Assembly: GCF_003261055.1 (NCBI RefSeq)
Contig: NZ_CP030073.1
Location: forward strand, 4,092,001 to 4,156,000
Direction: 5' to 3'
DNA: 64,000 bases
Source: Streptomyces cadmiisoli
GTDB taxonomy: Bacteria; Actinomycetota; Actinomycetes; Streptomycetales; Streptomycetaceae
In this document: one piece after another, positions 1-64,000 of the stretch
Position numbering within the stretch: the first letter of the stretch is position 1
How the letters are laid out: every line of letters begins with the position of its first letter
Program-made: the position numbers and the translations under genes
The notes under the pieces: generated by a model
The model's database searches: none
Told to the model about the DNA's origin: nothing
The model's input: the letters and a program-made list of their open reading frames with translations, nothing else

Positions 1-195
1 ACCCGGCCGGGTGGTCGTACCGCCCGACTCCCTCACCCCGACGCGGCGCCCCGCGAGGCCCGACGACGCGCTCGGGCCACAGCCGCGACCGTGCACCGGG
101 CCGTTCCCCCACTGCCGCCGGGTCCACCCATCCGGGAGGAAATCGAGCCGGCAAACGTAGTCGTCGACGTGGCGGCCGTCATCGGTCGTACTCAT
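1..195 (-). CDS. Partial unknown protein cut by the window edge
   Basis: An open frame starts at an ATG (complement of 193-195) and runs off the left edge without a stop, giving 65 residues. The sequence AAGGG lies about 8 bases upstream of the ATG, a plausible ribosome binding site. The first ~33 residues (beginning MSTTDDGRHVDDYVCRLDF) have a natural composition and GC-rich third positions; after that the translation becomes Gly/Ser/Arg-rich and less convincing. No family is recognised. Its place at the tail of a type VII-like operon would suit an accessory or immunity role, but that is inference from position only. Confidence 0.4.
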   Translation of the reverse strand, partial: MSTTDDGRHVDDYVCRLDFLPDGWTRRQWGNGPVHGRGCGPSASSGLAGRRVGVRESGGTTTRPG

Positions 196-206
196 GACAG
201 AGCCCT

Positions 207-362
207 TCACAGTAGGTCGACCACTGCATCGATTGAGTTCCGAGCGCGCTTTGCGGCGTCATCGCGAATGCACCTGGCTTCCTGGATCTTTTCGCGGGCC
301 GCCTGGATCCCGTCGGGCGCGGAGTCCCGTTGCGCCGCAATCTTCTTGTCCGAGCCGGAGGC
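207..362 (-). pseudogene. Remnant resembling the mid-region of the T7SS substrate
   Basis: Directly after the stop codon of the gene ending at 363, and in the same frame, 51 open codons run to a TGA at 207-209 with no plausible start of their own. The peptide (…AREKIQEARCIRDDAAKRA…) resembles residues ~156-192 of the 429-residue protein encoded at 2233-3522 (…ARTKIERAKDIRDDAADRA…). I read it as the 3' remnant of a second substrate gene, cut by recombination or decay. A stop-codon read-through extension of the upstream gene is possible but less likely. Confidence 0.5.
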
Positions 363-911
363 TCAGAGCCAGCGCACCGAGTGAGCCATCGCCTCGCAGA
401 GGTTCCCCATCGGGCCCTGTGTCCCGCTCAGGGGGGTGGAGAAGGCCAGGTGGAGGTAGCCCGCGCCGCCCGGCATGTGGAGGTGGAAGTCCAGGTTCGT
501 CTCCGTGCGGACCCGGACCGTCCGGCCGGGCGGCAGGTCCACGACGTCCACCTCCGTCCCCGGTGCCGCGCGGCGGCCGAGCGTATCGGCCAGCTCGTCC
601 GGTGTCGGGGCCAGTCCGCGGGGCACCGGCGGCCACGAGATCAGCAGTGAGGCCGGCGGCGTCGCGTCGTCCGGGGACTCCGTACGGAGGTAGAACTCCA
701 GCGCACCGTGGGCGAGGCCGTTCTCCGCGGTGTTGCGGAGGGTGGCCCAGATGCCGCGAGCCACCTGCGGTGAGCTGCCGCTGCCGGCGAACTCCTTGTC
801 CACGAAGGTCTTCAGCTGTCCCCGCCAGCGCTCCCGCGTCAGGTCGATGCGGAACCAGTCCCGGGGAACGAGCAGACGGTAGTCCGAGGGCGGCGAGCCG
901 GTGGCGGTCAT
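363..911 (-). CDS. Unknown protein of the T7SS-like operon (Mog1/PsbP-like fold suspected)
   Basis: This 182-residue soluble protein has no signal peptide or membrane segment. The ATG at 909-911 overlaps the stop of the upstream gene (ATGA), so translation is probably coupled. The C-terminal third (…GYLHLAFSTP…MGNLCEAMAHSVRW) matches the layout of the upstream neighbour's end (…SVVMEMGTP…MFGNIVSSVRLF), suggesting the two are diverged paralogues. The ending, a hydrophobic strand followed by a helix ending in S-V-R, recalls Mog1/PsbP/LpqN-type folds; this is inference, not a database match. Co-transcription with ESX-like genes points to an accessory or chaperone role. Confidence 0.72.
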   Translation of the reverse strand: MTATGSPPSDYRLLVPRDWFRIDLTRERWRGQLKTFVDKEFAGSGSSPQVARGIWATLRNTAENGLAHGALEFYLRTESPDDATPPASLLISWPPVPRGLAPTPDELADTLGRRAAPGTEVDVVDLPPGRTVRVRTETNLDFHLHMPGGAGYLHLAFSTPLSGTQGPMGNLCEAMAHSVRWL

Positions 912-1612
912 GCTCCGGCCTCGGTGGTGACGAGCGGTGTGCCGTCCGAGTGGAACAGCCGGACGCTGCTGACGATGTTGCCGAACATGGTGGAGAAGAC
1001 GTCCCAGCCGGCCATCGTCGGGGTCCCCATCTCCATGACGACGCTGGTGCCGTTCGGCAGCGGGACGTAGACCCGTATGAAGGAGGTGGGGAACTGAAGC
1101 GCCTCCCCCGTCTCGGTGAGCTCGCCGGTGAGCTTCGCCTCCCGCGTGCCGATGCACGACACCGCCGGACCGCAGGGCAGGTCGATCCGGTCGACCTCGC
1201 CGGCCTCGACGCGGCGCAGACCGGACGCGATCGCCTTGACCGCGGCCGGGACCCCTTCGAGCTCGGTGTCCGGGCTGTCCACCAGGCTGACGAAGACCGT
1301 GGCCGTGCAGGGGGTGTCGTCGACCGCGGTCAGGCAGATGCCGGCGAACTCGGCACCGGCCGCCAGCAGGTCGTCCACGCCGAGCGCGCACATGACCGCG
1401 AACTTGGTCTTCTCCTCCTCCGGCGCTCCGGGCAGGACCTTGTCGGCGAGCTCCCCCAGCAGCGCCACCGCCTTGTCGTCGTCCTCCTCGTGGAGGGGGA
1501 TGTCGTGGAAGATCTCCGGCATCACCCAGCGGACATGGATGTCCGCGGCGTGCAGGGCGGGCGGTGCGAGGTGGGTGGGGATGAACTCCGACAGTTCGAG
1601 CTCGGTCGTCAC
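908..1612 (-). CDS. Unknown protein of the T7SS-like operon, probable paralogue of its neighbour
   Basis: A 234-residue soluble protein starting at a GTG (1610-1612) that overlaps the upstream gene's TGA (GTGA); its own stop overlaps the next gene's ATG. The N-terminal half contains an acidic stretch (LHEEDDDKAVALLGELADK). The C-terminal half has the strand-rich pattern shared with the protein at 363-911 and ends in a segment like the last helix of Mog1/PsbP-type domains. No catalytic motif is visible. Four-base overlaps on both sides show that it belongs to the operon headed by the ESX-like genes. Function unknown. Confidence 0.72.
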   Translation of the reverse strand: MTTELELSEFIPTHLAPPALHAADIHVRWVMPEIFHDIPLHEEDDDKAVALLGELADKVLPGAPEEEKTKFAVMCALGVDDLLAAGAEFAGICLTAVDDTPCTATVFVSLVDSPDTELEGVPAAVKAIASGLRRVEAGEVDRIDLPCGPAVSCIGTREAKLTGELTETGEALQFPTSFIRVYVPLPNGTSVVMEMGTPTMAGWDVFSTMFGNIVSSVRLFHSDGTPLVTTEAGA

Positions 1613-2181
1613 GGAGTCTGGTCCTTTGCGGGGATCGGGCGGTCGGGTGCCTCGGGGAAGAACTTCCGGGACGTGGCGTACATCCCGTAGTAGGGGTAGA
1701 GGCGCGGGATGTCGGCGCCGCCGCTGCGGGCGATGCCGACGATCTTCCGGTAGAGGCGGGCCCGGCAGCGCGTGTTGCGCAGGGACTCGTCCCGCAGGTC
1801 GCGCAGTCGCCACAGGAGGATCAAACCGCCGAGGACGAGGAGCAGCAGCGCGTCCACGACGACGAAGCCGATCTGGAACTCCCGGGACTTCTGCGAGGCG
1901 ACCAGGTCCCAGAACGGCCAGGCACCGAAGCCGAGGACGAAGACCGGCACGGCCAGGAGGCACCCCTGGGCGCCGGCCTTCGAGGTCTCCTCGCGCCGCT
2001 GATACAGCATCCAGTGCACCGCGCGGTCGTCGAGGAAGTCGAAGCGGACCTCGCGCCCGTGGCGCTCGGCCGCGGCCCTGGCCGCGGGCACCGCGGCGAT
2101 GGCCGCGGAGGGCACCATGGTGTGCGTCATCCCCTGGTCGTCGACGAACTTCCCGAATTCCAGGGCGTGGTAGTCACTCAT
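1609..2181 (-). CDS. Two-helix membrane protein of the T7SS-like operon
   Basis: A 190-residue protein with two hydrophobic segments at about residues 73-95 and 104-125, an N-terminal domain of ~70 residues and a C-terminal basic domain. I chose the ATG at 2179-2181 because AAGGAA lies about 9 bases upstream; an in-frame ATG 24 bases earlier (2205) has no ribosome binding site. It follows the candidate substrate gene by about 50 bases and overlaps the next gene by four. No family recognised. The context suggests an inner-membrane accessory to the secretion ATPase, as inference only. Confidence 0.7.
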   Translation of the reverse strand: MSDYHALEFGKFVDDQGMTHTMVPSAAIAAVPAARAAAERHGREVRFDFLDDRAVHWMLYQRREETSKAGAQGCLLAVPVFVLGFGAWPFWDLVASQKSREFQIGFVVVDALLLLVLGGLILLWRLRDLRDESLRNTRCRARLYRKIVGIARSGGADIPRLYPYYGMYATSRKFFPEAPDRPIPAKDQTP

Positions 2182-2232
2182 CAGCCGCATTTCCTTCTGG
2201 TCCATGACCCGGCCGCGGCCTGTACCGCGACC

Positions 2233-3522
2233 TCATCCCGCAGGCGCCAGCGCACCGTGGAACGACGTCGACGACGGGCTCGGCTGCGGTGTCGGCGACG
2301 GGGTGCGTGTCTCGTTCGACGGGCTGGGTGTCGGGGCCGGCGTGGGCCGGGGCCTGGCCTCCCCGGGCGGCGGGCTCACCTGGTTGGGTTCACCGTCCGG
2401 GTTGATGTAGTTCCGCAGCCTGATCAGGCTGTGCACGTACGCGTTGCCCAGCGCGGCGCCCTTGATGTACCGGGTGACCAGCTCGGGGTCGAAGCCACCC
2501 GCGGGGAGCCGCACCTTGGTGATGCCCTTGCTGGTCAGGTACTTGGATGCCCAGACGACACCCTTGTTGAAGTTCTTCACGGCGAAACCGTTGGTGAAGC
2601 CGGCCCACACCGCCTGCCGGGCGACCAGCAGACGGGAGCCCTTGGCCGCGGCCGAGAGCCCCTTCAGGGCGCCGAGGCCCGGGATGATGCCCAGCACGTC
2701 GAACGTGATCTTCAGCCAGTCGAACTTGCCGCCCCGGGCGAAGACGTCGTACAGCCGGCCCGCCAGGGCGGTGGCGCTCAGCGCGGAGGCCAGGCCGACG
2801 AGCAGCACCGCGGCGAGACCGCCGGTCAGGACGACCGCGGCCACCAGCGCCAGGACCGCCACGACCGTGGCGGCGGTGGAGATCCAGTCGGCGTTGTCCG
2901 CGATCCAGTTCATGATTCCGCCGGGATCTCGCACGCCGTCGTGGTGGATCACGTACTTGATCTTCTTGGCGGCGCGGTCGGCGGCGTCGTCCCGGATGTC
3001 CTTGGCCCGCTCGATCTTGGTGCGTGCCTTCGCCATCAGGAGCGCGGCGTCGTCCCGGTTCTTGCCCTGCTTGGTCCGTTCGGTGTGGTCGTCCTTGGAG
3101 GGGACCGTCCCCTCGAACGGCTCCAGGGCCTTGAGAGCGGCCTTGTGATCGACCTCCGCCGCGCGGAACTCCTCCAGCCCCTTGTCCGCGAGCTTCTGAG
3201 CACGGTGCAGTTCGCTGGCGTACTCCGCGGACTCGCCGTCGCCCTCGACGACCTTGGTGCCGAGGGCGCTCGACGCCTCGTCGTACCGGTCGTAGGCCTT
3301 CTTCAGGCGTCCCGCGGTGTCGTCGGCTATCTCGTGGAAGGCTCGGCCCGCGTCGCTGTCCCATCCGTCGACCGACGCGAGAGCGCGGATGTTGCGCGCC
3401 TGCTTGTCGATCTCGTCGGCCATGCCGCGCAGCTTCTTGCCGAGTCGAGCCACCTCGTACGGGTCACCGGGCACCGGGTCGGAGTCGTACAACGGTGACC
3501 AGTCCTTCGGACGGGCAGTCAC
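2233..3522 (-). CDS. Candidate type VII-secreted protein with membrane segments
   Basis: This 429-residue protein starts at GTG (3520-3522), immediately after the TAA of the ESX-like gene. Residues 1-100 are helical and contain a WxG-like turn (GWDSDAG, ~53-59) and a YxxxD motif (YDRYD, ~77-81), the pairing that marks T7SS substrates. Charged, coiled-coil-like helices run to ~195. A hydrophobic double segment follows (~213-255), then a mixed domain, then a Pro/Thr/Ser-rich tail (~385-420). No nuclease, NADase or peptidase signature is visible. The layout resembles LXG-like or ESX effectors, and a membrane-inserting role is possible, but the activity is unknown. Confidence 0.75.
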   Translation of the reverse strand: MTARPKDWSPLYDSDPVPGDPYEVARLGKKLRGMADEIDKQARNIRALASVDGWDSDAGRAFHEIADDTAGRLKKAYDRYDEASSALGTKVVEGDGESAEYASELHRAQKLADKGLEEFRAAEVDHKAALKALEPFEGTVPSKDDHTERTKQGKNRDDAALLMAKARTKIERAKDIRDDAADRAAKKIKYVIHHDGVRDPGGIMNWIADNADWISTAATVVAVLALVAAVVLTGGLAAVLLVGLASALSATALAGRLYDVFARGGKFDWLKITFDVLGIIPGLGALKGLSAAAKGSRLLVARQAVWAGFTNGFAVKNFNKGVVWASKYLTSKGITKVRLPAGGFDPELVTRYIKGAALGNAYVHSLIRLRNYINPDGEPNQVSPPPGEARPRPTPAPTPSPSNETRTPSPTPQPSPSSTSFHGALAPAG

Positions 3523-3834
3523 TTACTTCTCCTTCTTCCCGTTCTTCTTGGCGTCCCGGAGCGCGTTCGCGAGCTCGTGGTCGATGTCCTCGTACGCCTT
3601 GGCCGCGTTCCCGGTGTACTTGGCGAGGTTCTCGATGTCCTCCATCAGCTTCTTGCGGTTCTTCTTCCACGTCTGGGAGAAGTCGTCGAAGATGTCGCGG
3701 AGTTTCCCGCTGCCGAGTGCGTCACCGTACTCGTCCGCGGGATTGCCGTTGTCCTTGAACTCGCGGTGCATCCGGTAGAGCGAGTCCGAGCAGTCCTTGA
3801 TCAGGTCGAGGTCGTACCGCGTTCTGTCTGCCAC
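3523..3834 (-). CDS. ESX/WXG100-like small secreted protein (103 aa)
   Basis: The length, all-helical composition and position beside an FtsK/SpoIIIE secretion ATPase fit the WXG100 superfamily. The expected W-x-G turn is not intact: the likely hairpin position reads LGSGKLRDIF, and the only Trp (W56) lies just after it. A YxxxD secretion motif (YEDID, residues 81-85) precedes a Lys-rich C-terminus. The start is GTG with GAGGAAG about 13 bases upstream. The downstream substrate gene starts with no gap, suggesting coupled translation and possibly a heterodimer or co-secreted complex. Confidence 0.8.
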   Translation of the reverse strand: MADRTRYDLDLIKDCSDSLYRMHREFKDNGNPADEYGDALGSGKLRDIFDDFSQTWKKNRKKLMEDIENLAKYTGNAAKAYEDIDHELANALRDAKKNGKKEK

Positions 3835-3874
3835 CCGTTCAGACTTTCTTCCTCAAGGGCCGCCGGTACGGGGG

Positions 3875-3903
3875 GCGGTGGGGCGCACGAGGCGCCCCAC
3901 CGC
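3875..3903 (-). terminator. Hairpin between the two ESX-like genes
   Basis: A perfect 12-bp inverted repeat (GCGGTGGGGCGC and its complement) with a 5-base loop lies about 30 bases downstream of the first ESX-like gene and ~40 bases upstream of the second. There is no U-run. It could be a partial terminator or an mRNA-stabilising element that makes the first gene more abundant than the rest of the operon. Confidence 0.6.
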
Positions 3904-3932
3904 TCACCCGGACAGCGCGACGGCCACCGGCG

Positions 3933-4241
3933 TCAGGAGCTCTTGGCGCTCTTGGCCAGCTGCTCGTCCAGCTGCTCGTAGGCCTCCTTGGCCTTCTTCA
4001 GGAACTCGGACATGCCCTCGAGTCCCTCCATGGCCTTCTTCGCGCCCTTGGTGAAGTCCTTGAAGGACTCCTCGAAGGCGGCCGAGCCCTTCTGGGTGGT
4101 GTAGCCGTTCTCGACGAGCGCGCGAATACGGTCGTCGATGCTGTCGAGTTCGCCGTGCAGCCGGTGCATGTCCTTCAGAAGCTTGCCGGCTTCCTTGTCC
4201 ATCTCGGCATATGTGATATCTGCGTCTTTGCCCTTGGCCAT
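3933..4241 (-). CDS. ESX/WXG100-like small secreted protein (102 aa), operon head
   Basis: A 102-residue helical protein. The central turn reads NGYTTQKGSAAF instead of a canonical WXG, and the C-terminal helix carries YxxxD (YEQLD, residues 88-92). The ATG at 4239-4241 has a strong site (GGGAGGGAG). It is the first gene of the minus-strand operon and diverges from the ATPase gene across ~300 bp. By family knowledge such proteins form helical-hairpin dimers recognised by EccC/EssC through the C-terminal YxxxD tail. The missing Trp is odd and shared in spirit with its neighbour. Confidence 0.82.
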   Translation of the reverse strand: MAKGKDADITYAEMDKEAGKLLKDMHRLHGELDSIDDRIRALVENGYTTQKGSAAFEESFKDFTKGAKKAMEGLEGMSEFLKKAKEAYEQLDEQLAKSAKSS

Positions 4242-4306
4242 GACGGCTCCCTCCCGTTATGTACGCCGCAGGGCCTACCCCCGTGGCTCTGTACCCGCGG
4301 AGCCCC

Positions 4307-4375
4307 GGCCGTCGGCTGTCGGCCCTCGGCCATCGATCACCGGCCGTCGGCCATCGGTCATCGGCCGTCGCATCC
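4307..4375. repeat. 21-bp imperfect tandem repeat in the divergent T7SS promoter region
   Basis: Units beginning GGCCGTCGGC or GGCCCTCGGC start at 4307, 4321, 4342 and 4363; the two middle units are 21 bp long and differ at a few positions, and the outer ones are shorter. The array lies in the 304-bp gap between the ESX-like operon and the ATPase gene, about 65 bp from the former. It may be a regulator-binding array or a slippage-prone spacer. No clear -10/-35 pair could be assigned in the gap. Confidence 0.6.
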
Positions 4376-4545
4376 GCGTGAGCAAAGATCTTACGGGTGG
4401 GGCCGTTGTGATCCCAGGGGCGTTGTGCGAGCGGATCGTGAACTCCTGCACATCCCGGTACACGGGTGAAAGACGAGGCGGCTAAGGTCACTGCGTTGCC
4501 TGAAGCGTTCCGGGGGGCGGCCTCAGCCCAGCGAGGAGGACGAAC

Positions 4546-7500
4546 GTGCGCCTGAGCCTGACCGTCGTCGATCCGATCGGCGGGGCCGCCGCCGATGTGG
4601 TGCTCGACGCCGATCCGGAGTCCAGCGTCGGCGACATCACACAGGAGTTGGCGCGTCAGATCGGTCTCGGGGACAGCGCCCGCGTCATCCCGATCGGCGG
4701 TCGGCGCGGCCCCGGTGGCGACGCTCCGCACGCCTACGTCGACGGATACGCGCTCGATCCGGCCGCCACCGTTGCCGGTTCGCCGCTGCGCGAGGGCGCC
4801 GTCGTCAGCCTGCACGATCCCGCCGGGTGTGTGATGGGCGAGCCGACCGGGGTCGTGGAGTTCCGTGTCGTCGGCGGTCCGGGGGCGGGTGCGGTGCACC
4901 GGCTCGGGGTCGGGCGGTACGACATCGGCAGCGGTACTGCCGCCCGGATCCGCGTCGACGACCCCGAACTCGCCCCGCGCGCCGCCACGTTGTCCATCGC
5001 CATGGACGGCACCTGCCGGATCACCGTCCACCCGCAGCACGGCGAGACCCCGGGCCAGAACACCACCACCGGCGACTCCGGCGCCCGGAACCCCGGTGCC
5101 CGGAACTCCGCCGCCCCCGGCTCCACGGCCCGGCCCTCCGGCGCCGACGACGAGAGCACGAGCGGCCGCGGCCGCAAGGGCAAGGGCAAGAAGAAGAGCC
5201 GGGACGAGGACCGCACCGAGGACCCCGACGACAGCGGTGTCCGTCTCGACGGTGAGCCGCTCGACGGCGACTCCTGGCCGCTCGGCGCCCAACTCGCCGT
5301 CGGCAACAGCCTGTTGGAGATCAAGGCGTACACGCCGCCCGACGCGGCCCTGAAGTGGTCCGAGGACGGCACGGGTCTGGACTACAACCGTCCGCCGCGC
5401 CTGCGGCCCGCCGAGCGGCAGACCCGGTTCCGGCTGCCGTCTCCGCCCGGCGACTTCGAGGCCCGCCCGCTGCCCTGGCTGATGGCGCTGTTCCCGCTGG
5501 TCGGCGCGGTCGTCATGGTGCTGATCTTCCAGCGCTGGTACTACCTGATCATGGCTGTGCTGAGCCCGATCATGCTGTTCGGCAACTACTTCATGGACAA
5601 GAAGCACGGCCGCAAGTCCCATGCCAAGCAGCTGAAGGAGTACAAGGAGACCAAGGAGCGGATCGAGAAGGACGCCCAGGACGCCCTGGTCGTGGAGCGG
5701 TCGGACCGTCGGCACGCGATACCCGACCCGTCCGCCGTCCTCGCGTTCGGCACCGGCCCGCGCACCCGGCTGTGGGAGCGCCGCCGTACCGACGCCGACC
5801 ATCTGCTGCTGCGGGTCGGCACCGGCCGGGTCCCCTCCGAGGTGGTGCTCGACGACCCGGAGCAGGACGACCACAGGCGCGAGGTCACCTGGCACATCGA
5901 GGACGCGCCGGTCGCGCTGCCGCTCAAGGACCTCGGGGTCGTGGGCCTGGCGGGTCCCGGTGACTCCGCGCAGGCGCTGGGGCGTTGGGCGGTGGCCCAG
6001 ACGGCGGTGCTGCACAGCCCGATGGACGTGCAGTTCTATGTGCTGACCGAGAACGAGGCCCACCCCCGCTGGGACTGGGTCCGCTGGCTGCCGCACTCCC
6101 GGCCCTCCGGCGGCCAGGACGTCAACGTGCTGATCGGCACGGACTCCGAGACCGTCGGCGCCCGCGTCGGCGAGCTGACCCAGCTGCTGGACGCCCGCCA
6201 GAAGGCGCTGAAGGAGGGTGGCGCCCGGGCCGACGGCGGTCCGGCCTTCTCCGACCCGGACATCGTCGTCGTCTGGGACGGCTCGCGGCGGCTGCGGTCC
6301 CTGCCGGGCGTCGTACGGCTGCTGCGCGAGGGCCCGGCGGTCTCCATCTACGCGCTGTGCCTGGACGAGGAGGAGCGGTTCCTGCCGGGCGAGTGCCAGG
6401 CCGTCGTCGTCGCCGAACCGCGCCGGCGCCCCGACCGGGCCGACGCGGCGGTGCCGCAGGCCGTCGCCGCGCCCGGCGGCTTCCCCTCCTTCCAGGCCTG
6501 GCACCCGGCCGCCGGACAGCCGGGCGAGGAGCACAGCCCGGCGCCCGAGCTGCGGCTGCGGGTCGAGCAGAGCGGGGCCCGGCGCATCACGGAGGTGCGG
6601 CCCGACTTCGTCTCGTCCGCCTGGTGCGTACGGCTGTCGCGGTCGCTGTCCCCGGTGCGCGACATCAGCGGTGAGACGGAGGACTCGGCGCTGCCCGCCG
6701 CCAGCCGTCTGCTGGACGTCCTCCAGCTGGAACCGCCGACGCCGGACGGGATCGGCGCGCGGTGGCGGATGGGCGGACAGTCGACGATGGCGGTGATCGG
6801 CGAGTCGTACGACGGGCCGTTCGGCATCGACCTGCGCAAGGACGGCCCGCACGGTCTGATCGCCGGTACGACCGGTTCCGGCAAGTCGGAGCTGCTGCAG
6901 ACCATCGTGGCGGCGCTGGCGGTGGCGAACACACCGGAGAACATGACGTTCGTGCTCGTCGACTACAAGGGCGGCTCGGCGTTCAAGGACTGCGTCAAGC
7001 TGCCGCACACCGTCGGCATGGTCACCGACCTCGACGCCCACCTCGTCGAGCGCGCCCTGGAGTCGCTGGGCGCCGAGCTGAAGCGGCGCGAGCACATCCT
7101 GGCCGCCGCCGACGCCAAGGACATCGAGGACTACCAGGATCTGGTGCGCCGGGACCCCTCGCAGGCGCCCGTGCCCCGGCTGCTCATCGTGATCGACGAG
7201 TTCGCGTCGATGGTCCGCGACCTGCCGGACTTCGTCACGGGCCTGGTGAACATCGCGCAGCGGGGCCGTTCGCTCGGCATCCACCTGCTGCTGGCGACCC
7301 AGCGGCCCAGCGGTGTCGTCTCACCGGAGATCCGCGCCAACACCAACCTGCGGATCGCGCTGCGGGTGACCGACGCGGGCGAGTCCAGCGACGTCATCGA
7401 CGCGCCGGACGCCGGTCACATCTCCAAGAGCACGCCGGGCCGGGCGTACGTACGGCTCGGGCACGCCTCGCTGATCCCGTTCCAGTCCGGGCGGGTCGGC

Positions 7501-9291
7501 GGGCGCCGTCCGGGCGCGGCGGATCCGGCGGCACTCGCGCCGTGGGCCGGTGAGCTGTCCTGGCAGGACCTCGGGCGGGCCGCGCTGCGCAAGCCGAAGT
7601 CCGAGGCCCGTGAGGAGGAGGAGATCACGGACCTGAAAGTGCTGGTGGACGCGGTGCGCGAGGCGAACACGGCGCTGGGCATCCCGGCGCAGCACTCCCC
7701 GTGGCTGCCCGCGCTGGAGGAGTCGCTGCTGCTGGACGACATCCCGGCGGTGGCCGCCCGGGGCGCGTTGCCGGCGGCGCCGTACGGTGTCGAGGACCTG
7801 CCCGGCGACCAGGCCCGCCGCCCGGTCGCCGTCGACTTCGCCACCTTCGGGCACCTGCTGGTCGGCGGCGCCCCGCGCACCGGCCGTTCGCAGCTGCTGC
7901 GGACCGTCGCCGGTTCCCTGGCGCGTACGAACTCCTGCGCCGACGTGCACCTGTACGGCGTCGACTGCGGCAACGGCGCGCTGAACGCGCTGACCCGGCT
8001 GCCGCACTGCGGGGCGGTCGTCGGACGCAACCAGACCGAGCGTGTCGTCCGCCTGTTCACGCGGCTGTCCGGTGAACTCACCCGGCGCCAGGACCTGTTG
8101 GCGGAGAAGGGCTTCGCCGACATCGGCGAGCAGCGGGCGGCGGCCGGGTCCGGGGACGAGCGGCTGCCGCACATCGTGCTGCTGCTGGACCGCTGGGAGG
8201 GCTGGCTGCCGACGCTGGGCGAGTACGACCACGGCGATCTCACCGACCGGCTGATGGCGATGATGCGCGAGGGCGCGAGTGTCGGCATCCATGTGGTCAT
8301 CACCGGTGACCGCCAGGTGCTCGCGGGCCGGATCTCCTCGCTGACCGAGGACAAGTACGGTCTGCGGCTCGCCGACCGGGGCGATTTCTCGATGCTGGAC
8401 ATCAACTCCCGCAAGGTGCCCGAGGAGATCCCGCCGGGCCGCGCGTTCCGCAACGAGACGGCGACGGAGACGCAGTTCGCGCTGCTCGACACGGACACGT
8501 CCGGTCAGGGCCAGGCCGCAGCGCTGGTCGCGATCGGCGAGTCGGCCGCGGCCCGGGACTCGGACGTGCCGCGCTCGCGCCGCCCGTTCCGCGTGGACGT
8601 GCTCCCCAACCGGATCTCCTTCGCGGACGCGTACGCGATGCGCGACCCGGAGACGAGCGGCTCGCCGCTGTGGGCGCTGGTCGGTGTCGGCGGCGACGAG
8701 CTCACCGCGTTCGGCCCGGACCTGGCCGAGGGGGTGCCGGCGTTCGTGGTCGGCGGTCCGGCCAAGTCGGGCCGCAGCACGGTGCTGCTGAACTTCGCCC
8801 GCTCCTACCTGGCGCGGGGCGTGCGGCTGGTGATCGCGGCGCCGCGCCCGTCGCCGCTGCGGGAGCTGGAGGGTCAGGAGGGCGTGCTGCGGGTGTTCAC
8901 CGGCCGCGACATCGACGAGGACGAGCTGGAGGAGGCGATCAAGCCGGCGTCGCCGGAGCAGCCGGTGGTGGTGCTCGTCGACGACGCCGAGGTCCTGGAC
9001 GACTGCGACGCGGAGGACGTCTTCAAACGCATCCTGCAGAGCGGTACCGAGGACGGCGTCGCGTTCGTCATCGCCGGTGACGAGGAGGAGATCTGCGACG
9101 GCTTCTCCGGCTGGCAGGTCGACGCGAAGAAGGCCCGCCGCGGCGTGCTGCTGTCCCCGCAGGAGACGTCGTCCGGCGAACTGATCGGCATCCGTACGAC
9201 CCGCAGCATGGTGGGCGGTCCCATCGCCCCCGGCAAGGGCATGCTGCACCTCGGCAGCGGCGAGCACAGCACGGTCACGACACCGATGTGA
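4546..9291 (+). CDS. EccC/EssC-type FtsK/SpoIIIE secretion ATPase with N-terminal FHA-like region
   Basis: A 1581-residue membrane ATPase expected to drive type VII export. Residues ~1-90 look like a ubiquitin-like (YukD-type) fold; ~105-255 look like an FHA domain interrupted by a Pro/Ser/Lys-rich insert. Two membrane helices lie at ~309-348. Three FtsK-type modules follow. The first has a canonical Walker A (GTTGSGKS, ~773-780) and Walker B (LLIVIDEF, ~881). The second (GAPRTGRS, ~1107) and third (GPAKSGRS, ~1403) have Arg in place of the P-loop Lys and lack the DE pair. GTG start with AGGAGG upstream. The FHA-then-ATPase order is that of firmicute EssC rather than mycobacterial EccC. Confidence 0.9.
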   Translation: MRLSLTVVDPIGGAAADVVLDADPESSVGDITQELARQIGLGDSARVIPIGGRRGPGGDAPHAYVDGYALDPAATVAGSPLREGAVVSLHDPAGCVMGEPTGVVEFRVVGGPGAGAVHRLGVGRYDIGSGTAARIRVDDPELAPRAATLSIAMDGTCRITVHPQHGETPGQNTTTGDSGARNPGARNSAAPGSTARPSGADDESTSGRGRKGKGKKKSRDEDRTEDPDDSGVRLDGEPLDGDSWPLGAQLAVGNSLLEIKAYTPPDAALKWSEDGTGLDYNRPPRLRPAERQTRFRLPSPPGDFEARPLPWLMALFPLVGAVVMVLIFQRWYYLIMAVLSPIMLFGNYFMDKKHGRKSHAKQLKEYKETKERIEKDAQDALVVERSDRRHAIPDPSAVLAFGTGPRTRLWERRRTDADHLLLRVGTGRVPSEVVLDDPEQDDHRREVTWHIEDAPVALPLKDLGVVGLAGPGDSAQALGRWAVAQTAVLHSPMDVQFYVLTENEAHPRWDWVRWLPHSRPSGGQDVNVLIGTDSETVGARVGELTQLLDARQKALKEGGARADGGPAFSDPDIVVVWDGSRRLRSLPGVVRLLREGPAVSIYALCLDEEERFLPGECQAVVVAEPRRRPDRADAAVPQAVAAPGGFPSFQAWHPAAGQPGEEHSPAPELRLRVEQSGARRITEVRPDFVSSAWCVRLSRSLSPVRDISGETEDSALPAASRLLDVLQLEPPTPDGIGARWRMGGQSTMAVIGESYDGPFGIDLRKDGPHGLIAGTTGSGKSELLQTIVAALAVANTPENMTFVLVDYKGGSAFKDCVKLPHTVGMVTDLDAHLVERALESLGAELKRREHILAAADAKDIEDYQDLVRRDPSQAPVPRLLIVIDEFASMVRDLPDFVTGLVNIAQRGRSLGIHLLLATQRPSGVVSPEIRANTNLRIALRVTDAGESSDVIDAPDAGHISKSTPGRAYVRLGHASLIPFQSGRVGGRRPGAADPAALAPWAGELSWQDLGRAALRKPKSEAREEEEITDLKVLVDAVREANTALGIPAQHSPWLPALEESLLLDDIPAVAARGALPAAPYGVEDLPGDQARRPVAVDFATFGHLLVGGAPRTGRSQLLRTVAGSLARTNSCADVHLYGVDCGNGALNALTRLPHCGAVVGRNQTERVVRLFTRLSGELTRRQDLLAEKGFADIGEQRAAAGSGDERLPHIVLLLDRWEGWLPTLGEYDHGDLTDRLMAMMREGASVGIHVVITGDRQVLAGRISSLTEDKYGLRLADRGDFSMLDINSRKVPEEIPPGRAFRNETATETQFALLDTDTSGQGQAAALVAIGESAAARDSDVPRSRRPFRVDVLPNRISFADAYAMRDPETSGSPLWALVGVGGDELTAFGPDLAEGVPAFVVGGPAKSGRSTVLLNFARSYLARGVRLVIAAPRPSPLRELEGQEGVLRVFTGRDIDEDELEEAIKPASPEQPVVVLVDDAEVLDDCDAEDVFKRILQSGTEDGVAFVIAGDEEEICDGFSGWQVDAKKARRGVLLSPQETSSGELIGIRTTRSMVGGPIAPGKGMLHLGSGEHSTVTTPM

Positions 9292-9313
9292 CGGCCCGGC
9301 CGGTGAGCGGGGC

Positions 9314-9354
9314 GACGGGTGAGCGGGGCGCCTGCGGGCGCCCCGCTCACCCGT
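9314..9354. terminator. Bidirectional terminator between the secretion ATPase and the kinase
   Basis: A perfect 19-bp stem (GACGGGTGAGCGGGGCGCC and its complement) with a 3-4 base loop lies 22 bases after the ATPase stop and overlaps the last codons of the converging kinase gene. It is placed to end both transcripts. Confidence 0.8.
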
Positions 9355-11005
9355 CCGGCGCCGGCTGCTCGACCTTGGACATCCGGGCCTGCGGCTTCCC
9401 CGACTCCTCGCTGTCCGACTCGTAGCGCAGGTCGTCCCCGACCGGCACGAGGCGCACCGTGGTCTCCGCCGGATTGCACCCGCCGTGGTTGTCCTCGGCG
9501 CCGACGGAGGTCGCGACGAGCTGTTCGTCCGTGACCTGCTTCAGGGTCAGTACGTCGACGCAGACACCGCCGATCTGGTCGGTCTGGCGCAGCCGGCCCA
9601 GTTCCCGGCCGACCTGTGCGTCCCGGACGGTGATGCGGAACGTGCCGAGGGGCAGGTTGCCGTCGAGGGCGGTGCCCTGGCCCTCCCAGGTGCCGAGGTA
9701 GCGCCGGGGGACGGCGGAGGCGGCGCTCGACGGGGACGCCTCGCCCGGCGACGTGTAGCGGGACGAGGGTGTGGTGTCGCCGGCGGCGTCCTTGCCCTCG
9801 CCGGGCAGCAGGTCGAACACGAACACCGACCCGACGGTCACCGCCGCGAGCGCCCCGGCGACCGCCAGCGCGACCGTGCAGCTCAGTCGCCGCCCCCGCC
9901 CGTCGGACTCCGGAGCCGCGGACGCGGCGACCGTCACGGACACCTTGCCGGGGCGGTCGGCCGGTGCGGGGGGCGCGTCTTGCGGTGGGGCCGCGGGCGC
10001 CCCGGACGCGCCCGGCGGCATGGTCGGCGGCGGCCCGAACTCCCCGGCGGCCGCGTGCGGACTGACCGCGGGACTGCTGAACCCCACGGGCCCCGACGGG
10101 GCGTCCCCGGCGGCCTCCAGATTCAGCAGCCGTACGGCGCTCCGGCTGACCTGTTCCACCAGTGCCCCCGGCAGCCAGCCGCCGGCGACCAGCCGCGCCG
10201 CCCCCTCGGGCGCGAGCCGCCGGGCCACCTCCTGCGGGGCCGGGCGCCCGGCCGGGTCCTTCGTCAGGCACGCCGCGACGATCTCCCGCAGCCCGCCCTC
10301 CAGGGTGCCCAGGCGCGGCTCCTCGTGGACGACCTTGTAGAGGAGTGCGGCCGAGGAGTCCCCGGGGAAGGGCGGCTCGCCGGTCGCGGCGTAGGCGAGG
10401 ACCGCGCCGAGGGAGAAGACGTCGGCGCTCCCCGCCACCCCTGACCCGAGGATCTGCTCGGGTGCCATGTATCCGGGGGAGCCGACCGAGACGCCGGTGG
10501 AGGTCAGCGAGGCCGTGCCGGCCGTGGCGCGGGCGATGCCGAAGTCGATCAGCAGGGGTCCGTCCAGGGTCAGCAGCACGTTGGACGGTTTCACGTCCCG
10601 GTGCACCAGCCCCAGTTCGTACACCGCGGCAAGTGCCTCGGCGAGGCCCGCGCCGAGCGCTCGTACGGAATGCGCGGGCAGCGGGCCGCCGTCCGCGACC
10701 GCCGCGGCGAGCGAGGGTCCGGCGACGTAGGCGGTCGCGACCCACGGCACGGCCGCGTCCGGGTCGGCGTCCAGCACGGGCGCGGTCCAGGCGCCGCCCA
10801 CCCGCCGCGCGGCCTCCACCTCGCGGCGGAACCGGGCGCGGAACTCCTCGTCGAGCGCGAAGTGCGGGTGCACGGCTTTCACCGCGACGGTGCGGCCCCC
10901 GGCACTGCGGCCGAGGTACACCCGGCCCATCCCGCCGGAGCCGAGCCGGCCGAGCAGCCGGTACGGCCCGATGGTCGCGGGCTCGTCGGCCCCGAGCGGC
11001 TGCAT
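9347..11005 (-). CDS. Transmembrane serine/threonine protein kinase (PknB-like)
   Basis: 552 residues. The kinase domain (~12-270) is complete: Gly loop (LGSGGMG, 21-27), Lys43, HRDVKPSN (135-142), DFG (154-156), APE (181-183). A Pro/Ala-rich juxtamembrane stretch, one membrane helix (~375-399) and an extracellular C-terminal domain of ~150 residues follow; the latter contains two Cys and no PASTA repeat. The gene converges on the EssC-like ATPase, whose FHA-like region could read phospho-Thr marks; a functional link is inference. The gene on its upstream side is mqnA, likewise on the minus strand, about 60 bp away. Confidence 0.93.
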   Translation of the reverse strand: MQPLGADEPATIGPYRLLGRLGSGGMGRVYLGRSAGGRTVAVKAVHPHFALDEEFRARFRREVEAARRVGGAWTAPVLDADPDAAVPWVATAYVAGPSLAAAVADGGPLPAHSVRALGAGLAEALAAVYELGLVHRDVKPSNVLLTLDGPLLIDFGIARATAGTASLTSTGVSVGSPGYMAPEQILGSGVAGSADVFSLGAVLAYAATGEPPFPGDSSAALLYKVVHEEPRLGTLEGGLREIVAACLTKDPAGRPAPQEVARRLAPEGAARLVAGGWLPGALVEQVSRSAVRLLNLEAAGDAPSGPVGFSSPAVSPHAAAGEFGPPPTMPPGASGAPAAPPQDAPPAPADRPGKVSVTVAASAAPESDGRGRRLSCTVALAVAGALAAVTVGSVFVFDLLPGEGKDAAGDTTPSSRYTSPGEASPSSAASAVPRRYLGTWEGQGTALDGNLPLGTFRITVRDAQVGRELGRLRQTDQIGGVCVDVLTLKQVTDEQLVATSVGAEDNHGGCNPAETTVRLVPVGDDLRYESDSEESGKPQARMSKVEQPAPDG

Positions 11006-11065
11006 GGCGCCCCCCTGTCCCCCCCTACGCCTCCACTTGCCCGCAGCGTATAGGCCCCGCGCCCG

Positions 11066-11923
<858 letters not shown>

Positions 11924-12014
11924 CTAGACCCTGGAGGAGGGGGACCGGCCGGGGCCCCTCGGTCATCCGGCGGTATCCCTGTCAAACGTTCGGGTGACGT
12001 GATCTTGACCTCTA

Positions 12015-12042
12015 TTGCTTTCGGCAGGCTGCGTGCTAGGCT
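12015..12042 (+). promoter_or_regulatory. Candidate cold-shock gene promoter and long 5' leader
   Basis: TTGCTT (12015-12020) and TAGGCT (12037-12042) are spaced 16 bp apart and resemble a vegetative (HrdB-type) promoter. Transcription would start near 12049, leaving a leader of ~155 bases before the ATG at 12203. Long structured leaders acting as cold sensors are known for csp genes. AGGAGG is present ~10 bases before the start codon. Confidence 0.45.
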
Positions 12043-12202
12043 CGCCCGCAAGTTGCAGTTTGGTTTCCCTTGCAGTACAGAGCCTGCGGAGCATGTGACC
12101 GCGGGCTCTCGTCGTTCTCAGACGGGTGCAGTTGTGCAGAATCTCGATCTTCACACTTGCTGGTTCTGGAGCAGGGCAACCCTTTGAGCCCAAGGAGGGC
12201 TT

Positions 12203-12406
12203 ATGGCTACCGGAACCGTGAAGTGGTTCAACGCCGAAAAGGGCTTTGGTTTCATCGCCCAGGAAGGCGGCGGCCCCGACGTCTTCGTCCACTACTCCGC
12301 GATCAACGCGAGCGGCTTCCGCTCCCTCGAGGAGAACCAGCAGGTGTCCTTCGACGTCACCCAGGGTCCGAAGGGCCCGCAGGCGGAGAACGTCACCCCG
12401 GTGTGA
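12203..12406 (+). CDS. Cold-shock domain protein (CspA family)
   Basis: A 67-residue single cold-shock domain, the usual length. The RNP1 motif (KGFGFI) and RNP2 motif (VFVHY) are both intact, with the typical start [17 protein letters not shown]. It binds single-stranded nucleic acid and acts as an RNA chaperone. AAGGAGGGC precedes the ATG. The gene stands alone, with its own candidate promoter, long leader and terminator. Confidence 0.97.
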
Positions 12407-12441
12407 TCTGATCCTCTGATCCGGATCGAGTGCAGTACCCA

Positions 12442-12482
12442 AGGAGCCCCGCGCCATTCGGCGACGGGGCTCCTGCCTTTTC
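12442..12482 (+). terminator. Rho-independent terminator of the cold-shock gene
   Basis: AGGAGCCCC (12442-12450) pairs perfectly with GGGGCTCCT (12466-12474), followed by GCCTTTT. It begins 35 bases after the csp stop codon. Confidence 0.85.
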
Positions 12483-12509
12483 CGCGCTGCGAATTCCTCG
12501 GGAATTCCT

Positions 12510-12842
12510 CCGTCCGCTTTCTTCGGACATGCCGCACGAGCAGCACGAACTTTGTCCCGAATTCCTGCGCCTCGTACGTATGCGGGACATCTACGCGATA
12601 GGACATCCAGTCCCCGGGTCCCAGTTCGACCTGCGCGTCGCGCGGTCCCGCTTTCACTCGCCCCGCACTGACCACGATGTGTTCCACGGTTCCCGGAATG
12701 TGCGGATCGGATGCGCGATCCGCACCGGGCTCCGGCGGAACGGCGTGGATGTCACGCGGCACGCCGACCCTCACTCGAACGACCGTTCGCCGCGACGAGG
12801 GCGCCGATGCCTCCATCGCGGGGAACGCGCGTTCGAAACAAC
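12510..12842 (-). pseudogene. Decayed XRE/cupin-type regulator (C-terminal cupin remnant)
   Basis: About 100 open residues read as the cupin half of an XRE-cupin regulator: HIPGTVEHIVVSAGRVKAGP, then LGPGDWMSYRVDVPHTYEA, then FVLLVRHV. A TGA lies just upstream in frame, no helix-turn-helix is seen in any frame up to 13095, and the frame runs on through the csp terminator instead of stopping after the domain. Third positions are less GC-rich than in neighbouring genes. The rest of 12483-13095 holds nothing else I can name, apart from a short GC3-biased open stretch near 12929-13046. Confidence 0.6.
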
Positions 12843-13095
12843 GCCGTCAGTCCCGCCCGGCGCGAAGCGGCACCGCCCGGAGCTGAGTCGCTGAGGCGGC
12901 CGTTCCTTTCGAAGCGTGATCGTGAGTCTCAGGCGCGATCCCCGGCCCGAAAGTCCGCCGGCCGGACGCGCCCGCGGTCGATCACTGCGATCCCGCTGCC
13001 CAACCCGATGCCGCACATGCCGCACACGCTGCCCGGCGCCCCGCACCCCCGGGCAACCGGCTCTTCGCGGGCTCCGCGCCGTGCCGCGGTCCGGC

Positions 13096-15066
13096 TCACC
13101 CCCGGGCGTCGGCGTAGAGCGCCTCCACCTCCCCGGCGAAGTCCCGCAGGATCGCCTCCCGGCGCAGCTTCATCGACGGGGTGAGATGCCCGGCCGACTC
13201 CGTGAAGTCCGTGGGCAGGACGGCGAACCGGCGGATGGACTCGGGGCGGGAGACGAGCTTGTTGGCCTCGTCGACGGCCCGCCGGAGGACGGCGAGCAGA
13301 TCCGCGTCGTCGACGAGGAGCTCGGGCGGCACGGGGTGCTTGCCGTTCATCTGGCGCCAGTGGGTGATGCCGTCGACGTCCAGGGTGATCAGCGCGGTGA
13401 TGTAGGGGCGGCGGTCGCCGAGGACCATGCACTGGGAGATCAGGGGATGCGAGCGCAGCCAGTTCTCCAGCGGGGCCGGCGCCACGTTCTTTCCGCCCGC
13501 GGTGATCAGGATCTCCTTCTTGCGGCCGGTGATGGTGAGGTAGCCGTCGTCGTCCAGCCGGCCGATGTCGCCGGTCGGCAGCCAGCCGTCCGGGGTGGCC
13601 GGGACGACCCCGCCGGCGTACGGGTCCCAGTAGCCGCGCAGGACCTGTCCGCCGGCCAGCAGCACCTCGCCGTCCGCGGCGATGCGGACGCGGGTACCGG
13701 GCATCGGCCAGCCCACCGTGCCGATCCGGGGCTTGAGCGGCGGGGTCAGGGTCGCGGCGCCGGTCGTCTCGGTCAGGCCGTACCCCTCGTAGACGTCGAT
13801 GCCCGCGCCCGCGTAGAACGCGGCCAGGTCGCGGCCGAGCGGGGAGCCGCCGCAGACGACGTAACGGACCCGGCCGCCCAGCGCGCTGCGGATGCGGCGG
13901 TAGACCAGCGGGTCGTACAGGGCGCGGGCGGCTCTGAGGGAGGTGGGGGGACCGTGCCCGGTGCCGTCCGTGCGGGCCTGGACGGCGTCGCCGTAGCGGC
14001 GTGCCACCTTCGCCGCCCGGTCGAAGGCGCCGGCCTTGCCGCCCCGTTCGGCCCTGGCGCGCGCGTTGTTGAAGACCTTCTCCAGCATGTACGGGATGGC
14101 GACGAGGAAGGTCGGCCGGAAGGCCGCGAGGTCGGCCAGCAGGTCCTCGGCCTTCAGGCTGGGCGCGTGGCCCAGCCTGACCCGGGCGCGGACGCAGGCC
14201 ACGGACACCATGCGGCCGAAGACGTGCGAGAGCGGGAGGAACAGGAGCGTGGCGGGCTCCTCGTCGGTCCGCGCCTTGAAGACGGGGTAGAGGAGTTCGA
14301 TCGCGTTGTCGACCTCGGTCAGGAAGTTGCCGTGGGTGAGCGCGCAGCCCTTGGGCCGGCCGGTGGTGCCCGAGGTGTAGACGAGGGTGGCCAGGGTGTC
14401 GGGGCCGAGCACCCCGCGGCGCACGTCCACCTCGGTGTCCGGCACGGACCGGCCGGCTTCCGCCAGGGCGTCCGCGTGGCCCTTCTCGATGACCCATACG
14501 TGCCGCAGGTCGGTGAGGTGCTCCCGTTCGGGGCCGAGTGCGGCGGCCTGGCCGACGGTCTCCGTGACCAGGGCCACCGCGCCGGAGTCCTGGAGGATCC
14601 AGCGGGCCTGGAAGACGGAGGAGGTCGGGTACACCGGCACGGTCACCAGTCCGGCCGCCCAGGCGGCGAAGTCGAGCAGGGTCCACTCGTACGACGTGCG
14701 GGCCATGATCGCGATCCGGTCGCCCGGCACCAGACCCTCGGCGATCATCCCCTTCGCCACGGCCAGCACCTGCGCGGCGAACTCCGCGGCGGTCACCTGC
14801 GACCAGTGCCCGTCCGCGTCCCGGCGGCTGAGCACGGGATGCGCGGGCGCCGCGGCGGCGTTCTCGAACGGCAGGTCGGCCAGCGAACCGTGCGACACCG
14901 GGGGCAGCAGCGGCGGTACGGCCACCTCCCGCACCTCACCGTCCAGCCGGCGTATCTCGGGCTCGACGAGCACCGGGCCGCCGTCGGGGTCGTACTCGAG
15001 CGACGCGTCCGTGGACGGTCCGGGCGACCCCGGCGGTACCGGCGCGGACGAGTACGAGATGGGCAT
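13096..15066 (-). CDS. Long-chain fatty acid-CoA ligase (AMP-forming)
   Basis: A 656-residue ANL-superfamily enzyme that activates fatty acids to acyl-CoA through an acyl-adenylate. Visible motifs are YTSGTTGRPKG (P-loop-like A3), YEGYGLTETT (A5), PTGDIGRLDDDGYLTITGRKKE (A7-A8) with the hinge, and a C-terminal Lys region (TPSMKLRR). The ATG at 15064-15066 has AGGAG upstream. It diverges from a MaoC-type gene across ~260 bp that contains two TetR-like palindromes, so the two may be co-regulated for fatty-acid turnover. Confidence 0.92.
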   Translation of the reverse strand: MPISYSSAPVPPGSPGPSTDASLEYDPDGGPVLVEPEIRRLDGEVREVAVPPLLPPVSHGSLADLPFENAAAAPAHPVLSRRDADGHWSQVTAAEFAAQVLAVAKGMIAEGLVPGDRIAIMARTSYEWTLLDFAAWAAGLVTVPVYPTSSVFQARWILQDSGAVALVTETVGQAAALGPEREHLTDLRHVWVIEKGHADALAEAGRSVPDTEVDVRRGVLGPDTLATLVYTSGTTGRPKGCALTHGNFLTEVDNAIELLYPVFKARTDEEPATLLFLPLSHVFGRMVSVACVRARVRLGHAPSLKAEDLLADLAAFRPTFLVAIPYMLEKVFNNARARAERGGKAGAFDRAAKVARRYGDAVQARTDGTGHGPPTSLRAARALYDPLVYRRIRSALGGRVRYVVCGGSPLGRDLAAFYAGAGIDVYEGYGLTETTGAATLTPPLKPRIGTVGWPMPGTRVRIAADGEVLLAGGQVLRGYWDPYAGGVVPATPDGWLPTGDIGRLDDDGYLTITGRKKEILITAGGKNVAPAPLENWLRSHPLISQCMVLGDRRPYITALITLDVDGITHWRQMNGKHPVPPELLVDDADLLAVLRRAVDEANKLVSRPESIRRFAVLPTDFTESAGHLTPSMKLRREAILRDFAGEVEALYADARG

Positions 15067-15274
15067 GGCAGCTCCTGGGGCCTGCGGCGGCACGTCGGCG
15101 TGCTCGCTGCATGAAGTACGCACGGCGCGTACCGAGGCGTTCAGCGGCGGCGGGCGGCTCGCCGTGTCGTCGCCGGTGGGCGGAGATCCTACGGGGCCGA
15201 CGTGGGGAGATGGTGCGGGTTCGGGGACGGTCCGGGGACGGGGCTGTGCAGCTCGGGTACGGACGGAGACAGCA

Positions 15275-15304
15275 TTACCTGCGGTAACTTTACTTCGGAG
15301 TAAA
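15275..15304. promoter_or_regulatory. Two adjacent palindromes, probable TetR operators
   Basis: TTACCTGCGGTAA (15275-15287) has perfect 5-bp arms around 3 bases. TTTACTTCGGAGTAAA (15289-15304) has perfect 6-bp arms around 4 bases. Both sit directly upstream of the MaoC-type gene's ribosome binding site and have the TTAC…GTAA form common for TetR-family operators of lipid genes. The TetR gene that converges on the MaoC-type gene is the natural candidate regulator. Confidence 0.6.
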
Positions 15305-15325
15305 CAACGAGGAGAGGGACTGGCC

Positions 15326-16183
15326 ATGGCCGACCGCCGACCGAGCCCCACCGCCGCCGCGTCCGGCCAGGTCCTGCACCTCGCCCTGGGCGCCGCGCTC
15401 TCCCCCTTCAAGCGCCCCCGCCCGGACGCCGGTTGCCCCGGCACCCGGCTCGTCCGGTCCGGCGTCCGCGCCGACCCGGACCGGCTGGCCGCCTACGAGC
15501 GGGTCTGCGGCTTCCCGCCCGGGGACGGCGCCCTGCCCCTGACCTATCCGCACGTCCTCGGCTTCCCGCTCGCCGTCCGCCTGATGAGCGACCGCCGCTT
15601 CCCGCTGCCGCTGCTCGGCCTGGTCCACACCTCCGTCGAGATCACCCGCCGCACGGTCCTCCCGGCCGCGGCGGAGTACGAACTCGCCGTGCACGTCGGG
15701 GCGGTCGCCGCTCACCGGCGCGGAACGGAGGCGACCCTCGTGACCGAGGTACGGGCCGGCGGGCAGCTCGTGTGGGAATCGCGGAGCACCTATCTGTCCC
15801 GGCACCGCACCGACGCCCCGCCCGCCGAACGGGCCGCGCCCGATCCGCTGCCCGTCCTCGCCGAGTGGCGGCTCGGCGCCGACACCGGACGGCGGTACGG
15901 CGCCGTCTCCGGCGACCGCAACCCGATCCACCTGCATCCGCTCACCGCCCGCCCGTTCGGCTTCCGGCGGGCCGTCGCGCACGGCATGTGGACGGTCGCC
16001 CGCTGCCTCGCCGAGCACCCGGCGCCCGAGGCGGTGCGGATGCGGGCGGCGTTCCGGGCGCCGGTGCTGCTGCCGGGGACGGTGCAGTACGCGGCGGACG
16101 GCGGGCGGTTCGAACTCCGCCGCGGTGAGCGCCGGTTCGTGACCGGCGAGGTCGCGCCGCTCGGGTCAGACGGGCGGCGGTGA
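15326..16183 (+). CDS. MaoC-type hot-dog dehydratase
   Basis: 285 residues with double hot-dog architecture. The C-terminal half carries the MaoC hydratase signature (YGAVSGDRNPIHLHPLTARP, then FRRAVAHGMWT), with the Asp/His pair expected for (R)-specific enoyl-CoA/ACP hydration. The N-terminal half is a degenerate hot-dog. The ATG at 15326 has GAGGAGAGG upstream. The 3' end overlaps the converging TetR gene by 18 bases. The substrate is probably an enoyl-acyl thioester; the chain length cannot be told. Confidence 0.88.
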   Translation: MADRRPSPTAAASGQVLHLALGAALSPFKRPRPDAGCPGTRLVRSGVRADPDRLAAYERVCGFPPGDGALPLTYPHVLGFPLAVRLMSDRRFPLPLLGLVHTSVEITRRTVLPAAAEYELAVHVGAVAAHRRGTEATLVTEVRAGGQLVWESRSTYLSRHRTDAPPAERAAPDPLPVLAEWRLGADTGRRYGAVSGDRNPIHLHPLTARPFGFRRAVAHGMWTVARCLAEHPAPEAVRMRAAFRAPVLLPGTVQYAADGGRFELRRGERRFVTGEVAPLGSDGRR

Positions 16184-16810
16184 CCAGGCCCGGCCCGCCA
16201 TGAGGTCGCCCAGGCCCGCCCACGCGAAGTTCATCAGGGTCGCCGCCGCCTGCCGGGCCGTCACCCCGGGGGTGGCGTTGGCCCAGGTGGCGAGCGACTC
16301 GGCGGCACCGACCAGCGCCTCGGCCAGTCCCGCGACGTCGTGGTCGGGGAGGTCGGGGTCATGGTGGGCGGCGCGGGCCGCGTCGCCGATCAGATGCGTC
16401 ACGAAGGCCACGATCTCCGCGCGCATCGCGGTGACCTCGGCGGCGAAGACCTCGCCGTGGGTGCGGGCGTGCAGGTGCAGCACGGACCAGCCGTCGGGGT
16501 GTTCGGCGGTGTGCGTGAAGAACGCCAGCAGACCGTCCCAGAGTTGGCGGTCGGCCGGCGGTCCGGTGCGCACGCCGGCCCGCACCGCGGCGACGAGCGC
16601 CGTGGCCTCGCGCCGGACGCAGGTCGCGAACAGATCGTCCTTGGAGTTGAGGTAGAGGTACACCAACGGCTTGGAGACACCGGCGAGTTCGGCGATGTCG
16701 TCCATCGACGCGGCCGTGTACCCCCGCTGCCCGAAAGTCCGCACGGCCGCGTCCAGCATCTGCTGCTCACGGACCGCACGCGGCATCCTCTTGGTCTTCA
16801 CGGCACCCAT
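16166..16810 (-). CDS. TetR-family transcriptional regulator
   Basis: A 214-residue protein with an N-terminal TetR helix-turn-helix (AAVRTFGQRGYTAASMDDI followed by AGVSKPLVYLYLNSKDDLF, ~20-65) and a variable C-terminal ligand domain. It converges on, and overlaps, the MaoC-type gene. The paired palindromes upstream of that gene and the fatty acyl-CoA ligase suggest an acyl-CoA-responsive repressor, which is inference from context. Confidence 0.93.
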   Translation of the reverse strand: MGAVKTKRMPRAVREQQMLDAAVRTFGQRGYTAASMDDIAELAGVSKPLVYLYLNSKDDLFATCVRREATALVAAVRAGVRTGPPADRQLWDGLLAFFTHTAEHPDGWSVLHLHARTHGEVFAAEVTAMRAEIVAFVTHLIGDAARAAHHDPDLPDHDVAGLAEALVGAAESLATWANATPGVTARQAAATLMNFAWAGLGDLMAGRAWSPPPV

Positions 16811-16904
16811 GAGGATCAGCGTACGGTCCGCGCCGCCCAGGTCAGCAGCCTGCCGGTCAGACGGCGACGGCCACCTGCCGCGGCTCGTCCACCGGTGAAC
16901 CGCC

Positions 16905-17182
16905 GGCCCGGTCGCACGCGTCGCGGTTCGAGCAGGCCCTCGCGGGCGGGAACCAGCACGGGCACCGGCGCCTGCCCGGCGACGTTCGTCGCGGTCCTGA
17001 TCATGTCCAGGACCGGGTCCACGGCCGGCGGCAGACCGACGCCCTCCATGGGCGGGCCGAGGATGGAGTGGGTGAGCGTCAGCACGGCGGTGGCGCCGGT
17101 GAGCCGGCCGTGGCGGCGGAGCCGACCACCGAGACGAACGCGATCGGCAGGTAGTCGCCGACGCCCAGGAGCCGTGGGGACA
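16905..17182 (-). pseudogene. Decayed Na+/H+:dicarboxylate symporter (C-terminal fragment)
   Basis: Two frames joined by a single missing base near 17103 give a stretch typical of the C-terminal part of DAACS (GltP/DctA) symporters: DYLPIAFVSVVGSAATAG, then TGATAVLTLTHSILG, then VDPVLDMIRTATNVAGQ. The N-terminal ~300 residues are missing. Pro codons at usually hydrophobic positions also suggest decay. The rest of the gap 16811-17203 holds nothing recognisable. Confidence 0.7.
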
Positions 17183-17203
17183 TTACGACCCCAAGAACGC
17201 GAA

Positions 17204-17239
17204 GCGCCCCGGTTTCCGGGGGTCCGGAAACCGGGGCGC
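17204..17239 (-). terminator. Terminator downstream of the DUF4229 gene
   Basis: A perfect 16-bp stem (GCGCCCCGGTTTCCGG and its complement) with a 4-base loop, starting 21 bases after the stop codon at 17260. Confidence 0.78.
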
Positions 17240-17259
17240 CGTGCACGAGGTGACGGACC

Positions 17260-17559
17260 CTACGACGTCTGCCCCTGCGCGCGGGCGGTGTCGTCGGCGG
17301 CGTCCTCCTGGCTGCGGTTGGCCTCCAGGTCGGCCTTCACCCGGTCGACCTTCTGCACGATCTGGATGGACGCCCGGTCGCGCTCCTTGCGCAGCACGAC
17401 GAAGCTGATCGGCGCGGACAGCACCAGCGCCAGCAGCAGCACCCAGACACCGTTGGACGCGCCGAGGCCGCGCGGTACGGCACCGGCGTAGACGAGGCCC
17501 CAGACGACCACGAAGCAGCCCGCGAAGATCCCGAGGCGCATCAGCGTGTAACGGAGCAT
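17260..17559 (-). CDS. Small membrane protein, DUF4229 family
   Basis: A 99-residue protein with two hydrophobic helices (~5-27 and ~36-56), then a charged cytoplasmic tail (KERDRASIQIVQKVDRVKAD…) and an Asp/Gln-rich end, as in actinobacterial DUF4229 proteins. I chose the ATG at 17557-17559, which directly precedes the first helix (MLRYTLMRLGIF). Function unknown. It is probably monocistronic: a terminator follows, and a hairpin ends the upstream gene. Confidence 0.8.
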   Translation of the reverse strand: MLRYTLMRLGIFAGCFVVVWGLVYAGAVPRGLGASNGVWVLLLALVLSAPISFVVLRKERDRASIQIVQKVDRVKADLEANRSQEDAADDTARAQGQTS

Positions 17560-17624
17560 CTCAATCCACTCTTCCGTTCCCGAACGATGCCAAAAAGCGT
17601 CCTCCAGTGAAGCACGCCGGACTT

Positions 17625-17647
17625 CCGGCACCGGAGGGGGGTGCCGG
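17625..17647 (-). terminator. Hairpin terminator after the GNAT gene
   Basis: CCGGCACC (17625-17632) pairs perfectly with GGTGCCGG (17640-17647) around a 7-base loop, immediately after the stop codon of the acetyltransferase at 17649. Confidence 0.6.
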
Positions 17648-17648
17648 G

Positions 17649-18179
17649 TCAGGTCAGCGGCAGCAGCATCGTGATGTCGTCCCGTTCGTCGCCCGGCGCC
17701 ACCCGGATCGCCCCGGGCACCCGGCCGACCTCCTTGTAGCCGCAGGAGCCGTAGAACCGCTCCAGGCCGAGCCCGCCGCGGCAGGTGAGCCGTATCGCCT
17801 CTATCCCGTCGAAGGCGCGGGCCGCGTCCGCGGCGGCGGCCAGCAGGTCGCGGCCGTACCCCTTGCCCTGGTCGCGGGGATGCACCATCACCGTGTACAG
17901 CCACAGCCAGTGCGTCATCAGCCGGTGGGTGTTGAAGCCGAGGAACGCGCTCGCGGCCACCCGCCCGTCCTCGTCGCGGCCGACCAGCAGCCGGTTGCGG
18001 CCCTCGGCGAGGGCGGCGAGCGCCCTCACCAGCTCCGGCCGGATCGTCTCCCGTGTCACCGGCGGCACGAAGCCGACGGCTCCGCCCGCGTTGGACACGT
18101 CGGTCCACAGATCGAGGATGCCGTCGCGCAGGGACGCGTCGACCGCGGGGTCGAGCGTGAAAGCGAGCGGCACGCTCAC
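17649..18179 (-). CDS. GNAT-family N-acetyltransferase
   Basis: 176 residues with the GNAT core. The acetyl-CoA binding motif A is visible as VMVHPRDQGKGYGRDLL, and motif B as ERFYGSCGYKEVG. The GTG start overlaps the TGA of mqnE (GTGA), so it is translationally coupled to the menaquinone gene. Its substrate is unknown. Linkage to mqnE may be simply operonic, though a role in that pathway cannot be excluded. Confidence 0.9.
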   Translation of the reverse strand: MSVPLAFTLDPAVDASLRDGILDLWTDVSNAGGAVGFVPPVTRETIRPELVRALAALAEGRNRLLVGRDEDGRVAASAFLGFNTHRLMTHWLWLYTVMVHPRDQGKGYGRDLLAAAADAARAFDGIEAIRLTCRGGLGLERFYGSCGYKEVGRVPGAIRVAPGDERDDITMLLPLT

Positions 18180-19339
18180 ACCCGCATCGGCTGCGGGGAC
18201 TCCCGGCGGTCCGGGTCGGCGCCCTCGTACTCGCGGATGATCTCGTAGCGCGTGTTGCGCTCCACCGGGCGGAAGCCCGCGTCGCGGATCAGGTCCAGCA
18301 GGTCGTCGCGGGTCAGCTTGTTCGGCGTGCCGTAGTTGTCGGCGTCGTGCGTGATCTTGTACTCGACGACCGAGCCGTCCATGTCGTCGGCGCCGTGCTG
18401 GAGCGCGAGCTGGGCCGTCTGGACACCGTGCATCACCCAGAAGACCTTGACGTGCGGGACGTTGTCGAACAGCAGCCGGGAGACCGCGAACGTCTTCAGG
18501 GCCTCCGCGGGCGTCGCCATGGCGGTGCGGGCCTGGAGCCGGTTGCGGACCTTGCCGTCCTTCACGTCGACGAAGTCGTGCTGGTAGCGCAGCGGGATGA
18601 AGACCTGGAAGCCGCCGGTCTCGTCCTGGAGTTCACGCAGCCGCAGGACGTGGTCGACGCGGTGGCGGGGCTCCTCGATGTGGCCGTACAGCATGGTGCA
18701 GGGCGTCTTGAGCCCCTTCTGGTGGGCCAGCCGGTGGATGCGCGACCAGTCCTCCCAGTGCGTCCGGTGGTCCACGATGTGCTGCCGGACCTCCCAGTCG
18801 AAGATCTCCGCGCCGCCGCCGGTCAGGGACTCCAGGCCCGCGTCGATCAGCTCGTCGAGGATCTCCGAGGCGGACAGCCCGGAGATGGTCTCGAAGTGGT
18901 GGATCTCGGTGGCGGTGAAGGCCTTCAGGGAGACGTTCGGCAGGGCGGCCTTCAGCTCCCGCAGCGAACGCGGGTAGTAGCGCCACGGCAGGTTGGGGTG
19001 CAGCCCGTTGACGATGTGCAGCTCGGTGAGGCTCTCGCCCTCCATCGCCTTGGCGAGCTTGACCGCCTCCTCGATGCGCATCGTGTACGCGTCCTTCTCG
19101 CCCGGCTTGCGCTGGAACGAGCAGTAGGCGCACGACGCGGTGCACACGTTCGTCATGTTGAGGTGACGGTTGACGTTGAAGTGGACGACGTCGCCGTTCT
19201 TGCGGGTGCGCACCTCGTGGGCGAGTCCGCCGAGCCAGGCGAGGTCGTTCGACGCGTACAACGCGAGGCCGTCCTCACGGGTCAGCCGCTCACCGGAACG
19301 GACCTTCTCCTCCAGCTCGCGCTTGAGCCCGACGTCCAT
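18176..19339 (-). CDS. mqnE: Aminofutalosine synthase MqnE (radical SAM)
   Basis: 387 residues, the expected family length from the ATG at 19337-19339. The radical SAM cluster motif Cx3CxxC is at Cys66, Cys70 and Cys73 (CTASCAYC), within NMTNVCTASCAYCSFQRKPG. It joins SAM to the MqnA product to form 6-amino-6-deoxyfutalosine. AAAGG precedes the start. It is coupled to the GNAT gene downstream; an AsnC-type regulator gene lies ~80 bp upstream on the same strand. Confidence 0.95.
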   Translation of the reverse strand: MDVGLKRELEEKVRSGERLTREDGLALYASNDLAWLGGLAHEVRTRKNGDVVHFNVNRHLNMTNVCTASCAYCSFQRKPGEKDAYTMRIEEAVKLAKAMEGESLTELHIVNGLHPNLPWRYYPRSLRELKAALPNVSLKAFTATEIHHFETISGLSASEILDELIDAGLESLTGGGAEIFDWEVRQHIVDHRTHWEDWSRIHRLAHQKGLKTPCTMLYGHIEEPRHRVDHVLRLRELQDETGGFQVFIPLRYQHDFVDVKDGKVRNRLQARTAMATPAEALKTFAVSRLLFDNVPHVKVFWVMHGVQTAQLALQHGADDMDGSVVEYKITHDADNYGTPNKLTRDDLLDLIRDAGFRPVERNTRYEIIREYEGADPDRRESPQPMRV

Positions 19340-19422
19340 GCGTTTCGCCTTTCTACGACAGCTTGCCCAACCGTACCCGCCGCCGTCCGGACGGCGGCCG
19401 GCCCCCGTGCGCCGCGCTGCGC

Positions 19423-19878
19423 CTAGACCTCTTCCGGCAGCTCGCCGACCCGGTTCTCCCACTTCGTGGACAGCACGATGGTGGTACGGGTCCGGGAGAC
19501 GCCCTTGGTGCCGCTCAGCCGCCGGATGATCTTCTCCAGGCCGTCGACGTCCGCCGCGCGCACCTTGAGCATGTAGGAGTCGTCACCCGCGATGAACCAG
19601 CAGTCCTCGATCTCGGGCAGGTCCTTCAGCCGCCGCGCCACGTCCTCGTGGTCGACGGCGTCGGACAGGGAGATGCCGATCAGGGCGGTGACACCCAGAC
19701 CGAGCGAGGCCGAGTCCACGGTGGCGCGGTAACCGGTGATGACCCCGGCGGCCTCCAGCCGGTTGATGCGGTCGGTGACGCTCGGGCCCGACAGGCCGAC
19801 GAGGCGCCCCAGCTCCGCGTAGGAGGCCCGGCCGTTCTCCCTGAGGGCCTGGATGAGCTGCCTGTCCACGGCGTCCAT
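19423..19878 (-). CDS. Lrp/AsnC-family transcriptional regulator
   Basis: 151 residues with an N-terminal winged helix (MDAVDRQLIQALRENGRASY, then GLSGPSVTDRINRLEAAGVI) and a C-terminal RAM ligand domain (VTALIGISL…CWFIAGDDSYMLKVRA). It sits between mqnE and the UbiX gene on the same strand, so it may control the menaquinone genes in response to an amino acid or pathway compound. That link is inferred from position. Confidence 0.93.
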   Translation of the reverse strand: MDAVDRQLIQALRENGRASYAELGRLVGLSGPSVTDRINRLEAAGVITGYRATVDSASLGLGVTALIGISLSDAVDHEDVARRLKDLPEIEDCWFIAGDDSYMLKVRAADVDGLEKIIRRLSGTKGVSRTRTTIVLSTKWENRVGELPEEV

Positions 19879-19940
19879 AACGATCGAAGCCTTCCGCTGA
19901 AGAGTCTGACGAGGTGCTGAAGGATGAGGTGGTGCGCTGC

Positions 19941-20618
19941 TCAGGTGGTGGTGCGTGAACCGCCGCCCAGTTCGCCCTTCCAGCGTCGGTAGAGCGTGTG
20001 GGGGACACCCGCCGCGTCGAGGACGCGCCCGGCGACGAAGTCGACGAGGTCCTGGATGTGCGTGGCGCCCGCGTAGAAGCCGGGGGAGGCGGGCACGACG
20101 ATCGCTCCCGCGTCGTCCAGGGTGACCAGATGCCGCAGGGTCTGCCCGTTCAGCGGCGCCTCCCGCACGGCGACGACCAGCGCGCGCCCTTCCTTCAGGG
20201 TGACGCTCGCCGCGCGTTGCAGCAGATCCTTCGACAGGCCGAGCGCGACACCGGCGACGGACGCGGTCGAGGCGGGCACGATCAGCATGCCCTTGGCCGG
20301 ATACGACCCGGAGGACGGCCCCGCCGCCAGGTCCCCGGCGCTCCAGTGCCGCACTCCCGAGATGTCCACCTCGAACGTCCCGGGCTTGCCGTCCGCGCCG
20401 CGGGCCAGCCATTCGCGCAGGTCGTCCTGCCAGTGCGCGTCCCGGAAGGGCAGCCCGGTCTCGTCGAGCAGCGTCAGCCGCGAGGCCCTGCTGACCACCA
20501 GGTCGACGCTCTCCCCCGCCTGGAGCAGCGCGCGCAGCACCGCGGCCGCATACGGCGTACCGGATGCTCCGGAGACCCCCACGATCCAAGGCGTGCGCTG
20601 CGATTCCCCTGCGTTCAC
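19941..20618 (-). CDS. mqnM: UbiX-type flavin prenyltransferase (MqnM)
   Basis: A 225-residue UbiX/Pad1 homologue. Motifs: GVSGASGTPYAAAVLRALL near the N-terminus, IVPASTASVAGVALGLS in the middle and VPASPGFYAG near the C-terminus. It makes prenylated FMN, the cofactor of UbiD-type decarboxylases. I chose the GTG at 20616-20618, which gives the usual short lead-in; an upstream in-frame GTG (20666) would add 16 residues. It lies beside the UbiA and UbiD homologues and probably activates the latter. Confidence 0.92.
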   Translation of the reverse strand: MNAGESQRTPWIVGVSGASGTPYAAAVLRALLQAGESVDLVVSRASRLTLLDETGLPFRDAHWQDDLREWLARGADGKPGTFEVDISGVRHWSAGDLAAGPSSGSYPAKGMLIVPASTASVAGVALGLSKDLLQRAASVTLKEGRALVVAVREAPLNGQTLRHLVTLDDAGAIVVPASPGFYAGATHIQDLVDFVAGRVLDAAGVPHTLYRRWKGELGGGSRTTT

Positions 20619-20718
20619 ATCTTGAGCGTACCGGCGGAGGAGGCCATGCTCCGGCCGGGTCCGCACCGCGGCCGTCGCCGTCCGGGCTTCGGGCCCCGGC
20701 CGGCGGGCCGCGACGTGG

Positions 20719-21621
20719 TCAGACGGTCAGGCCGCGGACCAGGAGATCGAGCAGCGCGCACCCGAACAGGGCGATGCCGATGAAGCCGTTGACGCTGAAG
20801 AAGGCGCGGTTCACCCGGGACAGGTCGTGGGGGCGGACGATGCTGTGCTCGTAGACGAACGCGCCCGCGACGACCAGCAGGCCCAGCCAGAAGAACGCGC
20901 CCGCGTCCGTGGCCAGCGCGTACCAGACGAACAGGGCCGTGGTGACGGTGTGGCAGACCCGCGCCCCCCAGATCGCCGCCGGGACGCCGAACCGGGCCGG
21001 CACCGACATGACGCCGATCTCGCGGTCGGTCTCGACGTCCTGGCAGGCGTAGATCAGGTCGAAGCCGCCGATCCAGATGCCCACCGCGAGGCCGAGGATC
21101 ACCGCGTCCCAGGACCATGTCCCGGTGACCGCCAGCCAGCCGCCGACCGGACCCATCGCCTGGGCGAGGCCCAGGATGGCCTGCGGGAAGTTCGTGAACC
21201 GCTTGCCGTAGGGGTAGACCACCATCGGGATCACCGCGACGGGGGCGAGGGCCAGGCACAGCGGGTTGAGCAGGGCCGCCGAGCCGAGGAAGACCACCAG
21301 GGCGATCAGCGCGCCGGTCCAGGCGTGCCGCACCGTCATCGCGCCGGTGACCAGCTCGCGGTGGGCGGTGCGCGGGTTCCGGGCGTCGATCTCGCGGTCG
21401 ATGATCCGGTTGACGGCCATCGCGAAGGTGCGCAGGCCCACCATGCACACCGTGACCAGCAGCAGCCGGCCCCAGTGGATGTTCCGGTCCACCTGGAACA
21501 TCGCCGTCAGCGCCGCGATGTACGCGAAGGGCAGCGCGAAGACGGAGTGCTCGATCATCACCAGCCGCAGGAACGCCTTGGTGCGCCCCGGCTGGGGGAT
21601 CGCGGCGGAAGCCGAGCTCAC
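20719..21621 (-). CDS. mqnP: UbiA-family polyprenyltransferase (MqnP)
   Basis: A 300-residue integral membrane protein with about eight helices and both UbiA Asp-rich motifs: NRIIDREIDARNPRTAHR and CQDVETDREIG. In the futalosine pathway it prenylates the naphthoate intermediate. GTG start (21619-21621) overlapping the UbiD gene's TGA, so the two are coupled. Confidence 0.93.
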   Translation of the reverse strand: MSSASAAIPQPGRTKAFLRLVMIEHSVFALPFAYIAALTAMFQVDRNIHWGRLLLVTVCMVGLRTFAMAVNRIIDREIDARNPRTAHRELVTGAMTVRHAWTGALIALVVFLGSAALLNPLCLALAPVAVIPMVVYPYGKRFTNFPQAILGLAQAMGPVGGWLAVTGTWSWDAVILGLAVGIWIGGFDLIYACQDVETDREIGVMSVPARFGVPAAIWGARVCHTVTTALFVWYALATDAGAFFWLGLLVVAGAFVYEHSIVRPHDLSRVNRAFFSVNGFIGIALFGCALLDLLVRGLTV

Positions 21622-23069
21622 AGGCCGTACTCCTTCCAGCGCCGGTCGACCGTCGCCGCCGTCTCGGGGTCGGACTCCACCATCTCGGGCCAGCCGCCGT
21701 CGCGCGTGTACCCCTCCTCGGGCCACTTCCGCGTCGCGTCGATACCCGCCTTGCCGCCCCAGAACTGCTGGTAGGAGGCGTGGTCGAGATGGTCCACGGG
21801 GCCTTCGACGACGGTGAGGTCACGGGCGTAGTCCGTGTTGCCGAGGGCCCGCCAGGCGACCTCGTGCAGATCATGGACGTCGCAGTCGGCGTCGACCACC
21901 ACGATCAGCTTGGTCAGCGACATCATGTGCGCGCCCCAGACGGCGTGCATCACCTTCTGGGCGTGCTTGGGGTAGCGCTTGTCGATGGAGAGGATCGCGC
22001 AGTTGTGGAAGCCGCCGGCCTCGGGCAGGTGGTAGTCCACGATGTCCGGCACGATGATCTTCAGCAGCGGCAGGAAGAAGCGCTCGGTCGCCCGGCCGAG
22101 GGGGCCGTCCTCCGTCGGGGGCCGGCCGACGACGATCGACTGGAGCAGCGGGCGCTTCCGCATCGTCACACAGTCGATCTTCAGGGCCGGGAACGGCTCC
22201 TGGGGGGTGTAGAAACCGGTGTGGTCGCCGAAGGGGCCCTCGGGGAGCATCTCGCCGGGCTCCAGCCAGCCCTCGATGACGACCTCCGCCTGCGCCGGCA
22301 CCTGGAGCGGCACGGTCTTGCAGTCGACCATCTCGATCCGCTTGCCGGCGATGAACCCGGCGAACAGGTACTCGTCGATGTCGCCGGGGAGCGGGGCGGT
22401 GGAGGCGTACGTCACGGCGGGCGGGCAGCCGAAGGCGATCGCGACGGGCAGCCGCTCACCGCGCCGGGCCGCGACCTGGTAGTGGTTGCGGCTGTCCTTG
22501 TGGATCTGCCAGTGCATGCCGATGGTGCGCTTGTCGTGGCGCTGGAGGCGGTACAGACCGAGGTTGCGGACCCCGGTCTCCGGGTGCTTGGTGTGGGTGA
22601 GCCCCAGATTGAAGAAGGAACCGCCGTCACCGGGCCAGGTGAACAGGGCCGGCAGGGCGTCCAGGTCGACGTCGTCGCCGTGCAGGACCACCTCCTGCAC
22701 CGGCGCGTCCTTGACCTTCTTCGGCGGTACGTGCGCCATCGCGCCGAGCTTGCCGAAGGCCTCGCGCACCCCGACGAAACCGTGCGGCAGTTCGGGCTTG
22801 AGCAGACCGCCGATCCGGTCGCTGATCTCGCCGTACGACTTCAGGCCCAGGGCCTTCAGCAGCCTGCGGTCGGTCCCGAAGACGTTCATGGCGAGGGGCA
22901 TCGACGAGCCCTTCACGTTCTCGAACAGCAACGCGGGTCCACCCGACTTCTGGACCCGGTCGACGATCTCCCCGACCTCCAGATACGGGTCGACCTCCAC
23001 CTTGACGCGCTTCAGGTCTCCCTCGCGCTCCAGTGCCCTCAGCAGGGAGCGAAGATCGTCGTATGCCAT
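21618..23069 (-). CDS. mqnL: UbiD-family decarboxylase (MqnL)
   Basis: A 483-residue UbiD homologue of full family length with characteristic blocks ([32 protein letters not shown]). It should remove the carboxyl group from the prenylated dihydroxynaphthoate using prenyl-FMN from the UbiX protein. ATG start at 23067-23069. It heads the UbiD-UbiA cluster with UbiX 100 bp further on. Confidence 0.94.
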
Positions 23070-23157
23070 GCGGTCCAGTATCCCCGAGCGGCTACCCTGG
23101 CCCCGTCACGGGGGCCGCGTGCGGCCTTCGACCTTTGTCCGGCAAGAGGGAGTGCTG

Positions 23158-23577
23158 ATGCTCCGGATCCTGATGTTCGTGGTGCCGCTGGCCCTGAGCG
23201 TGTACGCGTTCATCGACTGCATCAGCACGGACGAGAAGGACATCCGTCACATTCCCAAGCCGCTGTGGGCGATTCTCGTGCTGCTGTTCCCGCTCGTCGG
23301 GTCCATCTCCTGGCTCATCGCCGGCAAGAAGCGGCACCCGGCGGGGGGTGCGGGCTGGGGCGGCGGCCTGGGCGGCGGACGGCAGCGGTGGGTGGCGCCG
23401 GACGACAACCCCGAGTTCCTGAAGTCCCTCTCCGAGGAGCCCGGGTCCCCGCAGGGCGACCGGGGACGGGAGACCGGGGACGCCGACGGGTCCGGGGAGT
23501 CGGGCACGTCCGGTGAGGACGAGGCCCGGAAGAAGGACGAGCGGGAAGAGAAGAAGGAGCGCGACGAGGAGGCCTGA
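23158..23577 (+). CDS. PLDc_N-type small membrane protein
   Basis: 139 residues. Two N-terminal helices (~1-20 and ~36-54) around the motif [21 protein letters not shown] identify the phospholipase D N-terminal-like domain found alone in many actinobacterial proteins. No HKD catalytic domain is present. A Gly-rich linker and a very charged Asp/Glu/Lys/Arg tail follow. ATG at 23158 with AAGAGGGA upstream. Function unknown. Confidence 0.85.
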
Positions 23578-23599
23578 GCCTCGGCGTCGCCGGAGCACC

Positions 23600-23636
23600 G
23601 GGGCACCGGTGCCGACGACTGCGACACCGGCGCCCC
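23600..23636. terminator. Imperfect bidirectional hairpin between convergent genes
   Basis: GGGGCACCGGTGCC pairs with GACACCGGCGCCCC (two mismatches or GU pairs) in the 93-bp gap between convergent genes. Confidence 0.5.
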
Positions 23637-23670
23637 TCGGTCTGCTGACCTCGTTGTGCTGCGCCTCGCT

Positions 23671-24885
23671 CTACTGCCCCTCGGCCGCGCCGCCGAACAG
23701 GCCGCCCGAGCCCGACCCTCCGCCGTCCGAGCCGGACCCGCCGCCGACCTCGCCGGCCTCGCCCACCTCGCCGGTGCCGCCGTCCTGGCCGCCCACCGTG
23801 CCCTCGCCCGTTCCGACCCCGTCGGTCGGCTCGCCGGACACGGGCGGCGCCCCGGTCTGCGAGCCGCCGGGCACGGCCACGGTGACCGTCACCAGTGAGG
23901 CGCTCGCGGCCTGCGTCGCCGGTTCGGGGCTCTGCCCGAGGACCGTGCCGGGCAGGGCCGTGTCGGAGGCCTCCTCCGCGGTGGCGACCTCGAACCCCGC
24001 GGCCTCCAGTCGGACTTGTGCCTCCTCCAGGGACAGACCCCGTACCTCGGGCACCTCGACCGGCGGACCGGTCTCCTCCGACGGCTCGCCGGACGGCCCT
24101 TCGGACGGCCCGCCCGGCGCTTCGGGCAGCACCTCGTCGTCCGTACCGTCCGAACCGGTCTCGCGGGCCAGGCCGGAGTCCGGCTCCTCGACGTCGACGA
24201 GCTCGTAGACCTCGACCGGCTCCTCCTTCGGCGCCGGCTTGACCTTGGTCACCTTCTTCGAGTCGTACGACGACCACTCCTTGTTCCGGTCGTCGAACTT
24301 CACGTCGGCGTCGCCGATGCCGTGGTCGAAGGACTTCAGCGGGTTGCCGCAGGTGCACTGCACGGCCGGTTTCCCGAACTGGTCGACCAGCACCGCGATG
24401 CCCGCCTCCAGCAGCGCGTCGAACGCCTTGGCCCGGCCCTTGACGAAGTCGTGGTTCCTGACCAGGGTGTCCGCGCGCAGCACGACGGGCGTCAGCCGCT
24501 TCACGAAGCCCTCGATCTCGCCCACGCCGTCGAGACCCTGCGTCTTGGCCCACTCCTGGGCCTTGCCCCGGTTCTCCGGCTTCTCCAGGAACTCCACGAG
24601 CTTGGCCTTGTCGCAGCGGCCGGCGTCCCGGGTCCCCCCGTACAGACCCGGGTCGCCGCCGTCCCTCTCCCCGCTGAAGTCGGCCAGCGCCTTGCCGACG
24701 GCGATGTCCGCGCCGAGGGCCATCGCCTGCTTGAAGAAGGGCGCCGCGGTCGGCACGCCCCGAGCGACGGCCCGTACGGCGACCTTGCCGCCCATGCCGA
24801 TGCACCCTGTCGTCAGCAAGCCGAAGACGGCCAGGACGACGGTGAGCGCGACCAGAGCGCGCCCCCTCCCCCGAATGCGTTTCAT
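23671..24885 (-). CDS. Secreted lipoprotein with a C-terminal PASTA-like domain
   Basis: 404 residues. A basic N-terminus and hydrophobic stretch end in TTGC (Cys28), a weak lipobox. A globular helical domain (~30-200) includes a CTCG pair. Then come a Pro/Glu/Ser-rich linker and one PASTA-like domain (~270-335: VPEVRGLSLEEAQVRLEAAG…SLVTVTVAV), followed by a long Gly/Ser/Glu tail. The ATG at 24883-24885 has GGAAGGAAG upstream. PASTA domains bind peptidoglycan-like ligands; here a cell-wall anchoring role is inference. The globular domain is not recognised. Confidence 0.75.
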   Translation of the reverse strand: MKRIRGRGRALVALTVVLAVFGLLTTGCIGMGGKVAVRAVARGVPTAAPFFKQAMALGADIAVGKALADFSGERDGGDPGLYGGTRDAGRCDKAKLVEFLEKPENRGKAQEWAKTQGLDGVGEIEGFVKRLTPVVLRADTLVRNHDFVKGRAKAFDALLEAGIAVLVDQFGKPAVQCTCGNPLKSFDHGIGDADVKFDDRNKEWSSYDSKKVTKVKPAPKEEPVEVYELVDVEEPDSGLARETGSDGTDDEVLPEAPGGPSEGPSGEPSEETGPPVEVPEVRGLSLEEAQVRLEAAGFEVATAEEASDTALPGTVLGQSPEPATQAASASLVTVTVAVPGGSQTGAPPVSGEPTDGVGTGEGTVGGQDGGTGEVGEAGEVGGGSGSDGGGSGSGGLFGGAAEGQ

Positions 24886-25102
24886 GATCTTCCTTCCGGC
24901 TCCTTCCGGATGCGTCCGGGCCTGCGCGGACACCGCCGCCGGCGCCGTTCGCCGTGGCGCGGTCGCCGTGTTGCGAGCGCGGTCCGGCCAGTGTGGGGGC
25001 GTCGTACGGGCCGGCACATCGGGGCCGGCACGGGATCCCGGGGGGCGAAGACCCGTGCCCGCACGGATGACGGGGCCGGCCGCCGCCGGTGAGCATGGGC
25101 GC

Positions 25103-25486
25103 ATGCCCCGCACCGTGCTGATCGTCGACGACGACCCGGGATTCAGGGCCGCCGCCCGCGCGTTGCTGGAGGCCGACGGCGAGTTCACGGCGGCGGAGGC
25201 GGGCTCGGGGGCGGAGGCGGTCGCCGCCGTGGCGCGGCGGCGGCCGGACGCCGTGCTGCTGGACGTCGGCCTGTCCCCGGACGACGGCTTCGAGGACGGG
25301 TTCGCCGTCTGCCGGGCACTGCACGCGCTGGCCCCGGCGACGGCGGTGGTGCTCTGCTCGGCGCGCGAGGCCGAGTTGTACGGGGAGCGGATCGCCCGGT
25401 CCCCGGCGCGGGGGTTCCTCGCCAAGGAGCGGTTGTCGTCGGCGGCGCTGGCCCTGCTGGTCGCGCGGGAGAGCCCCGGTCCGTGA
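25103..25486 (+). CDS. Receiver-only response regulator
   Basis: A 127-residue CheY-like receiver without an output domain: acidic pair (IVDDDPG), phospho-Asp (AVLLDVGL), Ser/Thr switch region (VVLCSAREAE) and conserved Lys (GFLAKE). It ends 11 bp from the converging NarL-type regulator, whose sensor kinase lies next to it. It may act as a phosphate sink or partner of that kinase, but that is inference from adjacency. Confidence 0.88.
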   Translation: MPRTVLIVDDDPGFRAAARALLEADGEFTAAEAGSGAEAVAAVARRRPDAVLLDVGLSPDDGFEDGFAVCRALHALAPATAVVLCSAREAELYGERIARSPARGFLAKERLSSAALALLVARESPGP

Positions 25487-25497
25487 CGGGCGCGGGT

Positions 25498-26208
25498 TCA
25501 GTCGTCGGAGGCGAGGTACGTCAGCACCGCCCGCACCCGGCGGTCGTACATCCCCCTGGCCTCCGGGCCCAGTTCCAGCCGGTCGAAGACGACGTTGACG
25601 TGGTCCTCCACCGTTCTCTTGCTGATCGACAGCTCCGCCGCGACGGCCGAGTTGGACAGCCCCCGCGCCATCAGTTCGAGCACCCTCAGCTGCTGGGCCG
25701 TCAGGTTGGCGAGGCGTTCGCGGCGGCGGGGGGTGCGGTAGAGGGCGCGCTGGATCTCCCCGTCGATGGCGTACCGGCCGGCCCCGACCTGCTGCACGAC
25801 GCCGGTGACGAAGTCCGGTCCGGTCACCCGCCACTTGAGCTGGTAGCCGACCCCGCCCGTGTCGGCCCCCTGCCCGGCCTCCAGCAACTGCCGCAGATGG
25901 GTCAGTTCGACGTCCTTGGACAGCAGCAGGATGCCCACCTCGGGATGGGCGCGGCGGATGTCCACGGCGGCCCGGAGCCCTTCGAGGGTGTGCGTGGGCG
26001 GCATTCTGATGTCGACCACGGCGAGGTCGGGCCGGGTGCCGGCGACCGCCGCCCGCAGCCCTCGCGCCTCCGAGGCCCGCGCGGTCACCTCGTGGCCCTC
26101 GTCCTCCAGGATGGCCGCCAGTCCCAGCAGGTACACCGGGTCGTCGTCGGCCAGCACGATACGCAGGGCCCGCCGCCCGGCCCCGCCGGAATCCACGTCC
26201 GCCGTCAT
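25498..26208 (-). CDS. NarL/LuxR-family response regulator
   Basis: 236 residues: receiver (RIVLADDDPVYLLGL; phospho-Asp in LAVVDIRMPP), then a linker, then a LuxR helix-turn-helix (LTAQQLRVLELMARGLSNSA, continuing ISKRTVEDHVNVVFDRL). ATG at 26206-26208 with GGGGGAG upstream. It is transcribed with, and 47 bp behind, the sensor kinase gene. The linker between receiver and HTH (GQGADTGGVGYQLKWRV…) is long for the family and resembles the YQLKWRV-type segment of actinobacterial homologues. Confidence 0.94.
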   Translation of the reverse strand: MTADVDSGGAGRRALRIVLADDDPVYLLGLAAILEDEGHEVTARASEARGLRAAVAGTRPDLAVVDIRMPPTHTLEGLRAAVDIRRAHPEVGILLLSKDVELTHLRQLLEAGQGADTGGVGYQLKWRVTGPDFVTGVVQQVGAGRYAIDGEIQRALYRTPRRRERLANLTAQQLRVLELMARGLSNSAVAAELSISKRTVEDHVNVVFDRLELGPEARGMYDRRVRAVLTYLASDD

Positions 26209-26255
26209 ACCGGCTCCCCCTCGCTCTTCGCCGTTCCGCGCCGCCACGAGCGGCG

Positions 26256-28106
26256 TCACCGTTCCCCGTCGCCGTTCCGCGCCGCCGTGGGCAGCGTCAC
26301 CGAGACGACCGTGCCCTGACCGGGAGCGCTGCGCACGGTCAGTTCGCCGTCGTACGCCGAGACCCGGTGGCGCAGTCCGAGCAGGCCCGTGCCGCCGCCG
26401 GCCGGGTCCGCGCCGCCGACGCCGTCGTCGGTGACGGTCAGCCGCAGCAGCGCGGCCTCGTGGTGCAGGCCGACGCGGATCGTGCGGGCGTCGGCGTGCT
26501 TGAGCACATTGCTGATCGCCTCCTTCACGACGTAGTACGCCGTGAGTTCGACCGGCTCGGGCAGCTCGGGCAGCCCGTCGGCGCGCAGGTCGACCGGCAG
26601 CGGCAGATCGGCGGTCAGCGACCGCAGCGCCTGCACCAGCCCCGCCTCGCTGAGGACCACCGGGTGGATCCCCCGGGCCGCCACGCGCAGTTCGGCGTGG
26701 CCCCGCTCCAGCGTGGCGAGCGCGTCGTCCAGCAGCGCGGCGGGATCCGGTCCCGCGGTCGACCGGCCGTCGAGGCGCCGCCGCGCGAGCCGGAGTTGGA
26801 GGCCCAGGTTGATGAACTTCTGCTGGGCGCCGTCGTGCAGGGCCCGTTCCACCTCGCGCCGCTGCTCGTCCCCGGCCTCGATGACACGGCGGCGGGACGC
26901 GCGCAGTTCGGCGACCAGGGCCTGGTTGTCGAGTTCCAGGGCCGCGGCGGAGACGACCGCCTCCAGCACGTAGCGGTCCTCGCGCAGTGCCGGATCGTGG
27001 ACGAGGATGCCGACCCGCCGCCCGCCGCGCTCCAGGACGCTCGTCCACTGTCCCGGCCGGGCGGTCACGGGCCGGCCCTCGGTGTCCACGTAGCCCTCGC
27101 CCTCGGGGGCGGGGAAGCCCAGTTGGAGCGAGGTGTCGTCGAGGGTCCTGGCCAGTTCGTCGCGCAGTTCGTCGCGGGAGGCCAGCGGCAGCCGGCGCAG
27201 CAGTTCCGCGACGGCGGTCCGGCCGAGGCGGATCCGCCACACCCCGGCGAGGAAGGCGAGCGGCAGCAGCAGGACGCACACGTGCGTGACGGTCAGCAGC
27301 GGGGTGTGCGACCACGTGCGCTGCGCGCCGAGCGCCGCGTCGAGCCCGGAGGCGAGACCGCCGGCCAGGCCGACGGTGAGCAGCGGGGCCAGTTCCCGGC
27401 GGTAGGGCCGCGACGCGTCCGCCCAGCGCCAGAGCAGCACCGCGACCACGGCCACGCTGACGGCGAGCTGCACCGCGTCGGTGAGTTGCCTCAGCCACAG
27501 CACCGGGTGCGCCAGGAGCAGGTTGGGTGTCACGGAGTGGTGGAAGAACACGCTGACCGGCTGGAGGACGAACGCCACCGCGCAGCCCGCGACGAGCAGC
27601 ACCCGGTCGGCGAGGGCCTCGACGGGGCCGTCGTCGGCGCGGGAGCGCAGCCGGCCGTAGGGGAACACCAGCAGCAGCGGGACGAGGAATCCGCTGGAGG
27701 CGGAGCGCAGGAACAGTCCGACGGTGTGCACCAGCGGGTCGGTGGAGATCTGGAGGTCCTCGGCGAACCAGCCGATGCCGACGCCCAGCATGAGCAGCCC
27801 GACCGCGTTGCCGGGTCGGCGCAGCCGCGCCAGCAGGCCCGCCCCCAGGTAGAGGCCGCCGACCGCGCCGGAGAACAGCGTCGAGGTCGAGTCGGCGTGC
27901 CGGTCGGGCGCCGTGAGGGCCAGGACGTACCCGCCGAACGCCGCGCCTGCCAGGGCCAGTGCGACGGCGGTGAACCGGGGGGACGGGCGCGGCGGGGCGG
28001 CGGTCTCGGTGGCCGGCAGCGGGGGCCGGGCCCGCGTACGGCCGCGGCTCCGGGCGATCAGGGTGGAGGTGAAGGTGCGGGCCGTACGCCCGGGGGTACT
28101 CCCCAT
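26256..28106 (-). CDS. NarL-type sensor histidine kinase with a multi-helix membrane domain
   Basis: 616 residues. About eight to ten membrane helices in the first ~310 residues form the sensor part, without an obvious extracellular domain. A GAF-like linker is followed by a HisKA_3 dimerisation segment (EVERALHDGAQQKFINLGLQ, phospho-His in ALHDG) and an HATPase_c domain (EAISNVLKHADA; DDGVGG; GTGLLGLRHRV). I chose the internal ATG at 28104-28106 because GGGGGGAGGCGGTGC precedes it. It forms a pair with the downstream regulator; the stimulus is unknown. Confidence 0.92.
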   Translation of the reverse strand: MGSTPGRTARTFTSTLIARSRGRTRARPPLPATETAAPPRPSPRFTAVALALAGAAFGGYVLALTAPDRHADSTSTLFSGAVGGLYLGAGLLARLRRPGNAVGLLMLGVGIGWFAEDLQISTDPLVHTVGLFLRSASSGFLVPLLLVFPYGRLRSRADDGPVEALADRVLLVAGCAVAFVLQPVSVFFHHSVTPNLLLAHPVLWLRQLTDAVQLAVSVAVVAVLLWRWADASRPYRRELAPLLTVGLAGGLASGLDAALGAQRTWSHTPLLTVTHVCVLLLPLAFLAGVWRIRLGRTAVAELLRRLPLASRDELRDELARTLDDTSLQLGFPAPEGEGYVDTEGRPVTARPGQWTSVLERGGRRVGILVHDPALREDRYVLEAVVSAAALELDNQALVAELRASRRRVIEAGDEQRREVERALHDGAQQKFINLGLQLRLARRRLDGRSTAGPDPAALLDDALATLERGHAELRVAARGIHPVVLSEAGLVQALRSLTADLPLPVDLRADGLPELPEPVELTAYYVVKEAISNVLKHADARTIRVGLHHEAALLRLTVTDDGVGGADPAGGGTGLLGLRHRVSAYDGELTVRSAPGQGTVVSVTLPTAARNGDGER

Positions 28107-28430
28107 GCACCGCCTCCCCCCATGACGGCCGTCCACGGGCGCGGTGCGTTCACCGGCGGTGACGCCCGGTCCCGCCGTGCGCCGCCGCGCGCCCGCGGAC
28201 TCACGGTACGCGAACGCCCGACTCCCGTGCGTGGTACCGGAGAAACTCCCCCGCGGGAGAAATCCCTGCCCGCGCAGCCGACTCGGGCGTCCCCCCGGCC
28301 ACGAACCGGCCGCCGCTCGCGCCCCCTGCGGGCCCAGGTCGATCGGCCGGCCGAAGGCAGGGGCGGGGGCGGCGGTGACGACGGAGCGGCCCGCGAGGAC
28401 CGGCCGGCCCCGGGGCTCGTCCTCCCGCCG
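28107..28430. other. Gene-free spacer
   Basis: 324 bp between the sensor kinase start and the stop codon of the phosphatidyltransferase gene. It is GC-rich with several short inverted repeats (for example CTCCCCCGCGGGAG near 28246). No convincing gene, RNA or promoter was found. Confidence 0.5.
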
Positions 28431-29198
28431 CTAGCGCAGCCGGGACGACGACAGGATCGACAGCAGGTGGGCCGGGACCATCACCCAGGTGATCACGGCG
28501 AGGGCGGCCAGCGCCCAGCGCGTCGGTTCGATGCCGCCGGTGACGGCGTCCGCGACGGCGGCCGCGAGCAGCACCAGCGACGCCTCGATGCCGTTCGTCA
28601 CACGGTGGATCTTGAAGGCGGCGGCCAGCCGCCGCACCGTGGCCACCCCTTGGGAACGGGGCCGGGCCGCCTCGTCGTCGGCGACCGCGAGCCCGCGCCG
28701 CGCCCGCGCCACGTCCACCAGGTCCGTCGACGCCTTCAGCAGGACGACACCGAGGGCGGTCGCGATGCCGACCGACAGCCAGCCGCCGAATCCCGACTCG
28801 GCGGCCCGGAACCCGGCGCCCGCCAGCAGCGCCGCGTCGGCCAGGTAGGCGCCGAGCCGGTCGACGTAGATCCCGGTCGCGCTGTTCTGGCCCTTCCAGC
28901 GGGCGACCTCGCCGTCCACGCAGTCGAAGAGGAGGAACAGCTGCATCAGCACGACCGCCAGGACGGCGCCGGTCAGACCCGGGATCATCAGCGCCGCGCC
29001 GGCGGCGACCCCGCACGCCACCATGGTCCAGGTCAGCTGGTCCGGAGTGACGGGGGTGCGCACCAGCTGCCGGGTCAGCCGCAGGGAGACCTTCCGCATG
29101 TACAGGCGGCCGGCCCAGTGCTCGCCGTTCCGGCTGGCCAGCTTCGCCTGCGGCTGACACACCTCCCGCAGCTCCTCCAGTACCGGAGCAGCAACCAT
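28431..29198 (-). CDS. CDP-alcohol phosphatidyltransferase family protein with an altered motif
   Basis: A 255-residue membrane protein with about six helices. It carries the CDP-OH-P signature DCVDGEVARWKGQNSATG, then IYVDRLGA: the family pattern Dx2DGx2ARx8-9Gx3Dx3D is present up to the third Asp, but the fourth, usually the catalytic base, is Ala. The ATG at 29196-29198 has GGAGGAAAG upstream. It would be expected to transfer a phospho-alcohol group from a CDP-linked donor, but the altered residue makes the activity uncertain. Confidence 0.85.
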   Translation of the reverse strand: MVAAPVLEELREVCQPQAKLASRNGEHWAGRLYMRKVSLRLTRQLVRTPVTPDQLTWTMVACGVAAGAALMIPGLTGAVLAVVLMQLFLLFDCVDGEVARWKGQNSATGIYVDRLGAYLADAALLAGAGFRAAESGFGGWLSVGIATALGVVLLKASTDLVDVARARRGLAVADDEAARPRSQGVATVRRLAAAFKIHRVTNGIEASLVLLAAAVADAVTGGIEPTRWALAALAVITWVMVPAHLLSILSSSRLR

Positions 29199-29343
29199 GA
29201 GCTTTCCTCCCACCCGGGCCCAACTGCCGCGCACGCGGCGATGATCGGGCCAGGTTACAGAGGCCTGAACGGGGGATGGACCCGGGCACCCCCGCGGGCC
29301 GGTCCGCGTTGCCCGGGGCCTTCGGCGTGGGAAGAGTGACGGC

Positions 29344-29793
29344 ATGGATCACACACAGGCACGGCGTTGGCTCGGCACCGCCGTCGCGGAGGCCCGCGCC
29401 GGGCTCGCCGAGGGCGGCATCCCGATCGGCGCCGCGCTGTACGACGCGCACGGCACCGTTCTCGGCCGCGGCCGCAACCGCCGTGTCCAGGACGGCGACC
29501 CCTCGACGCACGCGGAGACGGCCGCGTTCCGTGCCGCGGGACGGCAGCGCTCCTACCGCGGCACGACGATGGTCACCACGCTCTCGCCGTGCTGGTACTG
29601 CTCGGGCCTGGTCCGGCAGTTCGGCATCTCCCGGGTGGTGATCGGCGAGGCGGTCACGTTCCGGGGCGGGCACGACTGGCTGGCGGAACACGGCGTGGAG
29701 ATCGTGCTCGTCGACGATCCCGAGTGCGTCGCGATGATGCGCGACTTCATCGAGGACAACCCGGCCCTGTGGCACGAGGACATCGGCGAGTGA
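29344..29793 (+). CDS. Yeast-type cytosine/nucleoside deaminase
   Basis: 149 residues of the CDA superfamily. Zinc and catalytic motifs are intact: HAET (His ligand and catalytic Glu) and PCWYC (two Cys ligands). The overall layout and the C-terminal stretch (…VEIVLVDDPECVAMMRDFI) resemble fungal cytosine deaminase Fcy1 rather than the bacterial CodA amidohydrolase. ATG at 29344. Likely pyrimidine salvage; the base specificity is inferred. Confidence 0.9.
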   Translation: MDHTQARRWLGTAVAEARAGLAEGGIPIGAALYDAHGTVLGRGRNRRVQDGDPSTHAETAAFRAAGRQRSYRGTTMVTTLSPCWYCSGLVRQFGISRVVIGEAVTFRGGHDWLAEHGVEIVLVDDPECVAMMRDFIEDNPALWHEDIGE

Positions 29794-29820
29794 GCCCGCC
29801 CCATCGGGCCGCCGGCCTCC

Positions 29821-30225
29821 TCACATCCCCCGCGCCAGCTGCTCGATCAATCGTTCGAATCTGGCTCTCCAGCCCTGTTCCGACTCCCCCTCGCCGCGGA
29901 ACTCGTGCGTGAAGCGCAGCACGGTGCCGGCGGATCCGTCGCGCTCCAGATGGAACCGGATCCGGCCGCCGCCCTCCACCGTGTACTCGGCGACCCGGTC
30001 CACGTCCCACGCGGTGATCCGCCCGGCCCCCAGATCACGCAGGGTGACCGCGCCGCCCAGCCGGGGTTCGAGCTCATCGGCGGGGGTGAACCAGGCCGCG
30101 AGCCCCTCCTGGGTGGACAGCGCCGGCCAGACCTTCCCCATGGGGTCGGGGAGCCTCACCACGAAGTGCAGGATGTGCGTGTTCCCGTGGGTCTGGCTGG
30201 TGCCCTGTTCGATGGAACCGGTCAT
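29821..30225 (-). CDS. SRPBCC (AHSA1-like) domain protein
   Basis: A 134-residue START-like protein: ILHFVVRLPDPMGKVWPALS, then GLAAWFTPADELEPRLGG, ending in a long helix (GWRARFERLIEQLARGM). These match the AHA1/SRPBCC small-ligand-binding fold. It converges on the deaminase gene with a 27-bp gap. Ligand and role unknown. Confidence 0.88.
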   Translation of the reverse strand: MTGSIEQGTSQTHGNTHILHFVVRLPDPMGKVWPALSTQEGLAAWFTPADELEPRLGGAVTLRDLGAGRITAWDVDRVAEYTVEGGGRIRFHLERDGSAGTVLRFTHEFRGEGESEQGWRARFERLIEQLARGM

Positions 30226-30272
30226 GACACCAGCCTGACCCCGTACGGGGGCTCACGCATGCGTTGCGCCGC

Positions 30273-31382
30273 TCAGAACCCGGCGGCCCGGAGGACACCC
30301 ATGCCGACGTCGGCGTAGGAGTGCTTGCCGGAGACGAAGATGTTGACGCCGTAGTAGTTGAACAGCCAGCAGCCGAACGCGAGCAGCGCCAGATAGGCGG
30401 CCTTGCGGCCCTTCCAGCCGGCCGTGGCGCGGGCGTGCAGGTAGCCGGCGTAGGCGACCCAGGTGATGAAGGACCAGGTTTCCTTGGGGTCCCAGCCCCA
30501 GTAGCGGCCCCAGGCGTCACCGGCCCAGATCGCGCCCGCGATGATCGTGAACGTCCACAGCGGGAAGACGGCGGCGTTGACGCGGTAGGAGAACTTGTCC
30601 AGCGAGGCCGCGGCGGGCAGCCGTTCCAGCACCGAGGTCGCGAAGCGGCCCGGGGTGCCGCCGGAGGCGAGCTTGTTCTCGTAGGAGTCGCGGAAGAGGT
30701 AGAGGATCGTGCTGACGGCACCCACGTAGAAGACGGCACCGCAGAGGATGGCGGTCGAGACGTGGATGTACAGCCAGTACGAGTGGAGGGCGGGGACCAG
30801 CTGGTCGCTCTCGGTGTACAGGACCGTGACGGCGAGACCGAGGTCGAGCAGCACCGAGGTGGTCAGGAACAGGCCGAGCCAGCGGACGTTCTTCCGCGCC
30901 GCGAGCAGTGTGAGGTACACGCCGACGGCGACGGTGGAGAAGGTGATGTTGAACTCGTACATGTTGCCCCACGGCGCCCGCTGCACCGACAGGGCCCGGG
31001 TGAGCACACCGCCGGCCGCGATCAGGAACGCGAGCGCGGTGAGGGACACGGCGATACGGCCGTAGAGGTCGCCCTGCTCCGAGCCGCCGTGCGCTCCCGG
31101 CCCGTCGGGCACGTCACGCGAGCCGGCGGCGGCCCGCACGACCACCTGGGGCCGCTCCAGGACGGTGGTCCCGCCGCCCTTCTTCACGGTGACCGCCGGG
31201 CCTGCCTCGGCCGGCGCGGTGGCGGTGAGCGCGGCCGCGGTACGGCCGACCTTGCTGCGGCTGCCGAGGAGCCATTCGGCGATGTAGGCGAAGAAGGCCA
31301 GGGTGTAGACGGCCATCGCGGAGTAGATCAGCGTGTTGCTGAGGTTCGCCAGGTTCTCGTTGGTCGCGGCGGCGAGAGTCAC
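30273..31382 (-). CDS. ccsB: Cytochrome c biogenesis protein CcsB/ResC
   Basis: A 369-residue membrane protein with about eight helices and the tryptophan-rich heme-handling motif WGRYWGWDPKETWSFITW, flanked by conserved His residues (LHSYWLYIHVS; the C-terminal SGKHSY). With ResB it forms the system II synthase that moves heme across the membrane and attaches it to apocytochrome c. The GTG start overlaps the resB stop (GTGA). A ~70-residue Ala/Gly/Lys-rich loop after the first helix is an actinobacterial extension. Confidence 0.94.
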   Translation of the reverse strand: MTLAAATNENLANLSNTLIYSAMAVYTLAFFAYIAEWLLGSRSKVGRTAAALTATAPAEAGPAVTVKKGGGTTVLERPQVVVRAAAGSRDVPDGPGAHGGSEQGDLYGRIAVSLTALAFLIAAGGVLTRALSVQRAPWGNMYEFNITFSTVAVGVYLTLLAARKNVRWLGLFLTTSVLLDLGLAVTVLYTESDQLVPALHSYWLYIHVSTAILCGAVFYVGAVSTILYLFRDSYENKLASGGTPGRFATSVLERLPAAASLDKFSYRVNAAVFPLWTFTIIAGAIWAGDAWGRYWGWDPKETWSFITWVAYAGYLHARATAGWKGRKAAYLALLAFGCWLFNYYGVNIFVSGKHSYADVGMGVLRAAGF

Positions 31383-33100
31383 TTCTCAGCCCCTTCGGCA
31401 GGTACAGCGGGGTCGGTTGGGTCGGGATCGTCATCGGGGTCGGGAGCGCCCGGGGCCTTGTCGTACAGGAGGCCGGCGAGCTCGCCCAGTTCCTCGGGCA
31501 CCTTGGCGGACTCGCTGCGGCCGAGGCCGGCCATCTCGACGACGGTGACACCGTCGTCGCCCCGCACCGCGCGCACCCATACCCGGCGGCGCTGGATGAA
31601 CAGGGAGGCGGCGAGGCCGAGGATCGCGGCGACGGATCCGGCGAGCGCCCAGCCGCTGGCGGGCTGCCGGGCGATGGAGAAGCTGGCCCACTCCTTGACG
31701 CCCTCGAAGGTCACCGAGCCGGCGCCGTTCGGGAGCGTCATGGTCTCGCCGATCTTCAGCCGCTGCTTGAACAGGTCGCCCTTGGAGTCCTTGAACTCCT
31801 TCAGGCTCTTCTTGTTCAGCTGGTACACGCTCTGCGGGATGCCGGAGTCGACGCCCAGGTCGCCGTGGTACGCCGACAGCGCGAGCCGCGGGTTGAGCAG
31901 CGCGGGGAACTGGGAGGTCATCGTGCCCCGGCCCTCACCGGCGAAGGTCGGCACGAAGAAGGCGTTGAAGCCGAGCTGTTCCCGCTCGCCGTCGGCGTTG
32001 CGGTAGCCGTCCATGACCTTGATCGCGCCGGTGGAGGTGACGAAGCCGTCGAGCGGCAGCAGCGGCACGGCCTCCTTGTCCATCACGACCTTGCCCCGGG
32101 CGTCGCGCACGGTGACGACGGGCGCGTAGCCGTGGCTGCCGAGGTAGACGGAGGTGCCGCCGACGTCCAGCGGCTCGTTGACCTTGATGGCCGCGTCGCG
32201 CTCCTTGCCGTAGGCGCCGACGCTGTAGGTGACGCGGGCCTCGTAGGTGCGCGGGGTGCCCTGGTTGGGGCCGGCGGTCTCGTACGTGCCGCGGAAGTCG
32301 TCGAGGTTGAAGCTGAAGGCGTCCAGCGCGTCCTGGGAGAAGAGGTTCCCGGAGCGGAAGTCGTCGTACTGCGTGAGGGTGTTGGCGAAGCCGTCGCCCT
32401 CCACGATCAGCTTGGTGCCCTCCGACTTGAACAGCTGGCCCCAGGCGAACGCGATCAGCATCACGATCAGCGCGATGTGGAAGACGAGGTTGCCGGCCTC
32501 GCGCAGATAACCCTTCTCGGCGGCGACCGCGTCACCGGCGACATGGGCGCGGAAGCGGCGCTTCCTGAGGACCGCGAGCGCCGCCTCGCGCACCTGCTCG
32601 GGTGCGGCCTCGGTGCGCCAGGTCGTGTGCGCGGGGAGCCGGGTGAGCCGCTTGGGCGCGGCCGGCGGACGGCCGCGCAGCTGGCCGACGAACTGCCAGG
32701 TGCGCGGGACGATGCAGCCGATGAGGGAGACGAACAGCAGGATGTAGATCGCGGAGAACCACACCGAGCTGTAGACGTCGAAAAGGCCGACCTTCTCGTA
32801 GATCGGCGAGAGCGTCTCGTGCCGCGCGCGGAAGTCGGCGACCTGGGTGGGGTCGACGCCGTTCTGCGGAATCAGCGAGCCGGGGATGGCGGCCAGCGAC
32901 AGCAGCAGGAGCAGCAGCAGCGCGACCCGCATGGAGGTGAGCTGCCGCCAGAACCAGCGGGCCCAGCCGACGACGCCCAGGGCGGGCAGGTTGGGCGCGT
33001 CCTCGCGGGGCGCGGTGGACAGCTGGGAGCCGGCCGCGCCGAGGTCCTGGTCCTGCTCCTCGGAGGTGTCCGGAGCCTTGTCGGTCGTCGTCTTGCTCAT
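31379..33100 (-). CDS. resB: Cytochrome c biogenesis protein ResB/Ccs1
   Basis: 573 residues: an acidic cytoplasmic N-terminus, three early membrane helices (MRVALLLLLLLSLAAIPGS near ~57), a large extracytoplasmic domain (~230-510) and a last helix (~515-535). The membrane block EAGNLVFHIALIVMLIAFAWG contains the family's conserved His. Partner of CcsB in heme attachment. It lies 3 bp after ccdA in the four-gene operon. Confidence 0.94.
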   Translation of the reverse strand: MSKTTTDKAPDTSEEQDQDLGAAGSQLSTAPREDAPNLPALGVVGWARWFWRQLTSMRVALLLLLLLSLAAIPGSLIPQNGVDPTQVADFRARHETLSPIYEKVGLFDVYSSVWFSAIYILLFVSLIGCIVPRTWQFVGQLRGRPPAAPKRLTRLPAHTTWRTEAAPEQVREAALAVLRKRRFRAHVAGDAVAAEKGYLREAGNLVFHIALIVMLIAFAWGQLFKSEGTKLIVEGDGFANTLTQYDDFRSGNLFSQDALDAFSFNLDDFRGTYETAGPNQGTPRTYEARVTYSVGAYGKERDAAIKVNEPLDVGGTSVYLGSHGYAPVVTVRDARGKVVMDKEAVPLLPLDGFVTSTGAIKVMDGYRNADGEREQLGFNAFFVPTFAGEGRGTMTSQFPALLNPRLALSAYHGDLGVDSGIPQSVYQLNKKSLKEFKDSKGDLFKQRLKIGETMTLPNGAGSVTFEGVKEWASFSIARQPASGWALAGSVAAILGLAASLFIQRRRVWVRAVRGDDGVTVVEMAGLGRSESAKVPEELGELAGLLYDKAPGAPDPDDDPDPTDPAVPAEGAEK

Positions 33101-33103
33101 CGG

Positions 33104-33874
33104 TCAGATCCCCACAGTGAAGCCGTTGGACCAGGTCTGCATGTCCTGCACGAGGCGGTCCCACGCGCCCGTCAGCAGCAGCAGCCCGGTCACGATCATC
33201 ATGATGCCGCCGATGCGCATGACCCAGACGTAGTGCCGCTTGATGAACGCGAAGGCGCCGAGCGCCTTGCGGAAGGCGATGGCCGCGAGCACGAAGGGCG
33301 CACCGAGTCCGAGGCAGTACGCGACGGTCAGTATGGCCCCGCGGCCCGCGCTTCCCTGGTTGGACGACAGGATCAGCACGGAGGACAGGGTCGGGCCGAG
33401 GCAGGGCGTCCAGCCGATGCCGAACAGCGCGCCCAGCACGGGGGCGCCGACGAACCCGGACACCGGCCGCTTGTGGAAGCGGAACTCGCGCTGGGTGAGC
33501 CAGGGCATCAGCCCCATGAAGAAGACGCCCATGAGGATCATGAAGACGCCGAGGATCTTGGAGAGGACGCCCTTCTGCTCCTGGAGCGTCTGGCCGAAGT
33601 ACCCGAACAGCGCACCGGAGGAGACGAACACGACGGTGAAGCCGAGGACGAACAGCGAGGCGCCGGTGACCATCCGGCCGCGCCGGGCCTCGGCCAGGTC
33701 GCTGCCGGTGACCCCGGTCACATAGGAGAGGTAGCCGGGGACGAGCGGCAGGACGCAGGGCGAGAAGAAGGAGACGAGGCCGCCGAGCAGGGCGAGCGGC
33801 AGGGCCACCAGCAGGGCGCCGTCGAGCACCGTGCCGTTGTAGCCCGTGGCCGCGAGCGTGGACAGCGCGCTCAC
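33104..33874 (-). CDS. ccdA: Thiol-disulfide transporter CcdA
   Basis: A 256-residue, six-helix membrane protein with the two redox cysteines in the usual contexts: FFSPCVLPLVPGYLSYV and GIGWTPCLGPTLSSV. It passes electrons from cytoplasmic thioredoxin to ResA so that apocytochrome c cysteines stay reduced. GTG start one base after the resA stop. Confidence 0.95.
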   Translation of the reverse strand: MSALSTLAATGYNGTVLDGALLVALPLALLGGLVSFFSPCVLPLVPGYLSYVTGVTGSDLAEARRGRMVTGASLFVLGFTVVFVSSGALFGYFGQTLQEQKGVLSKILGVFMILMGVFFMGLMPWLTQREFRFHKRPVSGFVGAPVLGALFGIGWTPCLGPTLSSVLILSSNQGSAGRGAILTVAYCLGLGAPFVLAAIAFRKALGAFAFIKRHYVWVMRIGGIMMIVTGLLLLTGAWDRLVQDMQTWSNGFTVGI

Positions 33875-33875
33875 G

Positions 33876-34508
33876 TCACTTCTCCGCGAGGACCGGGGCG
33901 AGCATCTCGCGCAGCTTGTCCTCGCTGAGCGGCTGGAGCGCGCGGGCGGCGATGCGTCCGTCCCGGTCGACGACCAGGGTGGAGGGGATGGCCTGCGGGT
34001 TGAGGGTGCCCTTCTCGAAGCGGAGCATCAGCTTGCCGGTCGGGTCGAACAGGCTCGGGTAGCTGACCCCGTACTCCTCCTCGAAGGCGCGGGCCGGACC
34101 GACGCTGGCGTCGCGGGTGTTGATGCCGAGGAACTCGACGCCCTGGTCCTTGGTGTCCTGGTAGACCTTCTCGAAGTTCTTGGCCTCGGCGCGGCAGGGC
34201 GGGCACCACGAGCCCCAGACGTTGAGGACGACGACCTTGCCCTTGTGGTCGGCGATGTCGGCCTGCCCGCCGTCGACCGTCTTCCCGGACAGATCGGGCA
34301 CGGGCGCCCGGCCGTCCGCGGCGACGGTGTCGATGCCGTCGGTGCCCGCGACGAAGTTGGTGTCACCGCCGCCGCCGGCGGTTCCTCCGGAGCTGCAGGC
34401 GGTGAGCGCGAGTGCCGCGGCGGCGGCCCCGGCCGTCAGGACGGCGGCGCGACGACGGGTGCGGCGTACGGGGTTCGAGCGCAGGGGGGCGCGGTTGGCG
34501 GCACTCAT
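33876..34508 (-). CDS. resA: ResA/TlpA-type thioredoxin-like lipoprotein
   Basis: 210 residues. An Arg-rich N-terminus, hydrophobic segment and lipobox (LTAC, Cys ~38) mark a lipoprotein. The thioredoxin-like domain carries the active site WCPPC (GSWCPPCRAEAK). It reduces apocytochrome c heme-binding cysteines. First gene of the resA-ccdA-resB-ccsB operon; no strong ribosome binding site is visible before its ATG. Confidence 0.94.
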   Translation of the reverse strand: MSAANRAPLRSNPVRRTRRRAAVLTAGAAAAALALTACSSGGTAGGGGDTNFVAGTDGIDTVAADGRAPVPDLSGKTVDGGQADIADHKGKVVVLNVWGSWCPPCRAEAKNFEKVYQDTKDQGVEFLGINTRDASVGPARAFEEEYGVSYPSLFDPTGKLMLRFEKGTLNPQAIPSTLVVDRDGRIAARALQPLSEDKLREMLAPVLAEK

Positions 34509-34574
34509 GTGAAAAGTTTCGCATGTCCGTTCCGGGGATCTTGCGCACCCCCCTTCAGGACAAGAACCCGCATT

Positions 34575-35822
34575 TCAGAGCTGCTTCCACCCCTCTGCGG
34601 GCGCCTGCCCGACCGTGAGGGTGCGGAACGTCTCCAGCACCTCCGGCCGCTGTACGTCCAGCCAGTCCGCGAACTGCCGGAACGACACCATCCGTATGTC
34701 TCCGCCCTTGTCCCTCTCGCGGGCGATGTGCTTCAGCGCCTCCTCCACGGCGTCCATGTAGATGCCGCCGTTCCACTGCTCGAAGTGGTTGCCGACGAAG
34801 AAGGGTGCGCGATTTGTCTCGTATGCCCGCTTGAACCCGGATATCAGGGCCTGCGTCGACTGCTCGCGCCAGCCCGGGTAGTTGTGGGCGGGCGCGTTGG
34901 TGGAGTTCACGGACTGGTTGGCGAGCATGTTGTAGTCCATGGAGAGGACCTCGAACGAGCGGCCGGGGAAAGGTATCTGCTGGAGCGGAAGGTCCCATAT
35001 GCCCTGCTTCTTCTGCGGCCAGACCTGAAGGCCGCCCGGCGACGAGGCGTCATAGCGCCAGCCGAGCTCCCGGGCGGTGGGCAGCAGGTTCTCCTGCCCG
35101 AGCAGACAGGGCGTACGGGCGCCGACGAGTTCCTTGTCGTAGTCGAAGGGCAGCGACGGCACGTCCGTCCAGCCGGTGTTGGTCCGCCACTCCTTGACGA
35201 AGGACTTGGCCTGGTCGATCTCGCTGCGCCACTGCTGCGGCGTCCAGTTCCCCACCGAGCCGGAGCCGGCGCAGAAGTGGCCGTTGAAGTGGGTGCCCAC
35301 CTCGTGCCCCTCCAGCCAGGCGCGGCGCAGGTTGACGAGGGTGTCCTTGATGTGCGCGTCGGTGAGGAAGGAGATGTCGGAGGCGCCGCGCTGATTGTTC
35401 GGCGGGTCGTAGAGCCGCCGCTTCGACTCGGGCAGCAGATACAGCCCCGAGAGGAAGAACGTCATGTGCGCCTCGTGCTCCTCGGCGAGGTCGAGGAAGC
35501 GCGGGAAGAGTCCGTTGCCGACCTCGGCGGCTCCGTCCCAGGAGAAGATCACGAACTGCGGCGGGGTCTGCCCCGGCTCCAACGGCACCGGCGGCGCGGG
35601 CTGGCGGGGCTGCTTGCCGGTGAAGGAGGTGGAGCCGTCGCCGATCGGCCGGGCGGAGGGCGACGGGGTACCGCTGGGCCGGCGGCTGGGCCGGCCGTCA
35701 CCGGAACCGCCGGCACCCGTCGGCCCGTCCGAGGATGCGAGAGTCCCGCAGCCCGCGAGTCCGACGGAGGCCCCGGCCCCGGCCGCCAGTCCGATCGCTC
35801 GCCTTCGACTGATGTGACGCAT
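34575..35822 (-). CDS. Secreted polysaccharide deacetylase-like lipoprotein
   Basis: A 415-residue exported protein. SRRRAIGLAAG suggests Tat export, and LAGC (Cys ~25) a lipid anchor. A Pro/Ser/Gly-rich linker is followed by a domain with NodB-like features: VIFSWDGAAEVGNG, AHMTFFLSGLYLL, and EGHEVGTHFNGHFC with the HxxxH-type metal site. Family length is longer than classic deacetylases. It probably acts on cell-wall or capsule glycans; the substrate is inferred. It lies between resA and the phosphatase-like gene on the same strand. Confidence 0.85.
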   Translation of the reverse strand: MRHISRRRAIGLAAGAGASVGLAGCGTLASSDGPTGAGGSGDGRPSRRPSGTPSPSARPIGDGSTSFTGKQPRQPAPPVPLEPGQTPPQFVIFSWDGAAEVGNGLFPRFLDLAEEHEAHMTFFLSGLYLLPESKRRLYDPPNNQRGASDISFLTDAHIKDTLVNLRRAWLEGHEVGTHFNGHFCAGSGSVGNWTPQQWRSEIDQAKSFVKEWRTNTGWTDVPSLPFDYDKELVGARTPCLLGQENLLPTARELGWRYDASSPGGLQVWPQKKQGIWDLPLQQIPFPGRSFEVLSMDYNMLANQSVNSTNAPAHNYPGWREQSTQALISGFKRAYETNRAPFFVGNHFEQWNGGIYMDAVEEALKHIARERDKGGDIRMVSFRQFADWLDVQRPEVLETFRTLTVGQAPAEGWKQL

Positions 35823-35952
35823 GCCGTCCCCGTCCGTTGGGCTCTCTGAATGTCACTCGTTCAGAGGGCACTTCACAGGACGAGGTTCCACCCGATCGTG
35901 CAGATTTGGTGACAAACGTAACGAAGCTCTCACCGAGTTTACATAAGGGGCA

Positions 35953-36633
35953 TTACGCCCCGAACGCCTTGTCCTTGCCCTTCACCGGCTTGGCGCCGGC
36001 CAGCAGATGGGCGGGGACGAGATCCCGGGCCGGCTCGCTGTATCCGACGGAGACGATCCGGTCGCCCTCGTAGGTGAACGACGTCAGGGAGGCCAGCGTG
36101 CACTGCCTGCGGCGCGGGTCGTGCCACAGCCGCCGCCGCTCGACGTACGACCGCACGATCCAGATCGGCAGCTGATGGCTCACCAGCACCGCCTCGTGCC
36201 CGCGCGCCGCGTCCTTCGCCGTGTCCAGCGCGCCCATCATCCGGACGACCTGATCGAGGTACGGCTCACCCCACGACGGCCGGAACGGATTGACGAGGTG
36301 CTTCCAGTTGCCGGGCCGCCGCAGCGCCCCGTCCCCGACCCCGAACGACTTGCCCTGGAAGACGTTGCCGGCCTCGATGAGCCGCGCGTCGGTCGCCAGG
36401 TCCAGTCCGTGCGCCTTGGCGATCGGTGTCGCCGTCTCCTGCGCCCGCTCCAGCGGCGACGCGCCGACATGGGTGATGTCGCGCGAGGCGAGGTGCTCCG
36501 AGACCCGGTCGGCCATCTGCCGGCCCAGCTCGGACAGGTGGTAGCCGGGCAGCCGCCCGTACAGGATCCCGTCCGGGTTGGCGACCTCGCCGTGCCGCAT
36601 CAGATGGACGACGGTGATGTCCTTGGCCGTCAT
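35953..36633 (-). CDS. Histidine phosphatase (phosphoglycerate mutase) superfamily protein
   Basis: 226 residues with the RHGE catalytic motif ([15 protein letters not shown]), the [10 protein letters not shown] block and the second catalytic His (LVSHQLPIW). The ATG at 36631-36633 overlaps the hemL stop (ATGA). Linkage between hemL and cytochrome c genes is common in actinomycetes. The substrate is unknown, and a small-molecule phosphatase is more likely than a glycolytic mutase. Confidence 0.93.
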
Positions 36634-37946
36634 GCGGTGGCCTCCGCCGCCGCGCGGGCCGCCGCAGGAAGGGCGTCGGCGATCCGCTGGACGGCGCGCT
36701 CGTCGTGCGCCGTGGAGACGAACCACGACTCGAAGGACGACGGCGGCAGATAGACCCCGTTCGCCAGCATCGAGTGGAAGAACGCGTTGAAGCGGAACGA
36801 CTCCTGCGCCCTGGCGTCCTCGTAGTCGCGCACCGGGCGGTCGGTGAAGAAGACCGAGAACATGTTGGACGCGTTCTGCACGGTGTGCGCCACGCCCTCC
36901 TTGGTCAGCGCCTCGGAGACCAGCGCCTGGATCTGCCGCGACACCTCGTCGATCCTGGTGTACGCGGCGTCGTCGAGCAGCCTCAGCTGGGCGAGCCCGG
37001 CGGCGGTGGCGACCGGATTCCCGGAGAGCGTGCCGGCCTGGTACACGGGCCCGGCGGGCGCGAGGTGCGTCATCACGTCCGCGCGTCCCCCGAAGGCCGC
37101 GGCCGGGAACCCGCCGCCCATCACCTTGCCGAAGGTCATCAGGTCGGGCACCACGCCGTCGACCCCGAACCAGCCGGCGCGGCTCGTGCGGAAGCCCGTC
37201 ATGACCTCGTCGGAGATGAACAGCGCGCCGTTCTGCGCGCAGGCGTCCTTCAGTCCCTGGTTGAAACCGGGCAGCGGCGGTACGACGCCCATGTTGCCGG
37301 GCGACGCCTCGGTGATCACGCAGGCGATCTCACCGGGGTGCGCATGGAAGGCGGCGTGCACCGCTTCGAGGTCGTTGTACGGCAGGACGATGGTGTCGCC
37401 GGCCTGGGCGCCGGTGACACCGGGGGTGTCCGGCAGCGCGAAAGTGGCGACACCGGAGCCGGCCGCGGCGAGCAGCGCGTCCACGTGGCCGTGGTAGCAG
37501 CCCGCGAACTTGATCACCTTGGCCCGTCCGGTGAATCCGCGGGCCAGCCGGATCGCCGACATGGTCGCCTCGGTGCCGCTGGACACCAGCCGCACCTGCT
37601 CGACCGGCGCGACGCGCGCGACGATCTCCTCGGCGAGCGCGACCTCGCCCTCACCGGGCGTGCCGAAGGACGTACCGCGCGCCACCGCCTCCTGTACGGC
37701 GCCGATCACCTGGGGGTGGGCGTGGCCGAGGATCATCGGACCCCAGGAGCACACGAGGTCGACGTACTCCCGGCCGTCCGCGTCCGTCAGATACGGCCCG
37801 CTGCCGGACACCATGAACCGTGGCGTACCGCCCACCGCGCGGAAGGCCCGTACGGGCGAGTTGACGCCGCCGGGCGTCACGGCGGCCGCACGGTCGAACA
37901 GAGCCTGCGACGCGGGCGCTTCGTATGAATAAGGCAGTTCGCTCAT
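36630..37946 (-). CDS. hemL: Glutamate-1-semialdehyde 2,1-aminomutase HemL
   Basis: A 438-residue class III PLP aminotransferase. Key blocks: [20 protein letters not shown], the [11 protein letters not shown]sp, and the PLP Lys in [13 protein letters not shown]. It converts glutamate-1-semialdehyde to 5-aminolevulinate, the second committed step of heme synthesis, directly after HemA (62272-63990). ATG at 37944-37946; coupled to the phosphatase gene. Confidence 0.97.
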
Positions 37947-38084
37947 GACCTGCGACTTCTCCGACCTCTCGGACTCCGTTTGCCAGTGACCCCCTCAGGG
38001 TAGGCCAGCCCGGCCCGGCGGCATCGGCTCGGCAAACCGGCGATCGGCGCGGCTGCATCTGCGAAACTGTGAGCCGATACCGAG

Positions 38085-38100
38085 ACCTGTACGTACAGGT
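38085..38100. promoter_or_regulatory. Perfect 16-bp palindrome upstream of hemL
   Basis: ACCTGTACGTACAGGT is fully symmetric and lies 139 bp upstream of the hemL start and 154 bp upstream of the divergent gene at 38254. The form is that of a dimeric repressor site (GntR-like); no such regulator gene is nearby. The remaining 307-bp gap contains nothing else I can name. Confidence 0.55.
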
Positions 38101-38253
38101 CAAGCGGAGCATGGCATTCAGAGGCTGTCGAAGATCCTGCGGACAGGTGTTTCCACGCACGTTTCGGCGCGCGACCGTGGGGGAGGTCACTGACACGATG
38201 ATCGGGTTGCGCGGCGGGGGCCACGCGTCCTAGAAAAGCAGTCGGGTGGAGAT

Positions 38254-38880
38254 ATGCATCGCGGTGGCGGACTGGGCGAGGGGACCGACGACCTGGGTCC
38301 TCGACGTGCCCGGCGGGGAAGGCACCGGCGCGACGCGGAGGAATCGACCGAGAGACTTCAGGCACACGGTGGAACGAGTGAGTCCGAGCACATCGACCGG
38401 AGGGTCGAGCAGCTGCGGGCGGGAAGCAGGAACGGTGGTCGGGTGGGGGTGACGTACAAGTACTTCGGCGCGCCCGACGGTGCGACCGCTGCCCGTGTCC
38501 CGATCTCGATGCGCCCGGAGGAACTCGGCGGCGACGAACTCGGCATGAACGGCATGTTCACCAAGATCAAGCCGGAGACGATGGCCGCGATGGTCCTCAC
38601 CGGCATCGAGGGTGTTCCCCTCCACAAGGTGCCGCCACTGGAGCTGGTCGTCCTGCACCCCGACTACGCGGTGGTGAAGCTCCCCATGACGGTGGTGGAC
38701 CCCCTGCGCGGCATCGGCGAGGAGGCGGTGGGCGCGGCGGCGTTCATCTGGTCGACGGTGCCGGACCGCGGCGGACCGCGGGACGCGTTCAACGTGTACC
38801 AGCTGCTCCACGAATGGCAGGACTTCTCCCACCGGTTGCATGAGGCGGGGCATCAGCCGTACTGCCTGGTGTGGCCCTGA
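38254..38880 (+). CDS. Conserved-looking hypothetical protein
   Basis: 208 residues. The ATG has GGTGGAG close upstream. The first ~65 residues are Arg/Gly/Glu-rich with weaker GC bias at third positions, so the true start may be a GTG near 38443. From VTYKYFGAPDGATAARVPI onward the sequence is well-ordered, with no membrane segment or known motif (…EELGGDELGMNGMFTKIKPE…, ending PYCLVWP). It diverges from hemL. Function unknown. Confidence 0.7.
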   Translation: MHRGGGLGEGTDDLGPRRARRGRHRRDAEESTERLQAHGGTSESEHIDRRVEQLRAGSRNGGRVGVTYKYFGAPDGATAARVPISMRPEELGGDELGMNGMFTKIKPETMAAMVLTGIEGVPLHKVPPLELVVLHPDYAVVKLPMTVVDPLRGIGEEAVGAAAFIWSTVPDRGGPRDAFNVYQLLHEWQDFSHRLHEAGHQPYCLVWP

Positions 38881-38900
38881 GCCGGGGCGTCACGCATCAC

Positions 38901-38924
38901 GGGCGGAGCTTTCGGGCTCCGCCC
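38901..38924 (+). terminator. Hairpin terminator
   Basis: GGGCGGAGC (38901-38909) pairs with GCTCCGCCC (38916-38924) around a 6-base loop, 20 bases after the stop of the gene at 38254-38880. The sensor kinase gene converges from the other side. Confidence 0.7.
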
Positions 38925-38957
38925 TCGTCGTCTGCGGGGTGAGGCGGCGGAGCCCCC

Positions 38958-40370
38958 TCACCCCCCTCCCACCGTGAACCCGATCACCGACCCACCGCCC
39001 TCTCTGCGGTGGGCGAACGGGGCTCCGCCGTGGGCCAGGGCCACTTCCCGGACGATGGACAGGCCCAGCCCGGAGCCCGGTAGGGACCGGGCGTCGGCGG
39101 CGCGGTAGAAGCGGTCGAAGACGCGGGTGAGGTCGGGCGCGGCGACACCGGGGCCGCGGTCCAGGACCTCGACGCGGACCGTGCCCGGCCGGGCCGGCCC
39201 GGCAACGACGATCTCGATCGGCGCGAGGCCCTCGCTGTCGAACTTCGCCGCGTTCTCGACCAGGTTGGAGATCGCCCGGGTGAGCATCCCCGGCCGGACC
39301 TCGGCCGTCGTGTGACCGCTGGCCCGGACCTCGATCCGGCGGCCGGAACGGCGGCGGCTCAGGCCCGCGACCTCCTCGGCGAGGTCGGCGAGGTCGATCC
39401 GCTGCACCGGTTCGGTGTCCGACTGCCCCGCCGCCAGGTCCACCAACTCGTTGACCAGATCGGTCAGTTCGCGGGCCTCCTGAGTGAGGTCGGCGACCAG
39501 TTCGTCACGGCTCTCGGGCGGGAGCTCGTCGATCCGGCGGAGCAGGGAGATGTTCGTGCGCAGCGAGGTCAGCGGCGTGCGCAGCTCGTGCCCCGCGTCC
39601 TGGACGAGCCGGCGCTGGTCCTCCTCGGACTGGGCGAGCCGGCCGAGCATCCGGTCGAAGGCCCGGCCGAGGCGGCCCACCTCGTCCCGGCCGGTGACGG
39701 GCACGTCGATACCGAGCCGCCGGGTGCGGGCGACGGCCTCGGCGGCCGAGGTGAGGATCACCAGCCGCCGGGTGATGTGCCGGGCCAGCCACCAGCCGAA
39801 CAGGCCGGCCCCGACGACCACCGCCGCCATCAGCAGCAGCGTCCGCTGCTGGAGCGCCCGCAGCAGGTCCTCGGTGTCGCTGAACTCCTGCGCCACCTGG
39901 ACCGCGCCCCGGCCGCCGCCGAGCCCGACGGTGGCGACCCGGTACACGTCGTCGCCGACGTCGACGTCCCGGTGCTCGACCAGCCGCCCGGCGGTGGCGG
40001 CGCCCGCGACGTCGCGGTCGGCGCCGGTGACCGGCAGACCCGGGCTGCCCGGGTCGACGACGCTCCCGTCCGGGCCGAGCACCTGCACGTCCGTGCGGGC
40101 CGGTCGTACGAAGTCGTGTCCCGGCGCGGAGGAGAAGTCCTCGGGGTCCATGCGCCGCTCCGCGACCTCGCCCCGCAGGTCCTGCACGATCTCGTCGAAG
40201 ACGGACTGCTGGTCGACCCGGACGAGCCGGGCGGCGGCACCGTAGGACAGGATCCCGACCAGGACCGTGACGGCGGCGGTGATGGCGGCGAAGGACACCG
40301 CGAACGTGGTCCGCAGCGACGCGAGCCGCAGCCACCCCCTGCCCGACAGCAGCCGGGGCCGGCGCGTCAC
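38958..40370 (-). CDS. OmpR-type sensor histidine kinase
   Basis: 470 residues: helix (~22-45), extracytoplasmic domain (~46-175), helix (~176-196), HAMP, HisKA with phospho-His in DAGHELRTPLTS (~260), and HATPase_c with N box (SNLVENAAKF), G1 (DRGPGV) and G2 (GSGLGLSIV). The GTG start lies directly after the regulator's TGA with no gap. It belongs to the MprB-like class by layout; the signal is unknown. Confidence 0.94.
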   Translation of the reverse strand: MTRRPRLLSGRGWLRLASLRTTFAVSFAAITAAVTVLVGILSYGAAARLVRVDQQSVFDEIVQDLRGEVAERRMDPEDFSSAPGHDFVRPARTDVQVLGPDGSVVDPGSPGLPVTGADRDVAGAATAGRLVEHRDVDVGDDVYRVATVGLGGGRGAVQVAQEFSDTEDLLRALQQRTLLLMAAVVVGAGLFGWWLARHITRRLVILTSAAEAVARTRRLGIDVPVTGRDEVGRLGRAFDRMLGRLAQSEEDQRRLVQDAGHELRTPLTSLRTNISLLRRIDELPPESRDELVADLTQEARELTDLVNELVDLAAGQSDTEPVQRIDLADLAEEVAGLSRRRSGRRIEVRASGHTTAEVRPGMLTRAISNLVENAAKFDSEGLAPIEIVVAGPARPGTVRVEVLDRGPGVAAPDLTRVFDRFYRAADARSLPGSGLGLSIVREVALAHGGAPFAHRREGGGSVIGFTVGGG

Positions 40371-41177
40371 TCAGTTCTCCCGCAGGACGTAACCCACCCC
40401 GCGGACCGTGTGGATCAGCTGCGGCGCTCCGGGCTCCTCCAGCTTGCGGCGCAGATAGCCGACGTAGACGGCGAGGTTCTTCGAGCCGGGCCCGAAGTCG
40501 TAGCCCCAGATGCGGTCGTAGATCGTGGAGTGGTCGAGGACGATTCCCTCGTTGCGCACCAGCAGTTCCAGCAGCTCGAACTCGGTGCGGGTCAGTTCCA
40601 GTTCGCGGCTGCCGCGCCAGGCACGGCGGGCCTGCGGGTCCATGCGCAGCCCGGCCGCCGCGATCAGCCGCCCGGCCAGGAGCTGCCGCTCCTTCGCGTC
40701 CGCGGCGGGCACACCCCCGTCCGCGCCGGCCGCGGGCACGCCCCCACCGTGCGCGGCTCCGCCCTTCGCGGCGCCACCGTCCCCCACGGCTGCGTTCGCC
40801 GCGGCTCCGTTGGCGCTGCGCCGCAGCAGGGCCCGGAGCCGGGCGAAGACCTCCTCGACGTCGAAGGGCTTCACCACGTAGTCGTCGGCGCCCGCGTCGA
40901 GCCCGGCGATCCGGTCGGCCGTCTCCACCAGCGCCGTCAGCATCAGGATCGGCGTCCGGTCGCCCTCGGCGCGCAGTACGCGGCAGACCTGGAGGCCGTC
41001 GATCCCCGGCATCATCACGTCCAGCACCAGGATGTCCGGCGGGGTGCGGTGGGCGTGCGCCAGGGCCTCCACACCGTCGGCGACCGCCGTGACCCGGTAC
41101 CCCTCCAGCGTCAGGGCCCGCTCCAGGGCGTGCCGGATGGCGCGGTCGTCTTCGGCGAGCAGGAGAGTCGGGGCCAC
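40371..41177 (-). CDS. OmpR-family response regulator with a long linker
   Basis: 268 residues. Receiver: AEDD near residue 10, phospho-Asp in ILVLDVMMPG, Lys in VVKPFD. C-terminal winged helix: LTRTEFELLELLVRNEG, then KNLAVYVGYLRRKLEE, then TVRGVGYVL. Between them lies an unusual ~45-residue Ala/Gly-rich linker (about 120-165), whereas typical OmpR linkers are 10-20 residues. GTG start. Forms an operon with the adjoining kinase. Confidence 0.94.
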   Translation of the reverse strand: MAPTLLLAEDDRAIRHALERALTLEGYRVTAVADGVEALAHAHRTPPDILVLDVMMPGIDGLQVCRVLRAEGDRTPILMLTALVETADRIAGLDAGADDYVVKPFDVEEVFARLRALLRRSANGAAANAAVGDGGAAKGGAAHGGGVPAAGADGGVPAADAKERQLLAGRLIAAAGLRMDPQARRAWRGSRELELTRTEFELLELLVRNEGIVLDHSTIYDRIWGYDFGPGSKNLAVYVGYLRRKLEEPGAPQLIHTVRGVGYVLREN

Positions 41178-41276
41178 TCACCCAGTGTGGCAAAACGGTC
41201 GAGTGGTACGACCACGGGGGCGAGCCCCGGCCGGGCTTCTTACTGGCCTCTCACCCGGCCGGGCGCGCCCACCGCG

Positions 41277-41879
41277 TCACGCGTCGGGCCGCAGCGCGGC
41301 GAGCTGCTGCTCGAAGGGGATCACCTCGAAGTCCCCGGTGCTCACGACGGGCCGCGGCACCTTCGCCGACAGCCCGCTCATCAGCGCCGCCAACTGCTCC
41401 CCGGCCCGCTCGATCCGCTCGTCCAGCCCTTCGGCGCCCCAGTCCTCGGAAGCGGCGTAGACCCCGGTGGGGACGACGACGGCCCGCAGGTAGGAGAAGA
41501 GCGGACGCAGCGCGTGGTCGAGGACGAGCGAGTGCCGGGCGGTGCCGCCGGTCGCCGCGATCAGCATCGGCTTCCCGGTGAGCGCGTCCTTGTCCAGTAC
41601 GTCGAAGAAGGACTTGAACAGGCCGCTGTACGAGGCGCCGAACACCGGCGTCACCACGATCAGCCCGTCGGCCTGCGTGACCGCGTCGAGGGCGGCGCTC
41701 AGCTCCCGCCCCGGGAAACCGCTGGTGAAGTTGTGCGCGATCTCCACGGCGAGTTCGCGCAGTTCGACGACCTGCACCTCCGCCGACGTCCGCCCGGCGG
41801 TGGCCAGCGCCAGCCGGTCGGCCAGCAGCCGGGTGGAGGACGGGACGCTCAGCCCCGCGGTGACGACGACGAGCTTCAT
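41277..41879 (-). CDS. NADPH-dependent FMN reductase (CE1759-like)
   Basis: A 200-residue flavodoxin-like protein. GLSVPSSTRLLADRLA and TPVFGASYSGLFKSFFD are the FMN/NAD(P)H-binding blocks. It supplies reduced flavin to the LLM oxygenase encoded next to it; their genes overlap by four bases (ATGA). The enzyme and oxygenase pairing matches the CE1758/CE1759 families of actinobacteria. Confidence 0.92.
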   Translation of the reverse strand: MKLVVVTAGLSVPSSTRLLADRLALATAGRTSAEVQVVELRELAVEIAHNFTSGFPGRELSAALDAVTQADGLIVVTPVFGASYSGLFKSFFDVLDKDALTGKPMLIAATGGTARHSLVLDHALRPLFSYLRAVVVPTGVYAASEDWGAEGLDERIERAGEQLAALMSGLSAKVPRPVVSTGDFEVIPFEQQLAALRPDA

Positions 41880-42967
41880 TCGACCTTCACTCCTTCCGAA
41901 GCGGCGGCGAGCAGCGACTGGTGGTTCGGCGCGTCCGGCACGTTCGCCGGACGGCCGGCGGCGAACTCCTTGCGCAGCACCGGCACGACCTCCTCGCCGA
42001 GCATGTCGAGCTGCTCCAGCACGGTCTTCAGCGGCAGTCCCGCGTGGTCCATCAGGAACAGCTGGCGCTGGTAGTCACCGGCGTACTCGCGGAAGCTCAG
42101 CGTCTTCTCGATCACCTGCTGCGGCGAACCGACGGTGAGCGGGGTCTGCTCGGTGAACTCCTCCAGCGTGGGCCCGTGCCCGTAGACCGGCGCGACGTCG
42201 AAGTACGGCCGGAACTCGCGCACCGCGTCCTGCGAGTTCTTCCGCATGAACACCTGCCCGCCGAGCCCGAGGATCGCCTGCTCGGGGGTGCCGTGGCCGT
42301 AGTGCGCGTACCGGGACCGGTACAGCTCGACCATCCGCTTGGTGTGGTCGGCCGGCCAGAAGATGTTGTTGTGGAAGAAGCCGTCGCCGTAGTACGCGGC
42401 CTGCTCGGCGATCTCGGGCGAGCGGATCGAGCCGTGCCAGACGAACGGTGCGACGCCGTCCAGCGGCCGGGGCGTCGAGGTGAAGCCCTGGAGGGGGGTG
42501 CGGAACTTGCCCTCCCAGTTCACCACGTCCTCGCGCCACAGCCGGTGCAGCAGGGCGTAGTTCTCGATGGCGAGGTTGATGCCCTGCCGGATGTCCTGCC
42601 CGAACCAGGGGTAGACCGGCCCGGTGTTGCCGCGCCCCATCATCAGGTCCACCCGGCCGTCGGCCAGGTGCTGGAGCATCGCGTAGTCCTCGGCGATCTT
42701 CACCGGGTCGTTGGTGGTGATCAGCGTGGTCGAGGTGGAGAGGATCAGCCGCTCGGTGCGGGCCGCTATGTAGCCGAGCATGGTCGTCGGCGACGAGGGC
42801 ACGAACGGCGGGTTGTGGTGCTCGCCGGTGGCGAAGACGTCGAGGCCGACCTCCTCGGCCTTCAGCGCGATCGCGACCATGGCCTTGATCCGCTCACGCT
42901 CGGTCGGCGTACGCCCCGTCGTGGGGTCCGGCGTGACGTCGCCGACGCTGAAGATCCCGAACTGCAT
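41876..42967 (-). CDS. LLM-class flavin-dependent oxidoreductase (CE1758-like)
   Basis: A 363-residue luciferase-like TIM-barrel monooxygenase: EEVGLDVFATGEHHNPPF, then DLMMGRGNTGPVYPWFG, with a C-terminal family extension. It needs FMNH2 from the reductase encoded directly downstream. ATG with GGAGGGTGAG upstream. The promoter has a -10 overlapped by a small inverted repeat, so the operon is probably repressor-controlled. The substrate is not deducible. Confidence 0.93.
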   Translation of the reverse strand: MQFGIFSVGDVTPDPTTGRTPTERERIKAMVAIALKAEEVGLDVFATGEHHNPPFVPSSPTTMLGYIAARTERLILSTSTTLITTNDPVKIAEDYAMLQHLADGRVDLMMGRGNTGPVYPWFGQDIRQGINLAIENYALLHRLWREDVVNWEGKFRTPLQGFTSTPRPLDGVAPFVWHGSIRSPEIAEQAAYYGDGFFHNNIFWPADHTKRMVELYRSRYAHYGHGTPEQAILGLGGQVFMRKNSQDAVREFRPYFDVAPVYGHGPTLEEFTEQTPLTVGSPQQVIEKTLSFREYAGDYQRQLFLMDHAGLPLKTVLEQLDMLGEEVVPVLRKEFAAGRPANVPDAPNHQSLLAAASEGVKVE

Positions 42968-42987
42968 GGTCGCTCACCCTCCAAGTT

Positions 42988-43005
42988 GTTGATGATTCAA
43001 CTATA
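42988..43005 (-). promoter_or_regulatory. Promoter -10 with overlapping operator-like repeat
   Basis: On the minus strand TATAGT (43000-43005) is a good -10 and is overlapped by GTTGAATCATCAAC (42988-43001), which has 5-bp arms and a 4-bp centre as in MarR-type sites. The LLM start codon is ~21 bases downstream. No convincing -35 was seen. Confidence 0.5.
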
Positions 43006-43107
43006 CCCCCAAACGGATCCCACCCTGTCCTTATTCCGACCCCGGATCCGGCCCGATCCGGCCATGTCCCGAACGGGTCGGACGGCATCCACCCGCCCCG
43101 GCCCGCC

Positions 43108-43172
43108 CACGACCCGCGGCCACGACCCGCGGCCGGAACCAGCGGCCGGAACCAGCGGCCGGAACCCCGCGC
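43108..43172. repeat. 13-bp tandem repeat array
   Basis: Five adjacent 13-bp units: CACGACCCGCGGC twice, CGGAACCAGCGGC twice, then one diverged copy. The array ends 12 bp before the stop codon of the secreted-protein gene on the minus strand. Confidence 0.75.
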
Positions 43173-43183
43173 TCGGGAGCAGC

Positions 43184-43657
43184 TCAGAAGTAGTACGGAT
43201 CCCCGGTGTCCAGCACCAGCACACGCTGCGGCTCGCTCGCCCGGTCACCGTCCGCCGCTCCGCCGCGCCACACGGTGTCGACCTCCAGCCACACCTCGCT
43301 CGACACCCCGGCCAGCCGGGCCACCAGGCCGATCCCCGCGCCGTCGCCCCCGGCCGGCAGCGCCCCGACGCCGCACAGCACCGTGTCGGCCCCGGAGCGG
43401 GTACAGGCGGCGGGCAGCGCCTGCCGGTCCGCCAGCGGCCTGGACCAGCGCATTCGCACCGTCGCGTCCGGCACCGCGGACGGACCGGGATTGCTCGCGG
43501 TGAGCCGGACGCCCACCACACCGGAGTGCAGCATCGCGACCCCGTGGTACTCGGGCCCGGCCGCCCCACCGCTGTCGGCCCCGGCGATGGGAGCCGCCCC
43601 GCCGACCGCCAGCACGGCGGCACACCACAGCCCCACCACCCGCGACCGCCCCGTCAC
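43184..43657 (-). CDS. Small secreted protein, unknown
   Basis: From the GTG at 43655-43657, 157 residues with a signal peptide ([20 protein letters not shown], then APIAGADSG). The mature part looks like a single beta-rich domain with two Cys ([19 protein letters not shown]), ending [12 protein letters not shown]. The open frame continues upstream to 43939. An ATG at 43828 with GGAGG upstream would add a 57-residue Arg/Ala-rich stretch overlapping the neighbouring gene's start. I prefer the start at the signal peptide. Function unknown. Confidence 0.65.
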
Positions 43658-43826
43658 GACCGCACCCGCCGCGCCCCGCCGCGGCCGTACGAAGGCGTCC
43701 GCACCGCGCGCCCGGAGTCCGCGTCCGGCGTCCGCACCGCGACCCCGGCACCCGCGCCCGGCGGCCGGTCCCGGCGCCGGCGCCCGGGCCGCCGACCGTG
43801 CCGGACGCTCGTGCCAAGCTGCCCGC

Positions 43827-44162
43827 ATGGTCATCCTCCGATCCGCCGCCCTGTTCGTCGTCGCCGCGTTGTTCGAGATCGGCGGCGCCTGGCTGGTCTG
43901 GCAGGGGCTGCGCGAGCATCGCGGCTGGCTCTGGGTCACCGGCGGCGTCCTCGCGCTCGGCGCCTACGGATTCGTCGCCACCTTCCAGCCGGACGCCCAC
44001 TTCGGCCGCATCCTCGCCGCGTACGGCGGGATCTTCGTGGCCGGTTCGATCGCCTGGGGCGTGGTCGCGGACGGTTACCGGCCCGACCGCTGGGACATCA
44101 CCGGGGCGCTGATCTGCCTGGCCGGCATGGCCGTGATCATGTGGGCACCCCGCGGCAGCTGA
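43827..44162 (+). CDS. ynfA: YnfA/UPF0060 family membrane protein
   Basis: 111 residues with four membrane helices, the normal family size and pattern ([50 protein letters not shown]). A small-multidrug-resistance-like fold; transport role unproven. No ribosome binding site is seen before the ATG at 43827, so the mRNA may be leaderless or nearly so. Confidence 0.92.
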
Positions 44163-44195
44163 TTCGCCCCGGCCCGCCGACGACCCCGGCCCGCC

Positions 44196-44255
44196 CACGA
44201 CCGGGCCGGACGCCCACCCACCACGCACGACCGGCCCGGACGCCCACCCACCATC
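44196..44255. repeat. Two-copy 30-bp direct repeat
   Basis: Units at 44196-44225 and 44226-44255, each beginning CACGACCGG and containing GCCGGACGCCC or GCCCGGACGCCC, are nearly identical. A diverged third copy follows towards 44310. Intergenic, upstream of the SDR gene. Confidence 0.65.
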
Positions 44256-44450
44256 CACATCCACACCCCGGCCGGGCACCCACACACCATCGATGACCAG
44301 GCCGGACGCCCGCTCGCCGCCGGGGCGGCGCGAGAAGATCACCCACCCCATTCTCCCACCCGGACGCCCGCCTATCCTGGCGAGGAAGTACCGACCCGTG
44401 GCCCCACACCGGCGTGGCGCCCGCCCGCACCGCGCACGAGGAGCAGTCGT

Positions 44451-45218
44451 ATGACGCCGTCCGCCACGTCACGTATCGCCGTCGTCACCGGTGCCAGCAG
44501 CGGGATCGGGGCCGCCACGGCCCGCCGGCTCGCGGCCGAGGGCTACCGCGTCGTCGTCACCGCCCGCCGCAAGGACCGTATCGAGGCGCTCGCCGAGGAG
44601 ATCGAGGCGGCGGGCCACTCGGCCATGGCGTACCAGCTCGACGTCACCGACCGTGCCGCCGTCGACGAGTTCGCCACGGCGTTCAAGACGATCGGCGTCC
44701 TGGTGAACAACGCGGGCGGCGCGCTCGGCCTGGACCCGGTGGCCACCGGCGACCCCGCGGACTGGCGTCGGATGTACGAGACGAACGTCATCGGCACGCT
44801 GAACCTGACCCAGGCCCTGCTGCCCAAGCTCGTCGCGAGCGGCGACGGCACGGTCGTGGTCGTCTCGTCGACCGCGGGCCACGGCACGTACGAGGGGGGC
44901 GGCGGCTATGTCGCCGCCAAGCACGGCTCGCACGTCCTCGCGGAGACGCTCCGCCTGGAGATCGTCGGACAGCCGGTGCGGGTTGTCGAGGTCGCGCCCG
45001 GCATGGTCAGGACCGAGGAGTTCGCCCTGACCCGCTTCGGCGGCGACGAGGAACGCGCGGCCAAGGTCTACCAGGGTGTCGCCGAGCCCCTCACGGCCGA
45101 CGACGTCGCCGACACGATCGCGTGGGCGGTCACCCGCCCCGCCCACGTCAACATCGACCTGCTGGTGGTCCGCCCGCGCGCCCAGGCCTCCAACACGAAG
45201 GTCCACCGGGAGCAGTGA
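44451..45218 (+). CDS. Short-chain dehydrogenase/reductase
   Basis: A 255-residue classical SDR. NAD(P) motif TGASSGIG at the N-terminus (Arg residues in the following loop suggest NADPH), NNAG in the middle, and catalytic Ser (VVVVSSTAG) and Tyr-Lys (YVAAKHG). Closest in layout to YdfG/serine 3-dehydrogenase-like enzymes. ATG with AGGAGCAG upstream. The frame stays open after its TGA for 124 more codons through a minisatellite; see findings. Confidence 0.93.
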   Translation: MTPSATSRIAVVTGASSGIGAATARRLAAEGYRVVVTARRKDRIEALAEEIEAAGHSAMAYQLDVTDRAAVDEFATAFKTIGVLVNNAGGALGLDPVATGDPADWRRMYETNVIGTLNLTQALLPKLVASGDGTVVVVSSTAGHGTYEGGGGYVAAKHGSHVLAETLRLEIVGQPVRVVEVAPGMVRTEEFALTRFGGDEERAAKVYQGVAEPLTADDVADTIAWAVTRPAHVNIDLLVVRPRAQASNTKVHREQ

Positions 45219-45257
45219 CGACGACGGAGGCCCCACCGGGAGCCTCCGCACCGTCCC

Positions 45258-45553
45258 GAAGCCGCACCGTCCCCCGACGCCCGGCCCACCCCCGAAGCCA
45301 CACCGTCCCCCCGAGCCCGGCCCACCCCCGAAGCCACACCGTCCCCCCGAGCCCGGCCCACCCCCGAAGCCACACCGTCCCCCCGAGCCCGGCCCACCCC
45401 CGAAGCCACACCGTCCCCCCGAGCCCGGCCCACCCCCGAAGCCACACCGTCCCCCCGAGCCCGGCCCACCCCCGAAGCCGCACCGTCCCCCGAAGCCGCA
45501 CCGTCCCCCGACGCCACACCGTCCCCCGAGCCCGGCCCGGCTCCCGAAGCCAC
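45258..45553. repeat. 36-bp minisatellite between convergent genes
   Basis: Units starting GAAGCCACACCGTCC recur every 36 bp at 45258, 45294, 45330, 45366, 45402, 45438 and 45474; copies two to five are essentially identical, and shortened copies follow to ~45553. It fills most of the 371-bp gap between the SDR and rtcB genes. GC-rich on both strands and free of stops in several frames. It could form structured RNA at the 3' ends of both transcripts. Confidence 0.9.
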
Positions 45554-45589
45554 CCCCTCACCCGTGCCGACGGGCCCAGCGGCTCAGCC

Positions 45590-46783
45590 CTAGCCCTTCA
45601 CGCACACGAACTGCTTCAGCTTCGCCACCACCTCGACCAGATCCCGCTGCTGGTCGATGACCTGGTCGATCGGCTTGTAGGCACTCGGGATCTCGTCCAC
45701 CACACCGGAGTCCTTGCGGCACTCGACACCGCGTGTCTGCTCCTCCAGGTCCTTCGTCGTGAACCGGCGCTTCGCGGCGTTGCGGCTCATGCGCCGGCCG
45801 GCCCCGTGGGACGCCGAGTTGAAGGCCTTCTCGTTGCCGAGGCCCTTCACGATGTACGAGCCGGTGCCCATGGAGCCGGGAATGATCCCGTACTCACCGG
45901 AGCCGGCCCGGATCGCGCCCTTGCGGGTCACGAGCAGGTCCATGCCCTCGTACCGCTCCTCGGCCACGTAGTTGTGGTGTGCGCTGATCTCGGGCTCGAA
46001 GGCCGGCCTGGCCTTCTTGAACTCCTTGCGGATCACGTCCTTCAGGAGCGCCATCATGATCGAGCGGTTGCGCCGGGCGTACTCCTGCGCCCAGAACAGG
46101 TCGTTGCGGTAGGCCGCCATCTGCGGGGTGTCCGCGACGAAGACGGCGAGGTCGCGGTCGACCAGGCCCTGGTTGTGCGGGAGCTTCTGGGCCACGCCGA
46201 TGTGATGCTCGGCGAGTTCCTTGCCGATGTTGCGGGAGCCGGAGTGCAGCATCAGCCACACCGAGCCCTCGGTGTCGAGGCACAGCTCGATGAAGTGGTT
46301 GCCGGAGCCCAGCGTCCCCATCTGCTTGGTCGCCCGCTCCTCGCGGAACCGCACCGCCTCGGCGACGCCGCCGAACCGCCCCCAGAAGTCGTCCCACCCG
46401 CCGGTGGGGAACCCGTGCAGCCGCCCGGGGTCCACCGGGTCGCCGTGCATCCCGCGTCCGACCGGGATCGCCTGCTCGACCTTCGACCGCAGCCGGGACA
46501 GGTCACCGGGCAGATCGTTGGCGGTCAAGGAAGTCTTCACCGCGGACATCCCGCAGCCGATGTCGACGCCCACCGCGGCGGGGCAGACGGCGCCCTGCAT
46601 CGCGATGACCGACCCGACCGTCGCGCCCTTTCCGTAGTGCACGTCCGGCATGACGGCCAGGCCCTTGATCCACGGCAGGGTCGCGACGTTCCGCAGCTGC
46701 TGGAGCGCCACGTCCTCGACCGTCGCCGGGTCCGTCCACATCCGGATCGGTACCTTCGCCCCCGCGATCTCCACGTACGACAT
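45590..46783 (-). CDS. rtcB: RNA-splicing ligase RtcB
   Basis: 397 residues, the bacterial family length. Metal and active-site motifs: GVDIGCGMSA (Asp and Cys ligands), GSGNHFIE, HSGSRN, HHNY and the guanylylated His in NSASHGAGRRMSR. It joins 2',3'-cyclic phosphate and 5'-OH RNA ends using GTP and Mn2+. No archease or RtcA gene is adjacent. The stop lies in a TAG that overlaps, on the other strand, the end of the open frame behind the SDR gene. Confidence 0.95.
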   Translation of the reverse strand: MSYVEIAGAKVPIRMWTDPATVEDVALQQLRNVATLPWIKGLAVMPDVHYGKGATVGSVIAMQGAVCPAAVGVDIGCGMSAVKTSLTANDLPGDLSRLRSKVEQAIPVGRGMHGDPVDPGRLHGFPTGGWDDFWGRFGGVAEAVRFREERATKQMGTLGSGNHFIELCLDTEGSVWLMLHSGSRNIGKELAEHHIGVAQKLPHNQGLVDRDLAVFVADTPQMAAYRNDLFWAQEYARRNRSIMMALLKDVIRKEFKKARPAFEPEISAHHNYVAEERYEGMDLLVTRKGAIRAGSGEYGIIPGSMGTGSYIVKGLGNEKAFNSASHGAGRRMSRNAAKRRFTTKDLEEQTRGVECRKDSGVVDEIPSAYKPIDQVIDQQRDLVEVVAKLKQFVCVKG

Positions 46784-46988
46784 ATCGTCCCCATTCCCCC
46801 GAAAACCAGACAGAAGTCTTAAAACACAAATCCGGCGCCAAGGTCTACATAAAGGACAACGGACCGGCGTTCACGGCTGTGCGTGCGATACACATTGTCT
46901 CCAGTCAGCACCCCCGTGCGGCAACCGAATAACCAGCGGGGACACTGGCAGACCAGGTAAGCGAGCCACCGTGGAGAGGAGCCTGACC

Positions 46989-47831
46989 GTGCAGCGGAAG
47001 GCGTACGTAACGGGCGTCGCCGCACTCCTCGCGGTGCTGCTGGCCGGCTGCACCGGCGGCCCCGCCGACGGTGACGTCACGGACGGCGCCAACCCCGGCT
47101 CGGGCACGGCGACCGCGGCGGCCGAACCGGGCCGCTACCGCACCCTCCCCAACGCGTGCGCCGTGGTCCGGCAGGACACGCTCGACACCCTCCTGCCCGG
47201 CATAAAGCAGATCGCCGACGAACGCGGGCGCGACACGGCCTACGACGGCGAGCCGACGCTCACCTACGACAACGACCGCAAGGTCGGCTGCCGCTGGAAG
47301 GTCGAGTCCACCTCCGCCACCGACCACCTGTCCGTCGACTTCGAGCGCGTGGTCTCCTACGACAACGCCGTCAGCGACGACAGCCAGGCCGAGCAGCTGT
47401 TCGCGGCCATGCGGACGGCGGCCGACCTGCCCGAGCCCGCCACGCCGCAGTCGCCGCCGCCGTCGCCGTCTGCGCCGTCGTCCACGCCCCAGGGGGCCGC
47501 CGGCGCCACGTCCTCCCCCGGCGCTCCGGACGGCCCGGGGGGCGACGCGTCCACCTCTCCGAGCGGCAGCCCGAGCGTCACCCCGACCGACCTTCAGCCC
47601 CGCGTCCTGGACGGCCTGGGCGACGAGGCGTACCTCGACGACGAGCTCGCCAGCTCCGGTTCGACGGCCAAACAGCGCACGGTGACTGTGGCGTTCCGCA
47701 CGTCCAACGTCATCGTGACCGTCGCCTACGAGGAGCAGCCGACCACCGTCGGTGTCGTCCCGGACAGCAAGGAAATGCAGGACAGGGCCCGGAATCTGGC
47801 CTCGCGGCTGGCCGACTCGCTCGCTGAATGA
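46989..47831 (+). CDS. DUF3558-like lipoprotein
   Basis: A 280-residue lipoprotein: basic start, hydrophobic segment and LAGC lipobox (Cys ~20). The domain from RTLPNACAVVRQDTLDTLLPG to GCRWKVES matches the DUF3558 pattern with two Cys. A Pro/Ser/Ala/Gly-rich insert (~150-200) splits the domain before the conserved end (GDEAYLDDEL; VTVAFRTSNVIVTVAYE). GTG start with GAGAGGAG upstream. Sensor- or solute-binding-like family of unknown function. Confidence 0.83.
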   Translation: MQRKAYVTGVAALLAVLLAGCTGGPADGDVTDGANPGSGTATAAAEPGRYRTLPNACAVVRQDTLDTLLPGIKQIADERGRDTAYDGEPTLTYDNDRKVGCRWKVESTSATDHLSVDFERVVSYDNAVSDDSQAEQLFAAMRTAADLPEPATPQSPPPSPSAPSSTPQGAAGATSSPGAPDGPGGDASTSPSGSPSVTPTDLQPRVLDGLGDEAYLDDELASSGSTAKQRTVTVAFRTSNVIVTVAYEEQPTTVGVVPDSKEMQDRARNLASRLADSLAE

Positions 47832-47974
47832 GGCCTCTCCGGACCCGTGTGCAAAGCGGGTGAAGCGGGTTCGCACAGTTCCTTCACCGCGTACCGTGGC
47901 CCCTCGGACCCGATCCGGACGCCGGCGCCACCGGCGGCACCGGGACCCATCCGACCTCAGGAACCACGAGCGTG

Positions 47975-48862
47975 ATGAGTGAAGGAACCATGCAGCGACG
48001 AGCACAGCGAGCCGACCTGGAGGTACCCGCGACGCCTTCGAGGCAGGGCGGGACCGACCGGCGCGCCCGGCGGACCGGCCGTCTGAACCGCGCCCTTGTC
48101 TGCGCGGCGGCCGTACCCACGATGCTGATCGCCGCCGGCTGCTCCTCGGACTCCGGCTCCGGCGACGACGCCAAGAAGGCTTCCGAGAGCGCGTCGAGCG
48201 CGACCGCGAGCCCCTCGCCCACCGTGCAGGCCGCGGCGTACTCGAAGTTGCCCGAGGCCTGCCAGGTGCTGTCGAAGAAGACCCTGGGCGAACTCGTACC
48301 GAAGGGCTCGAAGTCGGGCAAGGAAGGCAAGTCCGACGATCTGTCGACGCGGGCCAGTTGCTCCTGGGACAGCCTCGACAACAACGGTGTCGACGGCTCC
48401 CAGTTCCGCTGGCTGAACGTCTCGATGCTGCGCTTCGAGTCGGACGCCGCCCGCGGCTCCGGCGACGAACTGGCGCGGGAGTACTACGCGAAGCAGGTCA
48501 AGGACGCCCAGTCCGCGGCGGGCGCCAAGAACGCCAAGACCGAGTCGCTCGGCGGAACCGGCGACCAGGCGACGGCGGTGCGCTACGACCTGAAGAAGAA
48601 GGAAGGCGCCTTCAAGCAGCAGACGGTCGTCGCGCGCGTCGAGAACGTCGTCGTCACCGTCGACTACAACGGCGCGGGGCTGGCCGGCGACAAGACGCCC
48701 GACGCCGGCGACCTGATGAAGGTGGCGAAGAAGGCGGCCGGGGAAGCGGTGGGCTCGGTGAGCGAGGCGAACGGCGGGAGTGACTCGGGCGGTTCCTCCG
48801 ACGCCTCCAAGTCCCCCTCGAAGTCGGCTGGTTCGTCCGAATCGTCCGCCGGCAAGGCCTGA
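47975..48862 (+). CDS. DUF3558-like lipoprotein, second copy
   Basis: A 295-residue lipoprotein. A ~35-residue basic N-terminus precedes the hydrophobic segment and the lipobox (IAAGC, Cys ~50). The domain contains KLPEACQVLSKKTLGELVP and TRASCSWDS, parallel to the upstream gene's Cys pair. The C-terminus is a Gly/Ser/Lys-rich tail. The start could be GTG 47972 or ATG 47975, or the ATG at 47990, which would give a more normal signal peptide. Likely a tandem duplicate of the preceding gene. Confidence 0.82.
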   Translation: MSEGTMQRRAQRADLEVPATPSRQGGTDRRARRTGRLNRALVCAAAVPTMLIAAGCSSDSGSGDDAKKASESASSATASPSPTVQAAAYSKLPEACQVLSKKTLGELVPKGSKSGKEGKSDDLSTRASCSWDSLDNNGVDGSQFRWLNVSMLRFESDAARGSGDELAREYYAKQVKDAQSAAGAKNAKTESLGGTGDQATAVRYDLKKKEGAFKQQTVVARVENVVVTVDYNGAGLAGDKTPDAGDLMKVAKKAAGEAVGSVSEANGGSDSGGSSDASKSPSKSAGSSESSAGKA

Positions 48863-48978
48863 CGGACGCCACCGGAAAAGTCACGGAAGGGCCGACGGAA
48901 CCGATCCGGCCACCCGGCCCCCGCACAGATGTGCCACCCTGTGGGCGCGCAACAAGACGCACTGGGAGGGGAGTACGG

Positions 48979-50295
48979 GTGGCCGCGCCACTACAGTTGA
49001 CACGGATGCACCGCATTCTCATCGGCGTGGTCGTCTTCGGCGCCGTGATCATCGCGGGCATCGGCTTCGCGGGTTCGTACGCGGCCGTTCGCACACTGGC
49101 CGTCAAGAAGGGCTTCGGGGACTTCAGTTACGTCTTCCCGATCGGCATCGACGCGGGTATCTGCGTCCTGCTGGCCCTGGACCTGCTGCTGACCTGGATC
49201 CGCATACCCTTCCCGCTGCTGCGGCAGACAGCCTGGCTGCTGACGGCGGCGACGATCGCCTTCAACGGCGCGGCGGCCTGGCCGGACCCGCTCGGCGTGG
49301 GCATGCACGGCGTCATCCCGATCCTCTTCGTGGTGTCGGTCGAGGCCGCCCGCCACGCGATCGGCCGGATCGCCGACATCACCGCGGACAAGCACATGGA
49401 GGGCGTCCGCCTCACCCGCTGGCTGCTCTCCCCCGTGCCCACGTTCCTGCTCTGGCGCCGGATGAAGCTGTGGGAGCTGCGCTCCTACGACCAGGTGATC
49501 AAGCTGGAGCAGGAACGCCTCGTCTACCAGGCCCGCCTGCGCTCCCGCTACGGCCGCGCCTGGCGCCGCAAGGCCCCCGTCGAGGCCCTGATGCCCCTGC
49601 GCCTGGCCAAGTACGGCGTCCCCCTCGCGGAGACGGCCCCCTCGGGCCTGGCCGCCGCGGGTATCGACCCCGTCCTGATCCCCCCGGCGCCCCAGCACGA
49701 GCTTCCCGCAGCACCGGCCGGCGTGGACGTCACCGTGCACCGTCCCGCGCCCGAGACGGCACCGGACCGGGCGACGGCCCAGGCGCCGGCCCCGCACGGC
49801 GGACCGCGCCGCCAGGGCGACGGCGCCCCCGACATGGAGTTCCCGGACGACGTGGTGGGGCCGGAGCAGAACCCGTGGCTGCACGCCCGGGACCCGCAGA
49901 CGGTGGAGTACCACGGCGACTACGACCCCGCGTACGACCCCGCCGCCTACGAGCAGTGGTTCGCGGAGCAGCAGCAGGCCGAGCAGTACCAGGACCAGTA
50001 CCGCCTGGAGCCCTCCCCCGAGGACACCGGCACCTTCCCCATCCCGGTGGGCCCCAACCGCACCAGGGAGCTGGGCGAGGGCGGCGGCACCCCCGAACCG
50101 CAGGAGCCGGACGAGGAGGCCTACTACCAGGTCTTCAAGCAGTCGATCAACGGCAGCTACCCGACCCCGCGGGAGTTCGGCGAGAACGTGGAGGCCGAGT
50201 TCACCAGGACCCTCCCGCCGGAGGAGGCCAAGCGCCTGGTCACCCGGTTCACCAACCGCTACAACGCGGAACTGGAAGAGGACCACATCGCCTAG
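48979..50295 (+). CDS. DUF2637 membrane protein (SpdB-like)
   Basis: 438 residues. Four membrane helices in the first ~145 residues around conserved FPIGIDAGICVLLALDLLLTW and the SVEAARHAIGRIAD segment identify DUF2637, a family that includes plasmid-spread SpdB-like proteins of Streptomyces. The cytoplasmic remainder is helical, then Pro/Ala-rich, then acidic and Tyr/Gln-rich (…YDPAAYEQWFAEQQQAEQYQ…). GTG at 48979 with GGGAGGGGAG upstream. A strong terminator follows. Confidence 0.85.
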   Translation: MAAPLQLTRMHRILIGVVVFGAVIIAGIGFAGSYAAVRTLAVKKGFGDFSYVFPIGIDAGICVLLALDLLLTWIRIPFPLLRQTAWLLTAATIAFNGAAAWPDPLGVGMHGVIPILFVVSVEAARHAIGRIADITADKHMEGVRLTRWLLSPVPTFLLWRRMKLWELRSYDQVIKLEQERLVYQARLRSRYGRAWRRKAPVEALMPLRLAKYGVPLAETAPSGLAAAGIDPVLIPPAPQHELPAAPAGVDVTVHRPAPETAPDRATAQAPAPHGGPRRQGDGAPDMEFPDDVVGPEQNPWLHARDPQTVEYHGDYDPAYDPAAYEQWFAEQQQAEQYQDQYRLEPSPEDTGTFPIPVGPNRTRELGEGGGTPEPQEPDEEAYYQVFKQSINGSYPTPREFGENVEAEFTRTLPPEEAKRLVTRFTNRYNAELEEDHIA

Positions 50296-50312
50296 CCGCC
50301 CGGCGGCGAATA

Positions 50313-50354
50313 CGCAAAAGGCCCTCGTACGCTCCCGTACGAGGGCCTTTTGCG
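50313..50354. terminator. Strong bidirectional terminator
   Basis: A perfect 19-bp stem (CGCAAAAGGCCCTCGTACG and its complement) with a 4-base loop. The A/T tracts within the stem give U-rich ends in both directions. It separates the DUF2637 gene from the converging lysS gene. Confidence 0.92.
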
Positions 50355-50373
50355 TCGTGCCGGAGCCCGGGGC

Positions 50374-52116
50374 TCAGGCCCCGAGGAGCCTGCGCACCCG
50401 CTCCTGCCCCACCGCGAGCAGCAGCGTGGGCAGCCGGGGCCCGGTGTCCCGGCCCACCAGCAGGTGGTACAGCAGCGCGAAGAACGTCCGCTGGGACGTC
50501 TTGATCTCCGGCGGCAGCTCCTTCGGCGTGGCGTCCGCCGGGAACCCGGCCTGCACCTTCGGCACGCCGTAGACGAGGTGCGTCAGCCCGTCGAGCGACC
50601 AGTGCTCCGCCAGCCCGTCGAGCAGCAGCCGCAGCGAACCCTGCGCCTGGTCGTCGAGCGACTTCAGCAGCTCGGCGTCGGGCTCGTCACGGACGATGGT
50701 GCGCTGGTCGGCCGGCACCTGCGTGTTGATCCACGCCTCGGCCTTGTCGAACCGGGGCCGCACCACGTCGAGCGAGCTGAGCGGCTGCTCCGGGTCGAGC
50801 TCGGACAGGATCCGCAGCGCCTGGTCCTCGTGACCGGCCGTGATGTCCGCGACCGAGGCGAGCGTCCGGTACGGCATCGGCCGCGGCGTACGCGGCAGCT
50901 CAGCGCCGGCCGTGCCGACGGCCCGCGCGTGCGCCGCGACGTCACCGGGCAGCGCCGAACCGTCGGCGACCTTGGCGTCGAGCTTGTCCCACTCGTCGTA
51001 CAGCCGCTGGATCTCCTGGTCGAAGGCGATCTTGAACGACTGGTTGGGCCGGCGGCGCGCGTACAGCCAGCGCAGCAGCTGGGGCTCCATGATCTTCAGG
51101 GCGTCGGCGGGCGTCGGCACACCGCCGCGCGACGACGACATCTTCGCCATGCCGCTGATGCCCACGAAGGCGTACATCGGGCCGATCGGCTGCTTGCCGC
51201 CGAAGATCCCGACGATCTGCCCGCCGACCTGGAAGGACGACCCGGGAGAGGAGTGGTCGACACCGCTCGGCTCGAACACCACGCCCTCGTAGGCCCAGCG
51301 CATCGGCCAGTCGACCTTCCAGACCAGCTTGCCGCGGTTGAACTCGTTCAGCCGGACGGTCTCCGAGAAGCCGCACGCCGTGCAGGCGTACGTCAGCTCG
51401 GTGGTCGTGTCGTCGTACGCGGTGACGGTCGTCAGGTCCTTCTCGCAGTTGCCGCAGTACGGCTTGTACGGGAAGTAGCCCGCGGAGCCGGAGCTGCCGT
51501 CGTCCTCGGCGGCGGCGCCCGAACCCTCCTCGGCCTCCAGCTCGGCCTCGTCGACGGGCTTCTGCCCCTTCTTCGCGCCGCCCTTCGGCTTGGTCCGGTA
51601 CTGCGCCAGGACCGCGTCGATGTCGCCGCGGTGCTTCATGGCGTGCAGGACCTGCTCCCGGTACACCCCCGAGGTGTACTGCGCGGTCTGGCTGATGCCG
51701 TCGAACTCGACGCCCAGCTCCGCCAGCGACTCGACCATGGCCGCCTTGAAGTGCTCGGCCCAGTTCGGGTGGGCGGAGCCCTTGGGCGCCGGCACGGAGG
51801 TCAGCGGCTTGCCGATGTGCTCGGCCCAGGACTCGTCGACCCCGGCGACCCCGGCGGGCACCTTCCGGTACCGGTCGTAGTCGTCCCAGGAGATCAGGTG
51901 CCGCACCTGGCGGCCGCGCCGGCGGATCTCGTCCGCGACGAGGTGCGGGGTCATGACCTCCCGCAGATTGCCCAGGTGAATCGGACCGGAGGGCGACAGC
52001 CCCGACGCGACGACAACGGGTTTGCCCGGGGCCCGGCGCTCCGACTCCTCGATGACCTCATCCGCGAAACGGGAGACCCAGTCGGCGGTCTCGGTGCTCT
52101 GACCCACGATCGGCAC
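50374..52116 (-). CDS. lysS: Lysyl-tRNA synthetase, class I
   Basis: 580 residues. Class I signatures: HIGH-type SGPIHLGN near the N-terminus and KMSSSRG in the middle. A Cys4 zinc ribbon (CGNC…CTAC) lies ~225-260. An acidic, low-complexity insert precedes it (~185-210). It charges tRNA-Lys. The class I form is structurally unrelated to the class II LysRS used by most bacteria. GTG start with GAAGGA upstream; diverges from argS. Confidence 0.95.
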   Translation of the reverse strand: MPIVGQSTETADWVSRFADEVIEESERRAPGKPVVVASGLSPSGPIHLGNLREVMTPHLVADEIRRRGRQVRHLISWDDYDRYRKVPAGVAGVDESWAEHIGKPLTSVPAPKGSAHPNWAEHFKAAMVESLAELGVEFDGISQTAQYTSGVYREQVLHAMKHRGDIDAVLAQYRTKPKGGAKKGQKPVDEAELEAEEGSGAAAEDDGSSGSAGYFPYKPYCGNCEKDLTTVTAYDDTTTELTYACTACGFSETVRLNEFNRGKLVWKVDWPMRWAYEGVVFEPSGVDHSSPGSSFQVGGQIVGIFGGKQPIGPMYAFVGISGMAKMSSSRGGVPTPADALKIMEPQLLRWLYARRRPNQSFKIAFDQEIQRLYDEWDKLDAKVADGSALPGDVAAHARAVGTAGAELPRTPRPMPYRTLASVADITAGHEDQALRILSELDPEQPLSSLDVVRPRFDKAEAWINTQVPADQRTIVRDEPDAELLKSLDDQAQGSLRLLLDGLAEHWSLDGLTHLVYGVPKVQAGFPADATPKELPPEIKTSQRTFFALLYHLLVGRDTGPRLPTLLLAVGQERVRRLLGA

Positions 52117-52240
52117 GTCCTTCTTTCTCCAGATGCAACCGGCACGTCAACGGCTGCCACCCCCATTCTCCCAGCAACCCCGCCAACCAGGAAAACCCCT
52201 TTTCACCACCCCCGCAGTGAGCGAGGAACCACACGCCCAG

Positions 52241-52470
52241 CCCCCACCCACCCGCAGGAAACCCGCACGCCCAACCCCCACCGATCAGGGGCGCGGGGAA
52301 CCGCGCGCCCAGCCCCCCACGACCCGCACCGAACCCGTGCGCCCACCCCCACCTCTCAGGGGCGCGGGGAACTGCGCAACACCCCCCACCCACCCGCAGG
52401 AAACCCGCACGCCCAACCCCCACCGATCAGGGGCGCGGGGAACTGCGCAACACCCCCCACCCACCCGCAG
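52241..52470. repeat. Cluster of intergenic GGGGCGCGGGGAAC repeats
   Basis: Three copies of CAGGGGCGCGGGGAAC begin at 52286, 52357 and 52428, each followed by a short C/A-rich stretch. A larger direct repeat of ~60 bp recurs at 52241-52302 and 52383-52444 (offset 142). The motif is, from memory, a dispersed intergenic element of Streptomyces chromosomes. It fills the 452-bp gap between lysS and argS; the argS promoter is probably in the last ~60 bp (GATACT near 52517). Confidence 0.85.
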
Positions 52471-52568
52471 GGAACCCGCACGGAACTCCGCACAAGAAGA
52501 ACCCCTTCACCCCCCATGGGATACTGACCGTGTCTATCCGCACCCACGAGGAGAACGGCACCCACCCC

Positions 52569-54347
52569 ATGGCCCCGGTCACGTCCCTCACCGCCTCCGT
52601 CACCCAGCACCTCACCGACGCCCTCACCTCCGCCCTGCCGGAGGCCCCCGGCGTCGACCCCCTGCTGCGACGAAGCGACCGGGCCGACTTCCAGGCCAAC
52701 GGAATCCTCGCCCTCGCGAAGAAGGCCAAGGCCAACCCCCGCGAGCTCGCGACCCAGGTCGTCTCCCGGATCGTCACCGGCGACGTGATCAAGGACGTCG
52801 AGGTCTCCGGCCCCGGCTTCCTGAACATCACCCTCACCGACCGCGCGATCACCGAGAACCTCGCCGCACGCGCCGCCGACCCGGACGCCCGCCTCGGCGT
52901 CCCGCACGCCGAGCACCCCGGCACCACGGTCATCGACTACGCCCAGCCGAACGTGGCGAAGGAGATGCACGTCGGCCACCTGCGCTCCGCGGTGATCGGC
53001 GACTCGGTCGTCCAGCTCCTGGAGTTCACCGGCGAGAACGTGGTCCGGCGCCACCACATCGGCGACTGGGGCACCCAGTTCGGCATGCTCATCCAGTACC
53101 TGGAGGAGCACCCGCACGAGCTGGACCACAAGTCGGGCGAGGACCTCCAGGAGTCCGGCCAGGCCGCGATGTCGAACCTCGACCGGCTGTACAAGGCCGC
53201 CCGCAGGAAGTTCGACGCGGACGACGAGTTCAAGACGCGGGCCCGGCGCCGGGTGGTCGACCTCCAGGCCGGCGACCCGACGACGCTGGCCATGTGGCAG
53301 AAGTTCGTCGACGAGTCGAAGATCTACTTCTTCTCGGTCTTCGAGAAGCTGGACATGGAGATCCGGGACCCGGACATCGTCGGCGAGTCGGGCTACAACG
53401 ACATGCTCGCCGAGACCTGCCGCCTCCTGGAGGAGTCCGGCGTCGCCGTCCGCTCCGAGGGCGCGCTCTGCGTCTTCTTCGACGACATCAAGGGCCCGGA
53501 CGGCAACCCGGTCCCGCTGATCGTGCAGAAGTCGGACGGCGGCTACGGCTACGCGGCGACCGACCTGTCGGCGATCCGGGACAGGGTCTTCAACCTGAAG
53601 GCGAACAGCCTCATCTATGTCGTGGACGCCCGCCAGTCCCTCCACTTCAAGATGGTCTTCGAGACGGCCCGCAAGGCGGGCTGGCTCAACGACGACGTGA
53701 AGGCGTACCAGCTGGCCTTCGGCACGGTCCTCGGCAAGGACGGCAAGCCGTTCAAGACCCGTGAGGGCGAGACCGTGCGGCTGGTCGACCTGCTGGACGA
53801 GGCGATCGACCGGGCCACGGCGGTGGTGCGGGAGAAGGACACCCAGCGGCAGCTCTCCGAGGAGGAGATCGCCGAGCGCGGCGCCCAGGTGGGCATCGGC
53901 GCGGTGAAGTACGCGGACCTGTCGACCTCGGCGAACCGGGACTACAAGTTCGACCTGGACCAGATGGTCTCGCTCAACGGTGACACGTCCGTGTACCTCC
54001 AGTACGCGTACGCCCGTATCCAGTCCATCCTGCGCAAGGCCGGCGAGGTCCGCCCGGCCGCGCACCCGGAGCTGGAGCTGCACGAGGCCGAGCGGGCGCT
54101 GGGCCTGCACCTGGACGCCTTCGCGGAGACGCTCGCGGAGGCGGCGGCGGAGTACGCCCCGCACAAGCTGGCGGCGTACCTCTACCAGCTGGCCTCGCTG
54201 TACACGTCCTTCTACGACAAGTGCCCGGTGCTGAAGGCCGAGACTCCCGCCCAGGTCGAGAACCGCCTCTTCCTCTGCGACATCACGGCCCGGACCCTGC
54301 ACCAGGGCATGGCCCTGCTGGGCATCCGGACGCCCGAGCGCCTCTGA
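52569..54347 (+). CDS. argS: Arginyl-tRNA synthetase
   Basis: 592 residues from the ATG at 52569, the normal family length. The HIGH motif is [10 protein letters not shown]; the KMSK loop is replaced as in most ArgRS. The N-terminal Add-1 domain and the C-terminal DALR anticodon-binding domain ([17 protein letters not shown] onward) are complete. An upstream in-frame GTG at 52530 would add 13 residues. GAGGAG lies 15 bases before the chosen ATG. Confidence 0.95.
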
Positions 54348-54362
54348 GCACCGGCACACCGT

Positions 54363-54797
54363 CTACGGGCGGGCGGGACGCGTGAACTCGCACCACACCA
54401 CCTTGCCGAGTTCACGCTCCCGCACCCCCCATTTGTCGGACAGCGCGGCGACGAGCAGCAACCCGCGCCCGCCCTCGTCCGCCTCGTCGGCGACGCGCGG
54501 GCTGCCCGGCCCGCTGTCGTGCACCTCCACCCGCAGGACGACGCCGTCGTACCGCAGGAACACCAGGAACTGACGGCCCGGCGGTACGCCGTGCAGCAAC
54601 GCGTTGGTGGCCAGCTCGCTCACGCACAGCAGCACGTCGTCGCCCCGCTCGGAGTCCGCGAGCCCCCAGCCGGTCAGGCTCTCGTGGGCGAACTGCCGTG
54701 CGGCGGGCACGGATCGGCGCTCACGCTGGAAGAACCGCTCGCGCAGAGGCGGGAGTTGGGTTGTCTCGTTCACGGGACGAGAGTTGCGGAGAGTCAC
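54363..54797 (-). CDS. Anti-sigma-factor-like ATPase (RsbW/SpoIIAB-type)
   Basis: A 144-residue single HATPase_c_2 domain: N box CVSELATNALLHG, G1 VHDSGPGSP, G2 GRGLLLVAALS. The GTG start at 54795-54797 is tentative; another in-frame GTG lies 24 bases downstream. No ribosome binding site is clear. It diverges from the XRE/DUF5753 gene, an arrangement typical of Streptomyces whiJ-like loci. Confidence 0.88.
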   Translation of the reverse strand: MTLRNSRPVNETTQLPPLRERFFQRERRSVPAARQFAHESLTGWGLADSERGDDVLLCVSELATNALLHGVPPGRQFLVFLRYDGVVLRVEVHDSGPGSPRVADEADEGGRGLLLVAALSDKWGVRERELGKVVWCEFTRPARP

Positions 54798-54819
54798 TAC
54801 GGTTGATCAGTGCGTGAGG

Positions 54820-54840
54820 CCGTACAGATTTTTTGTACGG
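54820..54840. promoter_or_regulatory. Inverted repeat in the divergent regulator promoter
   Basis: CCGTAC (54820-54825) and GTACGG (54835-54840) flank a T-rich 9-base centre, in the 89-bp gap between the anti-sigma-like and XRE genes. A plausible autoregulatory site for the XRE protein. Confidence 0.45.
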
Positions 54841-54886
54841 GTTCATACGGGGTCACGTACGGGCACGCGTGGGGAGTTGGACCAGC

Positions 54887-55714
54887 ATGAACTCCAGGAA
54901 GTCTCCGCGGAAGAAGAACCTTTCGGCCATGAAGATGCTCGGCGTCCAGCTCGGCACGGCGCGTCGGGCCGCCGGTTACACCCAACGGGCGCTGGCCGAA
55001 CGGCTGGCCGTCGACGAGGAGACCCTCGCGTCGATCGAGCAGGGCCGACGACCACTCAAACCCGACCTCGCGGAGTTACTGGACCAGGTCCTGGGCCTGA
55101 GGGGCGTACTGGCGGCGGGCGTGGACAACCTGCCGGAGATCGACCAGTTCCCGATGTGGGCGGAGCTGTACATGGAACACGAGCGTGAGGCCATCACCCT
55201 GTCCTGGTACGACGCCCTGGTGCTCCCCGGCCTGCTCCAGACCGAGGCGTACGCCCGTGCCGTGTTGCGCAATCGCGTTCCCGCGTACGACGAGGACGAG
55301 GTGGCGACCCGTACGGCCGCGCGCGTGGCCCGCCAGGAGATCCTGCACCGGAAGTGCCCCCCGACGCTCAGCTTCATCGTCTGGGAGCCTGTGCTGCATC
55401 TGGCGATCGGCGGGGCGGAGGTGCAGGGCCGGCAGCTCCGGCATCTCCGCACGATCGCCGAACTCCCCTGCATCGCCTTGCAGTTCCTGCCGCTGTCCAG
55501 CCCATACAGCGCCGGGCTCAACGGTCCGTTCACACTTCTCGAAACCCCCGAACACCAGCACCTTGCCTACACCGAGTCCCAGCGCGGCAGCCAGTGGGTG
55601 TCTGACCCGGATGAGGTGTCCATCTTGTCGCGCAAGTATGCGATGCTGCGGACCCAGGCCCTGGCCCCCCAGGACTCCATGAGCCTGCTCGACCGCCTAC
55701 TAGGAGAGCCATGA
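54887..55714 (+). CDS. WhiJ-like XRE regulator (DUF5753) with a TTA codon
   Basis: 275 residues: an N-terminal XRE helix-turn-helix (LGTARRAAGYTQRALAERLA, ~22-41) and a C-terminal DUF5753 domain (SWYDALVLPGLLQTEAYARA; ending VSILSRKYAMLR). ATG at 54887 with GGGGAG upstream. Codon 64 (55076-55078) is TTA, the rare leucine codon read by the bldA tRNA in Streptomyces, so the protein may be made only late in development. The stop overlaps the DUF397 gene's ATG. Confidence 0.94.
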   Translation: MNSRKSPRKKNLSAMKMLGVQLGTARRAAGYTQRALAERLAVDEETLASIEQGRRPLKPDLAELLDQVLGLRGVLAAGVDNLPEIDQFPMWAELYMEHEREAITLSWYDALVLPGLLQTEAYARAVLRNRVPAYDEDEVATRTAARVARQEILHRKCPPTLSFIVWEPVLHLAIGGAEVQGRQLRHLRTIAELPCIALQFLPLSSPYSAGLNGPFTLLETPEHQHLAYTESQRGSQWVSDPDEVSILSRKYAMLRTQALAPQDSMSLLDRLLGEP

Positions 55715-55956
55715 GCGCCGAAGCACTTCAGTGGTTCAAGTCGACCTACAGTAGCGACGAAGGCGGCGCCTGCCTCGAAGTCGCCTTCACCTGGCGCAAG
55801 TCCAGTTATAGCGGCGACGAAGGCGGCCAGTGCCTGGAGATCGCCACCTGCCCCCACACCGTCCACGTCCGCGACTCCAAGAACCCCGAGGACGGCCCCA
55901 CGCTCCAGGTGGCGCCCGCCACTTGGGCCGCGTTCACGGAGTTCGCCGCGCTCTGA
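55711..55956 (+). CDS. Double DUF397 small protein
   Basis: 81 residues containing two DUF397 starts in tandem: WFKSTYSSDEGGACLEVA and WRKSSYSGDEGGQCLEIA; only the second continues through the complete domain (VHVRDSKN…TWAAFTEFA). The ATGA overlap couples it to the WhiJ-like regulator, the usual partner of DUF397 proteins in Streptomyces. The first half-repeat suggests a partial internal duplication. Confidence 0.92.
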   Translation: MSAEALQWFKSTYSSDEGGACLEVAFTWRKSSYSGDEGGQCLEIATCPHTVHVRDSKNPEDGPTLQVAPATWAAFTEFAAL

Positions 55957-56002
55957 GGTCCCGGTCGTTCGGCTGTCAGTGGCTGGGCCTACAGTCACCG
56001 GC

Positions 56003-56827
56003 ATGGCGACTCTCCCCAACGCGCTGCCCAAGCTGGTCTCCGACCCCACCGGCGGCACTCTCGGTCTGGCTCTCCCGCCCGGGAAACTGATCGACACGAC
56101 GGACGACGGGCCGTGGCCCGAGCCGTTGCTGTGGCACGCGGAGCGGGCCGCCGCCACCGGTGACTGGGCGGGCGTGGAGCCGGCCCGGCGGACGGCCGGG
56201 CTGCTTCCGCTGCTGATCGACGTGGGCGGCGGCCAAGGGGGCCCGGAGGGCTGGGAGTTGATGCCCGACGAGGTGTCGTACCCGGGCGATCACGACCCGG
56301 AGGACGTCCTCGCGGAGTACTGGGAGGAGTGCGCGGCGGACGAGGCCGAGGGCGGCGAGGAGGGGGCAGGTGCCGAGTGGCCCGGTCTCGCGGCCGTGCC
56401 GGTGTCCGGGACCGCGCGGAATCCGAATGCCGACGAACTGGCCGCCGAGATAGCGGACTTCATCGTGACGGACGGGTCGTGGCTCAAGGAGCCGCGCCTC
56501 GCGCTCGTCCCGGCCCGCCGCAGCGCGGACATCCCGGCGGCGGTCGGCTGGTCGGGCCCGCTGAACCACGAGAACGACGTGGCCCGGCTCTGCGCGGTCC
56601 TCCGCTCGTGGGAGGACCGCTTCGGCATACGGGTCGTCGCGCTCACCTTCGACCAGCTGATCGTCTCGGTCGCGGCACCGCCCACCACCCGGGAGGAGGC
56701 GGAGGCGGTGGCCGTCGAGCACTTCGCCTTCTGCCCGGACAACATCCACCAGAGCAGCGAGCCCGGCCTCGGAGCGTACGCCGAGCACCTGATCGACCAG
56801 GAGATCTGGTCCTTCTGGTGGGACTGA
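56003..56827 (+). CDS. DUF4253 protein
   Basis: 274 residues. The C-terminal ~100 residues (LALVPARRSADIPAAVGWSG; RFGIRVVALTFDQL; ending EIWSFWWD) match the DUF4253 pattern. The N-terminal part is acidic and not recognised. I chose the ATG at 56003; an in-frame GTG at 55979 is possible, and neither has a clear ribosome binding site. Function unknown. Confidence 0.82.
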   Translation: MATLPNALPKLVSDPTGGTLGLALPPGKLIDTTDDGPWPEPLLWHAERAAATGDWAGVEPARRTAGLLPLLIDVGGGQGGPEGWELMPDEVSYPGDHDPEDVLAEYWEECAADEAEGGEEGAGAEWPGLAAVPVSGTARNPNADELAAEIADFIVTDGSWLKEPRLALVPARRSADIPAAVGWSGPLNHENDVARLCAVLRSWEDRFGIRVVALTFDQLIVSVAAPPTTREEAEAVAVEHFAFCPDNIHQSSEPGLGAYAEHLIDQEIWSFWWD

Positions 56828-56851
56828 CGCGGGACGGGCGCGGCGGCCGGA

Positions 56852-58348
56852 TCAGTCCTTGCCGGGCCCGCTGGAGATCTTGCGCACCCGCCGCCGCAGG
56901 GCGGGACCCAGGCGGACCATCACCCGCTTCTCGATACCGCCGACCCGGCGCTCCAGGACGCCGAGCTGCTTGCGCGTGGCGGCCAGCTCCGCGCGGGCGG
57001 CTTCGAGCAGGCGGGCGGTCTCGGCCGCCCGCCTCTCGGCGGCGGCCACCTTGCCGCGCAGTTCCTTGTTCTCCTTGACGCGCGTGTCGATCCGGGCGTT
57101 GGCCGCGGCGATCCGCTCGCGCAGCCGGGCGACGCGGTAGCGCATGTGGCCGTCGTCGGAGCCGTCCCACACCGGCATCGAGGCGGGCAGGTCGAGCGCG
57201 GCGAGGCGGGCGTCGAAGGCGGCGCCACCGTCGCCGTGGGTGTACGTGTTCTTCAGGTCGTTGCGGTCGAGGAAGGCGACGATCCGGTCGAACCGCTCGC
57301 TGTGCCCCTTGAACATCGCGGAGTAGTCGGCGCCCTCGTACAGCTCCCGCGGGTCGGTGTCGGCGGGCAGGCCGGACAGCGGGCGGTGCGGGATGCCGAA
57401 GTACCGGCACAGCTCCAGGGTGCGCGAGTCGTGGGTGAGCACGACCGCCGGGGTGCCGGCGAGCAGGGCGGCGATGTTGCCGTGGATGCGGGTGCCGTAG
57501 GCGAAGTCGTAGCCGCGCAGTTCGGCGATCCAGGTCGCCGGGTCCAACGGCATGCGCATCTTGTTCTCGCGCAGCAGGTCGTGGGTGAGCTGGAGCGGGA
57601 AGGGGTCCTCGACACCGGTCTCGGGGGTGAGGTCGCCCCACAGCAGCAGTTCGGCGTCGACGAGGTTCTGCGCGTAGTAGGTGACGTCCGGGTAGTTCTC
57701 CCAGGCGTGCCGGGCGATGCCGGAGATGTCGCCGACCGGGATCGCGTTCGGCGACAGGTTCAGGGCGATACGGGACGCCGAGGTCAGCTCGGCCGTCCGC
57801 AGCTCGGGAAACGTGTCACCGTGCAGGAACATCGACGGGCAGCCGATGATGTCGACCCGGTCGGCCGGAACGCCGAGACCGGTGAGGTAGCGGGCGGTCA
57901 GCTCGCCGCGGACACCGATCGACGCGGACCGCTCCAGGACCGCGGACGCGAAGCGCTTGACGGAGTCGGCCAGCGGGCCCAGCCGGTCCGTGGCGTAGTC
58001 GTCGGTGGTCTGGGCACCGACGCCGAAGACGACCACGGGGATGGTGAGCTGCTCGATCAGCGTGGACAGCCGGTCCAGCGAGGCCTGGAACTGCGGCCGG
58101 AAGGCATTGGCGAGCGGGACGACGAAGACGTCGTACTGCTCGTTGATCTCGGCCGCCCGGCGGGCGGACTGGTCGGTGCGGATCCCGTTCGAGGTGACCT
58201 CGGTGTCCGGCGCCGACAGCATCTTGTGCGCGGAATCACTGAAAAGCAGATTGCCAGTATTGGTCCCGATCAGGTCCTGCTGAATGAATTCCGTGGGTCC
58301 GGCGACCCTGAAAGGGCTCTTTCCGGAACGTATCAAGATGCGCTTCAC
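56852..58348 (-). CDS. Polysaccharide pyruvyl transferase family protein with C-terminal coiled coil
   Basis: 498 residues. The first ~370 match the pyruvyl/glycosyl-transferase-like fold: FGVGAQTTDDYATDRLGPL, RGELTARYLTGLGV, and the sugar-nucleotide region YGTRIHGNIAALLAGTPAVV. The last ~110 residues are a charged coiled coil (ERIAAANARIDTRVKENKEL…). It may add pyruvate ketals to a cell-wall or exported glycan. No other glycan gene is nearby, so the acceptor is unknown. Confidence 0.85.
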   Translation of the reverse strand: MKRILIRSGKSPFRVAGPTEFIQQDLIGTNTGNLLFSDSAHKMLSAPDTEVTSNGIRTDQSARRAAEINEQYDVFVVPLANAFRPQFQASLDRLSTLIEQLTIPVVVFGVGAQTTDDYATDRLGPLADSVKRFASAVLERSASIGVRGELTARYLTGLGVPADRVDIIGCPSMFLHGDTFPELRTAELTSASRIALNLSPNAIPVGDISGIARHAWENYPDVTYYAQNLVDAELLLWGDLTPETGVEDPFPLQLTHDLLRENKMRMPLDPATWIAELRGYDFAYGTRIHGNIAALLAGTPAVVLTHDSRTLELCRYFGIPHRPLSGLPADTDPRELYEGADYSAMFKGHSERFDRIVAFLDRNDLKNTYTHGDGGAAFDARLAALDLPASMPVWDGSDDGHMRYRVARLRERIAAANARIDTRVKENKELRGKVAAAERRAAETARLLEAARAELAATRKQLGVLERRVGGIEKRVMVRLGPALRRRVRKISSGPGKD

Positions 58349-58484
58349 GCGCTGACCCTACAGAGGGGTAAATGGAGAGTGAAGCCTGCGTCATGAAGAT
58401 GTGATGAATCCGCGGGCCGCGCCCGTCGAGCCCTCTCGGATCTCCTCCGACCCCCGGACGCGGGCCCACGCCGCAGGTCCCGGA

Positions 58485-59477
58485 CTACGCCAGCTTCCGG
58501 GCCACTTCGGTCGCCCAGTAGGTGAGGATGTTCTGCGCCCCGGCCCGCTTGATGCCGGTCAGCGTCTCCAGGATCGCCCGGTCCCGGTCCACCCAGCCCC
58601 GCTCCGCGGCGGCCTCGACCATCGAGTACTCCCCGGAGATCTGGTAGGCGGCCACGGGCACGTCCACCGCGTCCGCGACCCGCGCCAGGACGTCGAGGTA
58701 GGGACCGGCGGGCTTCACCATCACCATGTCGGCCCCCTCCTCCAGGTCGAGGGCCAGCTCCCGCATCGACTCCCGCACATTGGCGGGGTCCTGCTGGTAG
58801 GTCTTGCGGTCGCCCTTGAGGGAGGACCCGACGGCCTCACGGAAGGGACCGTAGAAGGCGGACGAGTACTTGGCGGTGTAGGCGAGGACGGCCACGTCCT
58901 CGCGGCCGATCTGGTCCAGCGCGTCGCGGACGACACCGATCTGCCCGTCCATCATGCCGCTCGGCCCGACGACATGGGCGCCGGCGTCGGCCTGCACCTG
59001 CGCCATCTCGGCGTAACGCTCCAGCGTGGCGTCGTTGTCGACACGCCCCTGCGCGTCGAGGACGCCGCAGTGGCCGTGGTCGACGGTCTCGTCCAGGCAC
59101 AGGTCGGACATCACCAGCAGTTCGTCGCCGACCTCGGCGCGCACGTCCCGGAGGGCGACCTGGAGGATCCCGTCCGGGTCCGTACCCGGCGTACCGACCG
59201 CGTCCTTCTTGGACTCCTCCGGCACACCGAACAGCATGATCCCGGAGATCCCGGCCTCCACCGCCTCCAGCGCGGCCTTCTTCAGGCTGTCGCGGGTGTG
59301 CTGCACGACCCCGGGCATCGCCGCGATCGGCACCGGCTCGCGCACACCCTCCCGCACGAACGCGGGCAGGATGAAGTCGGCCGGATGCAGACGGGTCTCG
59401 GCGACCATGCGCCGCATCACGGGAGTGGTGCGCAGCCGCCGGGGACGCGTACCGGGAAAGGATCCGTACTTCGTCAT
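58485..59477 (-). CDS. hemB: Porphobilinogen synthase HemB
   Basis: 330 residues, full length. Both Schiff-base Lys are present ([15 protein letters not shown] and [12 protein letters not shown]). The metal region reads [16 protein letters not shown]: two Cys and one Asp in place of the three-Cys zinc site, so the metal preference is unclear. It condenses two 5-aminolevulinates to porphobilinogen. Last gene of the heme cluster, ~135 bp after hemD. Confidence 0.96.
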
Positions 59478-59612
59478 ACGCCTACGCTACGCCCGGCCGC
59501 ACCCCGCCTTTGCCGACGCGGCGTCGGGCCCGCCGGAGCCCGCCGCGGGCGGCGGCGGGCGCGGCCGGCGGCGGGCCGCACGCCCACCCGGGCCCCGTGA
59601 CAGGCCCGCCGG

Positions 59613-61319
59613 TCACGTCGTCCGGCGCCTGCGTGCTCCCGGCCGCCGCTCGCTCGGCCGCGTCACCGGGTCCCCGGCCTCCAGCGCCGCGGCGCGCCGC
59701 TTCATGCCGAAGTCGGCGAGCGCCTCCGCCAGCTTGTGCACGGACGGCTCGGGAGACATCACGTCCACCCGCAGTCCGTGCTCCTCGGCGGTCTTGGCCG
59801 TGGCCGGACCGATACAGGCGATCACGGTCACGTTGTGCGGCTTCCCGGCGATCCCCACCAGGTTCCGCACGGTGGACGACGACGTGAACAGCACCGCGTC
59901 GAAACCACCGCCCTTGATCGCCTCCCGGGTCTCCGCCGGCGGCGGCGACGCGCGCACGGTCCGGTAGGCCGTGACGTCGTCGACCTCCCAGCCCAGCTCG
60001 ATCAGCCCGGCGACCAGCGTCTCCGTGGCGATGTCGGCCCGCGGCAGGAACACCCGGTCGATCGGGTCGAACACCGGGTCGTACGGCGGCCAGTCCTCGA
60101 GCAGACCGGCGGCCGACTGCTCCCCGCTCGGCACGAGGTCCGGCTTCACGCCGAAGGCGATCAGCGCCTTGGCCGTCTGCTCACCCACCGCGGCGACCTT
60201 GATGCCCGCGAACGCGCGGGCGTCGAGCCCGTACTCCTCGAACTTCTCCCGCACGGCCTTGACGGCGTTGACGGAGGTGAAGGCGATCCACTCGTACCGC
60301 CCGGTCACCAGCCCCTTGACCGCCCGCTCCATCTGCTGCGGCGTGCGCGGCGGCTCGACGGCGATCGTCGGCACCTCGTGCGGCACGGCCCCGTAGGACC
60401 GCAGCTGGTCGGAGAGCGACACCGCCTGCTCCTTCGTACGCGGCACGAGAACCTTCCAGCCGAACAGCGGCTTGGACTCGAACCACGACAACTGGTCGCG
60501 CTGGGCGGCGGCGGAGCGCTCACCGACCACGGCTATCACCGGTCGGCCGCCCTCCGGGGACGGCAGCACCTTCGCCTGCTTCAGCGTCTGCGCGATCGTG
60601 CCCAGCGTGGCGCTCCAGGTCCGCTGCCGGGTCGTCGTACCCGCGACGGTCACCGTCAGCGGGGTGTCGGGCTTGCGCCCCGCCGACACCAGCTCCCCGG
60701 CGGCGGCGGCCACCGCGTCCAGCGTCGTCGACACGACGACCGTACCGTCCGACGCCCCGACCTCGGTCCAGCACCGGTCGGAGGCCGTCCGGGCGTCCAC
60801 GAACCGCACGTCCGCGCCCTGCGCGTCGCGCAGCGGCACACCGGCGTACGCGGGCACGCCGACCGCGGCCGCGACACCGGGCACCACCTCGAAGGGAACA
60901 CCGGCCGCGGCGCAGGCGAGCATTTCGTCGGCCGCGTACGTATCAAGTCCCGGATCCCCGGACACCGCACGGACGACCCGCCTGCCGCCTCGCGCGGCCT
61001 CCATGACAAGATGTGCGGCATCCCGCACCGCGGGGACCGCAGCGGTTGTTGACGCGCCGTCAACAACCGTCAGCTGAGGCGCGCCTGTGCCCGGAACGGC
61101 GTCCGAGGAAGAACCCGGCTCCGTGTTCACGACGGCGACGCCAGGCCTGGCGTGCGTACGTACGACATCGAGCACATCGTGCTCGGCGACGAGGACGTCC
61201 GCGTTCGCCAGCGCCTCGACGGCGCGCAGAGTCAGCAGTCCCGGATCCCCGGGTCCGGCACCGAGGAAGGTGACGTGCCCGTGTTCCGGACCGGCGGCGG
61301 GAAGGGTGGTGGGGCTCAA
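59613..61319 (-). CDS. hemD: HemD with fused uroporphyrinogen-III methyltransferase-like domain
   Basis: 568 residues from a TTG start (61317-61319) that overlaps the hemC stop (TTGA); GGGGGAG lies ~8 bases upstream. Residues ~15-255 resemble SUMT/CobA (FLGAGPGDPGLLTLRAVEAL; PGVAAAVGVPAYAGVPL; GTTTRQRTWSATLGTI). The SGDP loop continues GLDTY instead of the usual FVFGRGG, so methyltransferase activity is doubtful. Residues ~275-545 are uroporphyrinogen-III synthase (AFTSVNAVKAV; FTSSSTVRNL; GPATAKTAEEHGL). Confidence 0.9.
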   Translation of the reverse strand: MSPTTLPAAGPEHGHVTFLGAGPGDPGLLTLRAVEALANADVLVAEHDVLDVVRTHARPGVAVVNTEPGSSSDAVPGTGAPQLTVVDGASTTAAVPAVRDAAHLVMEAARGGRRVVRAVSGDPGLDTYAADEMLACAAAGVPFEVVPGVAAAVGVPAYAGVPLRDAQGADVRFVDARTASDRCWTEVGASDGTVVVSTTLDAVAAAAGELVSAGRKPDTPLTVTVAGTTTRQRTWSATLGTIAQTLKQAKVLPSPEGGRPVIAVVGERSAAAQRDQLSWFESKPLFGWKVLVPRTKEQAVSLSDQLRSYGAVPHEVPTIAVEPPRTPQQMERAVKGLVTGRYEWIAFTSVNAVKAVREKFEEYGLDARAFAGIKVAAVGEQTAKALIAFGVKPDLVPSGEQSAAGLLEDWPPYDPVFDPIDRVFLPRADIATETLVAGLIELGWEVDDVTAYRTVRASPPPAETREAIKGGGFDAVLFTSSSTVRNLVGIAGKPHNVTVIACIGPATAKTAEEHGLRVDVMSPEPSVHKLAEALADFGMKRRAAALEAGDPVTRPSERRPGARRRRTT

Positions 61320-62275
61320 TGTGCTCGCTCCCCCATCAGACCGGCCGCGCCCTGGGCGAGCATCTCGGCGGCGAGTTCGCGGCCGAGTGCCACTGCCCGG
61401 TCGTGCGACTCGGGCACGGGACCGGTGGTGGACAGCTGCACCAGCGAGGAGCCGTCGGTCGTACCGACGACGCCGCGCAGGCGCATTTCCTTGACAGTCT
61501 GCCCGTCGGCCAGCAGGTCGGCCAAAGCACCCACAGGGGCGCTGCAACCGGCCTCCAGGGCGGCGAGCAGTGATCGTTCGGCGGTCACGGCGACCCTGGT
61601 GAGAGGGTCGTCGAGCTCACCGAGCGCGGCGATCAGGTCCGCGTCGTCCGCGGTGCACTCGATCGCCAGGGCCCCCTGGCCGGGGGCGGGCAGAACCGTG
61701 TCGACCGACAGGAAGTCGGTCACCTCGTCGCCGCGGCCGATCCGGTTCAGTCCGGCGGCGGCCAGCACGACGGCATCGAGCTCGCCGTCACGCACGTATC
61801 CGATGCGCGTGTCGACGTTGCCGCGGATCGGCACCGTCTCGATGTCCAGCCCATGGCCGCGCGCGTACGCGTTCAGCTGCGCCATCCGGCGCGGCGACCC
61901 CGTGCCGATGCGCGCGCCGCGCGGCAGATCGGTGAACTTCAGCGCGTCCCGCGCGACGATCACGTCCCGCGGGTCCTCGCGCTCGGGCACGGCGGCCAGC
62001 GCCAGCTCCGCGGGCTGCGTGGTCGGCAGGTCCTTCAGGGAATGCACCGCGAAGTCCACCTCGCCCCTGAGCAGGGCGTCGCGCAGCGCGGTCACGAACA
62101 CACCGGTGCCACCGATCTGCGCGAGGTGTTCGCGGGAGACATCGCCGTACGTGGTGATCTCGACGAGCTCCACGGGCCGTCCGGTCACCTGGCTCACGGC
62201 ATCCGCCACCTGCCCGGACTGGGCCATGGCGAGTTTGCTGCGCCTGGTCCCGAGCCTCAGTGCCTTGTCACTCAT
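61316..62275 (-). CDS. hemC: Hydroxymethylbilane synthase HemC
   Basis: 319 residues. Conserved blocks RLGTRRSKLAMAQS, HSLKDLPT, RREDPRDV-like EREDPRDVIVAR, and the dipyrromethane Cys in EAGCSAPVGA. It polymerises four porphobilinogens to hydroxymethylbilane. Both ends overlap neighbours by four bases (ATGA with hemA, TTGA with hemD). Confidence 0.97.
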   Translation of the reverse strand: MSDKALRLGTRRSKLAMAQSGQVADAVSQVTGRPVELVEITTYGDVSREHLAQIGGTGVFVTALRDALLRGEVDFAVHSLKDLPTTQPAELALAAVPEREDPRDVIVARDALKFTDLPRGARIGTGSPRRMAQLNAYARGHGLDIETVPIRGNVDTRIGYVRDGELDAVVLAAAGLNRIGRGDEVTDFLSVDTVLPAPGQGALAIECTADDADLIAALGELDDPLTRVAVTAERSLLAALEAGCSAPVGALADLLADGQTVKEMRLRGVVGTTDGSSLVQLSTTGPVPESHDRAVALGRELAAEMLAQGAAGLMGERAH

Positions 62276-63990
62276 TGTGACCCTCGGTTCTTCTCGGTGC
62301 TGTCCTCGGCGCGGGAGACGGCGGCCACCGTCTCGGGGTCGAGGTCGAACAGGGTCCGCAGCGCGTCCGCGTACCCGGCGCCGCCGGGTTCGGCCGCGAG
62401 CTGCTTGACCCGTACGGTCGGCGCGTGCAGCAGCTTGTCCACCACACGGTGCACGGCCTGCCGGATCTCGCCGCGCTGCTTGTCGTCGAGACCGGGCAGC
62501 CGGCCGTCGAGCCGGGCGATCTCACCGGCGACGACGTCGGCGGCCATGGTCCGCAGGGCGACCACGGTCGGCGTGATGTGCGCGGCCCGCAGCGCCGCGC
62601 CGAAGGCGGCGACCTCGTCGGAGACGAGGTGGCGGACCTGGTCCACGTCGGCCGCCATCGGGGCGTCCGCGGAGGCCTCGGCCAGCGACTCGATGTCCAC
62701 CAGGCGCACCCCGGTCAGCCGGTGCGCGGCCGCGTCGATGTCGCGCGGCATGGCCAGGTCGAGCAGATGGAGCACCGGCTCGGGCCGGGGCACCTCGGCG
62801 ACCGGGTCGGGCCTGCGCAGCTCCGGCACCCGGCCGATGCTCGCCGCGGTCGCGGCCAGCGCGCTGATCAGCCCCGTCTCGGCCTCGGGCGTACGGCGGG
62901 CGGCCTCACGCCGGTCGACGGCGCTGCTCCCGGCCCAGGCGGCGTGCTGCTCCAGGGTCGCCGCGTCCATCCCGGCGACGGCGGCCTCACCCAGCACGGG
63001 GTAGCCCGGAGCCGTCAGGTCCAGCGGGCAGCCGTCCTCGGTGCCGACACCGGCAGGCGGCAGCGGCGTCTGCCGCGGCTCGGCCTTCGGCGCCGTACCG
63101 GGCCCCTCGCGGCCGTCCTCGTCGTCCTCCGGGGCGACGGCCGGGCCGGTGCGGCCCTCGATCGCGGCGGCGATCTCGTCGGCCGTGAGGACGAGCCCCG
63201 TCGCGCCGGTGCAGGAGACGGCCACGTCGGCACGTGTCAGCTCGGCCCGTACCGCGTCCATCGGTACCGCCCGGGCGGACACGTTCGTGTCGTCGGCCTG
63301 GTTCAGGATCTGCGCGAGACGCTCCGCGCGGTCGAGCGTGCGGTTGGCGATGACGACCTCGGCGACCCCGGCGCGCGCCAGCGTCGCGGCGGCCAGCGAC
63401 GACATCGAACCCGCGCCGATGACCAGGGCACGCTTGCCGCGGGCCCACTTCTCGACGTCCTCGCCGGCGGCCAGCTGCTCCAGGCCGAAGGTGACCAGGG
63501 ACTGGCCCGCGCGGTCGATACCGGTCTCGGAGTGGGCGCGCTTGCCGACCCGCAGGGCCTGCTGGAACAGATCGTTCAGCAGCCGGCCCGCGGTGTGCAG
63601 GTCCTGCGCGCGGGCGAGCGAGTCCTTTATCTGACCGAGGATCTGTCCCTCGCCCACGACCATCGAGTCGAGCCCGCAGGCCACCGAGAAGAGGTGGTGG
63701 ACGGCCCGGTCCTCGTAGTGCACGTACAGGTAGGGCGTGAGCTCCTCCAGGCCGACCCCGCTGTGCTGGGCCAGCAGCGTGGACAGCTCGGCGACACCGG
63801 CGTGGAACTTGTCCACGTCGGCGTACAGCTCGATCCGGTTGCAGGTGGCCAGGACCGCGGACTCGGCGGCCGGCTCGGCGGCGACCGTGTCCTGGGCCAG
63901 CTTGACCTGGCCGTCCGCGGTCAGTGCCGCCCGCTCCAGCACGCTGACCGGAGCGCTGCGGTGGCTCAGCCCGACAACGAGAAGACTCAT
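62272..63990 (-). CDS. hemA: Glutamyl-tRNA reductase HemA with a large insert
   Basis: 572 residues against ~430 in most bacteria. Catalytic Cys50 (LATCNRIELY), the GLDSMVVGEGQILGQ block and the NADP fold (ALVIGAGSMSSLAA) are intact. An Ala/Pro/Glu-rich insert of ~125 residues (about 281-405) separates the nucleotide domain from HLLDLAMPRDID and the dimerisation helices. It reduces Glu-tRNA to glutamate-1-semialdehyde, the substrate of HemL. The promoter lies beyond the right edge. Confidence 0.96.
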   Translation of the reverse strand: MSLLVVGLSHRSAPVSVLERAALTADGQVKLAQDTVAAEPAAESAVLATCNRIELYADVDKFHAGVAELSTLLAQHSGVGLEELTPYLYVHYEDRAVHHLFSVACGLDSMVVGEGQILGQIKDSLARAQDLHTAGRLLNDLFQQALRVGKRAHSETGIDRAGQSLVTFGLEQLAAGEDVEKWARGKRALVIGAGSMSSLAAATLARAGVAEVVIANRTLDRAERLAQILNQADDTNVSARAVPMDAVRAELTRADVAVSCTGATGLVLTADEIAAAIEGRTGPAVAPEDDEDGREGPGTAPKAEPRQTPLPPAGVGTEDGCPLDLTAPGYPVLGEAAVAGMDAATLEQHAAWAGSSAVDRREAARRTPEAETGLISALAATAASIGRVPELRRPDPVAEVPRPEPVLHLLDLAMPRDIDAAAHRLTGVRLVDIESLAEASADAPMAADVDQVRHLVSDEVAAFGAALRAAHITPTVVALRTMAADVVAGEIARLDGRLPGLDDKQRGEIRQAVHRVVDKLLHAPTVRVKQLAAEPGGAGYADALRTLFDLDPETVAAVSRAEDSTEKNRGSQ

Positions 63991-64000
63991 GCCGGCATCA

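Follow-up and report, generated by a model that had tools for sequence, protein, structure and literature searches.

A type VII-like locus of Streptomyces cadmiisoli with a fused ubiquitin-like and FHA-like ATPase and variable operon cassettes

The window analysed here is a stretch of 64,000 nucleotides from Streptomyces cadmiisoli (contig NZ_CP030073.1, positions 4,092,001 to 4,156,000). Near its start lies a gene for an EssC/EccC-type ATPase, from which a six-gene operon (A to F) diverges (Table 1). A sequence-only reading of this DNA had described a type VII-like locus with a divergent operon of ESX-like proteins and a candidate substrate, and this outline held: the ATPase is of the FtsK type, A is a WXG100 protein and C matches T7SS_signal. 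With an FtsK/SpoIIIE membrane ATPase and a WXG100 protein, the locus also has the gene content of type VII secretion in the broad sense, to which ATPase-dependent export of the WXG100 protein would belong as well. Its start had been put at 207; the operon in fact ends at 363, and the gene caller placed no gene in positions 1-362. In gene C, a WXG/T7SS_signal N-terminus is followed by a TM hairpin (residues 214-254) and a proline-rich tail, and the Rhs proteins among its homologues hint at a toxin. Gene D is a candidate immunity protein. A PHROGs search returned weak matches only (best E 0.02).

Table 1 Genes and domains at the locus (positions in the window; residues for parts of the ATPase)
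Feature	Position	Strand	Length	Basis or remark
Gene F, second E-family protein	363..911	-	182 aa	E-family profile, E 6.3e-12
Gene E, predicted Mog1/PsbP-fold protein	908..1612	-	234 aa	AlphaFold pLDDT 89.4, pTM 0.85; fold matches
Gene D, membrane protein, 2 TM	1609..2205	-	198 aa	TM prediction; cassette-specific accessory
Gene C, candidate substrate	2233..3522	-	429 aa	PF21725 T7SS_signal, E 1.9e-9
Gene B, WXG100-like helical protein	3523..3834	-	103 aa	YxxxD; clusters with A
Gene A, WXG100 protein	3933..4241	-	102 aa	Pfam PF06013, E 1.4e-11; YxxxD motif near C-terminus
EssC/EccC-type ATPase	4546..9291	+	1581 aa	GTG start, intact ORF
ATPase, ubiquitin-like domain	residues ~1-92			Profile match; bounds approximate
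ATPase, FHA-like domain	residues ~103-265			Profile match; bounds approximate; ~70-residue low-complexity insert inside
ATPase, TM helix	residues 309-327			Sole helix over TM threshold
ATPase, second hydrophobic stretch	residues about 331-349			By eye
ATPase, FtsK/SpoIIIE modules	C-terminal to membrane part			Pfam; P-loops by eye
Membrane Ser/Thr kinase	9347..11005	-	552 aa	Pkinase, E 2.1e-35; convergent with ATPase gene

The Pfam model FtsK_SpoIIIE matched two stretches of the ATPase (E 3.9e-57). By eye, the first module carries the P-loop GTTGSGKS, which is conserved by construction where relatives had been picked by it, and Arg replaces Lys in the P-loops of the second (GGAPRTGRS) and third (GGPAKSGRS) modules of the window protein; regular expressions missed the latter two in many relatives, and they were used for the window ATPase alone. 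Among NCBIfam models, EssC (TIGR03928) scored 568 bits (curated cut-off 778), EccCa 415 (cut-off 509) and EccCb 322 (cut-off 347). Two helices had been expected, one of which exceeded the TM threshold, the other being a hydrophobic stretch seen by eye.

A profile was built from 34 N-termini, 32 of the window ATPase type and two from shorter paralogues. Its positions 16-81 matched ubiquitin-fold structures (best E 1.7e-6) and positions 103-186 matched FHA structures (best E 8.2e-13), in agreement with the ubiquitin-like and FHA-like regions anticipated by the sequence-only reading. At E<=0.1, Pfam detected FHA-like PF16697 in 25 of the 34 N-termini, PF00498 in 10 and YukD in only 2 (best E 0.0098); the window ATPase by itself gave an E of 4.4e-4 with PF16697, under the cut-off. 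The residues of the FHA phosphothreonine motif, judged by eye, are lost in the window ATPase and kept in L134, L138 and L166. The profiles served as the fold check of this N-terminus; AlphaFold, run on residues 1-325 as a single sequence, gave a poor model with a mean pLDDT of 42.6 that supported no fold.

Work on secretion in actinomycetes has centred on ESX, and two ordinary ESX loci lie elsewhere in the S. cadmiisoli genome. A genome search located EccB at these two loci only. In the region that starts 10 kb before the window and runs to its position 20,540, no gene had an EccB, EccD, mycosin, EccA or EccC model as its best match; this agrees with the earlier statement that EccB, EccD and mycosin are missing at the locus, and no complete ESX locus was found around these genes over this range. 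The EccB, EccD, MycP and EccA profiles, each built from two copies in the S. cadmiisoli genome, were likewise no gene's best match in 80 fetched loci or 20 class-wide neighbourhoods, and the MycP profile does match in L176. The EccE model, which also misses both ESX loci, gave one weak and distant match in the genome (C1:1832159, E 1.9e-5). EssB/YukC (PF10140) and EssA (PF10661) had no match in the whole genome; the Bacillus subtilis controls were positive.

A neighbourhood comparison across the 80 fetched loci showed that the ATPase and gene A are constant, whereas the operon belongs to a hypervariable family of cassettes of the form B-C-(accessory)-E, the window carrying one version. Of the 73 loci whose upstream sequence spans at least 8 kb, 72 have a gene of the A/B family in gene A's place beside the ATPase, and such a gene comes before C in 76 of 94 instances. 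Subclass-specific membrane proteins of the cassettes include D and c24; the c8 profile is loose, since it picks up an unrelated lipoprotein in L010 as well. Relatives of the ATPase turn up repeatedly throughout Actinomycetes, and on plasmids too, so it is doubtful that the system is a reduced one, as had been proposed; the class-wide ATPase counts, obtained with residues 1-480 as query, may take in other ATPases, and among the 20 class-wide N-termini read, that of L133 begins late and that of L135 has no visible FHA. SCO4508 is presumably the S. coelicolor counterpart; the one paper matching it concerns promoters, and no description of the locus was found among the titles and abstract openings listed for open-access papers.

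How the parts of a cassette vary together was also compared. B covaries with the WXG/coil part of C, and E covaries somewhat more with the TM hairpin of C (0.57) than with its tail (0.41; near-copies removed, with 0.03 as the 5% bootstrap bound on the difference). The ATPase covaries with neither B's nor E's partner part of C. Its distances are uncorrelated with those of the cassettes, and common descent of the two was rejected on this ground. No good Pfam family was found for E and F (40 family members scanned, two stray matches, E 0.016 and 0.045), and therefore the fold of E was predicted with AlphaFold. EspG-type chaperones are absent among the best 50 structure matches listed for E. Membership of the E family is weak for c11 (hhalign probability 45%) and better for c13 (98%). 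The anatomy, conservation and cassette structure of the locus, the predicted fold of E and the covariation were all established computationally.

These data bear on two readings of E. In one, E (and F) would be immunity proteins that bind a toxic region of C within the producer, and D would have another role. Against it, E tracks the TM part of C more than the tail, TM prediction found no TM segment in E, and membrane proteins specific to a subclass, among them D and c24, make better candidates for immunity. We consider this reading unlikely and prefer to regard E as a candidate Eag-like chaperone, by analogy with the type VI secretion system (T6SS).

The genes flanking the ATPase were examined as well. 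In the convergent kinase, the kinase domain is N-terminal, a TM segment spans residues 378-396 and the C-terminal part is predicted to be extracellular. A kinase of the same cluster occurs within 3 kb of 58 out of 70 loci, and it is possible that it regulates the system. In S. cadmiisoli a set of Tad genes is found some 7-13.5 kb upstream of the ATPase, Tad proteins are found near the ATPase in 8 of the 80 fetched loci, 4 of the 20 class-wide loci and L166, and in Bacillota T7SSg and T7SSh are reported to adjoin Tad genes (PMC11217815). Such neighbours would suit an ATPase serving the Tad pilus or general envelope biology, with the cassettes encoding adhesins tied to the pilus, or surface proteins, instead of weapons. 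Against this, for 16 of the 20 class-wide ATPases the 14-20 kb fetched contain no Tad protein, save one BTAD-type match in L132, the 24 kb of a Curtobacterium plasmid locus include no annotated Tad gene, and C has Rhs homologues, which suggest toxins. We regard the pilus or envelope role as distinctly improbable.

On balance, we lean slightly towards the locus being a minimal type VII secretion subtype of actinomycetes with TM-bearing substrates, in which B is Lap-like and E is Eag-like. Here we infer export, chaperoning, toxicity, immunity and regulation. The ATPase would form the membrane channel and motor, like EccC/EssC, and its fused ubiquitin-like and FHA-like domains may stand in for EccD or EsaB/EssB, with A as the general WXG100 component. 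The C proteins would be the substrates: B may pack on the helical N-terminus of C before export, like Lap with LXG toxins, and E, perhaps with F, would keep C's TM hairpin shielded in the cytoplasm, like Eag with T6SS effectors. Once exported, C would have its effect on a membrane or by way of one, protection of the producer would fall to D or its counterparts, and the convergent kinase may regulate the system. Strains would exchange cassettes, while the ATPase and A stay; one motor with swappable cargo cassettes looks suited to competition among neighbouring bacteria. A bolder version, which we think rather unlikely, is that of an unnamed subtype outside the published T7SSa-j (PMC11217815), where the fused ATPase takes the place of several machine components and secretes effectors that insert into membranes and are carried by Eag-like Mog1/PsbP chaperones, cassettes are swapped between Streptomyces strains for kin recognition or antagonism, and an old link to Tad pili persists.

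If the minimal-subtype reading is correct, a widespread type VII subtype would be added to actinomycetes, and one ATPase would unite ubiquitin-like and FHA functions that other type VII systems hold separately or lack. It would also offer a testable basis for competition among Streptomyces strains.

The ATPase core was compared with known systems in a tree of 45 rows. The window ATPase falls outside the branch holding both EccC and Bacillota EssC (support 100/98); four EccC form a separate branch (100/100), and so do two Bacillota EssC together with L157 (100/100). Like T7SSa (ESX), the locus has WXG100 proteins and an ATPase with a TM segment and FtsK modules; unlike T7SSa, it lacks EccB, EccD and mycosin near the ATPase, and the ubiquitin-like and FHA-like N-terminus was not seen by eye in the genome's two ESX EccC. 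T7SSa identity was rejected on these missing neighbours and on the position outside the EccC branch. T7SSb (Ess/Yuk) of Bacillota shares an FtsK-type ATPase with FHA, a WXG100 protein, helical substrates beside small WXG100-like partner genes, and substrate clusters that vary by strain. However, Bacillota EssC has two FHA domains, EsaB/YukD is a separate ubiquitin-like protein, and the core machinery includes EssA, EssB and EsaA (PMC9600267, PMC10765036), whereas the window ATPase has one FHA-like and a fused ubiquitin-like domain. T7SSb identity was rejected on this layout, the lack of EssA and EssB matches, the tree and the sub-cut-off EssC score; the firmicute-style EssC of the sequence-only reading is accordingly not supported, and its T7SSb-like label survives in general outline only. 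The locus fits neither T7SSa nor T7SSb.

According to PMC11217815, T7SSd (Olsenella, Bifidobacterium) is the only subtype besides T7SSa in Actinomycetota; its ATPase bears an FHA domain and is accompanied by a WXG100 protein and a membrane Ser/Thr kinase. All three occur at the window locus, which could then be a diverged form of one of the known subtypes, T7SSd being the likeliest. The same paper gives T7SSd no ubiquitin-like protein, conserved phosphothreonine motifs, and TsdH and TsdI, whereas the window ATPase carries a fused ubiquitin-like domain and an FHA motif that looks degraded. Neither Tsd protein was seen at the locus, TsdI being judged by size: besides the ATPase, the gene calls between 10 kb before the window and the end of its first 20 kb included no TsdI-sized protein. 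L157, a possible T7SSd-type ATPase near which no TsdI-sized gene was called either, groups with Bacillota EssC. We consider membership of T7SSd very unlikely.

For the minimal subtype that we favour, the closest parallels of its small proteins lie in other systems. Like Lap proteins (PMC10765036), B is a helical protein of about 100 residues that directly precedes the substrate and covaries with its helical N-terminus; Lap partners of LXG toxins come in pairs or three, whereas the window has one B per C, and no comparable Pfam DUF is assigned to B. Mog1/PsbP proteins have been called diagnostic of T6SS export (PMC12419801), and in our reading they would also serve type VII substrates. The Eag chaperones EagT6 and SciW (PMC7773334) share this fold with predicted E and are likewise encoded beside a TM-bearing protein, and the covariation of E is highest with the TM segment of C, a link to binding that is indirect. 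E and F differ in having no Pfam match, and while Eag genes adjoin T6SS genes, E and F adjoin type VII-like genes.

The reading frame of the ATPase was intact, encoding 1581 amino acids with FtsK_SpoIIIE domains (E 3.9e-57), and its scores lay below all the curated cut-offs for EssC (568 against 778 bits), EccCa (415 against 509), and EccCb (322 against 347). Its best sequence relatives in the PDB were 4nh0 (E 4.2e-87), listed there as a cell-division FtsK/SpoIIIE protein and taken by us to be an EccC, and then YukB (E 9.3e-71). By eye, the first P-loop is intact, and the lysine is replaced by arginine in the second and third. The sequence-only reading had suggested ubiquitin-like and FHA-like regions in this protein, and both were borne out: a profile of 34 N-terminal sequences matched structures of both kinds in separate stretches, with best E-values of 8.2e-13 for FHA and 1.7e-6 for the ubiquitin fold (a designed ubiquitin). 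Pfam supported the FHA part in 25 of the 34 members and barely matched YukD (2/34, best E 0.0098).

Nine more, weaker segments matching the ATPase were found in the genome (10.2 Mb, two contigs). Among them are two ESX loci that carry EccC, EccD, EccB, mycosin, and WXG100 genes (by eye; EccB confirmed by model), as well as an FHA-FtsK paralogue of 1158 amino acids adjoining two Ser/Thr kinase genes. Residues 1-161 of the ATPase align with this paralogue (two-sequence BLAST, E 3e-6), whose FHA is canonical with an intact motif (by eye); no gene of the A, B (WXG100 and WXG100-like), or C (substrate candidate) families lies beside it within the 20 kb fetched. The sole match to the EccE model in the genome (E 1.9e-5) stands apart from both ESX loci.

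Coordinates of the locus, its flanks, and related features (G000, this genome; L009, L010, L119, and L175, fetched loci)
Feature	Location	Strand	Remark
EssC/EccC-type ATPase	window 4546-9291	+	
Second E-family and A/B-family pair	L009:135-990 (window -9865 to -9010)		beyond Tad genes
Tad pilus genes	L009:1009-7363		upstream of operon
c8 (lipoprotein-like), c7 (secreted-looking)	L009:8317-9974 (window -1683 to -26)		just outside window
MqnA-like and cold-shock-like genes	window 11066-12406		both named by eye
Overlapping tRNA-Trp and tRNA-Glu (ARAGORN)	window 29454-29641		95 and 97 bases
FHA-FtsK paralogue	L010 (G000 C1:5437500-5457400), 9608-13084	-	ubiquitin-like and FHA N-terminus, FtsK modules
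Second B-C-E cassette	L175 (G000 C1:5466001-5486000), 5908-10780		far from ATPase
EccE model match	G000 C1:1832159-1832515		
Large protein with BTAD domain	L119:12756-15788		

A tree of 45 ATPase cores (IQ-TREE, midpoint root) placed four EccC in one group (100/100) and two Bacillota EssC with L157, a possible T7SSd-type ATPase, in another (100/100), and these two groups formed one branch (100/98). The window ATPase fell outside this branch, within a Streptomyces group of eight (100/100). At the next branches (93/86 and 96/97), the same-phylum ATPases L159-L162 and L164 went with EccC/EssC, and the deeper branching order of the actinomycete ATPases is only partly settled. The tree therefore supports placing the window ATPase outside the branch of EccC and Bacillota EssC, but to speak of one new clade goes further than the tree.

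Of 170 confirmed loci, the best 80 were kept (79 labelled Streptomyces and one Kitasatospora), with ATPases 62-88% identical over the best segment. Among the 73 loci left after dropping seven with less than 8 kb upstream, a divergent A/B-family gene adjoins the ATPase in 72; the exception, L077, has two such genes downstream. At least one C gene is present in 65 of these loci (one in 37, two in 27, three in 1), and eight have none. An A/B-family gene precedes 76 of the 94 C genes, and 73 have an E-family gene (predicted Mog1/PsbP fold) among the next four genes on the same strand. The count rises to 76 with c13, whose membership in that family is the better supported, and to 79 when c11, a weakly supported member, is also included. 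A kinase stands within 3 kb in 58 of 70 loci, ten having been left out for short flanks. Clusters of the MqnA-like and cold-shock-like genes occur in 63 of 85 clustered sources, suggesting a fixed chromosomal site. On the upstream side, cluster c8 is present in 45 and cluster c7 in 54 of these 85 sources, and the two proteins had no Pfam match at E<=0.01. Elsewhere in the window, the two overlapping tRNA calls are probably not both genuine.

At 40% identity, 100 C proteins fell into subclasses of 36, 20, 9, 7, 6, 3, 3, and 3 members plus 13 singletons, and the genes after C differ among them. The window's subclass (20 members) is followed by 14 D (membrane protein) and 36 E-family genes, and the 36-member subclass by 32 E-family genes with c24 (14), c19 (12), or c11 (18). 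E-family genes stand alone in the nine-member subclass (9/9), with c13 in the seven-member one (7/7), and with x41 in the six-member one (5/6); in one three-member subclass c13 is the only such gene, and after most singletons there is none. Loci with more C genes tend to have more E-type genes (rho 0.49), perhaps in part because a short locus has room for fewer of either.

Distance correlations were calculated on 76 C-E pairs, 80 C-B pairs, and 90 rows for the ATPase, with the parts of C bounded by hand in steps of about 100 residues rather than by structure. E tracked the transmembrane part best (0.72, versus 0.57 for WXG, 0.54 for coil, and 0.54 for tail), B tracked WXG (0.63) and coil (0.67; transmembrane 0.33, tail 0.27), and the ATPase tracked no part (0.05-0.07). 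Correlation with E exceeds 500 permutations for every part of C, so the claim depends on how the parts differ. After near-copies were removed (66 to 33 modules), bootstrapping upheld the B result (5% bounds 0.18 and 0.16); for E, the lead of the transmembrane part (5-95% interval) held over the tail (0.03 to 0.30), but the intervals against WXG (-0.09 to 0.27) and against coil (-0.08 to 0.31) included zero. F, taken as c11, c13, or a second E-family gene (55 rows), followed WXG (0.67) over the transmembrane part (0.58), a result at odds with a simple picture of two chaperones.

Residues 1-480 of the ATPase matched 97 of 101 family genomes at E<=0.001, many of these matches being the shorter paralogue or other ATPases, and 53 of 118 genomes class-wide at E<=1e-10. 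E-type genes (E<=1e-6) were found in 8 of 116 genomes, seven of them among those 53 (exception, G033), and by reading, five of the eight carry one within about 10 kb of an ATPase match on one contig. Away from the ATPase, the order B-C-E held in 4/4 places read. The second cassette in this genome comes after the same c8-c7 pair as is found upstream of the window. A search of 72,556 plasmid records with the ATPase gave 58 that matched at E<=1e-30; 17 of these covered 80% or more of the query, and among the others many carry the annotation EccC. The Curtobacterium plasmid pTCL carries one run of seven genes, WXG100 (A)-B-C-x-E-x-ATPase (x, unassigned gene). Leaving the ATPase aside, four of the other six match window families, and c11 is only a weak match (17 bits) for the gene in the D position.

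Tad genes were present in 8 of the 80 fetched loci, a lower bound because the fetched flanks are limited. The association recurs in other families, with Tad genes at four of the 20 class-wide loci (L119, L121, L123, and L129) and at L166. In those four they lie directly against the ATPase or against a small neighbour of it, which in L119 is a WXG100. The same four neighbourhoods also hold a large protein that has a BTAD domain (Pfam match in L119) and, by eye, predicted membrane stretches.

Among the matches listed in the open-access literature, the nearest paper is PMC11217815, in whose main text "Streptomyces" has 0 occurrences; PMC8401907 uses ESX models to analyse a Streptomyces T7SS. FHA is reported in PMC9600267 to be absent from T7SSa ATPases and to occur twice per T7SSb ATPase. 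For E as a putative chaperone, the nearest printed precedent among those open-access matches is the proposal in PMC3482391 that PsbP/MOG1 proteins act as toxin-T6SS adaptors.
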